From a virus, in the IMG/VR virus record IMGVR_UViG_3300021197_001603, positions 1 to 39,845 of that record: a DNA stretch of 39,845 nucleotides, one strand, 5' to 3'. Made by a program: the position numbers and the translations under genes. Shown here piece by piece: positions 1-39,845 of this stretch. Under the pieces are notes generated by a model. That model ran no database searches, was not told the origin of the DNA, and worked only from the letters and a program-made list of their open reading frames with translations. Numbering within the stretch: position 1 is the stretch's first letter; each line of letters begins with the position of its first letter.

Positions 1-739
1 GCTGTTTATAAGCGACCCCTCAGAAAGTAATAAAGAAAAATGCAAGGCTGCTGCTAATGCTGCTGCTAATGCTGCTGCTAATACTGCTGCTAATGCTGCT
101 GCTAATGCTGCTGCTAATGCTGCTGCTTGTGCTGCTAATGCTGCTGCTAATGCTGCTGCTAATAATGCTGCTTGTGCTGCTGCTTGTGCTGCTAATGCTG
201 CCCTATCAGTAAAAGAGGCAATACTTAACTACCTAAGCAAGCTTGAAGATCCAAAGCCACAAGCAATTAAATCTACTGGACCAAAGCCTCATGAATTTAG
301 TCCTCATAATCTATCAGTGTTAAGCCATAAAGCCCAAACAGCTATGAACACCCTTGAATCGCTTGATTACTTATATAACGAGGCAGAGCAATGGAAACCA
401 CCTCTAGGCAAGAAACCTGAATACCTGAACGATAAGCCAGTATTCACCCAAGCCATGGCTGATGCTGGGGAGTTGCCGCCAGTTGGGTATCTAGCAATGT
501 TTAAGATTAACGGGGTGATGGTAGAGGGTCTTGTAAAGGCGAAGACTAAAAAGTTTATTATCTTTGACGCCGACGGTGATGAAAGAGTTAGGCAGATTGG
601 CGAGTGCACCATCAAACCAACCCAAACAGAGCGCGAAAAGGCTATTGAAAAGTGTATGAGTGTCGGAGGCTTGCGCGCTAGAGATGGTGCTAAAGAAGTT
701 TATGGAAGCCTTTATGATGCTGGACTACTAAAATGCTAA
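1..739 (+). CDS. 3' part of Ala/Asn-repeat phage protein (joins the gene at 39667)
   Basis: The frame is open from the left window edge (first full codon at base 2) to the TAA at 737-739, giving 245 visible residues. An internal GTG at 317 has no Shine-Dalgarno site, so I do not take it as the start. After about 15 residues comes a stretch of alternating AAAN, AAAC and related units (residues about 16-67). A conventional C-terminal domain follows, with the motif LPPVGYLAMFKINGVMVEG and a tail ending YGSLYDAGLLKC; tails of this kind are common in uncharacterised phage proteins. The frame matches the truncated gene at the right edge exactly: bases 39844-39845 plus base 1 give AAG. The joined protein would be 305 residues. 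Function is unknown. The Ala-rich part resembles the low-complexity segments of phage proteins sometimes labelled putative immunity proteins, but this is only a resemblance. Confidence 0.8.
   Translation, partial: LFISDPSESNKEKCKAAANAAANAAANTAANAAANAAANAAACAANAAANAAANNAACAAACAANAALSVKEAILNYLSKLEDPKPQAIKSTGPKPHEFSPHNLSVLSHKAQTAMNTLESLDYLYNEAEQWKPPLGKKPEYLNDKPVFTQAMADAGELPPVGYLAMFKINGVMVEGLVKAKTKKFIIFDADGDERVRQIGECTIKPTQTEREKAIEKCMSVGGLRARDGAKEVYGSLYDAGLLKC
47..202 (+). repeat. Imperfect 12-bp GCTGCTGCTAAT tandem repeat inside a coding region
   Basis: About 13 units of a GCT-GCT-GCT-AAT codon block, some shortened by one codon and some with TGT in place of AAT, run in frame and encode Ala-Ala-Ala-Asn/Cys. 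Unit lengths change only in multiples of three, so the reading frame is kept. Such arrays can expand or contract by slippage, so the copy number may differ between relatives or be misassembled. Confidence 0.9.
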
Positions 740-796
740 CTAGAATCGTAGACTATTTGATTTACTTTTTACTGAATGAACAGTGAAGGTTCTGAA

Positions 797-982
797 ATGA
801 CTAACGCAAGAAAAGGAAGGGGCCTAGGTAACAACTATGGCCCATCATGGCACAGTTCCCCACTATGGGATAACCTGCCAAGCAAACCGGTAAACGGGTG
901 TAAACACCTAAATACTAAGTTCACCGCTAACGGCCAAGAGTGCAAGAATTGCGGTGAGATGCTGCCAAAGGTTGGGGGTTAA
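797..982 (+). CDS. Small zinc-knuckle-like protein
   Basis: 61 residues starting MTNARKGRG. The ATG at 797 is chosen over the in-frame ATG at 776 because GAAGG at 786-789 lies just before it, at normal distance. The C-terminal half has one Cys and a His (GCKHLNTKF), then about 12 residues on a CKNC pair. This arrangement could hold one zinc ion. No catalytic motif is visible. The stop is directly followed by the next gene, so it probably belongs to the small-gene operon that leads into the terminase genes. Function unknown. Confidence 0.7.
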   Translation: MTNARKGRGLGNNYGPSWHSSPLWDNLPSKPVNGCKHLNTKFTANGQECKNCGEMLPKVGG

Positions 983-983
983 A

Positions 984-1220
984 ATGACGGATACGCCGCT
1001 ACTGATAATCGCAAGAGATGAAAAAGACGCTGATAAATACGCGCGCTCCAATGACGTAGAGAATTTTATCCATGTAAAAAACGTTGAGTCATTAAGAGGT
1101 ATAGAAAGAGGGCTGGAATACGTGTGGGCTCCAGGATTTATGCACTTGACAAGCATCAGGGAATGGCGCGCTATAAGAGAAGTGTTAAATATTAGAGGGC
1201 ACAGCCACCAATCAAGATAA
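984..1220 (+). CDS. Hypothetical phage protein
   Basis: 78 residues starting MTDTPLLIIARDEKDADKYA. The ATG at 984 is one base after the upstream stop and has a G-rich Shine-Dalgarno stretch at 971-978, so it is preferred over an in-frame ATG at 954 inside the upstream gene. The N-terminal part reads like a short beta-alpha-beta unit (LLIIARDEKDADKYARSN, then FIHVKNVESLRGI). The middle contains YVWAPGFMH. I recognise no family. Confidence 0.65.
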   Translation: MTDTPLLIIARDEKDADKYARSNDVENFIHVKNVESLRGIERGLEYVWAPGFMHLTSIREWRAIREVLNIRGHSHQSR

Positions 1221-1230
1221 GGAGTAGGTA

Positions 1231-1383
1231 ATGGGTAGAAGATCAAGCGCAATAGATAGAGCCAAGTTGATTAACGATATCAAAGAGCTTAGATCTGAAG
1301 GTGCCAGGCTTTCAAAGATTGCAAAGGTTCTAGGCAAGGATTACTTGTTAATCAAGCGCCTTGTAAGCCTGATAGAAGACTAA
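1231..1383 (+). CDS. 50-residue helix-turn-helix-like protein
   Basis: A short ORF, MGRRSSAIDRAKLIND and onward, ending SLIED at the TAA 1381-1383. GGAG at 1221-1224 precedes the ATG. The segment IKELRSEGARLSKIAKVLGK followed by DYLLIKRLV has the spacing of a helix-turn-helix (helix, short turn with G, second helix), as in small resolvase-type or phage regulators. It would be a DNA-binding protein if folded so. It sits between two small genes of the same operon. The motif is read by eye and not scored. Confidence 0.6.
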   Translation: MGRRSSAIDRAKLINDIKELRSEGARLSKIAKVLGKDYLLIKRLVSLIED

Positions 1384-1388
1384 AGCCT

Positions 1389-1580
1389 ATGACAACCATT
1401 AAAACCATAGTAAACAGCACAGGAGAGCTAACCATTAAGCTAGTAACGCTTATGATAGTAGCATCGATATACACAGCCTGTGCTTTACTAGTAATATATA
1501 GCGGTATAGTTATTTGCATGAAGAGTGCAACAGACTGGATTAAAAGCAAATGGAGAATTCGCGGTGAAGAATCTGAATAA
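1389..1580 (+). CDS. Small membrane protein
   Basis: 63 residues. A hydrophobic span of about 30 residues (roughly 17-45: IKLVTLMIVASIYTAC and following) is long enough for one membrane helix or a tight pair. A basic, polar C-terminus (WIKSKWRIRGEESE) follows and would lie in the cytoplasm by the positive-inside rule. The start is five bases after the upstream stop, and the end overlaps the next gene by 17 bases. Phages often carry such peptides among early genes. No family is recognised. Confidence 0.6.
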   Translation: MTTIKTIVNSTGELTIKLVTLMIVASIYTACALLVIYSGIVICMKSATDWIKSKWRIRGEESE

Positions 1581-1953
1581 GTGCGGGTGTGGTGGGAATG
1601 GTTTTTTTGAAGAGGTTTACACTGGAAAATTCGTTGTAGAATGCCATAACTGTACGATGTCGACCTCGGTAGCGGTGCATTCTAAGAAAATGGCGGCGAA
1701 TCAGTGGAATCGCGCAAACCCTAAACCTAAAACTGAGTGGGCTAGTGTTACTGAGAACACACAACTAAAAGGAGATAAGCTGTACCACGTGCTTAAGGAT
1801 TGCGGTGATATTGTTGTGTGCAGATTTAACAACTACAAGTCATTAGGGGGGCGGACTAACTACTGGCAAGATCTAAATCACCACGACCTTAGCATGATTG
1901 GGACTAAGTACATTGAGATTATAACGCCAGAGGCAGCAAAGGTTGAGGGTTAA
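1564..1953 (+). CDS. Lar-like zinc-ribbon protein
   Basis: 129 residues from a GTG at 1564, which has GGAG at 1551-1554 in front. An upstream GTG at 1525 lacks a good site. The N-terminal half matches the Lar restriction-alleviation family layout: CGCGG near the start, then ECHNC about 25 residues later, then MAANQWNRA, the usual A..W...R ending of that domain. The second half (residues about 60-129; WASVTENTQLKGDKLYHVL and following) is a separate beta-rich domain. Lar of the Rac prophage modulates type I restriction. Most phage members of this zinc-ribbon family are untested, so an anti-restriction role is inference only. Confidence 0.6.
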   Translation: MKNLNKCGCGGNGFFEEVYTGKFVVECHNCTMSTSVAVHSKKMAANQWNRANPKPKTEWASVTENTQLKGDKLYHVLKDCGDIVVCRFNNYKSLGGRTNYWQDLNHHDLSMIGTKYIEIITPEAAKVEG

Positions 1954-1955
1954 GC

Positions 1956-2168
1956 ATGACCATACAGGCTCAATATTATTTAAACTGCAATGTGTGCGGA
2001 ATTACGTACCCCTCAAAACCCGATAGCCCTCAAGATGTAGAGGACGAAGCTTTAGATGATGGGTGGGAAATACTTGATGATAAAGGCACTTGCGGGCATG
2101 GTGATATACTATCTACCCATATATGCAAACAATGCGCTGACAAAGCAAGAGCTTGCAGCCATATTTAA
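1956..2168 (+). CDS. Small CxxC zinc-ribbon protein
   Basis: 70 residues beginning MTIQAQYYLNCNVCG. A first CNVC pair (residues 11-14), a TCGHGD segment and a second CKQC pair near the C-terminus give the layout of a treble-clef or zinc-ribbon fold. The region between is acidic. The ATG is two bases after the upstream stop, with GAGGG at 1946-1950, so translation is probably coupled. Function unknown. Confidence 0.65.
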   Translation: MTIQAQYYLNCNVCGITYPSKPDSPQDVEDEALDDGWEILDDKGTCGHGDILSTHICKQCADKARACSHI

Positions 2169-2199
2169 ACCGAGTTAATAACAACTAGTAGAGGTAGCA

Positions 2200-2781
2200 A
2201 TGGCTAAAGTAGACGCCGTTAAATCACTTACTGAAGAGCAAAAAGCAATGCTTGACAGTATGACGCCATTAAGAAGAAAGATGGCACTAAACACGCTTAA
2301 GGGTATGAAGCCAGGACCAGCGCACAAGAAAGCAGGAGGCACCTGTAACAACGAAAAACAGAGGCACTTGCTAGGCAATCAAATCCTTTCTAATCCTATA
2401 GTGGCCGACTTTTTAGCTTCAGTTAATCAAGATATAGCCTCTGAGACGAAGATAGACGCCACGTACATGCTTAATCGCATGTATGAGGTGGATAACATGG
2501 ATCCTCTCGATATACTCAATGACGACGGTTCTATTAAGCCTTTGAGGGAGTGGCCTAAGATATGGCGGCTGGAGTTAAGTGTGTTCGAGATAGCGGAGAT
2601 CTTAGAGAGTAAAGGGGATTCTAAGCAGGTGGTCGGATTGCTTAAAAAAATTAAATGGACTGATAAGACTAAGAACCGTGAAATGATGGGCAAGCACAAA
2701 GCTGTCAACGCATTCAAAGAGGTTGTTGAGCATAATCACAAAGGCGTTGTGTTTAACATGAACTTTGGCGGTGATAAGTGA
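2200..2781 (+). CDS. terS: Terminase small subunit
   Basis: 193 residues. The N-terminus, LTEEQKAMLDSMTPLRRKMA, followed by a region ending LLGNQILSNPIVADFLAS, has the pattern of the terminase small subunit family: an N-terminal DNA-binding helical part that closes with a conserved LxNPxV segment. The central part (YMLNRMYEVDNMDPLDILND, then PLREWPKIWRLELSVFEI) is also typical of phage small terminases. The protein recognises the packaging site and recruits the large subunit found one gene downstream. The ATG has GAGG at 2190-2193. A 53-bp spacer and a 70-residue gene separate it from the large subunit. Confidence 0.85.
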   Translation: MAKVDAVKSLTEEQKAMLDSMTPLRRKMALNTLKGMKPGPAHKKAGGTCNNEKQRHLLGNQILSNPIVADFLASVNQDIASETKIDATYMLNRMYEVDNMDPLDILNDDGSIKPLREWPKIWRLELSVFEIAEILESKGDSKQVVGLLKKIKWTDKTKNREMMGKHKAVNAFKEVVEHNHKGVVFNMNFGGDK

Positions 2782-2824
2782 ATACAAACCCATTTATTTA
2801 GCATAAAGTAAAGAAAATCCCCGC

Positions 2825-2833
2825 TGTTATACT
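2825..2833 (+). promoter_or_regulatory. Candidate extended -10 promoter before the terminase/portal genes
   Basis: TGTTATACT fits the extended -10 form (TG, one base, TATACT), 18 bases before the ATG at 2852 in the only gap of any size between terS and terL. No good -35 box is found at 17 bases. Confidence 0.35.
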
Positions 2834-2851
2834 TAAAAAAGTGAATAAACT

Positions 2852-3064
2852 ATGAGTAAAGATATAGATTTATACTTAGACCTGCCGACAGACTGTTTAA
2901 TAGACCCTAAATGTCTTTATGCCACCTCATCTCCAGGCATGCTAGCTCAGGGGCATGATAGGTATAGAATTACAGTCAGGTTAGATAGTAAATATTTTGA
3001 AAGCCCTATTAAGGGTGACGCTATAGTTCAGGGCCTTAAGAAGCTTAATATCGGGAAATCATAA
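2852..3064 (+). CDS. Hypothetical protein between the terminase subunits
   Basis: 70 residues, MSKDIDLYLDLPTDCLIDPK and onward. It overlaps the large terminase start by one base (TAATG), so the two are translationally coupled. It has one DPKCLYATSSPGM loop and otherwise beta-like segments (RYRITVRLDSKYF). No known family is recognised. Its position suggests a role linked to packaging, but nothing in the sequence proves it. Confidence 0.6.
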   Translation: MSKDIDLYLDLPTDCLIDPKCLYATSSPGMLAQGHDRYRITVRLDSKYFESPIKGDAIVQGLKKLNIGKS

Positions 3065-4725
3065 TGTCAGAAATAACCTATATAGCCTCGCCAACTGGCG
3101 CTAAATTCCACGCCTCTAATAAGATTGTTAGGGGTTTTCTTGGTCCTGTTGGTAATGGTAAGTCTGTTACTTGCATTAACGAGATGCACAGGCTCGCAGT
3201 AATGCAGGTTCCAAACTGTGACGGGATAAGAAAAACTAAATGGGCTATCGTTCGTAACACCTACGATATGCTAGAAACCACAACCTTAGCCACGTTTAAG
3301 CAGTGGATCCCCGATGAGATATGCGGGGTGACACTTAAACCTATGCGCGGAGATATGCGCTACCCCCTGCAAGATGGGACACAGGTAGAGGCTAAGTTTA
3401 TATTCTTGGCGCTTGATAGACCCGATGACGTTAAAAAGCTTTTGTCGTTAGAGGTTACCGGCGTGTTTATGAATGAGTCTAGAGAGTTGCCTTACGCAGT
3501 AGTAAAAGGATCCCGTGAACGTATCGGGCGCTACCCCTCTGTTATTGATGGATACGCTGATGTTTACGACGATAACGGAGCTCTTATCTATGAGGGTCCA
3601 AAGGAGCTAACCCCCGACGGCTCAGTCGTAATGAACCCAGACAACACGCCAAAATACAAACCATGCACCCGCAAAGCCCTGTTAATGGACACTAACCCGC
3701 CAGAAGATGATCACTGGTGGTATCAATTGGCTGAGGATGGATGTTTAAAAACCAATACTTCACCGGCTGCTAAAAAGGCAGTATCTGAGATATTCGACTT
3801 TTTCAGGGGGCCCGCTCCATTCTTAAGAGATGGGCAGGAATACATAGACAACCCACTAGCCGAGAATATTAAATTCCTTCCTGGTGGCTACAAGTACTAT
3901 CGAGATATGTTAGCCGGTAACACTGACGATCATATCAACGTAATGGTTATGGGTAACTACGGAACTATCAAGGAGGGTAAGCCCGTTTATCCGCAATACA
4001 ACGACCGCTTACACTGCCCAGAAAAGGCAATAGGCATCATTGAAGACCTGCCAATAGGCTTGGGCTGGGATGGTGGCTTAACTCCAACATGTGTTATTGG
4101 ACAGCAGACTAAGCGCGGCCAGCTAAGAGTGATCGCTGAATTAGTTAGTGAGGATATGGGGGTTAGACAGTTCGCAAGAGACGTTGTTAAGCCATTCCTT
4201 CAGCGTAATTTCTATGGCATCAAGATAGCCTTTAGTTACATTGATCCAGCAGGCAGAGGGCGAGGGGAAGCAGAAGCCAAGAGCGCCATGGGGATCCTAA
4301 ACGATGACTATGTTGAATATGATATCAATGGTGACATTGTAGGCAATGAAGACGGTGATCTGGTCAACCCGCTAAACATGGGGTTTGAGACTGAGCCAGC
4401 GCCAACCAACGACCCCACTAAACGTATTGACGCTGTTAATTCCTATATCATTAAGATGGTCGACGGTGAGCCAGGTTACCAAGTTAGCAAAAAATGCCCC
4501 ATGATAAGAAAGGGCAAGATAGGCGGCTACCAATACAAAAGAATACAGGTGTCGGGCGATGAGCGTTACAGAGATAAGCCAGACAAAAACAAGTATTCAC
4601 ACCCCGCCGATGCTGAGCAATACATGGCATTGGGCTTTGCTGGTGGTTACGTGTTAGACTCAAACGATGATTTTGATGATGATTTTGATGATTACGGTGA
4701 TGACGTCGGCGTAATGGGTTATTAA
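3064..4725 (+). CDS. terL: Terminase large subunit
   Basis: 553 residues. The ATPase domain carries a Walker A motif GPVGNGKS at residues 27-34, an Arg-Asn-Thr segment (AIVRNTY, 61-67), and a Walker B-like strand VTGVFMNES (131-139) ending in Asn-Glu. The C-terminal nuclease half has the expected acidic positions (GLGWDGGLTP, then SYIDPAGRGRGEAEA, then YSHPADAEQYMALG) of the RNase H-like terminase nuclease. It cuts concatemeric DNA and powers packaging through the portal encoded next. P22 gp2, with a headful mechanism, has 499 residues. The C-terminus is a run of Asp (DDDFDDDFDDYGDD). Confidence 0.93.
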   Translation: MSEITYIASPTGAKFHASNKIVRGFLGPVGNGKSVTCINEMHRLAVMQVPNCDGIRKTKWAIVRNTYDMLETTTLATFKQWIPDEICGVTLKPMRGDMRYPLQDGTQVEAKFIFLALDRPDDVKKLLSLEVTGVFMNESRELPYAVVKGSRERIGRYPSVIDGYADVYDDNGALIYEGPKELTPDGSVVMNPDNTPKYKPCTRKALLMDTNPPEDDHWWYQLAEDGCLKTNTSPAAKKAVSEIFDFFRGPAPFLRDGQEYIDNPLAENIKFLPGGYKYYRDMLAGNTDDHINVMVMGNYGTIKEGKPVYPQYNDRLHCPEKAIGIIEDLPIGLGWDGGLTPTCVIGQQTKRGQLRVIAELVSEDMGVRQFARDVVKPFLQRNFYGIKIAFSYIDPAGRGRGEAEAKSAMGILNDDYVEYDINGDIVGNEDGDLVNPLNMGFETEPAPTNDPTKRIDAVNSYIIKMVDGEPGYQVSKKCPMIRKGKIGGYQYKRIQVSGDERYRDKPDKNKYSHPADAEQYMALGFAGGYVLDSNDDFDDDFDDYGDDVGVMGY

Positions 4726-4761
4726 TTATCATACCCACACAACCTAACAAAAGGTAATGAG

Positions 4762-6960
4762 ATGGCTGAAGCGATTATACAGATAAACGAGAGTGACGAA
4801 GACAACCAAACTGATCTAACTGGCGCTAGTTTGCTGGCTAGTTATTTTGCTGTATCTAACGGTGTTGCTATCCCCCTGCCTAACATAGCTGACCTGTTTA
4901 GCGATCAGGTATTAGCTGAGGTTGGAACTAACGTTATTAACGGCTATCAGGCAGATCTTGATTCTATGCACGGATGGTCTGAATTAGTAAAATTAGGCAT
5001 GGAGCTAGTCAAACAAGAGACTCATGCCAAGTCCACACCTTGGGAAGGGGCTAGCAACTTTAAATCACCTACACTTATGCAAGCGGCTCTTAAGTGGTCA
5101 GATAGAGCGTCAACTGAACTACTAAGGCAAAAGGATATTGTTAAAACCTCAGTAATAGGAAAGGACCAAGACGGCGAAAAGCTCAAACAATCCGATCGTG
5201 TTGCCGAATACTCTAACTATCAGCTCAATATTGAGATGGAAGAATGGCGAGAGGAGCACGAAAAGCTTTTATACAAGATCCCCTATGATGGAGTCGTATT
5301 TAAAAAGACCTTCTTTGATTTTAGAGAGGGCCGACCCATATCTAATGTGATCACCTATCCCAACTTTGTTGTAAACAACAACACTGAAAGCGTGGCTAGG
5401 TTGCGTAGATTTAGCGAAACAATCGTTTTATCAAAGAATGAGGTGTTAGAGCGTCAACGCCAAGGCATATGGCTAGATGTAAACCTTTCATTTGGTGCCG
5501 ACCCAGGCAATGAGGATGATGAAGATCAGGCAGAAGCTGATCAAATGACAACCTTTATCGAACAGCAGGGTTTTTTTGATTTGGATAATGACGGCTATGA
5601 GGAGCCGTATACCTTTGTTGTGGAGCTAAATTCTAGAACAGTGGTAAGAATAATTCCAAGGTTTGAGCCCTCAGACGTCTTGATAAAAGATGAGGCCAAT
5701 CTAAGAGCGGCTAAGCTTTCAGATTTAATTAGCGATAATGGTTCTTTGTCTGAAGCTGGTGGACAGAGAGAGATAGTAAGGATAAAGCCCGTAGAAAATA
5801 TAACTAAGTATGGTTTCCTTAGAGATCCAGACGGCGGATTTTTGGACGTTGGCTACTCTCATTTACTAGGCGCCATGACTTCAGGCATTAACGCTACTAC
5901 AAATCAACTTGTTGACGCTGGAACACTGGCTAATAGGCAAGGCGGTTGGTTAGCTAAAGGATTTAGGCGCAAGATGGGCAACTCATCATTTAAGCCTGGG
6001 GAGTGGAAGCAAACAGGTATTAACGCGCAAGACCTAAGAAACGGCGTAGTGCCTTTACCTGTTAAGGAGCCTAGTGGTACTTTATTTTCACTAATGCAAT
6101 TCATGATAGCAAGCTCACAAGAGCTGTCAGCATCTGCGGACCTAACCAAGGCATTAGGCGCTAACGCACCAGCTACAACAACACTCGCATTAGTTCAGGA
6201 GCAACAGCAATCAGCAGGCGCAATAATCTTGAGAATATACCGCGCTATGAGCTCGGAATTTAAAAAGCTATTTATCATTAACTCCAAGTTCCTTGATCCT
6301 GAAGAGTACCAGGAAGTGTTAGACGACCCTAACGCCAACTTTGAACAAGACTTTAATGTTAAAAAAATGGATATAGTTCCTATTGCTAACCCTGAAATTT
6401 CAAGTAAGATACAACGTATTCAACAAGCTGAAGCTGAATTAAGTAGAGTAGAGCTTGTTCAAGCTGTCGGCGGTAATATTCGTTCAATAGTAAAAAGGTT
6501 TTATGAGGCGATTGGTTCACAGAATGTTGAGGAGATATTCCCAGATCTAGGGCCACAGGATCAGCTACAGAAATTGCTATCAGAAAATCCAGATTTGGCT
6601 AAGTTAATTAGCGGAGAGGCTGAGAGATTAGATTTAATAGCAGCAGCTCAAACCGATGCAATAGCACAAGAGGAGGAAAGGAAAGACTTAGAGGCAGCAA
6701 TAAACGCCGATAAGGTAGCAAGTGAGATCAGCAAGAACGAAAGCGCTACTATTCTGAACCTTGAGAAGGCAGAAACGGAGCAAACCAAAAACGAGTTATC
6801 GGTGTATACATCTGAGTTAGATTTAGACGCCAAACAACTGCAAAACCAGCAAACTTTGCAGCAACTACAACAGCCACAGGAGCTGAATAACGATGGTACT
6901 AACCAAGCAGGATCTACAGAGCTGGCACAGCAACCCAGTGACCCAAGTAATGCTAAGTAA
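4762..6960 (+). CDS. Portal protein
   Basis: 732 residues, close to the 725 of the P22 portal. Family hallmarks include ETHAKSTPWEGASNFKSPTL, a nucleic-acid-facing N-terminal region, RVAEYSNYQLNIEMEEWREE, and PYDGVVFKKTFFDF. The region after about residue 600 is a long Glu/Lys/Gln-rich coiled coil with a Gln-rich tail, as in barrel-bearing podovirus portals. The dodecamer forms the DNA channel and binds terminase outside and gp4-like adaptors after packaging. The ATG has AAGG about ten bases upstream. The 3' end overlaps the next gene by 68 bases in another frame. Confidence 0.92.
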   Translation: MAEAIIQINESDEDNQTDLTGASLLASYFAVSNGVAIPLPNIADLFSDQVLAEVGTNVINGYQADLDSMHGWSELVKLGMELVKQETHAKSTPWEGASNFKSPTLMQAALKWSDRASTELLRQKDIVKTSVIGKDQDGEKLKQSDRVAEYSNYQLNIEMEEWREEHEKLLYKIPYDGVVFKKTFFDFREGRPISNVITYPNFVVNNNTESVARLRRFSETIVLSKNEVLERQRQGIWLDVNLSFGADPGNEDDEDQAEADQMTTFIEQQGFFDLDNDGYEEPYTFVVELNSRTVVRIIPRFEPSDVLIKDEANLRAAKLSDLISDNGSLSEAGGQREIVRIKPVENITKYGFLRDPDGGFLDVGYSHLLGAMTSGINATTNQLVDAGTLANRQGGWLAKGFRRKMGNSSFKPGEWKQTGINAQDLRNGVVPLPVKEPSGTLFSLMQFMIASSQELSASADLTKALGANAPATTTLALVQEQQQSAGAIILRIYRAMSSEFKKLFIINSKFLDPEEYQEVLDDPNANFEQDFNVKKMDIVPIANPEISSKIQRIQQAEAELSRVELVQAVGGNIRSIVKRFYEAIGSQNVEEIFPDLGPQDQLQKLLSENPDLAKLISGEAERLDLIAAAQTDAIAQEEERKDLEAAINADKVASEISKNESATILNLEKAETEQTKNELSVYTSELDLDAKQLQNQQTLQQLQQPQELNNDGTNQAGSTELAQQPSDPSNAK

Positions 6961-7114
6961 AATGCGAGAGCAATGCGATGACGTAAAATCTGAGTCATGC
7001 CTTAGAGATACTAGTGATCAGACCGCCATGCAAGTAGCGCGAAATGAAGGCGTGATCGAAGGCGTTGAAATGTTTGATGATGCTTACGAAGAATTGCTAA
7101 GGGGTGCTGAATAA
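6893..7114 (+). CDS. Small conserved phage protein overlapping the portal end
   Basis: 73 residues. The start at 6893 is chosen because AGGAG lies at 6878-6882 and because the N-terminus LQSWHSNPVTQVMLSKMRE matches a widespread small phage family whose members begin with an acidic-W-x-x-x-PVT segment followed by a helix and end in a second helix (ARNEGVIEGVEMFDDAYEELL). A later ATG at 6962, just past the portal stop, would remove that conserved start. The family sits after the portal in many phages and has no assigned function. The stop overlaps the next start by one base (TAATG). Confidence 0.7.
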   Translation: MVLTKQDLQSWHSNPVTQVMLSKMREQCDDVKSESCLRDTSDQTAMQVARNEGVIEGVEMFDDAYEELLRGAE

Positions 7115-7494
7115 TGGCTAATCCATCAAACCCAGTAAGACCACTAGGCCACCATGTGCTAATTGAAGTTATTAAGGTTCAGTTTAAGTCACAAGGCGGC
7201 ATTATCTTAGGTACTGAACAGCAAGAGGAGCGAGAGCGTAAAGGCCGTGACATTGGCATTATTAAAGCGTTTGGCCCCACTGCTTATAAAGGTTTCTCGG
7301 GTTGCGAATCCCCTGAAGATTGGGGTGTTAAGCTAGGTGATATTGTTGAGCTAAGCGGACGTTATGACGGTAAGTTCAGTTCAGCAAAAGATTACAACAA
7401 AGAGCATGAAAATCTTAGATACGTTAATGATAGTGATATCATAGGTGTGTTTAGCGATGAGTTAGCCAATCAACTAATTAGTGAGGACAAGTAA
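7114..7494 (+). CDS. GroES-like co-chaperonin
   Basis: 126 residues. The N-terminal VRPLGHHVLIEVIKV, the loop SQGGIILGTEQQEERERKG (corresponding to the mobile loop, with the hydrophobic IIL that contacts GroEL) and RDIGIIKAFGPTAYKG are diagnostic of the Cpn10 fold. The Cpn10 dome strand (KLGDIVELSGRYDGKF) follows. T4 gp31 is the classic phage case, replacing GroES to fold the capsid protein. The gene lies between portal and scaffold and uses TAATG coupling on both sides, so a role in folding the coat or portal is a fair inference. It is larger than the host GroES (about 97 residues) because of an insert around residues 65-85. Confidence 0.85.
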   Translation: MANPSNPVRPLGHHVLIEVIKVQFKSQGGIILGTEQQEERERKGRDIGIIKAFGPTAYKGFSGCESPEDWGVKLGDIVELSGRYDGKFSSAKDYNKEHENLRYVNDSDIIGVFSDELANQLISEDK

Positions 7495-8375
7495 TGTCAG
7501 GACTAAGCGAAGAGCAGTTTATAAACCAATTTGCGCCAGATGGTGGTGATCAGCAAAACATTGATAACCAAAACACCGATCAGCAAAATATTGCAAACCA
7601 AGATCTAGACGGTCAAAACCAAGATCAACTAGATAATAATCAAAACCTGCCTGAACTATCACCAATGGAACAGAAAGCCTTTGATCAAGGTTGGCGCCCA
7701 AAGGAGGAATTTGAGGGCTCTGAGGATAATTGGAAGACAGCAAAAGAGTATGTGCGCGATGGTGAGTGGATGGATAAGCTCAAGCAGGTTGAGCAACGCA
7801 TGGAGCGCGAAAGAAACGAATTTGATCAGCGCCTAGATAACGCTAACAAGCTTCAAGAGGCACGAAGAAAGCAAGAGTTAGACACTCTTAAGAAAAAACA
7901 GCGTGAAGCTGTCGACCTTGCCGACACTGACGCTTTCGATGAAGCAAGCAGACAGATTGATGAACTATCAGCTCAATCAGTGCCAGAGGTTAAAAACCAG
8001 CAGCCAGCAATGGATCCGCTGATAACTCAATACGTCAATGATAACCCTTGGATTAACGACCCTAACGACAATCGAACGATTATCGCCATGGGAGCCCTTC
8101 AAGCGTATCAAGGCGCAAACCCTAGCGCCTCTATTCAAGACGCGATTAATCACGTTAACAGCAAGGTTAATGAGCTAACAGCGCCTAACAACCCGCGCCG
8201 TCAACAACCTAACGCTAATGAGCACTCACGCCGACAAACAAGAAGCCAGAACCGAGAGTTAACTATGAACGACCTCACTAATGAGGAGCGATCAGAATGG
8301 GCTAGCTTTGGTAAGACACTATTTAAAACTGAAAAGGCTTATTTAGCCGCCGTTAAAGACGCAAGGGGCAAGTAA
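7494..8375 (+). CDS. Scaffolding protein
   Basis: 293 residues (P22 gp8 has 303). It has a Gln/Asn/Asp-rich disordered N-terminus (residues 18-50), then KAFDQGWRPKEEFEGSEDNW, a motif found in many phage scaffolds. A charged coiled coil follows at about 90-160 (QVEQRMERERNEFDQRLDNA). The C-terminus is helical and basic. Position between portal and capsid supports the call. Scaffold monomers guide coat assembly and leave before DNA enters. No protease motif is visible here or next door. Confidence 0.85.
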   Translation: MSGLSEEQFINQFAPDGGDQQNIDNQNTDQQNIANQDLDGQNQDQLDNNQNLPELSPMEQKAFDQGWRPKEEFEGSEDNWKTAKEYVRDGEWMDKLKQVEQRMERERNEFDQRLDNANKLQEARRKQELDTLKKKQREAVDLADTDAFDEASRQIDELSAQSVPEVKNQQPAMDPLITQYVNDNPWINDPNDNRTIIAMGALQAYQGANPSASIQDAINHVNSKVNELTAPNNPRRQQPNANEHSRRQTRSQNRELTMNDLTNEERSEWASFGKTLFKTEKAYLAAVKDARGK

Positions 8376-8788
8376 TGGGTAGACCAAGAAAAGAAGATAG
8401 CAACAATAGAAGTACTGAGGCTCATACCAACAAAAGCAGACCGGCACGTGTGCCAATGAGCGCAGGCGGTAAACTTAACGTACCTGAAGACCTAAAAAAA
8501 GAAGGTTATCAGTATTACTGGCAAGTCGACCGCCCTGGTGTTATCGAGCAAATGGAACGCGCGTGGTGGGAAAAGGTAACCGATAGCCGAGGGGGTCACG
8601 TAACAGTCCCAGGCGGCAGCGGTGAAACTCTCTATCTGATGCACATTGAACAAAAGTATTATGATGAAGATATGGAGACCCAACAGAAGCGTAATATCGA
8701 CGCCACAGCAAAGCAGGCTCAAGCCCTAGGTGAAGAGGAATATGTACCTATGGGTAAAACCTCTGTAGTGGAGAGAGAAATAATCTAG
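8375..8788 (+). CDS. Conserved phage protein upstream of the capsid genes
   Basis: 137 residues starting MGRPRKEDSNNRSTEAHTN. The pattern RVPMSAGGKLNVPEDLKKEG, then YYWQVDRPGVIEQMERAWWE, then ETLYLMHIEQKYYDEDMETQ recurs in many phages just upstream of the capsid gene. The last segment reads like the common LMxIPxEYYxED box. No biochemical function is established to my knowledge. It may be a head-assembly cofactor. It is coupled to the scaffold by TAATG. A hairpin follows its stop. Confidence 0.7.
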   Translation: MGRPRKEDSNNRSTEAHTNKSRPARVPMSAGGKLNVPEDLKKEGYQYYWQVDRPGVIEQMERAWWEKVTDSRGGHVTVPGGSGETLYLMHIEQKYYDEDMETQQKRNIDATAKQAQALGEEEYVPMGKTSVVEREII

Positions 8789-8823
8789 TGTTTTTAACCA
8801 TTTTATGGTAAAACATACTAAAT

Positions 8824-8854
8824 AATGACGGTTTAATTAAATTAGACCGTCATT
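8824..8854 (+). terminator. Strong hairpin in the 8789-8995 gap
   Basis: AATGACGGT (8824-8832) pairs perfectly with ACCGTCATT (8846-8854) around an AT-rich loop that contains the palindrome TTTAATTAAA (8832-8841). Only a short T stretch follows, so it may slow or end transcription, or trim mRNA, rather than be a full terminator. The rest of the gap up to the capsid-associated gene shows no convincing promoter. TTGATT/TTGTAA boxes near 8935 have only weak -10 partners. Confidence 0.5.
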
Positions 8855-8995
8855 TAATAAGACTTATGATTAAGTGACCGCGCTAGTAGATGCTAGCCCC
8901 GCCCCAAATCACATACAGGCAAGTAAAGCCCTGATTGATTTGTAAACTAACGCGCTAAAGGCGTGTAAATTACTTTTTAATTTGAGGATAATATT

Positions 8996-9556
8996 ATGTC
9001 TGGTGGATTTCGCCCCATTCAAGACCGTTCGGGTCATTCGTACACGGGTAAGATTGAAACTTACGCAGTGGACGCAGCACACGCCACTTTACTAGCAGTT
9101 GGTGATCTCGTTGTTGAAACGGGCAACCTTGATGAAGCAAGTGGACTCTCAGAAGTTGACGCAGCAAGCGCAGGCGGTTTAATTACCGGTGTGATTGTTG
9201 GTGTTGATTACAATATGTCTAACCTAGAGCAGAAGGGTTTACCCGCTTCAACTGCTGGTACTGTAAAAGTAGCAACAGATAAGGATATGCTCCTAGAGGC
9301 TGAAACCTCGGGCGGCACATTCGCATTAACCGATGTTGGTGGCAACTTGCCTATTGTGGCTACTGCCGCAACTGCTTCAGGCGGTTTAGTTAATTCAAAC
9401 ATGACCGTTAACGCAACTGGTGCAGCAAGCTCCGCTACTGACCAAATCCGAATTGTAGGGGTTAAAGACTCTGCAAGCCTTACTTATCCGGCAGCAATAG
9501 GAACAACCCTAATTTGCCGTATCAACGAATCAACATCTGACGCGGTAGGAGTTTAA
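8996..9556 (+). CDS. Capsid-associated (decoration-like) protein
   Basis: 186 residues, MSGGFRPIQDRSGHSYTGKI and onward. The family, seen next to Mu gpT-type capsid genes, starts with FxPxxDRxGxxYTGxVE and continues with an all-beta domain with ITGVIVGV, LPASTAGTVKVATDKDMLLE and an IRIVGVKD box. All are present here. It is probably a head decoration or cement protein, expressed with the major capsid gene that follows two bases later. GAGG at 8982-8985 precedes the ATG. Confidence 0.7.
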   Translation: MSGGFRPIQDRSGHSYTGKIETYAVDAAHATLLAVGDLVVETGNLDEASGLSEVDAASAGGLITGVIVGVDYNMSNLEQKGLPASTAGTVKVATDKDMLLEAETSGGTFALTDVGGNLPIVATAATASGGLVNSNMTVNATGAASSATDQIRIVGVKDSASLTYPAAIGTTLICRINESTSDAVGV

Positions 9557-9557
9557 T

Positions 9558-10481
9558 ATGAGTGGTGTAATTACAACCGGTAACATCTCGCGCCTATTGG
9601 TTGAAGGTGTAAAAAATGTGTTCGGTCAAGCATATGAAGCTCACGATCGCCAGTGGGATAAATTGTTTAATACCGAAGAGTCAAGCAAGGCCTTTGAGCA
9701 GGATCAACAGTTTGAGGGTTTCGGTTTAGCGCCTGTTAAACAGGAAGGTGCTGGCGTTGCTTATGACTCACAGCAAGAAGGATTTAGCCCTAAGTTTCAA
9801 AACCTCACATATGCTAAAGGCTTTATTGTGACTAAGGAAGCTATGGCCGATAACCTTTACAATCTGTTTGATCGTCGTGCTCGCGCGCTGGCGTTTAGTA
9901 TGCAACAGACAAAGGAAAATGTAGGCGCTAACGTTTACAACCGTGGATTTAATTCCGCTTTCCTTATGACTGGTGGTGATGGTAAGTCTTTATTTGCTAC
10001 AGACCACATTAACGGCCCGTCTGACTCAACTACCTTCTCTAACGAGCTGGCAACACCTGCCGCTCTTTCTGAGGCATCGCTAGAAGAGTTGCTAATTCAG
10101 ATTAACGAAGCAACAGACCCACGCGGTTTACGTATTGCCTTACGCGGTGAGCGCCTAATCGTGCCTCCTAAGCTTGGCTTTGAAGCTGAACGTATTCTTA
10201 ACTCTACGTTGCAAAACGACACAGGTAACAACGCTATTAACGCGGTCCGCTCAACTGGCATGTTGCCAGGTGGTCACATGGTTAATAACTACCTTACCTC
10301 TGATAGTGCTTGGTTTATTAAAACTAATGCGCCAGACGGTGTTAAGCATTTCGGGCGTCAAGGTGTTGAGTTTGATCAAGATATGGACTTTGGCACAAGC
10401 AACGCACGTTTCAAGGCTGATGAGCGTTACTCGTTTGGCTGGTCAGATCCTCGCGGCGCTTATGGTAGCGCAGGAGTTTAA
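9558..10481 (+). CDS. Major capsid protein, Mu gpT-like
   Basis: 307 residues, like Mu gpT (about 305). Conserved features are FGQAYEAHDRQWDKLFNTEE, FEGFGLAPVKQEGAGVAYDS, YAKGFIVTKEAMADNLYNLF, and a C-terminus ending FGWSDPRGAYGSAG. These fit the HK97-fold capsid class represented by Mu gpT. There is no N-terminal delta domain, in keeping with a separate scaffold gene. It is followed by a UUCG-loop hairpin. The capsid type is not that of P22 gp5, although the neck and ejection genes are P22-like, so the head and tail modules have different histories. Confidence 0.88.
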   Translation: MSGVITTGNISRLLVEGVKNVFGQAYEAHDRQWDKLFNTEESSKAFEQDQQFEGFGLAPVKQEGAGVAYDSQQEGFSPKFQNLTYAKGFIVTKEAMADNLYNLFDRRARALAFSMQQTKENVGANVYNRGFNSAFLMTGGDGKSLFATDHINGPSDSTTFSNELATPAALSEASLEELLIQINEATDPRGLRIALRGERLIVPPKLGFEAERILNSTLQNDTGNNAINAVRSTGMLPGGHMVNNYLTSDSAWFIKTNAPDGVKHFGRQGVEFDQDMDFGTSNARFKADERYSFGWSDPRGAYGSAGV

Positions 10482-10494
10482 ACAGTAACTAAAT

Positions 10495-10510
10495 GAGGGG
10501 TTCGCCCCTC
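10495..10510 (+). terminator. UUCG-loop hairpin after the capsid gene
   Basis: GAGGGG (10495-10500), TTCG loop, CCCCTC (10505-10510): a very stable RNA hairpin just past the capsid stop. The following bases (TTCACC) are not a T run, so it may act as an mRNA-stabilising end or a leaky terminator that sets capsid mRNA above the downstream genes. A smaller CACTG/CAGTG hairpin lies at 10543-10559, before the next ribosome site. Confidence 0.6.
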
Positions 10511-10579
10511 TTCACCTATAAATGCGTTCCTGATGGGTAAATCACTGTTTGAGTCAGTGGCAGCGCTTTGGAGATAAAT

Positions 10580-10990
10580 ATGTCAGAACTAACAAAACTA
10601 CGCTTAACAGCCTACCCCAATGGCCTAGCTTCATTTCTTGTTGATAGCAACGCCGAAATTAAATCATCTAACTACACCGTTATAATCAATGATGACTCAG
10701 GTAAAACTATAGTCTCCTCATTGGACGGTTTTGTTGCTACTCTCCCATCGATTGCCACCGGTAACACGATCACTTTTGTTAATATGGCTAATGACGGCCA
10801 AGGCGAATACAGCATTAGCCCTGCTGCATTAGATGGTATTAACTATATTGGCAGTAATACTGATGACAAAGACCTGATTAACACCAAGGCCACAGCCAAG
10901 AAAGGCGATTATGTGACACTTGCAAGCCTTAACGGCACTACCGCATGGCAAGTTGTCGCCGTTCGTGGTATCTGGGCTAAAGAGGCCTAA
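10580..10990 (+). CDS. Beta-rich virion protein candidate
   Basis: 136 residues starting MSELTKLRLTAYPNGLASFL. The ATG at 10580 has GGAG at 10570-10573. The centre (VATLPSIATGNTITFVNM, then GINYIGSNTDDKDLINTKAT, then KGDYVTLASLNGTTAWQVV) matches a domain common at the ends of phage fibres and head proteins. In it a glycine/polar turn leads to a final KGDxVxL...W box. It is probably displayed on the virion surface. Which structure it decorates cannot be told from sequence. Confidence 0.6.
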   Translation: MSELTKLRLTAYPNGLASFLVDSNAEIKSSNYTVIINDDSGKTIVSSLDGFVATLPSIATGNTITFVNMANDGQGEYSISPAALDGINYIGSNTDDKDLINTKATAKKGDYVTLASLNGTTAWQVVAVRGIWAKEA

Positions 10991-10992
10991 TT

Positions 10993-11286
10993 ATGAGTAG
11001 ATCATCATTAGTATTTGACTCGGACACGACAAAGACTTTTGCGGCTAATCCTAAAAGGGGTGACGCTTATCACGCAACAATCCAAAATCTAACCGATCAA
11101 ACAATAACTATCACGGTGACGAACCAGAGGATACAAGGGGGATCACCAACTTTTGACACTCCCGCCGCTGGTGCGCTAGCTATAACCGCCGGCTCTATAG
11201 GCTCACTAGCTGAACCTTATCAAGGCTGGTTACTTACTGGCGGAGCTGCTGCAACTGGAACGGTAGAAATAACTGAGGCAGGCTAA
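10993..11286 (+). CDS. Small beta-rich structural protein candidate
   Basis: 97 residues, MSRSSLVFDSDTTKTFAANP and onward. Its composition is Thr/Gly/Ala-rich with alternating hydrophobic positions (ATIQNLTDQTITITVTNQR), which suggests an Ig-like or jelly-roll beta sandwich. It lies two bases after the preceding structural gene and abuts the next gene directly. No family name can be given. Alternative roles such as a head-completion factor cannot be excluded. Confidence 0.55.
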   Translation: MSRSSLVFDSDTTKTFAANPKRGDAYHATIQNLTDQTITITVTNQRIQGGSPTFDTPAAGALAITAGSIGSLAEPYQGWLLTGGAAATGTVEITEAG

Positions 11287-11532
11287 ATGAAAGGTAAATT
11301 AAAGCTCGGTGATCATTGGGTTATTTCTGATATCTCGGGCTTTAAGTTTCCCGCTTCAGAGATGAGAAAACTTTCAGGAGAGCAAGAGGGTTTACTTTGT
11401 CACAAATCAGAATGGAATCCACCACACCCACAATTAAAAATCAAAGCTAGAACAGATGATCAGTCTGTGACTAACGTTAGGCTTAGGCCTGTTGATGAAT
11501 TCCCACCAGCAACCACACAGGATGATTTATAA
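11287..11532 (+). CDS. Conserved small phage protein
   Basis: 81 residues. The elements WVISDISGFKFPASEMRKL, then GLLCHKSEWNPPHPQLKIKA and a final RPVDEFPP match a short family found before head-tail adaptor genes in many siphoviruses and podoviruses. That family's usual text is a W-x-I-D-D-x-S-G-F box, a GLLV box and a W..RHPQD box. Many members carry extra zinc-binding cysteines, which this one lacks. Role unknown. Confidence 0.65.
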   Translation: MKGKLKLGDHWVISDISGFKFPASEMRKLSGEQEGLLCHKSEWNPPHPQLKIKARTDDQSVTNVRLRPVDEFPPATTQDDL

Positions 11533-12476
11533 TGGCCACTAGTGGAAGCGTATCCTTTACGATGGACGCAAGAAAGATAGTAGAGAGAGCCTTTAGTAAA
11601 ATCGGCGTCAAAAAGGCAGAGCAGCCCCTTGAAGCTGACGAATTCCAAGACGGCATAGACTCATTAAATCTTATGTTAGCCACTTGGAGGGCTGACGGGC
11701 TCCATTTATGGACCAAGGACGAAGGGATCGTATTTCTTGATGCTGGTAAGGCGGATTACAATCTAGGCCCTACAGGTGATAAAGCTTGTCAATTGGATGA
11801 CTTTGTAGGATCCACAACCACAGCGGCTAAAATTGCCACTGATGTTATTATCGATATCTCATCTACTGACGGAATGGTCGCGCTTGATAATGTCGGTATT
11901 GAGCTAGACGATAACACCAGGCACTGGACTACTATTGTTAGCGTCGACAGCGCAACGCAGATCACCATAACAACGGGTCTACCTTCAGGCTCAAAGTCTG
12001 GATCTAGCGTATTTACCTTTACCAATCTAATTGAGCGCCCCAACAGAATTCTATCTTATCGCCGAAAGACGTTTAACCAAGACAACGAGATTGAAGTTTT
12101 ACCATTCTCGCGTGATCAGTACTTCAATCAAGTTAATAAACTTTCCCGTGGAACAGTGGTTAATGCTTATTACTCGCCACAAATTAACAATGGCCGAGTT
12201 TATGTATGGCAGACAGCTAGCAGTGTTAATGACTTTGTGCGCTTCACGTTCGAGCGCTCAATAGAAGAGGTGTTGATAGGTGATGATAACTTGGACCTGC
12301 CTAACGAGTGGCTAGAAACTGTTATTTATGGCTTAGCGGCTAGATTGATTGATGATTATGACACGCCAATAGCAAAAGGTGATCGTATAACTCAAAAGTC
12401 TGCCGCCCTTCTTGATCAGCTGCTTGGCTGGGATGAAGAAATGGGATCACTTAATTTACAACCGGACTTTACATAA
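11532..12476 (+). CDS. P22 gp4-like head-tail adaptor (tail accessory factor)
   Basis: 314 residues. The N-terminus has the hallmark pattern of the gp4/tail-tubular-A class: AFSKIGVKKAEQPLEADEFQ, then DSLNLMLATWRADGLHLW, a helical hairpin that in P22 contacts the portal. The middle carries a beta insert of about 100 residues (TTTAAKIATDVIIDISSTDG and following) absent from the 166-residue P22 gp4. The C-terminal helices (LPNEWLETVIYGLAARLIDD) again match. It would bind the portal after packaging and begin tail assembly. It overlaps both neighbours by one base. Confidence 0.8.
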   Translation: MATSGSVSFTMDARKIVERAFSKIGVKKAEQPLEADEFQDGIDSLNLMLATWRADGLHLWTKDEGIVFLDAGKADYNLGPTGDKACQLDDFVGSTTTAAKIATDVIIDISSTDGMVALDNVGIELDDNTRHWTTIVSVDSATQITITTGLPSGSKSGSSVFTFTNLIERPNRILSYRRKTFNQDNEIEVLPFSRDQYFNQVNKLSRGTVVNAYYSPQINNGRVYVWQTASSVNDFVRFTFERSIEEVLIGDDNLDLPNEWLETVIYGLAARLIDDYDTPIAKGDRITQKSAALLDQLLGWDEEMGSLNLQPDFT

Positions 12477-13930
12477 TGGCTAGAACTCCTTTATCAATAC
12501 CATTAGGTTTTTATCAATCAGAGAGTCTAACTTTTAGCGCTCAACGCTGTATTAACTGGATCCCCGTAATCCCACAAGGCGAGGCGCTAAATAATAGAGC
12601 TTTGATGATGCGCCCAGGGTTAAAACAGTTTGCCGACACCCAGCTAGGAGCGTGTAGAGGCGCTTGGGTGTTTAATGAGGTTCCATATTTTGTTAACGGC
12701 AACTCGTTAACCTCTGTTAGCTCCACAGGAGTAGTCACAGATCACGGGACCATTAGCGGAACAGCAATGGTTTCACTAGCCTCTAACAAGTCTTTTTTAG
12801 TTATCGCTGTTCCTGGTGGTGATGCTTACGGATTTGACGGGACCACCTTAACGAAGATCACCGACCCAGATTTTAAACCGTCTGATTCGGTAGTTTTTAA
12901 AGATGGTTTCTTTGTCTTCTCTGCATCTGATGGTAATTCTTTTTTTCACTCAGAGATTAATGATCCTTTTTCATATAACGCGCTAGATTTTGGTTCAGCC
13001 GAGGTTAGCGACGATCGCATAGTTTCCTTACATGTAAATCACAATGAGCTTTATGCGCTGGGAACATTAACTATAGAAGTTTTTCAAAACGTCGGCGGCA
13101 CTGGCTTTGTGTTTCAAAGGATACCAGGGGCCAACATAACAAGAGGTTCAGCCTCTAAATATGGAACCGTTGATTTTGATGGGTCATTTGTGTTTATGGG
13201 TGGCGGAGTTAACGAAAAAGCATCTATTTGGAGAGTGATCGGCAGTTCTCAAGCTCAGAAGATTAGCACTGACGCAATAGATAATGCTATCCAGATGTTT
13301 ACCAAGGAGGAGATAGAGAGCGCCTTTAGCATGACCTATTCAGAAAAAGGACAGCTATTTGCTATATTCACCTTTAACTCTAATAGAATACCAGGGCGCA
13401 CATTCGTTTATAATGGCACGGCTTCAGCTTTGGCAGGCAATCACGTTTGGTTTGAGCTTCAGAGCGGCATAACTGATGCTAATTGGCGTTGCAATGCTAT
13501 CGTCAAGGCATATGGTAAGATTCTTTGCGGTGATGCCTCAGACGGGCGCATAGGCGAGTTAGATAAAAATACCTTTGATGAATACGGTAACCCAATCTTT
13601 CAGCAGGCAGCTACAGCCCCCTTTAGCCAAAACGGGACAGCGATATTTGCAGGAGAGCTAGAAGCAACTTTTGAGGCTGGCGTTGGCCTAACCGTTGGAC
13701 AGGGGTCTAATCCAGTTATTAGAATGGATTTTTCCGACGACGGCGGGCGAACGTGGTCAAATGAGTTTAAAAGGTTTTTAGGTAAAATTGGCGAATTCGG
13801 TCACGCGGCGATCTGGCGCAGGCAAGGAAGATTTCCAGATCAAAGGGTTGTTAGGTTTACCAAAACAGATCCAGTTAAAGGAAACCTGATTAGAATAGCG
13901 GCCACCCCTCAATTAGGGAGCGGTAATTAA
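12476..13930 (+). CDS. P22 gp10-like packaged-DNA stabilisation protein
   Basis: 484 residues (P22 gp10 has 472). Starts ARTPLSIPLGFYQSESLTFSA, then RCINWIPVIPQGEA, then ALMMRPGLKQFADT, the family signature. The rest is a repeating beta-propeller-like pattern (DDRIVSLHVNHNELYALGTL, then TIEVFQNVGGTGFVFQRIPG). The hub protein binds below gp4 and helps hold DNA in the head while providing attachment for tailspikes. The TAATG overlap with the gp4-like gene supports equal translation. Confidence 0.9.
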   Translation: MARTPLSIPLGFYQSESLTFSAQRCINWIPVIPQGEALNNRALMMRPGLKQFADTQLGACRGAWVFNEVPYFVNGNSLTSVSSTGVVTDHGTISGTAMVSLASNKSFLVIAVPGGDAYGFDGTTLTKITDPDFKPSDSVVFKDGFFVFSASDGNSFFHSEINDPFSYNALDFGSAEVSDDRIVSLHVNHNELYALGTLTIEVFQNVGGTGFVFQRIPGANITRGSASKYGTVDFDGSFVFMGGGVNEKASIWRVIGSSQAQKISTDAIDNAIQMFTKEEIESAFSMTYSEKGQLFAIFTFNSNRIPGRTFVYNGTASALAGNHVWFELQSGITDANWRCNAIVKAYGKILCGDASDGRIGELDKNTFDEYGNPIFQQAATAPFSQNGTAIFAGELEATFEAGVGLTVGQGSNPVIRMDFSDDGGRTWSNEFKRFLGKIGEFGHAAIWRRQGRFPDQRVVRFTKTDPVKGNLIRIAATPQLGSGN

Positions 13931-14220
13931 TGGCGCAAAAAATAATTGTACCCAGAAGGATAGAGGATTGGTTTGATCAAAACACAGGGCAGATGACATT
14001 AAGAGCGGCGCAGTTTTTTGAGTTGCTAACCAATACATCAAATATAAACTCAGACACGTTAGAGGACACAGCAAACAGTGTGAACTCAATATCAAGAGGC
14101 CTAAACGCTCAATTGTTTAACGTTCAAAGCCAGATAGGCAGCGGTTTAACTTTAACTATCGATACCACAGGATTTACCGTTGATACTACCAAGCAGTTCA
14201 CAGATCAAACAGAGGTTTAA
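13930..14220 (+). CDS. Small coiled-coil protein at the tail-needle position
   Basis: 96 residues. The first third, IEDWFDQNTGQMTLRAAQFF and ELLTN, is a common phage box. A heptad-like stretch follows (NINSDTLEDTANSVNSISRG), then a short beta tail. In P22 the next gene after gp10 encodes the trimeric tail needle gp26 (233 residues), which is a long coiled coil. This protein is much shorter, so I treat needle or plug as only a positional hypothesis. It may instead be a fibre chaperone. Confidence 0.5.
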   Translation: MAQKIIVPRRIEDWFDQNTGQMTLRAAQFFELLTNTSNINSDTLEDTANSVNSISRGLNAQLFNVQSQIGSGLTLTIDTTGFTVDTTKQFTDQTEV

Positions 14221-15537
14221 ATGGCACAGCAAAACATAACAATAGGATCAGCAAACGCAGGGGGCGGAGATACTTATTTTGACGCCTTTACAAAGGTTCA
14301 AGCAAATTTCGACGATCTTTATAAAAACGTTCAGTCTAATGTGATTATAGTTAATCAATCCACACTAGCTAGCACTTTAGGCGCAACCATAGATAGTACG
14401 AAAGCCTACCTTATTGACGGCGTTGTTGACTTTACGGGTACAGGGTTGAATATAGAGGTCCCAGCGGGTGGAATTAACCTGCTAGGCTATACTTTTGACG
14501 TATCAAGAATTATATGCAGTGATATAAACTACACTCTGTTTACCTCTCCAGGTGGTGGGAGTGGAAACATGCTAGGCAGAGACTATGCCATTGAAATAAC
14601 GGGATCTGGATCTCAAGTTTACAACCTAACCAGCGCAACAGGAAACGACGCTTTTGAGTTTTCAAGGATTAACTATAATGATTGTTCATCTCTCGGGGTT
14701 ATATCTGACTACCGCCAAGGGCTTGAGGTTGGGACCGGCAGATTTGGAGGACAACCACAATTAACGCTTGCCGGCACTTGGGCGGGCGGTTACTTTATTG
14801 ATACATCTATAGTAAGAAGTTTAGTAGATGGTGCTTACACATTATTTAAATCTGGTACGGCTTTCTCTATGGAGTCAAGGTTTAGATCTAACCACAATAT
14901 AGACTTGCCGACTAACGTTTCATTTGTTGACTTTTCCCCCTCTGATTTTGCAAACCCGTCGACCCTTCAGCTAGAAGATTGCTTAATTAGTCGGAACGGG
15001 GTTTTTGACGCAAGCGATTCAAACTTAACCCCTAACGTTTCTGCTTCTGATCTAGCTTCAGATTGGACGGGTAATAATGGTTTACCAAACACTTTTGTAG
15101 GCGGTGAGCTATCAATAACTGTAGAGGTGGCAACAGTAATTGCCGTTGCTGGCACTTTTGTAGATATGGCAGGTACTTACACCCCTAACGATTTACAACA
15201 CTTTGACGAGCCAGCAAACGGACAGTTGAGGCATCTTGGTAACTCGCCTCTTGAATATTCAGTATCGGGGCAGCTAGTTTTAGATTCGACGGCTAACGAC
15301 GAAGTAGATCTTAAGATTGTTATATTTAGATCCGCGACTACAACATTTGAAGACGGTAAAACAATCAGGAGAGTAATAAACAACTTGCAAGGGGGTAGAG
15401 ATGTAGCCTATTTCGCATTGAGTGACAATATAACCTTAAACGAAAATGATTATGTAAAACTACAAGTTGCCAACGTTGGCGCGACCAATAATATAACCGC
15501 TGAATTAGATTCTTTCTTTACAGTGAGGGCTAGATAA
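14221..15537 (+). CDS. Tail fibre protein
   Basis: 438 residues. The first 40, NITIGSANAGGGDTYFDAFT and VQANFDDLYKN, are the widespread fibre N-terminal box (I-x-G...GDxxxxAFxKxxxNFxxLY) thought to attach the fibre to the virion. The middle is a beta-helix-like region (about 90-280). The last 130 residues (LRHLGNSPLEYSVSGQLVLD and onward to DSFFTVRAR) look like a compact beta-sandwich tip of the C1q/TNF-like kind and may bind the host receptor. AGAGG precedes the ATG, which follows the previous stop directly. Confidence 0.7.
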   Translation: MAQQNITIGSANAGGGDTYFDAFTKVQANFDDLYKNVQSNVIIVNQSTLASTLGATIDSTKAYLIDGVVDFTGTGLNIEVPAGGINLLGYTFDVSRIICSDINYTLFTSPGGGSGNMLGRDYAIEITGSGSQVYNLTSATGNDAFEFSRINYNDCSSLGVISDYRQGLEVGTGRFGGQPQLTLAGTWAGGYFIDTSIVRSLVDGAYTLFKSGTAFSMESRFRSNHNIDLPTNVSFVDFSPSDFANPSTLQLEDCLISRNGVFDASDSNLTPNVSASDLASDWTGNNGLPNTFVGGELSITVEVATVIAVAGTFVDMAGTYTPNDLQHFDEPANGQLRHLGNSPLEYSVSGQLVLDSTANDEVDLKIVIFRSATTTFEDGKTIRRVINNLQGGRDVAYFALSDNITLNENDYVKLQVANVGATNNITAELDSFFTVRAR

Positions 15538-15869
15538 TGGCAGCAGATACCGCGCTAGTTGACGGGGTTGTAAACTCGACCTCTAACACGCTTGAGATTT
15601 TATTTACTGCCACTGATGACACCATAATAAAAGCTGTTACTGTGACCAATACAACAGGGGTTAACGCTTCCTATGTGATGAACATTGTTCCTTCAAGTGG
15701 TGATGTTGGTAATCCAGAAATACCATTCAGGGTGGTGATCAGGCAAAAATCAGATCTTGGGGCTGAACTAATAGGGCATGTGATACCAAAAGGCGGAACT
15801 CTTAGGGCGGAATCAAGTCTTGCCGGCTCTATAGCTTATAGAGTGACGGGGCAAACACTAACAACTTAG
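15537..15869 (+). CDS. Small beta-rich virion protein
   Basis: 110 residues. The pattern EILFTATDDTIIKAVTVTNT, then VMNIVPSSGDVGNPE, a hydrophobic core, LIGHVIPKGGTLRAESSL and SIAYRVTGQTL matches a family of small proteins found next to fibre genes: two opposed beta sheets, a central GHVxxxG box and a RxSG ending. It is probably a fibre accessory or baseplate component. It starts with TAATG overlap to the fibre gene. Confidence 0.55.
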   Translation: MAADTALVDGVVNSTSNTLEILFTATDDTIIKAVTVTNTTGVNASYVMNIVPSSGDVGNPEIPFRVVIRQKSDLGAELIGHVIPKGGTLRAESSLAGSIAYRVTGQTLTT

Positions 15870-15935
15870 CGATACTTGTTAAATCGTGGTAGGATTCACC
15901 AATAAATAGTCATTTTAAAAAAACAGGCTGAAATA

Positions 15936-16400
15936 ATGATAATGGTTTGCAATGACGAACAAGAGGTTAGAGATATTGTTATTAATGATCCTGAAATGTT
16001 TGAGCGGGCCAAGTGCGACGGGTTTAACCCTAATAGAAGATTGATTGATAGCGGCGTGTGGCTAAAGTGGGTCGATAACGAGAATGGAGAAACAAAAGCG
16101 CTATGCGTATTCAGGGCTGACTCTATTTATATAATTGATATTCATATTCATGTGCCTAAGCAGTTTAGAGGGAAAGGAACCTTAAGCATGGGAAGGGACT
16201 TTTTAAGATGGATAGTAGAAAACAACAACGGATTGTTTTTAAAGTTTAACACCTGCATACCTGAAATACACAGAGATGTTGTATTATTCGCCATGAAGCT
16301 AGGATTCAAAAAAGAAGGTATTAACAGATTGTCTGTGATAAAAAACGGTCAGTTAATGGACATGATAATGATGGGATTAACATTTGAGGAGGCGCGATGA
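15936..16400 (+). CDS. P22 gp14-like, GNAT-fold head assembly/ejection cofactor
   Basis: 154 residues (P22 gp14 has 172). IYIIDIHIHVPKQFRGKGTL and SMGRDFLRWIVE has the GNAT acetyl-CoA loop shape (R-G-x-G plus a helix), and LFAMKLGFKKEGINR is the GNAT-like C-terminus. P22 gp14 belongs to a family (DUF2824) with this fold. Gene order also matches P22: gp10, needle region, gp14, gp7, gp20, gp16. Whether it acetylates anything is unknown. A second in-frame ATG lies two codons downstream. It overlaps the next gene by four bases (ATGA). Confidence 0.65.
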   Translation: MIMVCNDEQEVRDIVINDPEMFERAKCDGFNPNRRLIDSGVWLKWVDNENGETKALCVFRADSIYIIDIHIHVPKQFRGKGTLSMGRDFLRWIVENNNGLFLKFNTCIPEIHRDVVLFAMKLGFKKEGINRLSVIKNGQLMDMIMMGLTFEEAR

Positions 16401-16993
16401 GCTTTTTGCAAAGCGGGCTTGATTTATTTGGCCACCAAGGAGCATTACAGCAGGTTGAAAACACCGCTGAGGCCACAAGGTTAGGCACCGAAGAAACCAG
16501 GCGTCAATTTGATATCCAGCAAGCTAGGCTAGATCCGTTCTTTGAGCAGGCCGCGCCAGCAGTTGATCTCCTAGCTAGGTTTTCAGGAGCCCAAGGAAGA
16601 GATAAGCAGGCTCTAGCGTTTCAGGAGTTTGAAGAATCACCAGGGCAAAAGTTTTTAAGAAGTAGGGGATCTGACGCTGTAAGGCAGACACTGTCAAAGC
16701 TTGGGACAGGTGACGACAGGGTTTCTAAGGCTTTAGCATCTGAGGGGGCAGATATAGCTGCTCAAGACTTTCAAAATCAACTCAACAGGCTGGCGGGTGT
16801 TGCCGGTATAGCGCAAACAACAGGGTCACAGCTTAATCAAGGCAATAGGCAATTTGCCACTCAATTCGGTAACGCCCAATCAAATGTATTTAACACTGCC
16901 AGTCAAGGGATATCTAACATTCAGCAAGGACAAGGCGCTTTAGCTGGTCAGTTGGCACAGTTGGCAGGGGCATTTAGCGGGGGTAGTGACTAA
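16397..16993 (+). CDS. Ejection (DNA transfer) protein, gp7-like, copy 1
   Basis: 198 residues, rich in Gln, Ala, Gly and Ser. The block RRQFDIQQARLDPFFEQAAP and AVDLLARFSGAQG is repeated almost word for word in the next gene, so the two are tandem paralogues. The rest is helical and ends in a Gln/Gly tail (QQGQGALAGQLAQLAGAFSG) typical of proteins that leave the capsid with DNA and insert into the cell envelope. P22 gp7 has 229 residues. This copy lacks the S74-type domain seen in its neighbour. Confidence 0.75.
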   Translation: MSFLQSGLDLFGHQGALQQVENTAEATRLGTEETRRQFDIQQARLDPFFEQAAPAVDLLARFSGAQGRDKQALAFQEFEESPGQKFLRSRGSDAVRQTLSKLGTGDDRVSKALASEGADIAAQDFQNQLNRLAGVAGIAQTTGSQLNQGNRQFATQFGNAQSNVFNTASQGISNIQQGQGALAGQLAQLAGAFSGGSD

Positions 16994-17850
16994 TGAGCAG
17001 TGTATTAAAGGTTCTTGATCCTGGTGATCTTTTTGGTACTCAAGCAAAAGAAAGCGCCCAAGACATACAGGCTGAATCAACCAGATCCAGCATTGAAGAG
17101 TTAAGGCGTCAATTTGATATTCAACAAGGGCGGCTAGAGCCTTTTTTCGAACAATCAAAGGGCGCTATCAATTTGCTTTCTCAGTTTTCAGGCGCTCAAG
17201 GTGCTGAAGCTCAAGAGGCGGCGCTTGCTAACTTACTAGACAGCCCAGGGGCAAAGTTTAGAAGAGAACAAGCCCAAAAAGGAATACTTAGAAACGCATC
17301 GGTAACCGGTGGCCTTGGTGGTGGTAACGTTTTAAGGCAGTCACAGCAGCAAGGCATAGCCTCTGCACAGGGTGAATTAAGCGACGAGCTGAACAGGCTT
17401 TCAACTATCGCGGGAATATCTCAAAGCGCTGGTGGCGAGCTTGGCCAGGCTGGCAACCAATTTGCCACGGGGTTAGCCTCTAAATTGCAAGAAGGGGCGG
17501 CGTCTCAGAATCAATCAATAGCAGCTCAACAGCAAGGTAAAACAGCCGCTGTCAACACTGCCGCCGGTCTATTCGCTTTATTTTCTGATGAGAATATGAA
17601 AACAGACATTAGATCTATGAGTAATCAAGAGTGCTTCGATACTGTCATAGCTACACCTATTAAGGCGTGGAAGTATTTAGAAGAGCTAGGCCTTGATGAT
17701 GAGCACAAAGAGCGAATAGGGCCAATGTATCAAGAGTCGCCTGATTGTATTAAGGTGGAAGGGATGAAAGCTTTAGATCTGCACGATGAGCTTTGGCTTA
17801 TTGCAGGAGCATTAAAACACTTTGCGGGGATCAACCATGGCAACACCTGA
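16993..17850 (+). CDS. Ejection protein, gp7-like, copy 2, with S74-type C-terminal domain
   Basis: 285 residues. Residues 35-70 (EELRRQFDIQQGRLEPFFEQ and onward) are paralogous to copy 1. Residues about 198-280 form an intramolecular chaperone domain of the peptidase S74 (endosialidase) type: SDENMKTDI with Ser198 and Lys203 in the spacing of the catalytic dyad, AWKYLEELG, ERIGPMYQESPDCIKV, and a final helix with LWLIAGALKHF. Such domains trimerise and then cut themselves off fibres. Finding one on an ejection protein suggests the cleavage or trimerisation is used for an internal virion protein. The 3' end overlaps the next gene by 14 bases. Confidence 0.75.
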   Translation: MSSVLKVLDPGDLFGTQAKESAQDIQAESTRSSIEELRRQFDIQQGRLEPFFEQSKGAINLLSQFSGAQGAEAQEAALANLLDSPGAKFRREQAQKGILRNASVTGGLGGGNVLRQSQQQGIASAQGELSDELNRLSTIAGISQSAGGELGQAGNQFATGLASKLQEGAASQNQSIAAQQQGKTAAVNTAAGLFALFSDENMKTDIRSMSNQECFDTVIATPIKAWKYLEELGLDDEHKERIGPMYQESPDCIKVEGMKALDLHDELWLIAGALKHFAGINHGNT

Positions 17851-19027
17851 TATAGTAGGGCAGTTTTTAAGAGGTCGGCAAGCTAGACAGCAAAATCAAT
17901 TGTTTGAGCAGCAGTTAGCCCAACAGCAACAAAGACAGGCGCAGAAGCAACAAACACAAGATCTATCCGGTAAGATATTATCAGGAGAAGAGGTAGACGC
18001 TAATTTAAAAACTCTTTTCCAGAAAAACCCAGAAGCGGCAGACAATATATTAAACTCGCTAGGGCTGTTGGATCAGCGCAAAAGAGATCAGGCGGCTAAC
18101 TTTGCTTTCGACTTAGTGAACACTGCACCAGCAGACAGGGCCGGCAAGATTAACGCTAGAGCCCAAAGCTTACAGAGCCAAGGGCGAGATCCTTCTGATA
18201 CATTGCAGCTTTTAGGGCAACCAGCAGAGCAACAGGATCAAGCGCTTAGAACTATTCAACAAGCGGCGCTATCTAATAAAGAACGGTTATCACTGCAAAA
18301 AAAGGAAAGAAAAATAGAGTCGGCAAGCTTAACTGAATTTAATGAATTAACATCTGACCTTAGCCAAGAAGAAAAACAACAGGCGACATTAATAAAACTG
18401 GGGTTATCACCTAGAGCTGTTGGATCTTCACTTCAAACCATAACAGATAGAGGGATTCAAGATCAGATAGGTGACGCTTCAGCGACAATAAAGCAGCGTG
18501 AAAAGTTCGGAGAGCTAACGGGATCATCTAGAGCTAAAACTATTGATCAAGGATTTGAGAGAATTCAAAAAATAGACACAGGCATAGGTAACATTGATCG
18601 CGCTATTGCCGCCATTAATTCAGGTGCGGGTGTGGGCTCAATAGAGAAGTTTTTACCATCATTTAAAGCCGCTTCTGTTGAGCTTGATAATATTCAAGGG
18701 TCCATGGCTTTAGATGTTATCGGCGCGGTTACTTTTGGCGCATTATCTGAAGGTGAACTAAACTTAGCTAAGCAAGTGGCTTTACCAACTGGTTTAGACA
18801 CTGCTGAATTAGTAAAGTATCTAGGTGATAGGAAAGTTGCACAAGAAAAGCTTAGAACTTATTTTAATGACCAAATTCAATTCCTCGATCAAGGCGGTAC
18901 AGTCGCCGGCTTCTTAAGGGAAAAAGAGAGGCAGGCAGAAACCCAAAGCCCACCAGCGGCGGGAGGCCTGACACCAGAAGAACAAGCAGAGCTTGAGGCT
19001 TTAGAATTAGAATTTGGCGGTCAATAA
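17837..19027 (+). CDS. Ejection protein, gp20-like
   Basis: 396 residues from the ATG at 17837 (GGGGA just upstream at 17826-17830; an in-frame TTG at 17822 is less likely). The N-terminus is a Gln-rich amphipathic coil (LFEQQLAQQQQRQAQKQQTQ). The middle is helical, with AANFAFDLVNTAPADRAGKI and AQSLQSQGRDPSDTLQLL, a box common in phage DNA transfer proteins. The C-terminal half contains LPSFKAASVELDNIQGSMAL and VIGAVTFGALSEGELNLAKQ, a widely conserved signature. It is released into the periplasm with gp7- and gp16-like proteins, by analogy with P22. Confidence 0.8.
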   Translation: MATPDIVGQFLRGRQARQQNQLFEQQLAQQQQRQAQKQQTQDLSGKILSGEEVDANLKTLFQKNPEAADNILNSLGLLDQRKRDQAANFAFDLVNTAPADRAGKINARAQSLQSQGRDPSDTLQLLGQPAEQQDQALRTIQQAALSNKERLSLQKKERKIESASLTEFNELTSDLSQEEKQQATLIKLGLSPRAVGSSLQTITDRGIQDQIGDASATIKQREKFGELTGSSRAKTIDQGFERIQKIDTGIGNIDRAIAAINSGAGVGSIEKFLPSFKAASVELDNIQGSMALDVIGAVTFGALSEGELNLAKQVALPTGLDTAELVKYLGDRKVAQEKLRTYFNDQIQFLDQGGTVAGFLREKERQAETQSPPAAGGLTPEEQAELEALELEFGGQ

Positions 19028-20877
19028 TGAGCGAACAACGTGATAGACTAAATGAGCTTAGGGCTATAAAGTCACAGCAGGCGCAAGCACAGCCAGTGGC
19101 ACAGCCCCAAGCCGCAACCGCGACTCAAAGCCCAAGGCAAAGACTTGAAGAACTGAGAGCGCTAAGCAAGCAACCACAAAGCATAGGAGGTCAAAATGGG
19201 ATTAGTAGCGATAATACTAGTAGTGGGTCTTTGTCTGTTGATAGTCAAAAACCTGTAATAACCACCCCCGCCCAAAAACCTGTCCAAGCTGAAGCGGCGC
19301 AAGATGAAAGCTTGGGGCAAGAGGTTGTAGGCGGGTTAGATACTGCAAAATCAATATTAAGCTCTGTTGTTGCTGAGCCTATCGCCGGCCTTGCTGGGCT
19401 AATAACTAGCCCGTTTGTTGGCCTTGATGAGGCGACAAAAAATATAGATGCTGTTAGGCAATTTATAACTCTTGAACCGTCAACGCCAGAGGGCAACAGG
19501 AATTTAAAAGCTGTTGGCGAGCTAGTTAACAAAGGTGTTGATATTGCTAATTTTCCCGTTTCGGGTCTTGTTGGTATTGGGGAAATATTATCAGGCCAAG
19601 GAATAGAGCAGGCAGCGGGAAGCGTTGAGGACGTCCAGAAAAAAGGATTGTCCAGCACTCTAGGCAATCGAGTGTTTGAGGAGACAGGAAGCCCAGAGCT
19701 AGCCGCTATAGCTCACTCGTTACCCACAGCAGCTTTAGAGCTTGTCGGGGTGAAAGGCCTTAAAAGTGCCAAGCTTAAAAACGAAAAACTATCGTCTAAT
19801 GTGGCTGAGGCTATCACCCAAGCAGCGCCAGATCTAAAGGCAATCCAAACAAAGAAAACCGCCGCATATAACCAGCTAGACAATCTAGGGGTAAAGGTTA
19901 AGGCTCAGGCTTTCGATAGCTTTGCGGATAAAATAAATCAAAGGCTAATTAATGAGGGCATCGACCCAACACTAACCCCAAAGTCAACAGCGGCGCTAAA
20001 CAGGATCATGAGCGCAAAAGGCTCTAACAAGTCTTTATCTGATTTAGATACTCTAAGAAAGATAGCCAAAGGCGCGGCCAACGATATAGATAAAACTGAT
20101 GCCAGACTGGGAAATATTATCATCGGTGAAATAGATTCTAATATTGAAAAGCTATCATCTGACATAGGCGGTCAATTCAAAGAGGCTAGGGGTTTAGCTC
20201 AAAGGGCTTTTAAGTCTCAAGATATTCAGGATATGATCGAGAACGCCAGCCACACAGCTAGCGGAATGGAAAACGGGCTAAGAATTGAGGCAAGAAAGAT
20301 ACTTAAAAACCCAAAAAGGAGAAAAGGTTTTACTTCTGAAGAGCTTAAGGCTCTAAAAAGCATAGAGGAAGGAACCACGGCAGCAAATACTGCCAAGTTC
20401 CTTGGTAAGTTTGGGATCTCTGAGCAGCAAGCTACTAGCATGTTAGGCGCTTCTATTGGTGCCGCTGGTGGTGGTGCTATAGGATCGGCTTTCGGCCCTG
20501 GCGGTGCCGCTGTCGGAGCGCTAACGGTGCCAGCCTTGGGTCAGTTCGCAAAAAAGGCAGCGCAAAGAATAACGTTAAACAACACAAAGTTTGCTGATGA
20601 TCTTGTTAGGTCTGGGAAAAATTCAAAGGAAATAACAAAAGCATATTTAAAACATACACCGGTAGCAGATAGAAGAGTTTCAGATTTAACCGATTTGCTT
20701 TTAGATACAAACCTAACCCCTGAAGATGTAAAAAAATTATCTTCTTCAAAATCAACTGGCGGCAAACTTATTGCTGACGCTGTTCACTTTGCGCAAGAGG
20801 TTAAGCGCAGGGCTAAGCAAGCAGGATCCGCCGCTTTAATAGCACAGCCAGAACTTGACCAGAAGGAAACTAAATAA
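19027..20877 (+). CDS. Ejection protein, gp16-like
   Basis: 616 residues (P22 gp16 has 609). The first 90 residues are a disordered Gln/Ala/Pro linker. Hydrophobic segments (SSVVAEPIAGLAGLITSPFV near 115) are followed by a long helical body and a glycine-zipper at about 475-500 (GASIGAAGGGAIGSAFGPGG) that could cross membranes. It is the last of four ejection genes and probably forms the envelope channel for DNA entry. The N-terminal linker overlaps a second short frame with a strong ribosome site at 19185-19190. Confidence 0.75.
   Translation: MSEQRDRLNELRAIKSQQAQAQPVAQPQAATATQSPRQRLEELRALSKQPQSIGGQNGISSDNTSSGSLSVDSQKPVITTPAQKPVQAEAAQDESLGQEVVGGLDTAKSILSSVVAEPIAGLAGLITSPFVGLDEATKNIDAVRQFITLEPSTPEGNRNLKAVGELVNKGVDIANFPVSGLVGIGEILSGQGIEQAAGSVEDVQKKGLSSTLGNRVFEETGSPELAAIAHSLPTAALELVGVKGLKSAKLKNEKLSSNVAEAITQAAPDLKAIQTKKTAAYNQLDNLGVKVKAQAFDSFADKINQRLINEGIDPTLTPKSTAALNRIMSAKGSNKSLSDLDTLRKIAKGAANDIDKTDARLGNIIIGEIDSNIEKLSSDIGGQFKEARGLAQRAFKSQDIQDMIENASHTASGMENGLRIEARKILKNPKRRKGFTSEELKALKSIEEGTTAANTAKFLGKFGISEQQATSMLGASIGAAGGGAIGSAFGPGGAAVGALTVPALGQFAKKAAQRITLNNTKFADDLVRSGKNSKEITKAYLKHTPVADRRVSDLTDLLLDTNLTPEDVKKLSSSKSTGGKLIADAVHFAQEVKRRAKQAGSAALIAQPELDQKETK
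19196..19258 (+). CDS. Possible nested 20-residue membrane peptide (+1 frame)
   Basis: Inside the gp16-like gene, a perfect AGGAGG at 19185-19190 sits five bases before an ATG in the +1 frame. The short frame encodes MGLVAIILVVG followed by CLLIVKNL and a TAA at 19256-19258: one hydrophobic helix with a basic end. In the main frame the same bases encode a low-complexity Ser/Asn/Gly linker that could tolerate overprinting. Chance is possible because the linker codons (AGT, GAT, AAT) give hydrophobic codons when shifted. No expression data. Confidence 0.3.
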   Translation: MGLVAIILVVGLCLLIVKNL

Positions 20878-22799
20878 TGAGCTCACGTTTTATAATGCCA
20901 TTCGCTGACGTTGGCAGCGGGATCAAACCAAGTTCCGGCGCTCAGTTGTTCTTTTTTGAGGATGACGGAGTTACACCAAAGGATACTTTTAGCGATCAGC
21001 TATCTACGCCAACGCCAAACACTAACCCCGTTATCTCTGATAGTAACGGGGTGTTTAGTGATATTTATATCGTGGGTTCGTACAAGGTAACGCTAAAGGA
21101 TAAAAACGGATCTCAGATATTTGGATTAGCCGTAGTAAATCAAGTGTCTGACTCTAGCGATGTGAATTCACTCTCATTTATATATAATACCAACTTCGAT
21201 AATTTTACAGACTTGAAAAGCGGAACTAACTCTAACGGCGTGGTTATGGATATGACCACTATAGTAGGAGCGGTGGTTTTTTGTAGAGGATATATAACGA
21301 AGAATGACGGCGGGCATAACTGGGGGATTGTAAAGTCAGGACCTCATACTGATGATGGTGGAAGGGTGATCAGTATCGATACTAACACTTATGTTGAAAT
21401 GAATATGACGGGAATTATCAATATAAGAAAGTGGGGTTGCGATCCTTCAATAGCTGATAACTCCATACAGTGGCAAAAAGCTCAGACGTATGCAGAGTCT
21501 AATACAGGCGGGGGAACTCTTGTACCAGCAGGAATTTTTAACTGCTTATCACCAATAGAAATAGGCTTTAATGGCTTCGTTCAAGGTGTTGGTTATAGCT
21601 CCCGTCCCACTTGGGTCGGGGTAAACGCCTTTAACTTTGCGGCCTCTGGCATACCTAGTAGTCGCGGCCCTATACGGGATCTGTGGGTAATAGGGGATAA
21701 GACTGCCGGAACTATTGCATTTAATGTTGACACGGGGGATGAGGGGGCATCTCTGGCTATTAAAGGACTTTTGTTTGATAACGTAACAGTGGACGGCTTT
21801 GAAGAGGCTTGGCATTTAGAAGGCTCTTGGAACTGCGAGTTAAGAAAGTGTGAGACTATAAACTGTTGGTGGCCGGCTAATCAGATAGGCAAGAACGTCC
21901 ATACCGTTTACAGCGCTTGTAACTTTGTAAGAGGTTCAACTACTTTAGGTACTGGTACTGCTACAGGTGTTAGGCAGTATGTCAGTGCTGGTGGTTTAAG
22001 GTCAGAAGATATACAGATAAAGGATACTCTTATTTTTGGTTTTGATTACGCTACGGATATCACAAACTGCTTAGTTTGTCATCAGTCAGGTAATGATTAT
22101 GATTTCTGTGTACAGCGTGCAGCTAGAGTAGTAAACATAGAGGGTAGCGGCTCTATTACAGGTACTTGGATGTGGTTAATTGACGCGATACCCGCCGCTA
22201 AAGGTGTTGACTTTGTAGATACAGGTACAGACACAGAGACTAAGTTTGTTATCTCAGGCAACTCAGTAGTAAGGCAATCTTCAGCGGGGGTTATTGCTGG
22301 CTCAGATGGTGTCTTTGTTGGAACTAATCACAGAGGAACGGAAGTAAAAGACAACATCATTAAAAACTGGCACTCAGCCTCTAAGGTCACATCCCCAAGA
22401 ACTAAGATTCGTAACAATAAGGACACCGGGATAACTTCAGCGTCCGTGAACATATCTGAGTTTGCTGAAAGGTGTTTAGTAGAAGGTAATGATTTTAGCG
22501 CTATAGTTAACAGGCATCCTACCCCGCATGTTATATTTGGTAACAATAATGGCGTCACTACGCAGGAAGTTTTCACCGTAACCTTACCATCTGGGCTAAC
22601 TAGCATTACGACTACTTGGGCGGCTCTAGGCCTTCCAGATGCGCCGGCTAACTCTAGTTTTTCCGTGTCAGTTAACAACACAACAACCACAAACTTAGGT
22701 TGGTTAAGGGGTAGGGCAGCAACGACTAGCGTCACTGTAGACTCAGAATTGGCGCCAGGTGCCAACACTCTAATCGATGTGACTGTTACAGTTTTTTAA
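20877..22799 (+). CDS. Tailspike protein
   Basis: 640 residues (P22 tailspike has 667). The N-terminal head-binding part has FIMPFADVGSGIKPSSGAQL, then DNGVTP-like spacing and PNTNPVISDSNGVFSDIYIV, then YKVTLKDKNG, a common podovirus spike adaptor. The body begins INIRKWGCDPSIADNSIQWQ with AGIFNCLSPIEIG, the start of a right-handed beta-helix as in pectate lyase-type spikes. The C-terminus (PNT-poor, about 570-640) is a small beta cap. It probably binds and cuts a host surface polysaccharide, but catalytic acids cannot be assigned by eye. Confidence 0.85.
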   Translation: MSSRFIMPFADVGSGIKPSSGAQLFFFEDDGVTPKDTFSDQLSTPTPNTNPVISDSNGVFSDIYIVGSYKVTLKDKNGSQIFGLAVVNQVSDSSDVNSLSFIYNTNFDNFTDLKSGTNSNGVVMDMTTIVGAVVFCRGYITKNDGGHNWGIVKSGPHTDDGGRVISIDTNTYVEMNMTGIINIRKWGCDPSIADNSIQWQKAQTYAESNTGGGTLVPAGIFNCLSPIEIGFNGFVQGVGYSSRPTWVGVNAFNFAASGIPSSRGPIRDLWVIGDKTAGTIAFNVDTGDEGASLAIKGLLFDNVTVDGFEEAWHLEGSWNCELRKCETINCWWPANQIGKNVHTVYSACNFVRGSTTLGTGTATGVRQYVSAGGLRSEDIQIKDTLIFGFDYATDITNCLVCHQSGNDYDFCVQRAARVVNIEGSGSITGTWMWLIDAIPAAKGVDFVDTGTDTETKFVISGNSVVRQSSAGVIAGSDGVFVGTNHRGTEVKDNIIKNWHSASKVTSPRTKIRNNKDTGITSASVNISEFAERCLVEGNDFSAIVNRHPTPHVIFGNNNGVTTQEVFTVTLPSGLTSITTTWAALGLPDAPANSSFSVSVNNTTTTNLGWLRGRAATTSVTVDSELAPGANTLIDVTVTVF

Positions 22800-22810
22800 A
22801 GGGGGGCAGA

Positions 22811-23074
22811 ATGAATAGTTTTAAAATAAGCTTAGAACATAAAGGTGAAAACTTTTTACTGTCGGTTTCCGCTGCTAACGGTGGCGTAAAAAGTGTTAGC
22901 GAGCACTCAATTAACGACATTATAACCAATCAGTCGGCCATAATGAATACTGTAAGGGAGAAAATGAGCCAAAACAAAGACGTTGATAATACCATCCTAG
23001 ATTTAAGCCATGAACTCCCGATGGCTATAATGAACGAGCTGGTAAGGTTAAGAGGTAGCATTAAACCCCGCTGA
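22811..23074 (+). CDS. Small hypothetical protein after the tailspike
   Basis: 87 residues, MNSFKISLEHKGENFLLSVS and onward. A GGGGGG ribosome site at 22801-22806 precedes the ATG. It begins with a beta hairpin and continues with two amphipathic helices (IMNTVREKMSQNKDVDNTIL, then LPMAIMNELVRLRGSIK). It is the last rightward gene of the structural block and faces NinG tail to tail across a 98-bp gap. Function unknown. It may serve the virion or late control. Confidence 0.55.
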   Translation: MNSFKISLEHKGENFLLSVSAANGGVKSVSEHSINDIITNQSAIMNTVREKMSQNKDVDNTILDLSHELPMAIMNELVRLRGSIKPR

Positions 23075-23172
23075 TCAACGCCTCCTCTTTCATCCTGGCG
23101 CGTTTTGAGAATAACCTCATAGCGCGCTTTATTTATACGGCCCACCTGAATCACCCCTTACGCCTTGCCTTG

Positions 23173-23844
23173 TCAGTTTGGCGTAATACGCCTTAGTCTC
23201 ATCCTGGCTTTCTTTGAAAATATCCTCTTAATTCTTTTAAGGTATTCGATATCTTTTTTTCTTAAATCGATATCGTTATTATTTTCCAGCCATTCAACCT
23301 TTTCTAGGCCGATCTTCTTAATCAGATTTACCCTGTACGTTGCGCCTACTGTGGCAGATTTAGCGGAAAATTTACCACTCCCCGCATTACATGATTTACA
23401 CTGTTTATGCACGTTAAATAAAATAAACCTCAACTGACCCTTAGCGCCTCTTGTCATGAAGTGGCCAGCGTCCCAACACCCGCCAGCCTTCCAACCTTGC
23501 TCAGCTTCAATTTGCTCCCTAGTTTTATCGCATGAGGGGCAAGGTTCATAGTAGTCGCGCAATCTAACATACTTGTTAAACTCGGCTTGAGCCTCAGCTA
23601 AAAACTTAGATGCTGGCTTGATAGCCTCTTTACGCTCTCTAAGCGCGCTTCTTTCGGCTTTTTCCTTCTTAACCACTTCACGCTTAACCTTTGCCTTTTG
23701 CTTCTCTCTGTCGGCGTCACGCTTATCCTGTGCAAACTTGGCAGCGTGATTGATACCGCAAAAGAAACCAGCAGGGACCTTTATCCCTTCATCTGCCTGG
23801 ATATACTTAAGGCAGTGCTTGCACTTGCGTTTGCTATTGGCCAT
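23173..23844 (-). CDS. ninG: NinG/Rap recombination protein
   Basis: 223 residues from the ATG at 23844 (MANSKRKCKHCLKYIQ). An upstream alternative would add 20 unconserved residues. Family marks are the N-terminal CKHC pair, a long Lys/Glu helix (residues about 38-80), then YYEPCPSCDK, CWDAGHFMTRGAKGQLRF and NVHKQCKSCNAGSGK, the NinG HNH-type zinc nuclease core. Lambda Rap (NinG) is a structure-specific endonuclease acting on D-loops and Holliday-type junctions in RecBCD/Red recombination. It ends the leftward operon and overlaps the preceding gene by 11 bases. A Rad52-type annealing gene in the rightward operon is a natural partner. Confidence 0.88.
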   Translation of the reverse strand: MANSKRKCKHCLKYIQADEGIKVPAGFFCGINHAAKFAQDKRDADREKQKAKVKREVVKKEKAERSALRERKEAIKPASKFLAEAQAEFNKYVRLRDYYEPCPSCDKTREQIEAEQGWKAGGCWDAGHFMTRGAKGQLRFILFNVHKQCKSCNAGSGKFSAKSATVGATYRVNLIKKIGLEKVEWLENNNDIDLRKKDIEYLKRIKRIFSKKARMRLRRITPN

Positions 23845-24169
23845 TGCTAACCCTTTTATTTCTGTTTGATACTTGCTTGGATATAAATCTAGAGCACTGA
23901 ACACAGCGCGGCTTTTCGCTTACATACCTTTCAAAGTGACCAGATGGACAAGCTCTGAAAGCAATAAATTTAACCTTGCCTGCATTAAATGCCAACTTAG
24001 ATAAATATGCCATGGTGGGCGTTTTGGTATTGCATTTTATGCACATGGGGTTATTGCCCACCAGCCATTTATTACCGCCACAGTGGCACGTTTCCAAGCT
24101 TGAAAAACTTTTAATCCCGTCAATGTGGCATCGAATATTTTGATTAACAATGGATTGTTTAATTCTCAT
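23834..24169 (-). CDS. Small zinc-finger protein upstream of NinG
   Basis: 111 residues, MRIKQSIVNQNIRCHIDGIK and onward. GAGG lies ahead of the ATG on the minus strand. The cysteine pattern is CHCGG then CIKC (residues about 28-46), CPSGH and CVQC, enough for two zinc sites of the rubredoxin/zinc-ribbon kind. It may bind DNA or RNA. The last codons overlap the ninG start, so translation is likely coupled. No family is recognised. Confidence 0.6.
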   Translation of the reverse strand: MRIKQSIVNQNIRCHIDGIKSFSSLETCHCGGNKWLVGNNPMCIKCNTKTPTMAYLSKLAFNAGKVKFIAFRACPSGHFERYVSEKPRCVQCSRFISKQVSNRNKRVSNGQ

Positions 24170-24199
24170 AATTACCTCAATATCTCAACTTATTATTTA

Positions 24200-25312
24200 T
24201 TAAAGACCGGTGAGAATGTGCGCGATAGCCTCATCCGTCCATCCGTTGCCGGCTATCTTATAAAGTTGCGTGTTTGATACGCCGCAAGCAAGTATCTTAT
24301 CAATGTAATGCTCTGGCGTTGTTTGTAAGCGGAAGCACTCGCGTGGGGTTAACTTCCTAAATCTGCTTACTTTCGATTCGAATATAAATGGATTGCTACC
24401 GTGACCCTCAACCCCCTTGTGATACCGGCTGGTTATAGCCCCCGTCTTCGCATCATCAACCCTGCCATTCGCATCAACACACAGGAAAGTACCGTTTTTA
24501 CTCTGATCATATTGGCTCATTAAGCACAGACTTTTCTCTCCGTTTATCGCTGTTAGTTTTTTTGTTATCCTTTCCTTATTATTTATGTAAGCGACTGCCT
24601 TTTCACTAAGGTAGTATTTTTTATCGACATATCCATTCGCGTAGCCGTGAGTTCCTGCGCATAGCGTGGCTGATTTATCTCTGTGTATGGTGTTCGCCTT
24701 CGATTTATAGTTAGGGTTTAACTGATCCCCCCCAGAGTACCTATTTTGAAGGGTTTCCCCAGCGTCATAAATTTCAGGTGCGCTAGGCTCCAATATAGAG
24801 CTTAAAAAAACACCCCTATCCAGTGGCTCATCGCAAGGTATATTAGTCCAGTAGTTTCGCTGCCTATTCTGAGCGCTCACCAATGCCGAGTTAATCAATA
24901 TGCTTTCAACGCCTAGCTGTTCATCAATAACCGCCATGTGTTCTTTTTTCATCTTGACGTTTTCAAGCAGGAACTTAACATCAGGATTAAGCGCCTTAAC
25001 GTGGTTTAGGATGTCAACGAAGACAAAGAACAGCTTTGAGCGTGGATCATCAAATGCTAATTGCTTACCTGCAAAGCTAAACCCTTGGCATGGAGACCCA
25101 GCCATAATTAAATCAAAGGTTGACCAGTCAATATCCCATTCGCGCCACTTAGTTATATCTCCTAGCCTTATTTGGTTTGGGTGTATAGCGTTACTAACTT
25201 GAATAGCGTATTTGTCGACCTCTGAGCTGTAATAATTTGTTACTGGCTTTCCTGCCAACTCCATAGCAGTAAAACCGCTAGACTTTCCATCAAACAAACT
25301 TAAAACATTCAT
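24200..25312 (-). CDS. C5-cytosine DNA methyltransferase
   Basis: 370 residues. It shows the AdoMet site LSLFDGKSSGFTAMELAG (motif I, here FDG with an unusual KSS), the catalytic GSPCQGFS with Cys75 (motif IV), ENVKMK (117-122, motif VI), QNRQRNYWTNIP (148-159, motif VIII) and LTPRECFRLQ (motif IX). YKIAGNGWTDEAIAHIL (motif X) at the end is closer to DNMT3-type or phage enzymes than to bacterial Dcm. The target-recognition part is about residues 180-310. It would mark phage DNA as self or hide it from restriction. The recognition site cannot be predicted from sequence. Confidence 0.92.
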   Translation of the reverse strand: MNVLSLFDGKSSGFTAMELAGKPVTNYYSSEVDKYAIQVSNAIHPNQIRLGDITKWREWDIDWSTFDLIMAGSPCQGFSFAGKQLAFDDPRSKLFFVFVDILNHVKALNPDVKFLLENVKMKKEHMAVIDEQLGVESILINSALVSAQNRQRNYWTNIPCDEPLDRGVFLSSILEPSAPEIYDAGETLQNRYSGGDQLNPNYKSKANTIHRDKSATLCAGTHGYANGYVDKKYYLSEKAVAYINNKERITKKLTAINGEKSLCLMSQYDQSKNGTFLCVDANGRVDDAKTGAITSRYHKGVEGHGSNPFIFESKVSRFRKLTPRECFRLQTTPEHYIDKILACGVSNTQLYKIAGNGWTDEAIAHILTGL

Positions 25313-25345
25313 AACTATTCCTATTATCTTATTTAAATTTAGTTG

Positions 25346-25819
25346 TTAACCATTATTGGTGTATTTTTCTAACTTAGCTAATTCACTGCCTCTAGGCTTA
25401 AACAAGTTGATACCATTATTTAAAGCCCACATTTCATGCTGCTGCATACAAAAAAGGCGTTCGCCCTTTGTGGCCGATCTCAGTCCTTTCTTATCCTCTT
25501 TGGACCAGGTGAGGCGCTTGCCGTTTAAATCTCTACCCAACCAAGCAAGGGTAAAAAGCTCATGTGTATCTTGTAAGGTTAGTGATCTGCTTGATACCCA
25601 TCTACCGCTTGGCTCATCAATATCAACGGGCATTCTTGCGTTTTGACCCTTGAGGAATTCAAAAGTTATTTTCATCCACACCCGCCAAAGCTTGGTCATA
25701 TCCCAACCGCCAAATCCTTGAGGCTGAGTTGATACGATTAATTCACCATTGGCTAAGTCGGCCTTAAGGTGTTCAATAAACTGTTCCAGGTTGTTAGAGT
25801 TAACCCTGTAGTCTTGCAT
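25346..25819 (-). CDS. Hypothetical protein in the replication/methylation operon
   Basis: 157 residues, beginning MQDYRVNSNNLEQFIEHLKA. The strong ribosome site AGGAAAAGG precedes the ATG. The middle holds a Trp-rich segment (GWDMTKLWRVWMKITFEFLK) and RLTWSKEDKKGLRSATKGER near the end. Position beside ninG suggests a NinB-type (Orf) recombination mediator might be expected, but I cannot align it convincingly, so it is left unnamed. It overlaps the preceding gene by 20 bases. Confidence 0.55.
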   Translation of the reverse strand: MQDYRVNSNNLEQFIEHLKADLANGELIVSTQPQGFGGWDMTKLWRVWMKITFEFLKGQNARMPVDIDEPSGRWVSSRSLTLQDTHELFTLAWLGRDLNGKRLTWSKEDKKGLRSATKGERLFCMQQHEMWALNNGINLFKPRGSELAKLEKYTNNG

Positions 25820-26102
25820 TAGCCTTTTCCTTTTTGACTAAGTAACGGGCTCTATTTCTGGCCTGGCAATACTCTTTATTAGCTAAGTACCACGCTCTGT
25901 TATACGCCTTACTTTTTTCCTTGTTGGCGTTGTATTGGGTTTTATTTTTTACTGATTGACAGCTAGCGCATCTTTGGCGGTTTTCAGTGTATCTTTTGAA
26001 TGATCCGCAACATTCTTTAACGCATTTTTTATCAGAGATAAAAGTAATAGCGCAAGGATCTAGTTTTAGCGCGTCATTGGCCTGTTCTTTAAGTGATTTC
26101 AT
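25800..26102 (-). CDS. Zinc-finger protein with Asn/Lys-Tyr repeats
   Basis: 100 residues. An N-terminal CVKECC..RCASC pair is followed by NANKEKSKAYNRAWYLANKE and then RNRARYLVKKEKANARL. This layout (two cysteine pairs, then tandem YxxNKExxxAxxRxYY helices) is the DNA-binding front part of phage HNH endonucleases, but no HNH catalytic core follows. It may be a stand-alone DNA-binding remnant. The ATG is coupled to the 53-residue gene upstream (ATGA). Confidence 0.55.
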   Translation of the reverse strand: MKSLKEQANDALKLDPCAITFISDKKCVKECCGSFKRYTENRQRCASCQSVKNKTQYNANKEKSKAYNRAWYLANKEYCQARNRARYLVKKEKANARLQG

Positions 26103-26260
26103 TTTACAAAATACTCCTTCAAAATTGGCAGCGCTGGATAAGGTTCCACAAACTTAACAACCTCATTCATGTAAATCTTGCTCTGAGCCTTCATTTTAGG
26201 CGTGCATCTAATGCTTTTTCTTGGTTGCTTAACAAAGTTCATACCTTTGAATTGCTGCAT
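26099..26260 (-). CDS. 53-residue hypothetical protein
   Basis: A short leftward ORF, MQQFKGMNFVKQPRKSIRCT and onward to LPILKEYFVK. It has a clear GGGGG ribosome site seven bases before the ATG at 26260, overlaps the methyltransferase end by 22 bases and shares ATGA with the next gene. The tight packing makes it a likely real gene despite its size. It is basic with one cysteine. Function unknown. Confidence 0.6.
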   Translation of the reverse strand: MQQFKGMNFVKQPRKSIRCTPKMKAQSKIYMNEVVKFVEPYPALPILKEYFVK

Positions 26261-26898
26261 ACTGTCGCCCCCTTTGTCGGTATCGCAATACTGTTTTTTA
26301 CTTCATTTCCGAACACATCCCAGCCCTTAGAGGTTTCGCGCGCAAACATTTCAAGCCGTGGCACATCACCCATAAGCTCTACGCACTTATCTCTAAACTG
26401 TAGCGGTTTTGCACTGTGCTTTCCCACCTTGTAACTACCGTCAAACTGAAGAGAGCTTAAAACCGACTCGAAGCTTTCTGGCTCAGCATTGCCAACAGCT
26501 CTAACAGATCGGCTCTCGGGCTTAGGTTTTCCCTTTATTGCTATAATCGCCGATTCACTGCCCGCTCTAGTCCAAAAGCCCATACCAAAAAACGGGTTGC
26601 CTTTAACTGTTAACTTATTCCAGAAAAAACCATTCATATTTTTAATTTTAAAACCCCAAGCTTCAACAAGCTCGATCGCCTCTTTTGGCATAGCCCCTGC
26701 ATACCACATAATCAAAACGCAATTTTCAGCCGCAATACTTTCAACGTCCATTTGCTTGAGACTTTCAATCCCAGTGACAGACTTATATTGATGTTCGGAT
26801 CCTGAAGTCATCGACCCACCGGTTTTGACGTTGCTAAACTGCCATGGCGGATCCGCGTAAATGATTTCATATTTCTTTTGAGTTTTTGCGTTTGTCAT
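26239..26898 (-). CDS. MT-A70 family adenine-N6 methyltransferase
   Basis: 219 residues. YEIIYADPPWQF carries the catalytic DPPW (residues 16-19). EHQYKSVTGIESLKQMDVES, LIMWYAGAMPKEAIELVEAW, FFWNKLTVKGNPFFGMGFWT and RAGSESAIIAIKGKP are the rest of the MT-A70 fold, with KPLQFRDKCVELMGDVPRLE and MFARETSKGWDVFGNE at the end. The enzyme transfers methyl to adenine N6, most likely in phage DNA. It lies three genes upstream of the C5 enzyme in the same operon, so the phage may carry two base marks. Confidence 0.92.
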   Translation of the reverse strand: MTNAKTQKKYEIIYADPPWQFSNVKTGGSMTSGSEHQYKSVTGIESLKQMDVESIAAENCVLIMWYAGAMPKEAIELVEAWGFKIKNMNGFFWNKLTVKGNPFFGMGFWTRAGSESAIIAIKGKPKPESRSVRAVGNAEPESFESVLSSLQFDGSYKVGKHSAKPLQFRDKCVELMGDVPRLEMFARETSKGWDVFGNEVKNSIAIPTKGATVCSNSKV

Positions 26899-26900
26899 TT

Positions 26901-27107
26901 TTATTTCCTTTTATTGTTGGTTCTGATTTCATTAAGTCGGCGGCGCATATCCTCACCTTTTTCACTTCCTGAGTTAGCATCTAACCAGGACTTAAGACGC
27001 TCTTTGCCCCACTTCTTATACATCTTCAAAGCTTCAAGCCACAACCCCTTATCGACCTCAACGGCGTCCCGCTCTGCTTGGTTCATATCCTTCATTAGCT
27101 TGGTCAC
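26901..27107 (-). CDS. Small charged protein before the adenine methyltransferase
   Basis: 68 residues if the GTG at 27107 is used. That start overlaps the DnaC stop by four bases (GTGA). In-frame ATG codons at 27095 and 27086 are alternatives, and the last has AAGGAT just before it. The sequence is helical: LWLEALKMYKKWGKERLKSW, then LDANSGSEKGEDMRRRLNEI. It resembles the short helical phage proteins that end in an RRRLNxIR box. No known activity. Confidence 0.55.
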   Translation of the reverse strand: MTKLMKDMNQAERDAVEVDKGLWLEALKMYKKWGKERLKSWLDANSGSEKGEDMRRRLNEIRTNNKRK

Positions 27108-27793
27108 TTTCTAAAGCTCCCCCAGTCAAAGGTGATCCACTGGCCTTTATTTTCTTTCATTCGGTTCATTACTCGCTCACCTATCAAAGCGGTAATATCG
27201 TCCTTTCCTAGGTTGGTTAACATTCCAGTAGGCTTTAACCTTCCCAATCGACTATCAACAAGTTGGTTGATCAGTAAATTCTCGTTTGTATTGCCTCGCT
27301 GAAGTCCTATTTCATCGATTACAAGAAGGTCAACATTGATTAACCCGTTAATAAACTTCTCTTCTGTAATTTCAGAGTTTTTGTTATAGCAAGATCTCAT
27401 TTTTATCATTAGCTCAGTAATGGTGATCACCAAGCAGGATAAACGGCGCTCCATCAAGCTATTACATATTGCGGCGGCAAGGTGGTTTTTACCTGTGCCA
27501 GTATTGCCAGAGAAAACAAAGCTCTGTCCCTTGTTGCCTTTAAAGTTGTTGGCGTACCACTTTGAAAACTTAAGCGCTCTAGCATGGCCCTCTGATAACA
27601 CCTGGTAGTTATCAAATCTGCAATTCTGGTGAATAGGCATAATACCAGAGCGCCCCGCAATCCTCTCTAGGACGACTTTCTGAGAATCTATATGGCATTC
27701 ATTAATAAACTTGCTGTTTCCCTCTTCACGGGACTTAAGCAGCTCCTCAAGTGTGTACGTGCTCTTTTGTCTTGGTCTTTTGTTGTTACTCAT
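27104..27793 (-). CDS. dnaC-like: DnaC-like helicase loader
   Basis: 229 residues (E. coli DnaC has 245). The AAA+ core has Walker A GNTGTGKN (96-103) followed by HLAAAICNSL. The Asn after Lys is as in E. coli DnaC. Walker B is DLLVIDEIG (155-163). PTGMLTNLGKDDITALIGER with VMNRM is sensor/box VII-like. It loads the host DnaB helicase, since the phage carries no helicase of its own. The gene is preceded by the DnaT-like gene with an 8-base overlap, mirroring the host dnaT-dnaC pair. Confidence 0.9.
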   Translation of the reverse strand: MSNNKRPRQKSTYTLEELLKSREEGNSKFINECHIDSQKVVLERIAGRSGIMPIHQNCRFDNYQVLSEGHARALKFSKWYANNFKGNKGQSFVFSGNTGTGKNHLAAAICNSLMERRLSCLVITITELMIKMRSCYNKNSEITEEKFINGLINVDLLVIDEIGLQRGNTNENLLINQLVDSRLGRLKPTGMLTNLGKDDITALIGERVMNRMKENKGQWITFDWGSFRK

Positions 27794-28601
27794 GCTCCTC
27801 TACCTCTTCAAAGTCAATATTTGCCCAGTCTTCAGGTTTATCGAAATTATCGCTTATCTTGTTTACATCACGACTAGAGGGTACACCCTGGCCGTTTATC
27901 TTCTTAGCGGTTAGATTGTCCCATTGCTTACGCAGCTTTTCAGGACTCATGATATTAGTACACCAAAAAGGATCTTTGCTTGCCCAGTCAAACAAACCGC
28001 AAATATCGTGACGAGTCCGTTTATCAATGGTCTGAATCTTTCTGATAGTATCGGCCCAGCTTTCATAATTGGGCTTTGCCGCTGTAGGGTTGATCACCTT
28101 CACTCTGCTAAACATCCAATTAGCAATTTTTATATCGTCATCTTCAAACTTAAATTTCTTCGTCTTAACCTTTGGTTCAGACAATAGATCTTTATTGTTA
28201 GGAGTATTGTTAAGATCCTTTGTTAAGATCGGGCGACTCTCCGACACCCCTAGAGGTGACACGGTGACACCCTGCCCCGTCACTCTGTCACCCTCAATAC
28301 TTTCTTGCCCCGTCACGCTGTCACCCCTAGGAACGAAAGTTACCTCTAAAATATCTTGGAGCGTATAAATAGACGGTCTGTTACTCCTCCTTTCCACAGT
28401 TAAAACCTTTTCCTCCTCAAGCTCTTTAATGTGGCGTTGAAAAGTTCGCTCAGAGATACCGCAAGAGGCCGACATTTTAGATATTGAATACCAGCTATGG
28501 CCGTCATCGTTCGCGTTATTAGCAAGCTGAAGTAAAACCAATTTCTTTGGGGCTGATTTTATCTTTCTTTCCCAAGCCCAAAAGGTCCACTTTGCAGACA
28601 T
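27786..28601 (-). CDS. DnaT-like/O-like replication initiation protein
   Basis: 271 residues. Residues 15-80 form a winged helix (LVLLQLANNANDDGHSWYSI, then SKMSASCGISERTFQRHIKE) as in phage O-type initiators. A Ser/Thr/Gly linker follows. Residues about 150-235 (FKFEDDDIKIANWMFSRVKV, then SWADTIRKIQTIDKRTRHDI and LFDWASKDPFWCTNI) match the DnaT C-terminal domain, which binds ssDNA and works with PriB/DnaC. It probably recruits the DnaC/DnaB complex to the phage origin. The linker repeats the sequence VTGQ three times in three lengths. Confidence 0.85.
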   Translation of the reverse strand: MSAKWTFWAWERKIKSAPKKLVLLQLANNANDDGHSWYSISKMSASCGISERTFQRHIKELEEEKVLTVERRSNRPSIYTLQDILEVTFVPRGDSVTGQESIEGDRVTGQGVTVSPLGVSESRPILTKDLNNTPNNKDLLSEPKVKTKKFKFEDDDIKIANWMFSRVKVINPTAAKPNYESWADTIRKIQTIDKRTRHDICGLFDWASKDPFWCTNIMSPEKLRKQWDNLTAKKINGQGVPSSRDVNKISDNFDKPEDWANIDFEEVEEHE

Positions 28602-28602
28602 A

Positions 28603-28845
28603 TTAAACCCCCTCTTTAACTAATACAGTGTATTTAACGTTTATATGACCGTTAACGCGGTCTATTTTAATAAGCCCCATATCCTGCAAAGATTTAGCAG
28701 TGTTGGTTAACTGCGCTTTATCCATGTTAAGAAAGTCGGACAGCTCGCGGCGGTTGTAATCCGGCCTTTCAATCATGGCTATGAGTGCCAATTTTTTACC
28801 AGGGCTAAGCTTTAGTTTCATTACTGCAAGTTGCTTTAAGTTCAC
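28603..28845 (-). CDS. Winged-helix regulator, first gene of the leftward operon
   Basis: 80 residues from a GTG at 28845, chosen because GAGG lies seven bases upstream and because the longer frame would start within the -10 box of the leftward promoter. LSPGKKLALIAMIERPDYNR, then RELSDFLNMDKAQLTNTAKS and LQDMGLIKIDRVNGHINVKY read as a MarR/phage winged helix. Its ribosome site overlaps one arm of an inverted repeat around the promoter, so autoregulation is plausible. Confidence 0.65.
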   Translation of the reverse strand: MNLKQLAVMKLKLSPGKKLALIAMIERPDYNRRELSDFLNMDKAQLTNTAKSLQDMGLIKIDRVNGHINVKYTVLVKEGV

Positions 28846-28847
28846 TT

Positions 28848-28898
28848 TGTAACCTCGTTGTTGTTTGTGATTGTGTGAAGTATACACGCTAGGTTACA
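28848..28898. promoter_or_regulatory. Inverted TGTAACCT repeat around the leftward promoter
   Basis: TGTAACCT at 28848-28855 and its reverse complement AGGTTACA at 28891-28898 lie on both sides of the -10 box. Centres are 43 bp apart, about four helix turns. One arm covers the ribosome site of the first leftward gene, the other lies between -35 and -10. This is the layout of a two-site operator. Confidence 0.45.
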
Positions 28899-28906
28899 TT
28901 TAGCAA
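28879..28906 (-). promoter_or_regulatory. Leftward sigma70-type promoter
   Basis: On the minus strand TTGCTA (28906-28901) and TATACT (28884-28879) are 16 bases apart. The predicted start, near 28872, precedes the GTG at 28845 by about 27 bases. Confidence 0.65.
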
Positions 28907-28924
28907 CTATGAATAGATTTTAAT

Positions 28925-28938
28925 TATTTAATTAAATA
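28925..28938. promoter_or_regulatory. 14-bp palindrome TATTTAATTAAATA between the divergent promoters
   Basis: A perfect 14-bp palindrome two bases upstream of the rightward -35 box. The identical 14-mer occurs at 34490-34503, directly against another TTGACT box. It is therefore likely a shared operator or activator site and not just AT-rich DNA. Confidence 0.5.
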
Positions 28939-28940
28939 AG

Positions 28941-28969
28941 TTGACTTAAATAAAAAGCGGGGCTAATAT
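28941..28969 (+). promoter_or_regulatory. Rightward early promoter
   Basis: TTGACT (28941-28946), 17-base spacer, TAATAT (28964-28969), 44 bases before the ATG at 29013. This is one of the best sigma70 matches in the window and probably starts the recombination and accessory operon. Confidence 0.75.
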
Positions 28970-29012
28970 TCAACTCATCCCAGCGCAACACTTAGATAAA
29001 TACGGAGTTACC

Positions 29013-29303
29013 ATGAGCAAAGAATCTAATGCAACCAAGCTGATAAACAAGCTAGTAGCAGCAAAAGAAAAAATCAGTCAACTAGATATGCAGTCGGCCC
29101 AAATAAAGTTAGAGCAAGAAAAAGCCCTCTTAGATTATGAAAGAGTAGAGGCAGCGGTAAGATCAAACTCTAAAACCTCAGACGCCATGTTATCAGGCGG
29201 GATATTTTTACCATCTGGCGAAATACTCACAGCGGAAAACAACAAGCTCGTTTTCAATAAAAAGCCTAATACAGTTAATTCCTGGGATCTTAAAGATGAG
29301 TAG
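29013..29303 (+). CDS. Coiled-coil protein, first gene of the rightward early operon
   Basis: 96 residues. MSKESNATKLINKLVAAKEK and onward form a charged coiled coil to about residue 55. A short beta end (GGIFLPSGEILTAENNKLVF) follows. GGAG precedes the ATG. Its last eight bases overlap the start of the Rad52-type gene, so the two are translated together. No family is recognised. A role as a partner of the annealing protein is possible from context only. Confidence 0.6.
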   Translation: MSKESNATKLINKLVAAKEKISQLDMQSAQIKLEQEKALLDYERVEAAVRSNSKTSDAMLSGGIFLPSGEILTAENNKLVFNKKPNTVNSWDLKDE

Positions 29304-30219
29304 CCAATCTATTGAGGCAATGCTTCAACAGCCATTTCAACCAGACGATGTTAAATGGCGCGTTCAACGCAGCGGTATACATAACGGTAACCCCTGGGTT
29401 GTAGTTCAGCCATACATAACAGGTCGAGCCATTCAAACTCGACTTGATGAGGTGTTCGGTTTTGGCGGGTGGGAAGTGTTCCAGCATGAAACTATGAACG
29501 GAGACGGGTTTATATGTACCGTCAAAGTTTGGAATAAAGATTTAAAGCGATGGATAACAAAGCAGGACGTAGCACAAAAGACAGACATTGAAAGTTTAAA
29601 AGGTGGCGCTTCTGGGGCTCTTAAACGTGCCGGTGTTCTCCTTGGTATAGGTCGCTACCTTTATCGGCTTAAACCTGAATATGCGCAGTGTTTTAAGTGT
29701 GAAAGGCGCAAAGACGCCACTAACTTTATACGGGTTTATGAGGACAACAAAAACAAAAAAACATCTAATTGGGCTGATGCAGATTGGATCCCGCCAGTTT
29801 TGCCAGATTGGGCGATGCCAGGGCTTGATTCTAGCAAGTTTAGCCAGGATATAAAAAGCGCTACTTTGGTAATGGGCGCACAACAAGCTTTTATGAATGC
29901 GTCAAACTGGGCTAGCTCTTTTAGTCGACCTGATTTAATTAAGAAGTTTGAGCAGGAAAGAGACGAGACTATAAAAGCGCTTGAAGATGAGGCTAAATCT
30001 AACGTTAATGATAAATTTAACGCTGTATCAAAATGGCTAGATATGGAAGTTAAAAACTTTAACGCTGTACCAGATGAGGGAACGGTTCACAAAATAAGTG
30101 AGCATATCAGAGCTAATCTAGTCAAAAAATGCGAAGGGCAATATTTTGACAAAGAGGTTCTTTTTAAGAATTTAAAAAGCTCAGTGTTAGCCCGAATTAA
30201 TCAACTTAACAATAAATAG
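29296..30219 (+). CDS. Rad52/22-family single-strand annealing protein
   Basis: 307 residues. The annealing core lies at about residues 30-125: VVVQPYITGRAIQTRLDEVF, GFGGWEVFQHETMNGDGFIC, and TDIESLKGGASGALKRAGVL followed by LGIGRYLYRL. These are the Rad52 superfamily boxes seen in phage Sak-type recombinases. The C-terminal half is helical and variable. The protein anneals complementary strands coated with SSB during phage recombination and could make the concatemers used for packaging. A DEDDh exonuclease two genes downstream may create the single strands. Confidence 0.9.
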   Translation: MSSQSIEAMLQQPFQPDDVKWRVQRSGIHNGNPWVVVQPYITGRAIQTRLDEVFGFGGWEVFQHETMNGDGFICTVKVWNKDLKRWITKQDVAQKTDIESLKGGASGALKRAGVLLGIGRYLYRLKPEYAQCFKCERRKDATNFIRVYEDNKNKKTSNWADADWIPPVLPDWAMPGLDSSKFSQDIKSATLVMGAQQAFMNASNWASSFSRPDLIKKFEQERDETIKALEDEAKSNVNDKFNAVSKWLDMEVKNFNAVPDEGTVHKISEHIRANLVKKCEGQYFDKEVLFKNLKSSVLARINQLNNK

Positions 30220-30228
30220 GATATCGAT

Positions 30229-31485
30229 ATGGAAAACAAAGACGAATTAAAACTAACCCCAGCAGAAAAAGCTGAGAAAAAATTCCTCGCAAGCACGTTT
30301 AAAAACCAGCTAACAGAGGATGGATTAAAAGAGCTTGAGCAGCGTTTCCCTTCAGACCTGTTAATAGATATGACTGTAGAAGCTAATTTTAAACAAGCTA
30401 GAAGAGATCGTACTGAGTGCAATAATTTGGTTAAGGATATCAACCGACGTAGAATCGATTTCTCTACTGATTTAAAAGAGCATGGCGACAACCTGATCAA
30501 CAAGGTAACCAATATTTTTGACGTTGTTACTATTCCATTTGAAAAGGAAGACAAACGAAGAAAAGATATTGAAAAAGCCAAGAAAGAAAAGCATGAGAAA
30601 ATGCTTAACGATCAGAGAGTGCAGCTTAATGATATTCGAGGTTTTATTGATACAGCTAAAGAATCAGATCTTGACGATATATCAAGTCTAATCGATGGGT
30701 TAAGCAATATTGATGTTGAAGACTTTCACACTGATCTAGCTCATGAAGTATCTAGAACTCTAAAAGATGTTAATAAAGAGCTAACTGATATCTTTATGCA
30801 AAAATCAAAAGAAAAAACCCTAAGAGAGGAAGCTGAAAAGGCAGAGGCGGAAAAATTGCAGGCTGAAGAATCAGCCAGAAAAATAGCCGAGGCAGCAGCA
30901 GAAGCAGAAGAAGCAGCAGAAGCCAAGCGGGTAATTCAAGAGCGCATAACTAAGCTTAATATGATGAGTATTGAGCTAACAGGTAAGAGCTCTAGCGTTA
31001 TAGAGAAAAAGCTTAACGCTTTAAAATCGTTTGTTGTTCCCGCTGATGAGTTCGGAGATCGAACAGACGAGGCTAAAGAGTCTCAGAAAAATGTAATATC
31101 AACCTTAACCACAATGTTAGATCAAGCTAAACAGCTAGAAGAGTTTCAAGCTTTCCAGGCAGCACAAGAAACAAAAAAGGAGATTAAAGCACAGCCAGAG
31201 CCGCAACTAGAAAAAGTTGAGGAGTGTACCGAACCTAAGTGTACCGAACCTAAACAAAAATCAAGCTCTATGAGCTGTGATGAGGCTCTTAACCAAATGA
31301 AGCCAGCTTCACAGATAAACACTGAACAGCAGGTTTTAGAGGTAGAAGACAAGCCAGAAACCGGCAACCCTAGCAGTCAGTTTGCACTAGATTTACATGC
31401 TTGGTATGAAAGGAACAGCATACTTGAGGGAGCATATAACGATCTTGTTGCTGTTCTGATTCACCACGGCATAAACACACAATAA
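30229..31485 (+). CDS. Long coiled-coil protein of the recombination module (DUF1351-like)
   Basis: 418 residues. The segment NNLVKDINRRRIDFSTDLKE, then VTIPFEKEDKRRKDIEKAKK and EKHEKMLNDQRVQLNDIRGF has the layout of DUF1351-type phage proteins that sit next to Sak/Erf recombinases. A long Ala/Glu coiled coil fills residues about 185-240. A duplicated ECTEPK-type block with two TGT-containing repeats lies near 330. The C-terminus (about 380-418) is a small helical domain. No enzyme motif. Probably an accessory of the annealing or nuclease protein. Confidence 0.65.
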   Translation: MENKDELKLTPAEKAEKKFLASTFKNQLTEDGLKELEQRFPSDLLIDMTVEANFKQARRDRTECNNLVKDINRRRIDFSTDLKEHGDNLINKVTNIFDVVTIPFEKEDKRRKDIEKAKKEKHEKMLNDQRVQLNDIRGFIDTAKESDLDDISSLIDGLSNIDVEDFHTDLAHEVSRTLKDVNKELTDIFMQKSKEKTLREEAEKAEAEKLQAEESARKIAEAAAEAEEAAEAKRVIQERITKLNMMSIELTGKSSSVIEKKLNALKSFVVPADEFGDRTDEAKESQKNVISTLTTMLDQAKQLEEFQAFQAAQETKKEIKAQPEPQLEKVEECTEPKCTEPKQKSSSMSCDEALNQMKPASQINTEQQVLEVEDKPETGNPSSQFALDLHAWYERNSILEGAYNDLVAVLIHHGINTQ

Positions 31486-31494
31486 CCACTAACG

Positions 31495-31511
31495 GGCGGT
31501 GTAATGCCGCC
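31495..31511 (+). repeat. Intergenic hairpin repeat, copy 1
   Basis: GGCGGTGTAATGCCGCC: five G/C pairs round a TGTAATG loop. It lies 12 bases before the ATG at 31524, and the ribosome site AAGGAG begins just after the stem. Two more copies occur at 33594 and 33854. Confidence 0.7.
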
Positions 31512-31523
31512 AAAGGAGATATA

Positions 31524-32240
31524 ATGGAAAACTCAAAAGTAACTGAAGCACTAAGCAAACTTAAAGCCATGAAAAAAGATAACGCCGCAACAGCCGAAGA
31601 TTTAGCGCCTAAAGCAGTTGAAACTATTATCGATGACACTGCGGAACGTGATGTTGATTTATGCGCTGGACCGTCTACCGTGTTTGTATATGACACCGAA
31701 ACAAGCGGGTTACCAGAATGGAAGATCCCAAGCGATGATCCTAAACAACCTCACATTGTTCAGTTGTCGGGATTAGTGGCCGACTTAAGAACCGGTGAAA
31801 TATTGGATCAAATGGATGTGATAGTTAAACCTGACGGCTGGGTTATTACGCAAGAAACTATCGACGCTCACGGAATAACTAACGAACGCGCAGAGGCCGA
31901 GGGAATCCCAGAGAAAGAAGCTATTGAGATGCTAATTAATATGCGTGGTGATCATAAGCGCGTAGCTTATAACAAAACGTTTGACCAGCGGATAATTAGA
32001 ATAGGGCTTAAGCGTTTCTTCCCTGAAGATGTAATGGAGAAGTGGCACGTTAAAGAAGATCATGATTGTGCTATGCGCATGGCTAAGGCTGATATGAAAG
32101 TTAAATCTGTAAAGCTGGTGGACGCATATGAACATTACACAGGATCAAAGCTCGAAGGTAATCACAACGCAGCAGTTGATACCATGGCCTGTTTAGATGT
32201 TTATACGGCAATTTTGAAAAAACAAAATATTATTACTTAA
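31524..32240 (+). CDS. DEDDh 3'-5' exonuclease (DnaQ-like)
   Basis: 238 residues. The exonuclease motifs are VYDTETSGL (Asp57, Glu59), YNKTFDQR (Asp154) and GNHNAAVDT (His214, Asp219), matching the DEDDh class of DnaQ/RNase T. The first 45 residues are a helical extension. The fold is a single domain with no polymerase. It may trim DNA ends for the Rad52-type protein or proofread with the host polymerase. AAGGAG lies before the ATG. Confidence 0.88.
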   Translation: MENSKVTEALSKLKAMKKDNAATAEDLAPKAVETIIDDTAERDVDLCAGPSTVFVYDTETSGLPEWKIPSDDPKQPHIVQLSGLVADLRTGEILDQMDVIVKPDGWVITQETIDAHGITNERAEAEGIPEKEAIEMLINMRGDHKRVAYNKTFDQRIIRIGLKRFFPEDVMEKWHVKEDHDCAMRMAKADMKVKSVKLVDAYEHYTGSKLEGNHNAAVDTMACLDVYTAILKKQNIIT

Positions 32241-32286
32241 AAGTTCCAGTTAGGTTTTAAGGCTAACAGTGATATTGTTATTAAAC

Positions 32287-32300
32287 GTGAATACATTCAC
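32287..32300. promoter_or_regulatory. Short palindrome before the 32322 gene
   Basis: GTGAAT-AC-ATTCAC is an inverted repeat of six bases per arm in the 81-base gap upstream of the ATG at 32322. It could be an operator or a weak RNA hairpin. No convincing -35/-10 pair is seen. Confidence 0.3.
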
Positions 32301-32321
32301 AACAAAAAATAAGGTTTAATC

Positions 32322-32693
32322 ATGAGCGATAATGAACAGTTCAAACACCATACCAACGTACAAGATTTTATAGGGTCTCTTGGCGCTGGAACGGTAGAGA
32401 AAAAGATTGGTATGTTGTTAAGCGCTTGCGCTGAAGGGGTTGTACTTCACGGCGGAGGCAAAAAGGTTGGAGAAGTAAATCTTAAATTGAAAATTCAACA
32501 GGTAGGTGAAAATAGTCAAGTTACTATTGTTAGTGTTCTAAGCCATTCAACGCCGACACCAACAGGTAAAAAATCAGAGGATGATTCAACCATGTCAGTT
32601 ATGCACGTTGCAAAGCGCGGCAAGATGACAGAGGAAGCGCCGCGGGAGGATTTAGACGGCCAAGCGACCTTCCGCCTAGCAACCTCTAAATAA
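32322..32693 (+). CDS. Conserved phage protein of the recombination operon
   Basis: 123 residues. The N-terminal VQDFIGSLGAGTVEKKIGML, then LHGGGKKVGEVNLKLKIQQV and QVTIVSVLSHSTPTPTGKKS show a mixed alpha/beta domain with a central beta pair and a basic loop. The tail (ATFRLATSK) ends in a strand. Similar short proteins accompany DUF2303 genes in other phages. Function not known. Confidence 0.55.
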   Translation: MSDNEQFKHHTNVQDFIGSLGAGTVEKKIGMLLSACAEGVVLHGGGKKVGEVNLKLKIQQVGENSQVTIVSVLSHSTPTPTGKKSEDDSTMSVMHVAKRGKMTEEAPREDLDGQATFRLATSK

Positions 32694-32754
32694 CTACAAT
32701 ACGGCAAGCCAGGGCCGCGATCTGGCACAATTCAACCAACAAAAAGAGAACATT

Positions 32755-33579
32755 ATGATAAGCAAAGACGCAATTCAACACCTACAAGATTCAGCTAACT
32801 TCGATCTAGTATTTAAAGAGCTGTCAAAACTCAAATCGGGCCACGCTCACTTAGTTGTCCCTGAAGGTTTTCAGGTTAAAGATTTTGAAGCATTTATGGA
32901 GTGCAGAAGCAGTTACCGCGCAAGCTTCAAAACTAACAGCGTTAGTGATTTTATTAATTATGTTGTTGGGTTTGATAGTGATGGATCGCGCTGCTTTATT
33001 GATAGCGCAGATATGGAAGCTAATGCAGTGTTCGACATTGGCACAGTTGAGCAGCCAGGACACCAGAGAAACAAGGCATCTATCAAGCTGGATAAAACAT
33101 CGGCATATACAACTTTGCTAAGATATTCAGGTGAAAGACTGTCTCAGAAAGATTTTTCTGACTGGCTTGAAGATTGGGCCGATCATATAAGCGTGATCAA
33201 TACAGCAGATGAAGAGGTTGAAGCGAAAGCAGCAGCTAGAGCAGTGCGCAATGTAAAGGTTGAATCGCTAAACTCTCAAAACTCAGAAGTAGGAGATTAT
33301 AGCCACAACATGAGCGAGCTTGAAAAAATGAATGTAAGCAGCTCTGATCCATTACCTTCGTTGATTCAGTTTACTTGCCACCCTTACGCAGACTTAGAAG
33401 AGCGGGCTTTTGTTTTGCGTGTTAGCGTGATGACTGGTGAGAAACAGCCTCGTTTCAATATGAGGATCATGCGACTTGAAACGGCCAAGGAAGAAATGGT
33501 TCAAGAGTTCAAAGATAAGCTAACGGGACTCATGAAGGATAACAACTGCAAAACAGAGCTGTTCATTGGTTCTATTTAA
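32755..33579 (+). CDS. DUF2303 family phage protein
   Basis: 274 residues. The conserved layout is LVVPEGFQVKDFE, then YRASFKTNSVSDFINYVVGF, a central GHQRNKASIKLDKTSAYTTL, LSQKDFSDWLEDWADHI and a C-terminal beta domain (SLIQFTCHPYADLEERAFVL and RVSVM). Many DUF2303 proteins lie in phage early operons with annealing proteins, but no activity is established. The gene has AAAGAGAA as a ribosome site. The short gene at 32322 lies upstream. Confidence 0.8.
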   Translation: MISKDAIQHLQDSANFDLVFKELSKLKSGHAHLVVPEGFQVKDFEAFMECRSSYRASFKTNSVSDFINYVVGFDSDGSRCFIDSADMEANAVFDIGTVEQPGHQRNKASIKLDKTSAYTTLLRYSGERLSQKDFSDWLEDWADHISVINTADEEVEAKAAARAVRNVKVESLNSQNSEVGDYSHNMSELEKMNVSSSDPLPSLIQFTCHPYADLEERAFVLRVSVMTGEKQPRFNMRIMRLETAKEEMVQEFKDKLTGLMKDNNCKTELFIGSI

Positions 33580-33593
33580 ATAATATTTTACGC

Positions 33594-33609
33594 GCGGTGT
33601 AAAAGCCGC
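33594..33609 (+). repeat. Intergenic hairpin repeat, copy 2
   Basis: GCGG-TGTAAAAG-CCGC, 25 bases before the membrane-protein start at 33634. Same TGTAA loop as copies 1 and 3 but one base pair shorter. Confidence 0.65.
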
Positions 33610-33633
33610 TAGTTAACTAAAATGGAGATACAC

Positions 33634-33846
33634 ATGAGTGATAACGAATTTTGGATCAGAGCTTGCGCTATATTCGGGCTTGTTGTATGTACTTTAATGA
33701 GTCTAATTACTATTTATTGGGCTCATCAGAACAATAAAATTGCCGAAATGGTTAACAGTGGTACAAACCCTGTAGCCGCTAAGTGTGCAATGCAGGACGA
33801 TTACGGTAGAATGCCTGTATGCCTTGTTTTGGCAGCTAAAAAATAA
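33634..33846 (+). CDS. Small single-TM protein
   Basis: 70 residues from the ATG at 33634 (GGAG about ten bases upstream). An in-frame ATG at 33622 is weaker. FWIRACAIFGLVVCTLMSLI and TIYWA form one membrane helix. A periplasmic or cytoplasmic tail carries two cysteines (CAMQDDYGRMPVC) that could make a disulphide outside. Hairpins of one family lie on both sides. No family is recognised. Confidence 0.6.
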   Translation: MSDNEFWIRACAIFGLVVCTLMSLITIYWAHQNNKIAEMVNSGTNPVAAKCAMQDDYGRMPVCLVLAAKK

Positions 33847-33853
33847 AATTCAC

Positions 33854-33873
33854 TGGCGGTGTAAAAGCCGCCA
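33854..33873 (+). repeat. Intergenic hairpin repeat, copy 3
   Basis: TGGCGG-TGTAAAAG-CCGCCA: six pairs with the same loop as copy 2. It lies 20 bases before the ATG at 33894. Confidence 0.7.
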
Positions 33874-33893
33874 AACCAAGCAAGGGAAATAAT

Positions 33894-34160
33894 ATGATTA
33901 GAAAACATTTATCAGCAATGATTTTAAGCGCTGGCCTCGGCGCGATAGAACCATTAATGAGTAAAGCGCAAAAATCTAAGGTTAGACCGACTACAACAAT
34001 TAACCACAAAAAGGCATTAGGGAAGATATTTTATCGCGGGTCTCATTGTCGCCGATACGTTAAAGCCAATAACGGAAAACCTAAGACGGGCGCAGCAGCC
34101 ATAAAGCGAGCAGCAAGCAAGCGCAAGACAGCCAAAGCCAAGTCAAGTAAAAGACGATAA
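33894..34160 (+). CDS. Very basic small protein
   Basis: 88 residues. After a short hydrophobic start (HLSAMILSAGLGAIEPLMSK) the sequence is dominated by Lys, Arg and Ala, ending RAASKRKTAKAKSSKRR. The composition is that of histone H1-like or nucleic-acid-binding tails. One cysteine (GSHCRRYV). AAGGGA precedes the ATG. The protein could bind DNA or RNA, but there is no folded motif to name. Confidence 0.55.
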   Translation: MIRKHLSAMILSAGLGAIEPLMSKAQKSKVRPTTTINHKKALGKIFYRGSHCRRYVKANNGKPKTGAAAIKRAASKRKTAKAKSSKRR

Positions 34161-34242
34161 CTGCAAAAGGATTTTATTTAACTGGCAAATCTAAACTTTT
34201 AATTATAAACTTAGACTATCCTAAGCAAACTAGGTTAACCAA

Positions 34243-34425
34243 ATGGACAGCAAGCTAAAAACATTAAAGCAATTTATTAACGGTGACTGGTTCGCGGCTA
34301 GTGTTGCATTAGACAGACCAGAGCAAACCCTAAGAACCAGGATTAGAAGTGGCAAGGATTGGCGAGTCATGAAGATAGGAAAAGGCTATCGCTGTATTCT
34401 CGTTGATGAACCTCCAAAGCGTTAA
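34243..34425 (+). CDS. 60-residue putative DNA-binding protein
   Basis: MDSKLKTLKQFINGDWFAAS and onward. The segment WFAASVALDRPEQTLRTRIR has helix-turn-helix spacing, and WRVMKIGKGYRCILVDE may be a wing. It resembles small excisionase- or Cox-like proteins, but the phage has no visible integrase, so an early regulator is more likely. A rho-independent terminator follows 12 bases after the stop. Confidence 0.5.
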   Translation: MDSKLKTLKQFINGDWFAASVALDRPEQTLRTRIRSGKDWRVMKIGKGYRCILVDEPPKR

Positions 34426-34436
34426 CTAATAGCACT

Positions 34437-34463
34437 AAAGGCGTCAATGTAGACGCCTTTTTT
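34437..34463 (+). terminator. Rho-independent terminator
   Basis: AAAGGCGTC (34437-34445), AATGTA loop, GACGCCTTT (34452-34460) and a T run to 34463. A textbook terminator, which ends the first rightward operon. Confidence 0.9.
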
Positions 34464-34489
34464 ACACCTTGAATTTATTTAACTAGATA

Positions 34490-34532
34490 TATTTAATTAA
34501 ATATTGACTTTAGATAAATAGTGGTTCATATT
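34490..34532 (+). promoter_or_regulatory. Palindrome plus promoter of the second rightward operon
   Basis: TATTTAATTAAATA (34490-34503) abuts TTGACT (34504-34509). A 17-base spacer leads to CATATT (34527-34532), 45 bases before the ATG at 34577. The palindrome is identical to that at 28925-28938, which sits two bases further from its -35 box. Confidence 0.6.
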
Positions 34533-34576
34533 TAAGCAATCAAACAGGCGTAGCTTTAACTATAGGATGGTTAAAC

Positions 34577-34921
34577 ATGGATACAGTAAAGAACAAGCTT
34601 TTAAATATGGGGAAACAATGGCGTAGAGCCGGAGCGAATCGTTTTTACTTTAGCGATCTAGAGAAAGCTTACGGCTTATCATTTCACTCAACAACAAGCG
34701 GAAAGGTAAACTTAATTACTCTTGACGGTAAGCCTATAACTTTATCGAGCGGGCTTTTGCTTCGCGGTAAACTGGCTCTAGCTTCAGTTTGGTTTGATAC
34801 CGAAAAAGGAACTTTCCATTACAAAGATCTTGATAAGGCCATGGCTGGTGAGATACTTGATTATCTTAGAAAAGAAATATCATCGATTTGCACCAGGGAA
34901 GAGGTAAGCGCAAAAACTTAA
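34577..34921 (+). CDS. Hypothetical early protein
   Basis: 114 residues, first gene behind the promoter at 34490. KQWRRAGANRFYFSDLEKAY, then SGKVNLITLDGKPITLSSGL show a short helix followed by a beta region. The C-terminus is helical (MAGEILDYLRKEISSICTRE). AGGATGG is a plausible ribosome site. I recognise no family. Confidence 0.55.
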   Translation: MDTVKNKLLNMGKQWRRAGANRFYFSDLEKAYGLSFHSTTSGKVNLITLDGKPITLSSGLLLRGKLALASVWFDTEKGTFHYKDLDKAMAGEILDYLRKEISSICTREEVSAKT

Positions 34922-34950
34922 CAAGCATACGGCCACAACAGGAGCACGAT

Positions 34951-35142
34951 ATGAGAGCTTTAATTGATTATAGACCTATGAACCAAGCCCAACGGAAAGA
35001 CGCTGAAGCAATAGCGCTAATTCACTCTAAAAGGCATTGGAGCGTTAAGAAAAAGCTATATAAAACTAAAGCTGGTGTGTTCCTGGTCCGTTGCAACAAA
35101 ATAATTAAGATTAGATTGAAGCCGACAGAGCAAATTAAATAA
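34951..35142 (+). CDS. Small basic protein
   Basis: 63 residues from the ATG at 34951, which has AGGAG ten bases upstream. An upstream extension would overlap the preceding gene and is not favoured. The sequence is MRALIDYRPMNQAQRKDAEA and then HWSVKKKLYKTKAGVFLVRC, a helix and a basic beta end. Function unknown. Confidence 0.55.
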   Translation: MRALIDYRPMNQAQRKDAEAIALIHSKRHWSVKKKLYKTKAGVFLVRCNKIIKIRLKPTEQIK

Positions 35143-35169
35143 ACTCACTTAAAAATACAGAGGTTAAAA

Positions 35170-35337
35170 ATGGCACCAAGAACAGCAAATTTACAAGCTA
35201 AAGAAGATTTTAACAAGCGTTCTGAAAGTGTTGAGCTAGCGCATCTTGGTTACATGCCTAAAGGCTGCAAATACAACCCGAACGACAAGAGAGAGAGCGG
35301 GAAGCCAACCGCGCATGAAATTGAAAGTTCAAACTAG
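35170..35337 (+). CDS. 55-residue hypothetical protein
   Basis: MAPRTANLQAKEDFNKRSES and onward, ending HEIESSN. AGAGG precedes the ATG. The first half is a charged helix and the second half is polar with one cysteine (PKGCKYNP). Tight spacing to both neighbours supports translation. No recognised family. Confidence 0.5.
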   Translation: MAPRTANLQAKEDFNKRSESVELAHLGYMPKGCKYNPNDKRESGKPTAHEIESSN

Positions 35338-35346
35338 GATAAACCA

Positions 35347-35481
35347 ATGTGTGATTATATAGGGTGCTCAACACCTCCCGAGTTTTACGATTTTATGGGT
35401 GATCAGGTGTGTGATGATTGTATGGAACGTGAAGTTGATAACGGTGCAGATCGTGAAGACTTCGAAACGATAGAGAGTTGA
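35347..35481 (+). CDS. 44-residue zinc-knuckle protein
   Basis: MCDYIGCSTPPEFYDFMGDQ and then VCDDCMEREVDNG. Two cysteine pairs (residues 2/7 and 22/25) match a small zinc ribbon. The acidic C-terminus is disordered. It lies directly before the Cys-x-x repeat gene. Confidence 0.5.
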   Translation: MCDYIGCSTPPEFYDFMGDQVCDDCMEREVDNGADREDFETIES

Positions 35482-35485
35482 TATT

Positions 35486-35860
35486 ATGGCAACTGAAATA
35501 TTTAAAAATTTATCTGCATTTAAAAAACGCAAAGACAAAAAAGTTAACGGTGTAAGCAAAAAGTTTGCTGCCACCTTCCCAGAATACGAAAGCTACAACA
35601 GCACTAATGAAGGGTGCTGGAATTGTGTTGAGTGCAAGGAGTGTATTAACTGTGTTAATTGCTGTAATTGCCGAGAGTGTAAAGGCTGTAAAACATGTAT
35701 CGATTGTAGTGATTGCGTAGATTGCCAGTATTGCGACAACTGTAGAGAGTGCGACAGATGTGTAAGGTGCGAGAGCTGTGTTAGCTGTGACTTTTGCACT
35801 GATTGTACTGAATGCGCAGAGCTAGAAAACCATTCTCAAGTAGTAGTAACATCAACTTAA
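35486..35860 (+). CDS. Cys-x-x triplet-repeat protein
   Basis: 124 residues. Residues 44-112 are 23 consecutive three-residue units, each starting with Cys (for example CWN, CVE, CKE, CIN, CVN, CCN, CRE), giving 24 cysteines with no break in register. The 43 residues before are basic (FKKRKDKKVNG), and a short hydrophobic tail follows. The other positions are mostly Asp, Glu, Asn, Arg and Val. Similar Cys-triplet proteins occur in some phages, where a few are loosely labelled caltractin. Their role is not established to my knowledge. A stacked metal-thiolate or beta-solenoid structure is conceivable. Confidence 0.75.
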   Translation: MATEIFKNLSAFKKRKDKKVNGVSKKFAATFPEYESYNSTNEGCWNCVECKECINCVNCCNCRECKGCKTCIDCSDCVDCQYCDNCRECDRCVRCESCVSCDFCTDCTECAELENHSQVVVTST

Positions 35861-35871
35861 TCGAGCCTTAA

Positions 35872-36094
35872 ATGAGAAAGCACTTTGTAAGCAAGTATAA
35901 ATACTCTCACGACAATAAACGCAAGGCTTTAAGAAAGATGGCCAAACATGGGTTAATCAAGCTTATTGAAAAGCAACGTGATGGTTTTTTTGTATGAAGA
36001 GGTCGACGGTTTCAGCGTTGATACATCGATGGATAAAGTTAAGGTGAACGGAGTTATTTTTTCTAAGTTCATCAAAGAGCAATTATCAACTTAA
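35872..36094 (+). pseudogene. Small gene split by a +1 shift at a run of seven T
   Basis: An ATG at 35872 opens 41 codons (MRKHFVSKYKYSHDNKRKAL and onward to QRDGFFV) and stops at 35995-35997. In the next frame an ATG at 35981 opens 37 codons (VFLYEEVDGFSVDTSMDKVK and onward) to the TAA at 36092-36094. The two frames meet at TTTTTTT (35984-35990). With six T instead of seven they would form one 77-residue protein whose join reads QRDGFLYEEVDG. The second frame has no good ribosome site. So this is a broken gene, a homopolymer error, or a case of programmed frameshifting. Confidence 0.55.
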
Positions 36095-36110
36095 TAAGCG
36101 AGTAAAGATT

Positions 36111-36653
36111 ATGAGTGAGCCAAAGAAACATCCTACAAGCTTTAAGGTGTCTAAAGGGGTTATATCTGAGCCGTCAAGATACTACAGGGGCGATAGCATT
36201 GCTTTAGATACTAAGTGTGGTGAGTTAATCGTTATAGCAAGCAGTGAAAACGCGATGCTTTACGCCTCTGAGCGCTTGATGAGCTGTAGTTTTAAGGTTG
36301 ACATGTCAAGGGTTGAGGACGTTGTTATTTTTGCTCACGAAAAAGTGACCAGGCAGGATGCACCACAAAGCGAGTGGGTTAGTGTTGACTCTGGGGTTAT
36401 GCCAAATTGCTTAATTGAATCACAAGAAGATCCAAGCGACGATAGTGATTATCAGTTTGATGGATGTATAAGTGAGACCGTTGAAATAACCGACGGCTAC
36501 GGTCAGGGGTGGGGTCACTATCGAGATGATGGAAAATGGATTTCTTACATGACAGATCATAGCCTCGACAAGCTTAATGTTAACCCTGAGAAGGTTACTC
36601 ATTATCGACCTGTGCAACAATTACCAACACCACCTAAAGCTAAAGGAGAGTAA
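36111..36653 (+). CDS. DUF551-containing phage protein
   Basis: 180 residues. The C-terminal half (about 85-175) has SEWVSVDSGVMPNCLIE, then SETVEITDGYGQGWGHYRDD, and VTHYRPVQQLPTPPKAK, the WxxVxxxxP...THWxPLPxPP layout of DUF551. The N-terminal part (residues 1-80) is separate and contains GVISEPSRYYRGDSIALDTK. The family is common in phage accessory regions. Function unknown. Confidence 0.7.
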   Translation: MSEPKKHPTSFKVSKGVISEPSRYYRGDSIALDTKCGELIVIASSENAMLYASERLMSCSFKVDMSRVEDVVIFAHEKVTRQDAPQSEWVSVDSGVMPNCLIESQEDPSDDSDYQFDGCISETVEITDGYGQGWGHYRDDGKWISYMTDHSLDKLNVNPEKVTHYRPVQQLPTPPKAKGE

Positions 36654-36654
36654 T

Positions 36655-36828
36655 ATGAGTAAGTTTGACGATACAGTTGCACTAGCAAAGTAAATTGCAA
36701 GCATAGTTAAAGGTAAGGGCGAGTTCGATGTAAACCTAGATAATAGTGGGGGTTATGTTGAGATTGATGGAATAACTGTAAACTTTGATGATGAGTTAAA
36801 TGTTGATGGTATAGAGACTAGCCTATAA
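36655..36828 (+). pseudogene. Small gene interrupted by an in-frame TAA
   Basis: ATG 36655, AAAGGAGAG ahead of it, then 12 codons (MSKFDDTVALAK) and a TAA at 36691-36693. The same frame continues for 44 codons (IASIVKGKGEFDVNLDNSGG and onward to GIETSL) to the real stop at 36826-36828. No in-frame restart codon with a ribosome site lies past the TAA. A single base change from CAA, AAA or GAA would account for it. Alternatives are stop readthrough or a sequence error. Confidence 0.6.
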
Positions 36829-36884
36829 CCCACTTAACGCATAAGCTTAACGCATAGATAATAAAATAAGCGATAGGAGCAGGT

Positions 36885-37118
36885 ATGAAAAGAGCTTTAA
36901 ACTATATCGGGTTAATAACCGCCCTTTTTCTGTTAGTTGCTGTCGTGTCCGTTTGTTCTATACCGGAGATCGAGCCAGAACCCAGAGATCAATGCGTAAT
37001 ATTTAAAACTGGCACATGGTACAATATAAACCAGGTACAAGAGATTAATAACTATTCCACCAGCAACAATCTGAGCTATAAAAAAATTGATTGCTATGAT
37101 TTGAGGTACTACAAGTGA
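36885..37118 (+). CDS. Small membrane protein before the endolysin
   Basis: 77 residues. ALNYIGLITALFLLVAVVSV is an N-terminal membrane anchor or uncleaved signal, and the C-terminal 45 residues with three cysteines would be exported (DQCVIFKTGTWYN, then IDCYDLRYYK). The VSVC site lacks the small residue needed at -1 for a good lipobox. The last four bases overlap the endolysin GTG. Could be an envelope or lysis accessory. It does not match known spanins by eye. Confidence 0.55.
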   Translation: MKRALNYIGLITALFLLVAVVSVCSIPEIEPEPRDQCVIFKTGTWYNINQVQEINNYSTSNNLSYKKIDCYDLRYYK

Positions 37119-37573
37119 ACAGAAATTATCAATATGGCAAAACAAGCCTAAAAAACATATCAACCGTTGAACAAGATCTTCAGGACGTTTGTCACGAAGC
37201 CTTAAGAATTGCCAACGCTAGAAAAATGCACTGCCCTGATTTTGGCATAAGCCATGGTTACCGTTCGGCAGATGATCAGTTTAAGATATTCATGAAAGGC
37301 CGTAAGCATGTTGGTGATGGTGAGTATATTAAAATCGGGCCCACTTTTACCAATCTTGACGGGTTCGATAAGGAGTCACGCCACCAAGACGGTGATGCTA
37401 TCGATTTTTTCGCTATTGTTGATGGAAAGGTCAACTATCAAGACGGTAATATAGCATTAGTGGCTACCTGCTTTTTTGAGGCCGCAAGTAATTTAAAAGT
37501 AAATATCGACTGGGGCGGATCATTTAAATCTATTTCAGACGGTGCTCACATTGAACTAGTGAAAGAGGATTGA
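37115..37573 (+). CDS. Endolysin, M15-type L-alanyl-D-glutamate endopeptidase
   Basis: 152 residues from a GTG sharing GTGA with the upstream gene. GISHGYRSADDQFKIFMKGR holds the substrate-binding Arg50. SRHQDGDAIDF supplies His90 and Asp97, and DGAHIELV supplies His145, the three zinc ligands of the M15 (VanY/LAS) fold. The N-terminal helix region follows the T5-type endolysin layout. It cuts peptidoglycan cross-bridge peptides after the holin opens the membrane. No signal peptide, so export depends on the holin encoded next. Confidence 0.88.
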   Translation: MNRNYQYGKTSLKNISTVEQDLQDVCHEALRIANARKMHCPDFGISHGYRSADDQFKIFMKGRKHVGDGEYIKIGPTFTNLDGFDKESRHQDGDAIDFFAIVDGKVNYQDGNIALVATCFFEAASNLKVNIDWGGSFKSISDGAHIELVKED

Positions 37574-37576
37574 TTT

Positions 37577-38164
37577 ATGAGTTGGTCAGACGTAGGTAAT
37601 TTTTTAAAAGGTAGTTTGCCAGTTTTGGGGACTGCATTACTTGGCCCTGCTGGTGGGGTTATTGGTGGGCTAGTGTCTTCTGCGTTAGGAGGTGATGAGA
37701 ATGGAACACCTAACGACGTTATGAATAAACTAAAACAGGATCCATCAATGCTTTTAAACTTCAAGCTTAGGGAGCTTGAAACCAACAAAGATGTTTTGAT
37801 CGCTTACGAACAAGCAAAGGTCCAGCAACTTAAAATAGTTAATGAGACTATGCGCAATGAAAGCAATTCAAATGATGGGTTTGTGCGTCGCTGGCGTCCG
37901 TTTTACGGGTATGCAGTGGCTATTAGTTGGTTTGTGCAAATGACAGGGTTTACTATTATGTTTGTCTACACCTCAATAAAAAGCCCTGAAAACCTCGCCA
38001 ACGTAGTTCAACAGTTTGCAGTGCTATCGGGTTCATTGATATCTTTATGGGGAATAGCGCTTGCTGTGTTGGGTGTAAGCGTACATAAGCGCAGCCTTGA
38101 TAAACAAACAGGTATTGAAAAGCAAGCTAAAGGTTTACTGGGTAAATTAATGGGAGGTAAATAA
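37577..38164 (+). CDS. Holin of the three-TM gene-transfer-agent family
   Basis: 195 residues. The N-terminus has a glycine-rich segment (LGPAGGVIGGLVSSALGG). A charged helix precedes DGFVRRWRPFYGYAVAISWF, the conserved R-x-W-R-P box of this family. Hydrophobic helices follow at about 113-132 and 142-165, and a basic tail ends it. Position right after the endolysin supports a holin role. The ATG is three bases past the endolysin stop. Confidence 0.75.
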   Translation: MSWSDVGNFLKGSLPVLGTALLGPAGGVIGGLVSSALGGDENGTPNDVMNKLKQDPSMLLNFKLRELETNKDVLIAYEQAKVQQLKIVNETMRNESNSNDGFVRRWRPFYGYAVAISWFVQMTGFTIMFVYTSIKSPENLANVVQQFAVLSGSLISLWGIALAVLGVSVHKRSLDKQTGIEKQAKGLLGKLMGGK

Positions 38165-38316
38165 TTTGGTCTCACATAATCAACATGGGAAAAGCGGGAT
38201 AAGTATTATAGAATAAGGGGGTAATATCTCGCAGCTCTGAGCGATAGACGGGCATAACTTGGCAATGTTGGGAAATATAGCCAAGCACTTTAATCAATCA
38301 TTAAATAGGACCAACT

Positions 38317-38409
38317 ATGCCACCAAGCACACCAAAACCAAAAGAGAAAGACCCTAAAACAAGCAAGCCTACCAAGCGAAGAGCTAAACGCCGTGGATCT
38401 GCTAAGTAG
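38317..38409 (+). CDS. 30-residue Pro/Lys/Arg-rich peptide
   Basis: MPPSTPKPKEKDPKTSKPTK and then RRAKRRGSAK, with AGGA seven bases before the ATG. Very basic and disordered. Its last codons overlap the next gene by 17 bases. Similar tiny basic proteins occur near lysis genes in other phages, without a known role. The 150-base gap upstream (38165-38316) holds a CTTGGC/GCCAAG inverted repeat at 38258-38285 but no clear promoter. Confidence 0.4.
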   Translation: MPPSTPKPKEKDPKTSKPTKRRAKRRGSAK

Positions 38410-38899
38410 TCCGCTAATAGGGTATATCACGGCGGCGTTAGGCGTCGCCCTGATATTATTTAAAAACCCGTCGATTAGGTTGTGTGGGGCTTGGTTTATT
38501 GCTGAGGCCCTATGTTTGTCCTTTACCGTTGGAATGAATAACGACACAGCTAACGCTCAAGAAATGCTAACCTATCGTTTGCTATACGCATCTAGCGCCG
38601 TGCTTTTTACCCGTCACATTACAAAGACAAAAGGTATTTACTCTGATAATATGAGCTTAATATTCAGGCTCATAGCGTTCTTAAGCTTGATTAGCGGCTG
38701 GTATCATTGGTTTACGCAGTCCCGATGGGAACAGTGGGGGAAGGGCTTTGAGGCTCAATACGGTGACTTTGTTACAGCAAGTTACTTTTTTGCAATACTG
38801 GGGCTAGAGGCCCTTTTAATAATTCTAGGGGTTTCTAGTGTATTGGCTGCTAATTCTAACCATGATCCCAATGAGCGCAAAGGCACAAAACGGCGATGA
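38393..38899 (+). CDS. Multi-TM membrane protein
   Basis: 168 residues from a GTG at 38393, the only start compatible with the full hydrophobic N-terminus. Four or five hydrophobic segments can be counted: IGYITAALGVALILF, LCGAWFIAEALCLSF, LLYASSAVLF, LIFRLIAFLSLISGW and ASYFFAILGLEALLIILGVS. The C-terminus is polar and basic. It lies in the lysis region, and the 3' end overlaps the next gene by 62 bases. It could be a second holin or antiholin, but no family is evident. Confidence 0.55.
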   Translation: MDLLSSPLIGYITAALGVALILFKNPSIRLCGAWFIAEALCLSFTVGMNNDTANAQEMLTYRLLYASSAVLFTRHITKTKGIYSDNMSLIFRLIAFLSLISGWYHWFTQSRWEQWGKGFEAQYGDFVTASYFFAILGLEALLIILGVSSVLAANSNHDPNERKGTKRR

Positions 38900-39278
38900 G
38901 TTAGCCATCGGAGTAGGTTTTGTTATACTGACAGCTATAATCACAGTGGGAAGAGCTAAAAGGTACTTTGAACAGATGAACAATAAACTAGAAAGCGCAC
39001 TAACGATAAAGCAGCAAGTTGCTGGATTGGTTGCGGCTGGTGGCCTTACATTAACAGCTACCAATGTTATATCTCTGGTGGGTATGTGCCTTACTTCAGC
39101 GGGACTTGTTTTTGTTTATCTAAACTGGAAGCAAAAGAAAATAGCAGTAGCTGAAGCCAAGAGGCGAAACGATATAGCAGCAAGCGCAAACCAGATCGCC
39201 AGGGATAAGCTAAACTTCGAGATGCAGCAATCAAAACCCAAACCTAGCAACAAAAACAAAACAAAACAAAAAAAATAA
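38838..39278 (+). CDS. Membrane protein with basic C-terminus, overlapping the previous gene
   Basis: 146 residues from a GTG at 38838 with AGGGG upstream. The start MYWLLILTMIPMSAKAQNGD reads as a signal peptide with AKA-Q cleavage. Hydrophobic segments lie at about 23-38 and 63-95. The last 50 residues are a basic helix with a Lys/Asn tail (KPKPSNKNKTKQKK). A nested-gene arrangement of this kind recalls overlapping lysis genes such as Rz/Rz1, but there is no lipobox, so no spanin call is made. Confidence 0.55.
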   Translation: MYWLLILTMIPMSAKAQNGDELAIGVGFVILTAIITVGRAKRYFEQMNNKLESALTIKQQVAGLVAAGGLTLTATNVISLVGMCLTSAGLVFVYLNWKQKKIAVAEAKRRNDIAASANQIARDKLNFEMQQSKPKPSNKNKTKQKK

Positions 39279-39293
39279 AAACAAACCTGCAAC

Positions 39294-39315
39294 ATCTATA
39301 ATCATGATCTATAAT
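39294..39315 (+). promoter_or_regulatory. Duplicated ATCTATAAT with possible -10 boxes
   Basis: ATCTATAAT occurs at 39294-39302 and 39307-39315, each holding a perfect TATAAT. No good -35 box is seen at 17 bases, so at most a weak or activated promoter is suggested. AAGGAG follows before the ATG at 39345. Confidence 0.35.
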
Positions 39316-39344
39316 TAACTCATTACCACAAAGGAGTTAAGATC

Positions 39345-39509
39345 ATGAACTACCACCTAGTAAAAAGCTCGACCACCTACGCAATAACAAACAAGCTAAC
39401 AGGCCAAACATTTACCACCAATTCAAAACATATTTGTATTGGTGTTGAGTCTGCCTATCTAAACAGTTTCATTGAATACGAACTATCTATAACTGAGGGT
39501 TCAAAATGA
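39345..39509 (+). CDS. 54-residue hypothetical protein
   Basis: MNYHLVKSSTTYAITNKLTG and onward to SITEGSK. AAGGAG at 39331-39336 precedes the ATG. The sequence reads as short beta strands (YAITNKLTGQTFTTN) and one helix. Its stop overlaps the next ATG (ATGA), so the two are coupled. No family. Confidence 0.6.
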   Translation: MNYHLVKSSTTYAITNKLTGQTFTTNSKHICIGVESAYLNSFIEYELSITEGSK

Positions 39510-39604
39510 AAAACTCATATGTGTTGTTTCACGTTGCTTATTACTCGGTTATATTGGCCGTCCTGGCTTACGTTCTGGCAAAAAACCTATCTTATCTAAA
39601 CTAA
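39506..39604 (+). CDS. 32-residue membrane peptide
   Basis: MKNSYVLFHVAYYSVILAVL and then AYVLAKNLSYLN. One hydrophobic helix of about 22 residues with few charges. It is coupled by ATGA to the gene before. Small TM peptides of this size are often missed by gene callers. No evidence of function. Confidence 0.45.
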   Translation: MKNSYVLFHVAYYSVILAVLAYVLAKNLSYLN

Positions 39605-39633
39605 TTGACTTAAATAATTTTCACAGATACAAT
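39605..39633 (+). promoter_or_regulatory. Promoter of the wrap-around gene
   Basis: TTGACT (39605-39610), 17-base spacer, TACAAT (39628-39633). TTGACTTAAATAA is shared with the promoter at 28941. An AATTAA-TC-TTAATT inverted repeat (39631-39644) overlaps the -10 box and may be an operator. AGGAG then precedes the ATG at 39667. Confidence 0.7.
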
Positions 39634-39666
39634 TAATCTTAATTACTTAATGGATAGGAGCTTTAT

Positions 39667-39845
39667 ATGATGAACAAGGTAGAAATTAACGACCAATTTA
39701 AACATAGAAACCTAAAGCCTAGGCTTGACGCGCTTGGTCACCTTGACAAGGTAAGGTTTGCAGTGTTTAGCGCGGAACAGGTTATAGACCACCATGAAAC
39801 CAGATTTAAACCAGGCGCGCCAAGGGTGGCCATTGAGGCGGTTAA
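39667..39845 (+). CDS. 5' part of the Ala/Asn-repeat protein, cut by the window edge
   Basis: 59 codons and two bases are visible: MMNKVEINDQFKHRNLKPRL and then HLDKVRFAVFSAEQVIDHHE and RFKPGAPRVAIEAV. AxxRxxxxxxAxEQV/AIEAV helices of this type begin phage proteins whose middle is Ala-rich. The frame joins that of base 2 exactly, and the joined gene (918 bases, 305 residues plus stop) has no stop in between. A second ATG directly follows the first, and TAGGAG precedes them. Confidence 0.7.
   Translation, partial: MMNKVEINDQFKHRNLKPRLDALGHLDKVRFAVFSAEQVIDHHETRFKPGAPRVAIEAV

What the first reader, a model, noticed from the sequence alone, without database searches (positions are those of the whole stretch)
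35486..35860. 23 unbroken Cys-x-x triplets in a 124-residue protein
Residues 44-112 have Cys at every third position for 23 units, too regular to be a zinc finger. Every third residue points to one face of a helix-like or solenoid structure, giving a ladder of thiols. Possible roles are metal storage or sensing, redox buffering or a cross-linked sheath. The gene sits in the early accessory region with another small zinc-knuckle gene directly before it.
Basis: partly seen in the sequence, partly recalled or inferred. Interest (0 to 1): 0.7.

Follow-up and report, generated by a model that had tools for sequence, protein, structure and literature searches.

The report
Phage protein with all-cysteine repeat core
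A bacterial virus carries a small gene whose protein places a cysteine at every third position 23 times in a row; it belongs to a large, virus-borne family with no described function in the papers and family libraries searched, which keeps its cysteines almost without exception while everything between them changes, and most likely folds into a thin coil lined inside with sulphur.

Summary
In detail: 23 unbroken Cys-x-x units at residues 44-112 of a 124-residue protein, against at most 10 in 20,000 shuffles, and not a DNA microsatellite. The protein belongs to a large virus-borne family: an N-terminal cap (two types), 9 to more than 50 Cys triplets, and an optional C-terminal domain. In 98 relatives found without using the cysteines, 2,746 register positions are Cys and 16 are not; the residues between them change freely. 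Two lines suggest a beta-solenoid with inward cysteines: an AlphaFold model (good cap, moderate solenoid), and a C-terminal domain that follows Cys triplets in some phages and hexapeptide or pentapeptide solenoids in others. Array length shows no modulus, which fits a length-tunable module. YcaO is absent from all 16 records tested, so a thiazole peptide is unlikely; insect antifreeze, the database label, fails its TCT motif. Function is not shown. My best guess is a phage accessory solenoid held together by a thiol or metal-thiolate core; a metal or thiol sink is the main rival. Aside: in two phages the paralogues and 17 other proteins share a C-terminal tag.

The parts
35486..35860 (+). Cys-triplet protein gene, 124 aa
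   Evidence: relatives
35486..35614 (+). N-terminal cap, type A (residues 1-43), consensus xTxIFKSYxEFxxREDKxxNGVSxxFAxxxPxxExxNxTNxG
   Evidence: alignment A2 of 33 sequences; AlphaFold pLDDT 90 or more over residues 1-40
35615..35821 (+). 23 Cys-x-x triplets (residues 44-112), predicted beta-solenoid with a beta bridge in nearly every triplet
35822..35857 (+). short C-terminal tail LENHSQVVVTST (residues 113-124); no C-terminal domain in this member
   Evidence: model pLDDT under 50 here
35472..35477 (+). purine-rich AGAGAG, candidate ribosome binding site inside the end of the upstream gene
   Evidence: sequence
35347..35481 (+). upstream small gene with four Cys (C2, C7, C22, C25), zinc-knuckle-like by eye, 4 bases before the Cys-triplet gene; a neighbour, membership not shown
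   Evidence: no Pfam or NCBIfam match

Best explanation
A phage-encoded accessory protein built as a capped beta-solenoid. The N-terminal cap seeds a thin coil; each Cys-x-x triplet points its Cys inward and two residues outward, so the number of triplets sets the length. The coil is too small for an ordinary hydrophobic core, so it is held by the stacked cysteines, which in the reducing cytosol would most likely be metal-thiolate or packed free thiols rather than disulfides. The outer residues, which vary freely, form the working surface, probably for binding a host or phage partner during infection. Shown: family, register, strict Cys retention, modular architecture. Predicted: solenoid. Inferred: metal or thiol core, cytosolic site, binding role.
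For: Cys kept at 2,746 of 2,762 register positions in 98 relatives found by cap or C-terminal domain rather than by Cys; the 16 exceptions (8 of them Ser) stay in register, with one off-register break. Pairwise identity in the array: Cys 98%, first outer residue 40%, second 19%. AlphaFold model: cap pLDDT 90 or more, regular E--E--E pattern along the array. Inward spacing of three is that of the 12-residue beetle antifreeze beta-helix (PMC8038014). One C-terminal domain follows Cys triplets (L071, L082), hexapeptide repeats (L377, L378; phrog_7964) and pentapeptide-like repeats (L376), so the array stands where other beta-solenoids stand. Another C-terminal domain follows cap A or cap B arrays alike among the 80 best of 393 viral loci. 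Triplet number 9-51 with no modulus. No hydrophobic signal-like stretch in the N-terminal 50 residues.
Against: Solenoid confidence is moderate and falls from about 84 to under 50 along the array; the other four models were worse (50-62), and in a second model the array had pLDDT 40-61 and no regular structure. Foldseek found no PDB match and only weak viral-library matches. If Cys served packing alone, Ser or Ala should be tolerated more often. No metal and no binding partner has been identified.
Confidence: 0.42

Rival explanations
1. Metal or thiol sink: the array is a cytosolic capacity protein that buffers Cu(I), Zn(II) or oxidants during infection, and the solenoid is only its container.
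For: Near-absolute retention of Cys over Ser; free variation of triplet number and many paralogues per genome both fit a capacity trait; cytosolic Csp3 proteins are a precedent for Cys-lined cores that store Cu(I) (PMC5171941).
Against: No metal-linked family among the 25 commonest families of 120 neighbour proteins; the array stands where non-Cys solenoids also stand; nothing measured.
Confidence: 0.22
2. Disulfide-laddered solenoid like the beetle antifreeze fold, oxidised after lysis or in the periplasm, serving as a rigid extracellular or virion part.
For: Same inward spacing of three, with Cys pairs in TmAFP (PMC8038014); weak profile match to 1ezg, E 0.0052.
Against: The 1ezg score is largely composition bias (bias 40 against 16 bits); no signal peptide; only a slight excess of even run lengths (36 to 26 in the unbiased set; 43 to 39 overall); not in the virion gene block.
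Confidence: 0.15
3. Precursor of a thiazole-containing peptide (TOMM), as in heterocycloanthracin with its Cys-Xaa-Xaa repeats.
For: Same repeat in a Bacillus bacteriocin precursor (PMC2674419); TIGR03601 hits a Paenibacillus Cys-triplet protein from the same pattern scan, below its cut-off.
Against: No YcaO in 16 phage records including the window; radical SAM only in Campylobacter phages, which carry many; a folded cap instead of a leader, and often a folded domain after the array; the window protein has no TIGR03601 match.
Confidence: 0.04
4. Artefact: microsatellite or chance reading frame.
For: Many hits of a pure DNA pattern scan were microsatellites.
Against: No tandem repeat in the gene, conserved cap, relatives in many phages, Cys conserved while neighbours vary.
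Confidence: 0.01

Closest known systems
phrog_15341 (phage proteins of unknown function)
   Same: Cys-triplet array, matches residues 44-115 at E 1.4e-11; same layout of cap plus array
   Different: The window protein matches only from profile position 42: its cap is type A, while most phrog_15341 members seen here carry the type B cap
Heterocycloanthracin / sonorensin precursors (TIGR03601, PMC2674419)
   Same: Repeating Cys-Xaa-Xaa unit, variable in number
   Different: Those have a leader plus a C-terminal core and maturation genes in the genome; none of these found here
Beetle antifreeze protein TmAFP (PDB 1ezg)
   Same: Inward residue every third position in a thin beta-helix; relatives of the window protein are annotated as insect antifreeze protein
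   Different: TCT motif absent (0 of 3,600 adjacent triplet pairs), every inward position Cys rather than every second, no signal peptide, relatives in Campylobacter phages from poultry
Copper storage proteins Csp3
   Same: Cytosolic, 18-19 Cys lining a core (PMC5171941)
   Different: Four-helix bundles; the array here is predicted beta, not helical
Phage hexapeptide and pentapeptide repeat proteins (phrog_7964, phrog_5070)
   Same: Solenoid module followed by the same C-terminal domain in some members; occur next to Cys-triplet genes (L350, L356, L362)
   Different: Other repeat length and other core residues

Membership tests
phrog_15341 | Significant profile match to the Cys-triplet array | tested here: met
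   E 1.4e-11, residues 44-115; also found in 17 of 17 related records
phrog_15341 | Family N-terminal cap (profile positions 1-41) | tested here: not met
   Match starts at profile position 42; the window carries cap type A. It is a relative by the array, with another cap
Heterocycloanthracin/TOMM precursor | TIGR03601 match above cut-off | tested here: not met
   no match at E up to 1
Heterocycloanthracin/TOMM precursor | YcaO maturation enzyme in the same genome | tested here: not met
   0 of 16 phage records; an enzyme of the host cannot be excluded
Beetle antifreeze protein | 12-residue repeat TCTxSxNCxxAx with aligned TxT | tested here: not met
   0 of 3,600 TCT pairs across 157 arrays; no Pfam match
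Beetle antifreeze protein | Beta-helix with an inward residue every third position | tested here: inconclusive
   Cys every third residue fits; solenoid only predicted at moderate confidence
Metallothionein | Tight binding of several metal ions by thiolates | not testable with these tools
   needs protein
Csp copper storage | Four-helix bundle lined by Cys | tested here: inconclusive
   array predicted without helices, but model confidence is moderate
Beta-solenoid (general) | Stacked beta coils in a structure | tested here: inconclusive
   predicted bridge per triplet; module exchange with hexapeptide and pentapeptide repeats

The most novel reading that the evidence does not exclude
An undescribed class of beta-solenoid whose core is made of cysteine alone, filled in the cell by a continuous string of metal-thiolate sites, used and expanded by phages (up to about 14 copies in one genome) and in one phage group addressed by a C-terminal tag to a common place.
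Probability: 0.25. Interest if true: 0.85.

Novelty: new variant of a known kind. Interest (0 to 1): 0.58.

Why it matters
If the solenoid holds, it is a minimal repeat fold (one inward residue type, three-residue unit) that can be changed in length at will, and a test of whether a protein core can be a line of thiol or metal-thiolate sites. The family is common in viral contigs (at least 393 loci with one of its C-terminal domains), is mislabelled as insect antifreeze, and I found no paper on it in the library searched. Its near-absolute Cys retention makes a simple mutational test decisive.

Tried and rejected
Single-sequence searches in the viral and genome collections found nothing; profile and DNA-pattern searches did. 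The pure TGY pattern scan gave many microsatellites, so Cys retention was counted only on relatives found by cap or C-terminal domain, although a filter on a run of at least eight Cys still applies. Array length modulus 2-6: none significant. Coil period from autocorrelation: a weak peak at 5 triplets for hydrophobic outer residues (z 3.2-3.6 in about 170 tests), too weak to use. Foldseek and VIA-align gave no usable match for the window model or for the C-terminal domain model (best Z 3.6). Recurrent neighbours: none beyond ordinary early phage genes. Host genomes: in a sample of 369 genomes from the class of the genome holding L157 (titled Shewanella abyssi), the C-terminal domain gave one weak hit that a look at the locus did not bear out, and the cap/array profile gave two weak hits without a cap. 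The radical SAM neighbour in Campylobacter phages was judged unspecific. Two genome searches failed for a wrong handle.

Full report
Observation. The ORF at 35486-35860 encodes 124 residues with Cys at 44, 47 ... 110, 23 unbroken triplets. Shuffling the protein 20,000 times never gave more than 10. The DNA of the gene holds no tandem repeat and the Cys codons are mixed, so the period is kept by selection on the protein. The upstream ORF ends 4 bases before the start codon, and a purine-rich AGAGAG lies 8 bases before the ATG.

Setting. The record is a viral contig of 39,845 bases with portal and head genes, tail genes, lambda-like replication genes, an Erf annealing protein, an exonuclease, an endolysin and a holin-like gene. 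Its portal is closest to that of an Alcaligenes phage and its replication protein to Vibrio phages. The Cys-triplet gene lies downstream of the recombination genes and upstream of the lysis genes, on the same strand.

Family. Pfam and NCBIfam have nothing; PHROGs gives phrog_15341, function unknown, matching the array only. A protein search of phage records finds relatives in Vibrio phage 1.238, Flavobacterium phage FL-1 and Campylobacter phages, the last often with several copies each. The cap of the window protein (type A) recovers 38 viral loci and aligns almost without gaps through the repeat. A second cap (type B) occurs on other members. A C-terminal domain with an invariant M-x2-W-H-x-C-x-T-T-H-C-x2-G-W follows many arrays; 393 viral loci encode it, and in the best 80 it is preceded by a Cys-triplet array or, in a few cut or short cases, by its remains. 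The window member has no such domain.

Cys retention. In 98 proteins found by cap or C-terminal domain, 2,746 register positions are Cys; 16 are not (8 Ser, 2 Ala, 2 Leu, one each Phe, Thr, Ile, Gly), and one break leaves the register. These were filtered for a run of at least eight Cys, so badly broken arrays are under-counted. Across the 33-sequence alignment the Cys columns are 98% identical in pairs, the two outer positions 40% and 19%. Outer residues are mostly Ser first and Asp, Gly, Arg, Asn, Tyr or Ser second. Triplet numbers run from 9 to 51 in complete members with no modulus; near-identical pairs differ in number (L263 and L264, 28 and 25; L266 and L281, 30 and 50).

Fold. AlphaFold gives a good cap and a regular one-bridge-per-triplet pattern along the array, with confidence falling towards the end and worse alternative models. 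A second model, for a relative with the C-terminal domain, left the array unstructured but gave a confident helical C-terminal domain. Neither model has a clear relative in the PDB. [quoted passage not shown] Independent support comes from module exchange: a different C-terminal domain follows Cys triplets in L071 and L082, hexapeptide repeats in Chryseobacterium and Bacteroides phages (L377, L378) and pentapeptide-like repeats in a Listeria phage (L376). Mycobacterial proteins run from a GSxATxGS repeat straight into Cys triplets. I read the array as a beta-solenoid with a probability of about 0.75.

Mechanism. What is shown is a capped, modular, Cys-strict repeat array in phages. That the cysteines point inward is predicted. 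That they form a thiol or metal-thiolate core is inferred from the absence of a signal peptide, the rarity of Ser, the lack of a clear preference for even numbers and the small size of the coil. That the outer surface does the work is inferred from its variability and from the other solenoids in the same position. A metal or thiol sink explains the Cys strictness and the variable number equally well and is the main rival. A thiazole peptide is unlikely: no YcaO in 16 phage records, a folded cap, and folded domains after the array. The antifreeze label in databases rests on Cys content: TCT occurs 0 times in 3,600, and the match to 1ezg is mostly composition bias.

Novelty. In the library searched I found no paper on this family; the nearest is the Cys-Xaa-Xaa bacteriocin precursor of Bacillus (PMC2674419). 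Most subscription papers and all bioRxiv preprints are missing from it, so the absence is not proof.

In passing. Two viral contigs carry about 14 and 9 matches to the family. In six stretches of them, 21 of 23 Cys-triplet ORFs end in a motif like RKLEPDL or RRLELEL, and so do 17 of the other 151 ORFs, many of them apparently unrelated. This looks like a C-terminal address or docking peptide; no control for chance was run.

Noticed in passing
L379, L380, L381-L384 (contigs G390 and G012): Shared C-terminal motif [RN]xL[EDN]xxL at the end of 21 of 23 Cys-triplet ORFs and 17 of 151 other ORFs, many apparently unrelated; looks like a C-terminal address or docking peptide in this phage group.
   Followed up: partly
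G390 (about 14 matches), G012 (about 9), L049, L086: Strong expansion of Cys-triplet paralogues within single phage genomes, some back to back.
   Followed up: partly
window 47-201 (ORF 2-739, +): Tandem repeat coding AAAN and AAAC units near the start of a protein matching phrog_3483.
   Followed up: no
L166, L175, L209, L212, L237 (three titled Mycobacterium): Bacterial proteins with a GSxATxGS hexapeptide-like repeat running into about 12 Cys triplets and ending NCSGLRxAVGLRDVHA or similar.
   Followed up: no
L003, 5001-5800 (Flavobacterium phage FL-1): The C-terminal domain lies in two frames after the array, and the annotated CDS (5113-5457) starts 112 bases downstream of the family start, so in another frame.
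   Followed up: no
L350 3293-5291; L356 1807-2514; L362 4576-5223: Other ultra-regular solenoid genes (GNAxVS and DVRGYQ repeats) beside Cys-triplet genes.
   Followed up: partly
window 35347-35481: Small four-Cys protein gene directly upstream, zinc-knuckle-like by eye.
   Followed up: no
L273 residues 147-162 (alignment A4): Invariant H-x-C-x3-H-C cluster in the C-terminal domain, a possible metal site; the model is least sure there.
   Followed up: no
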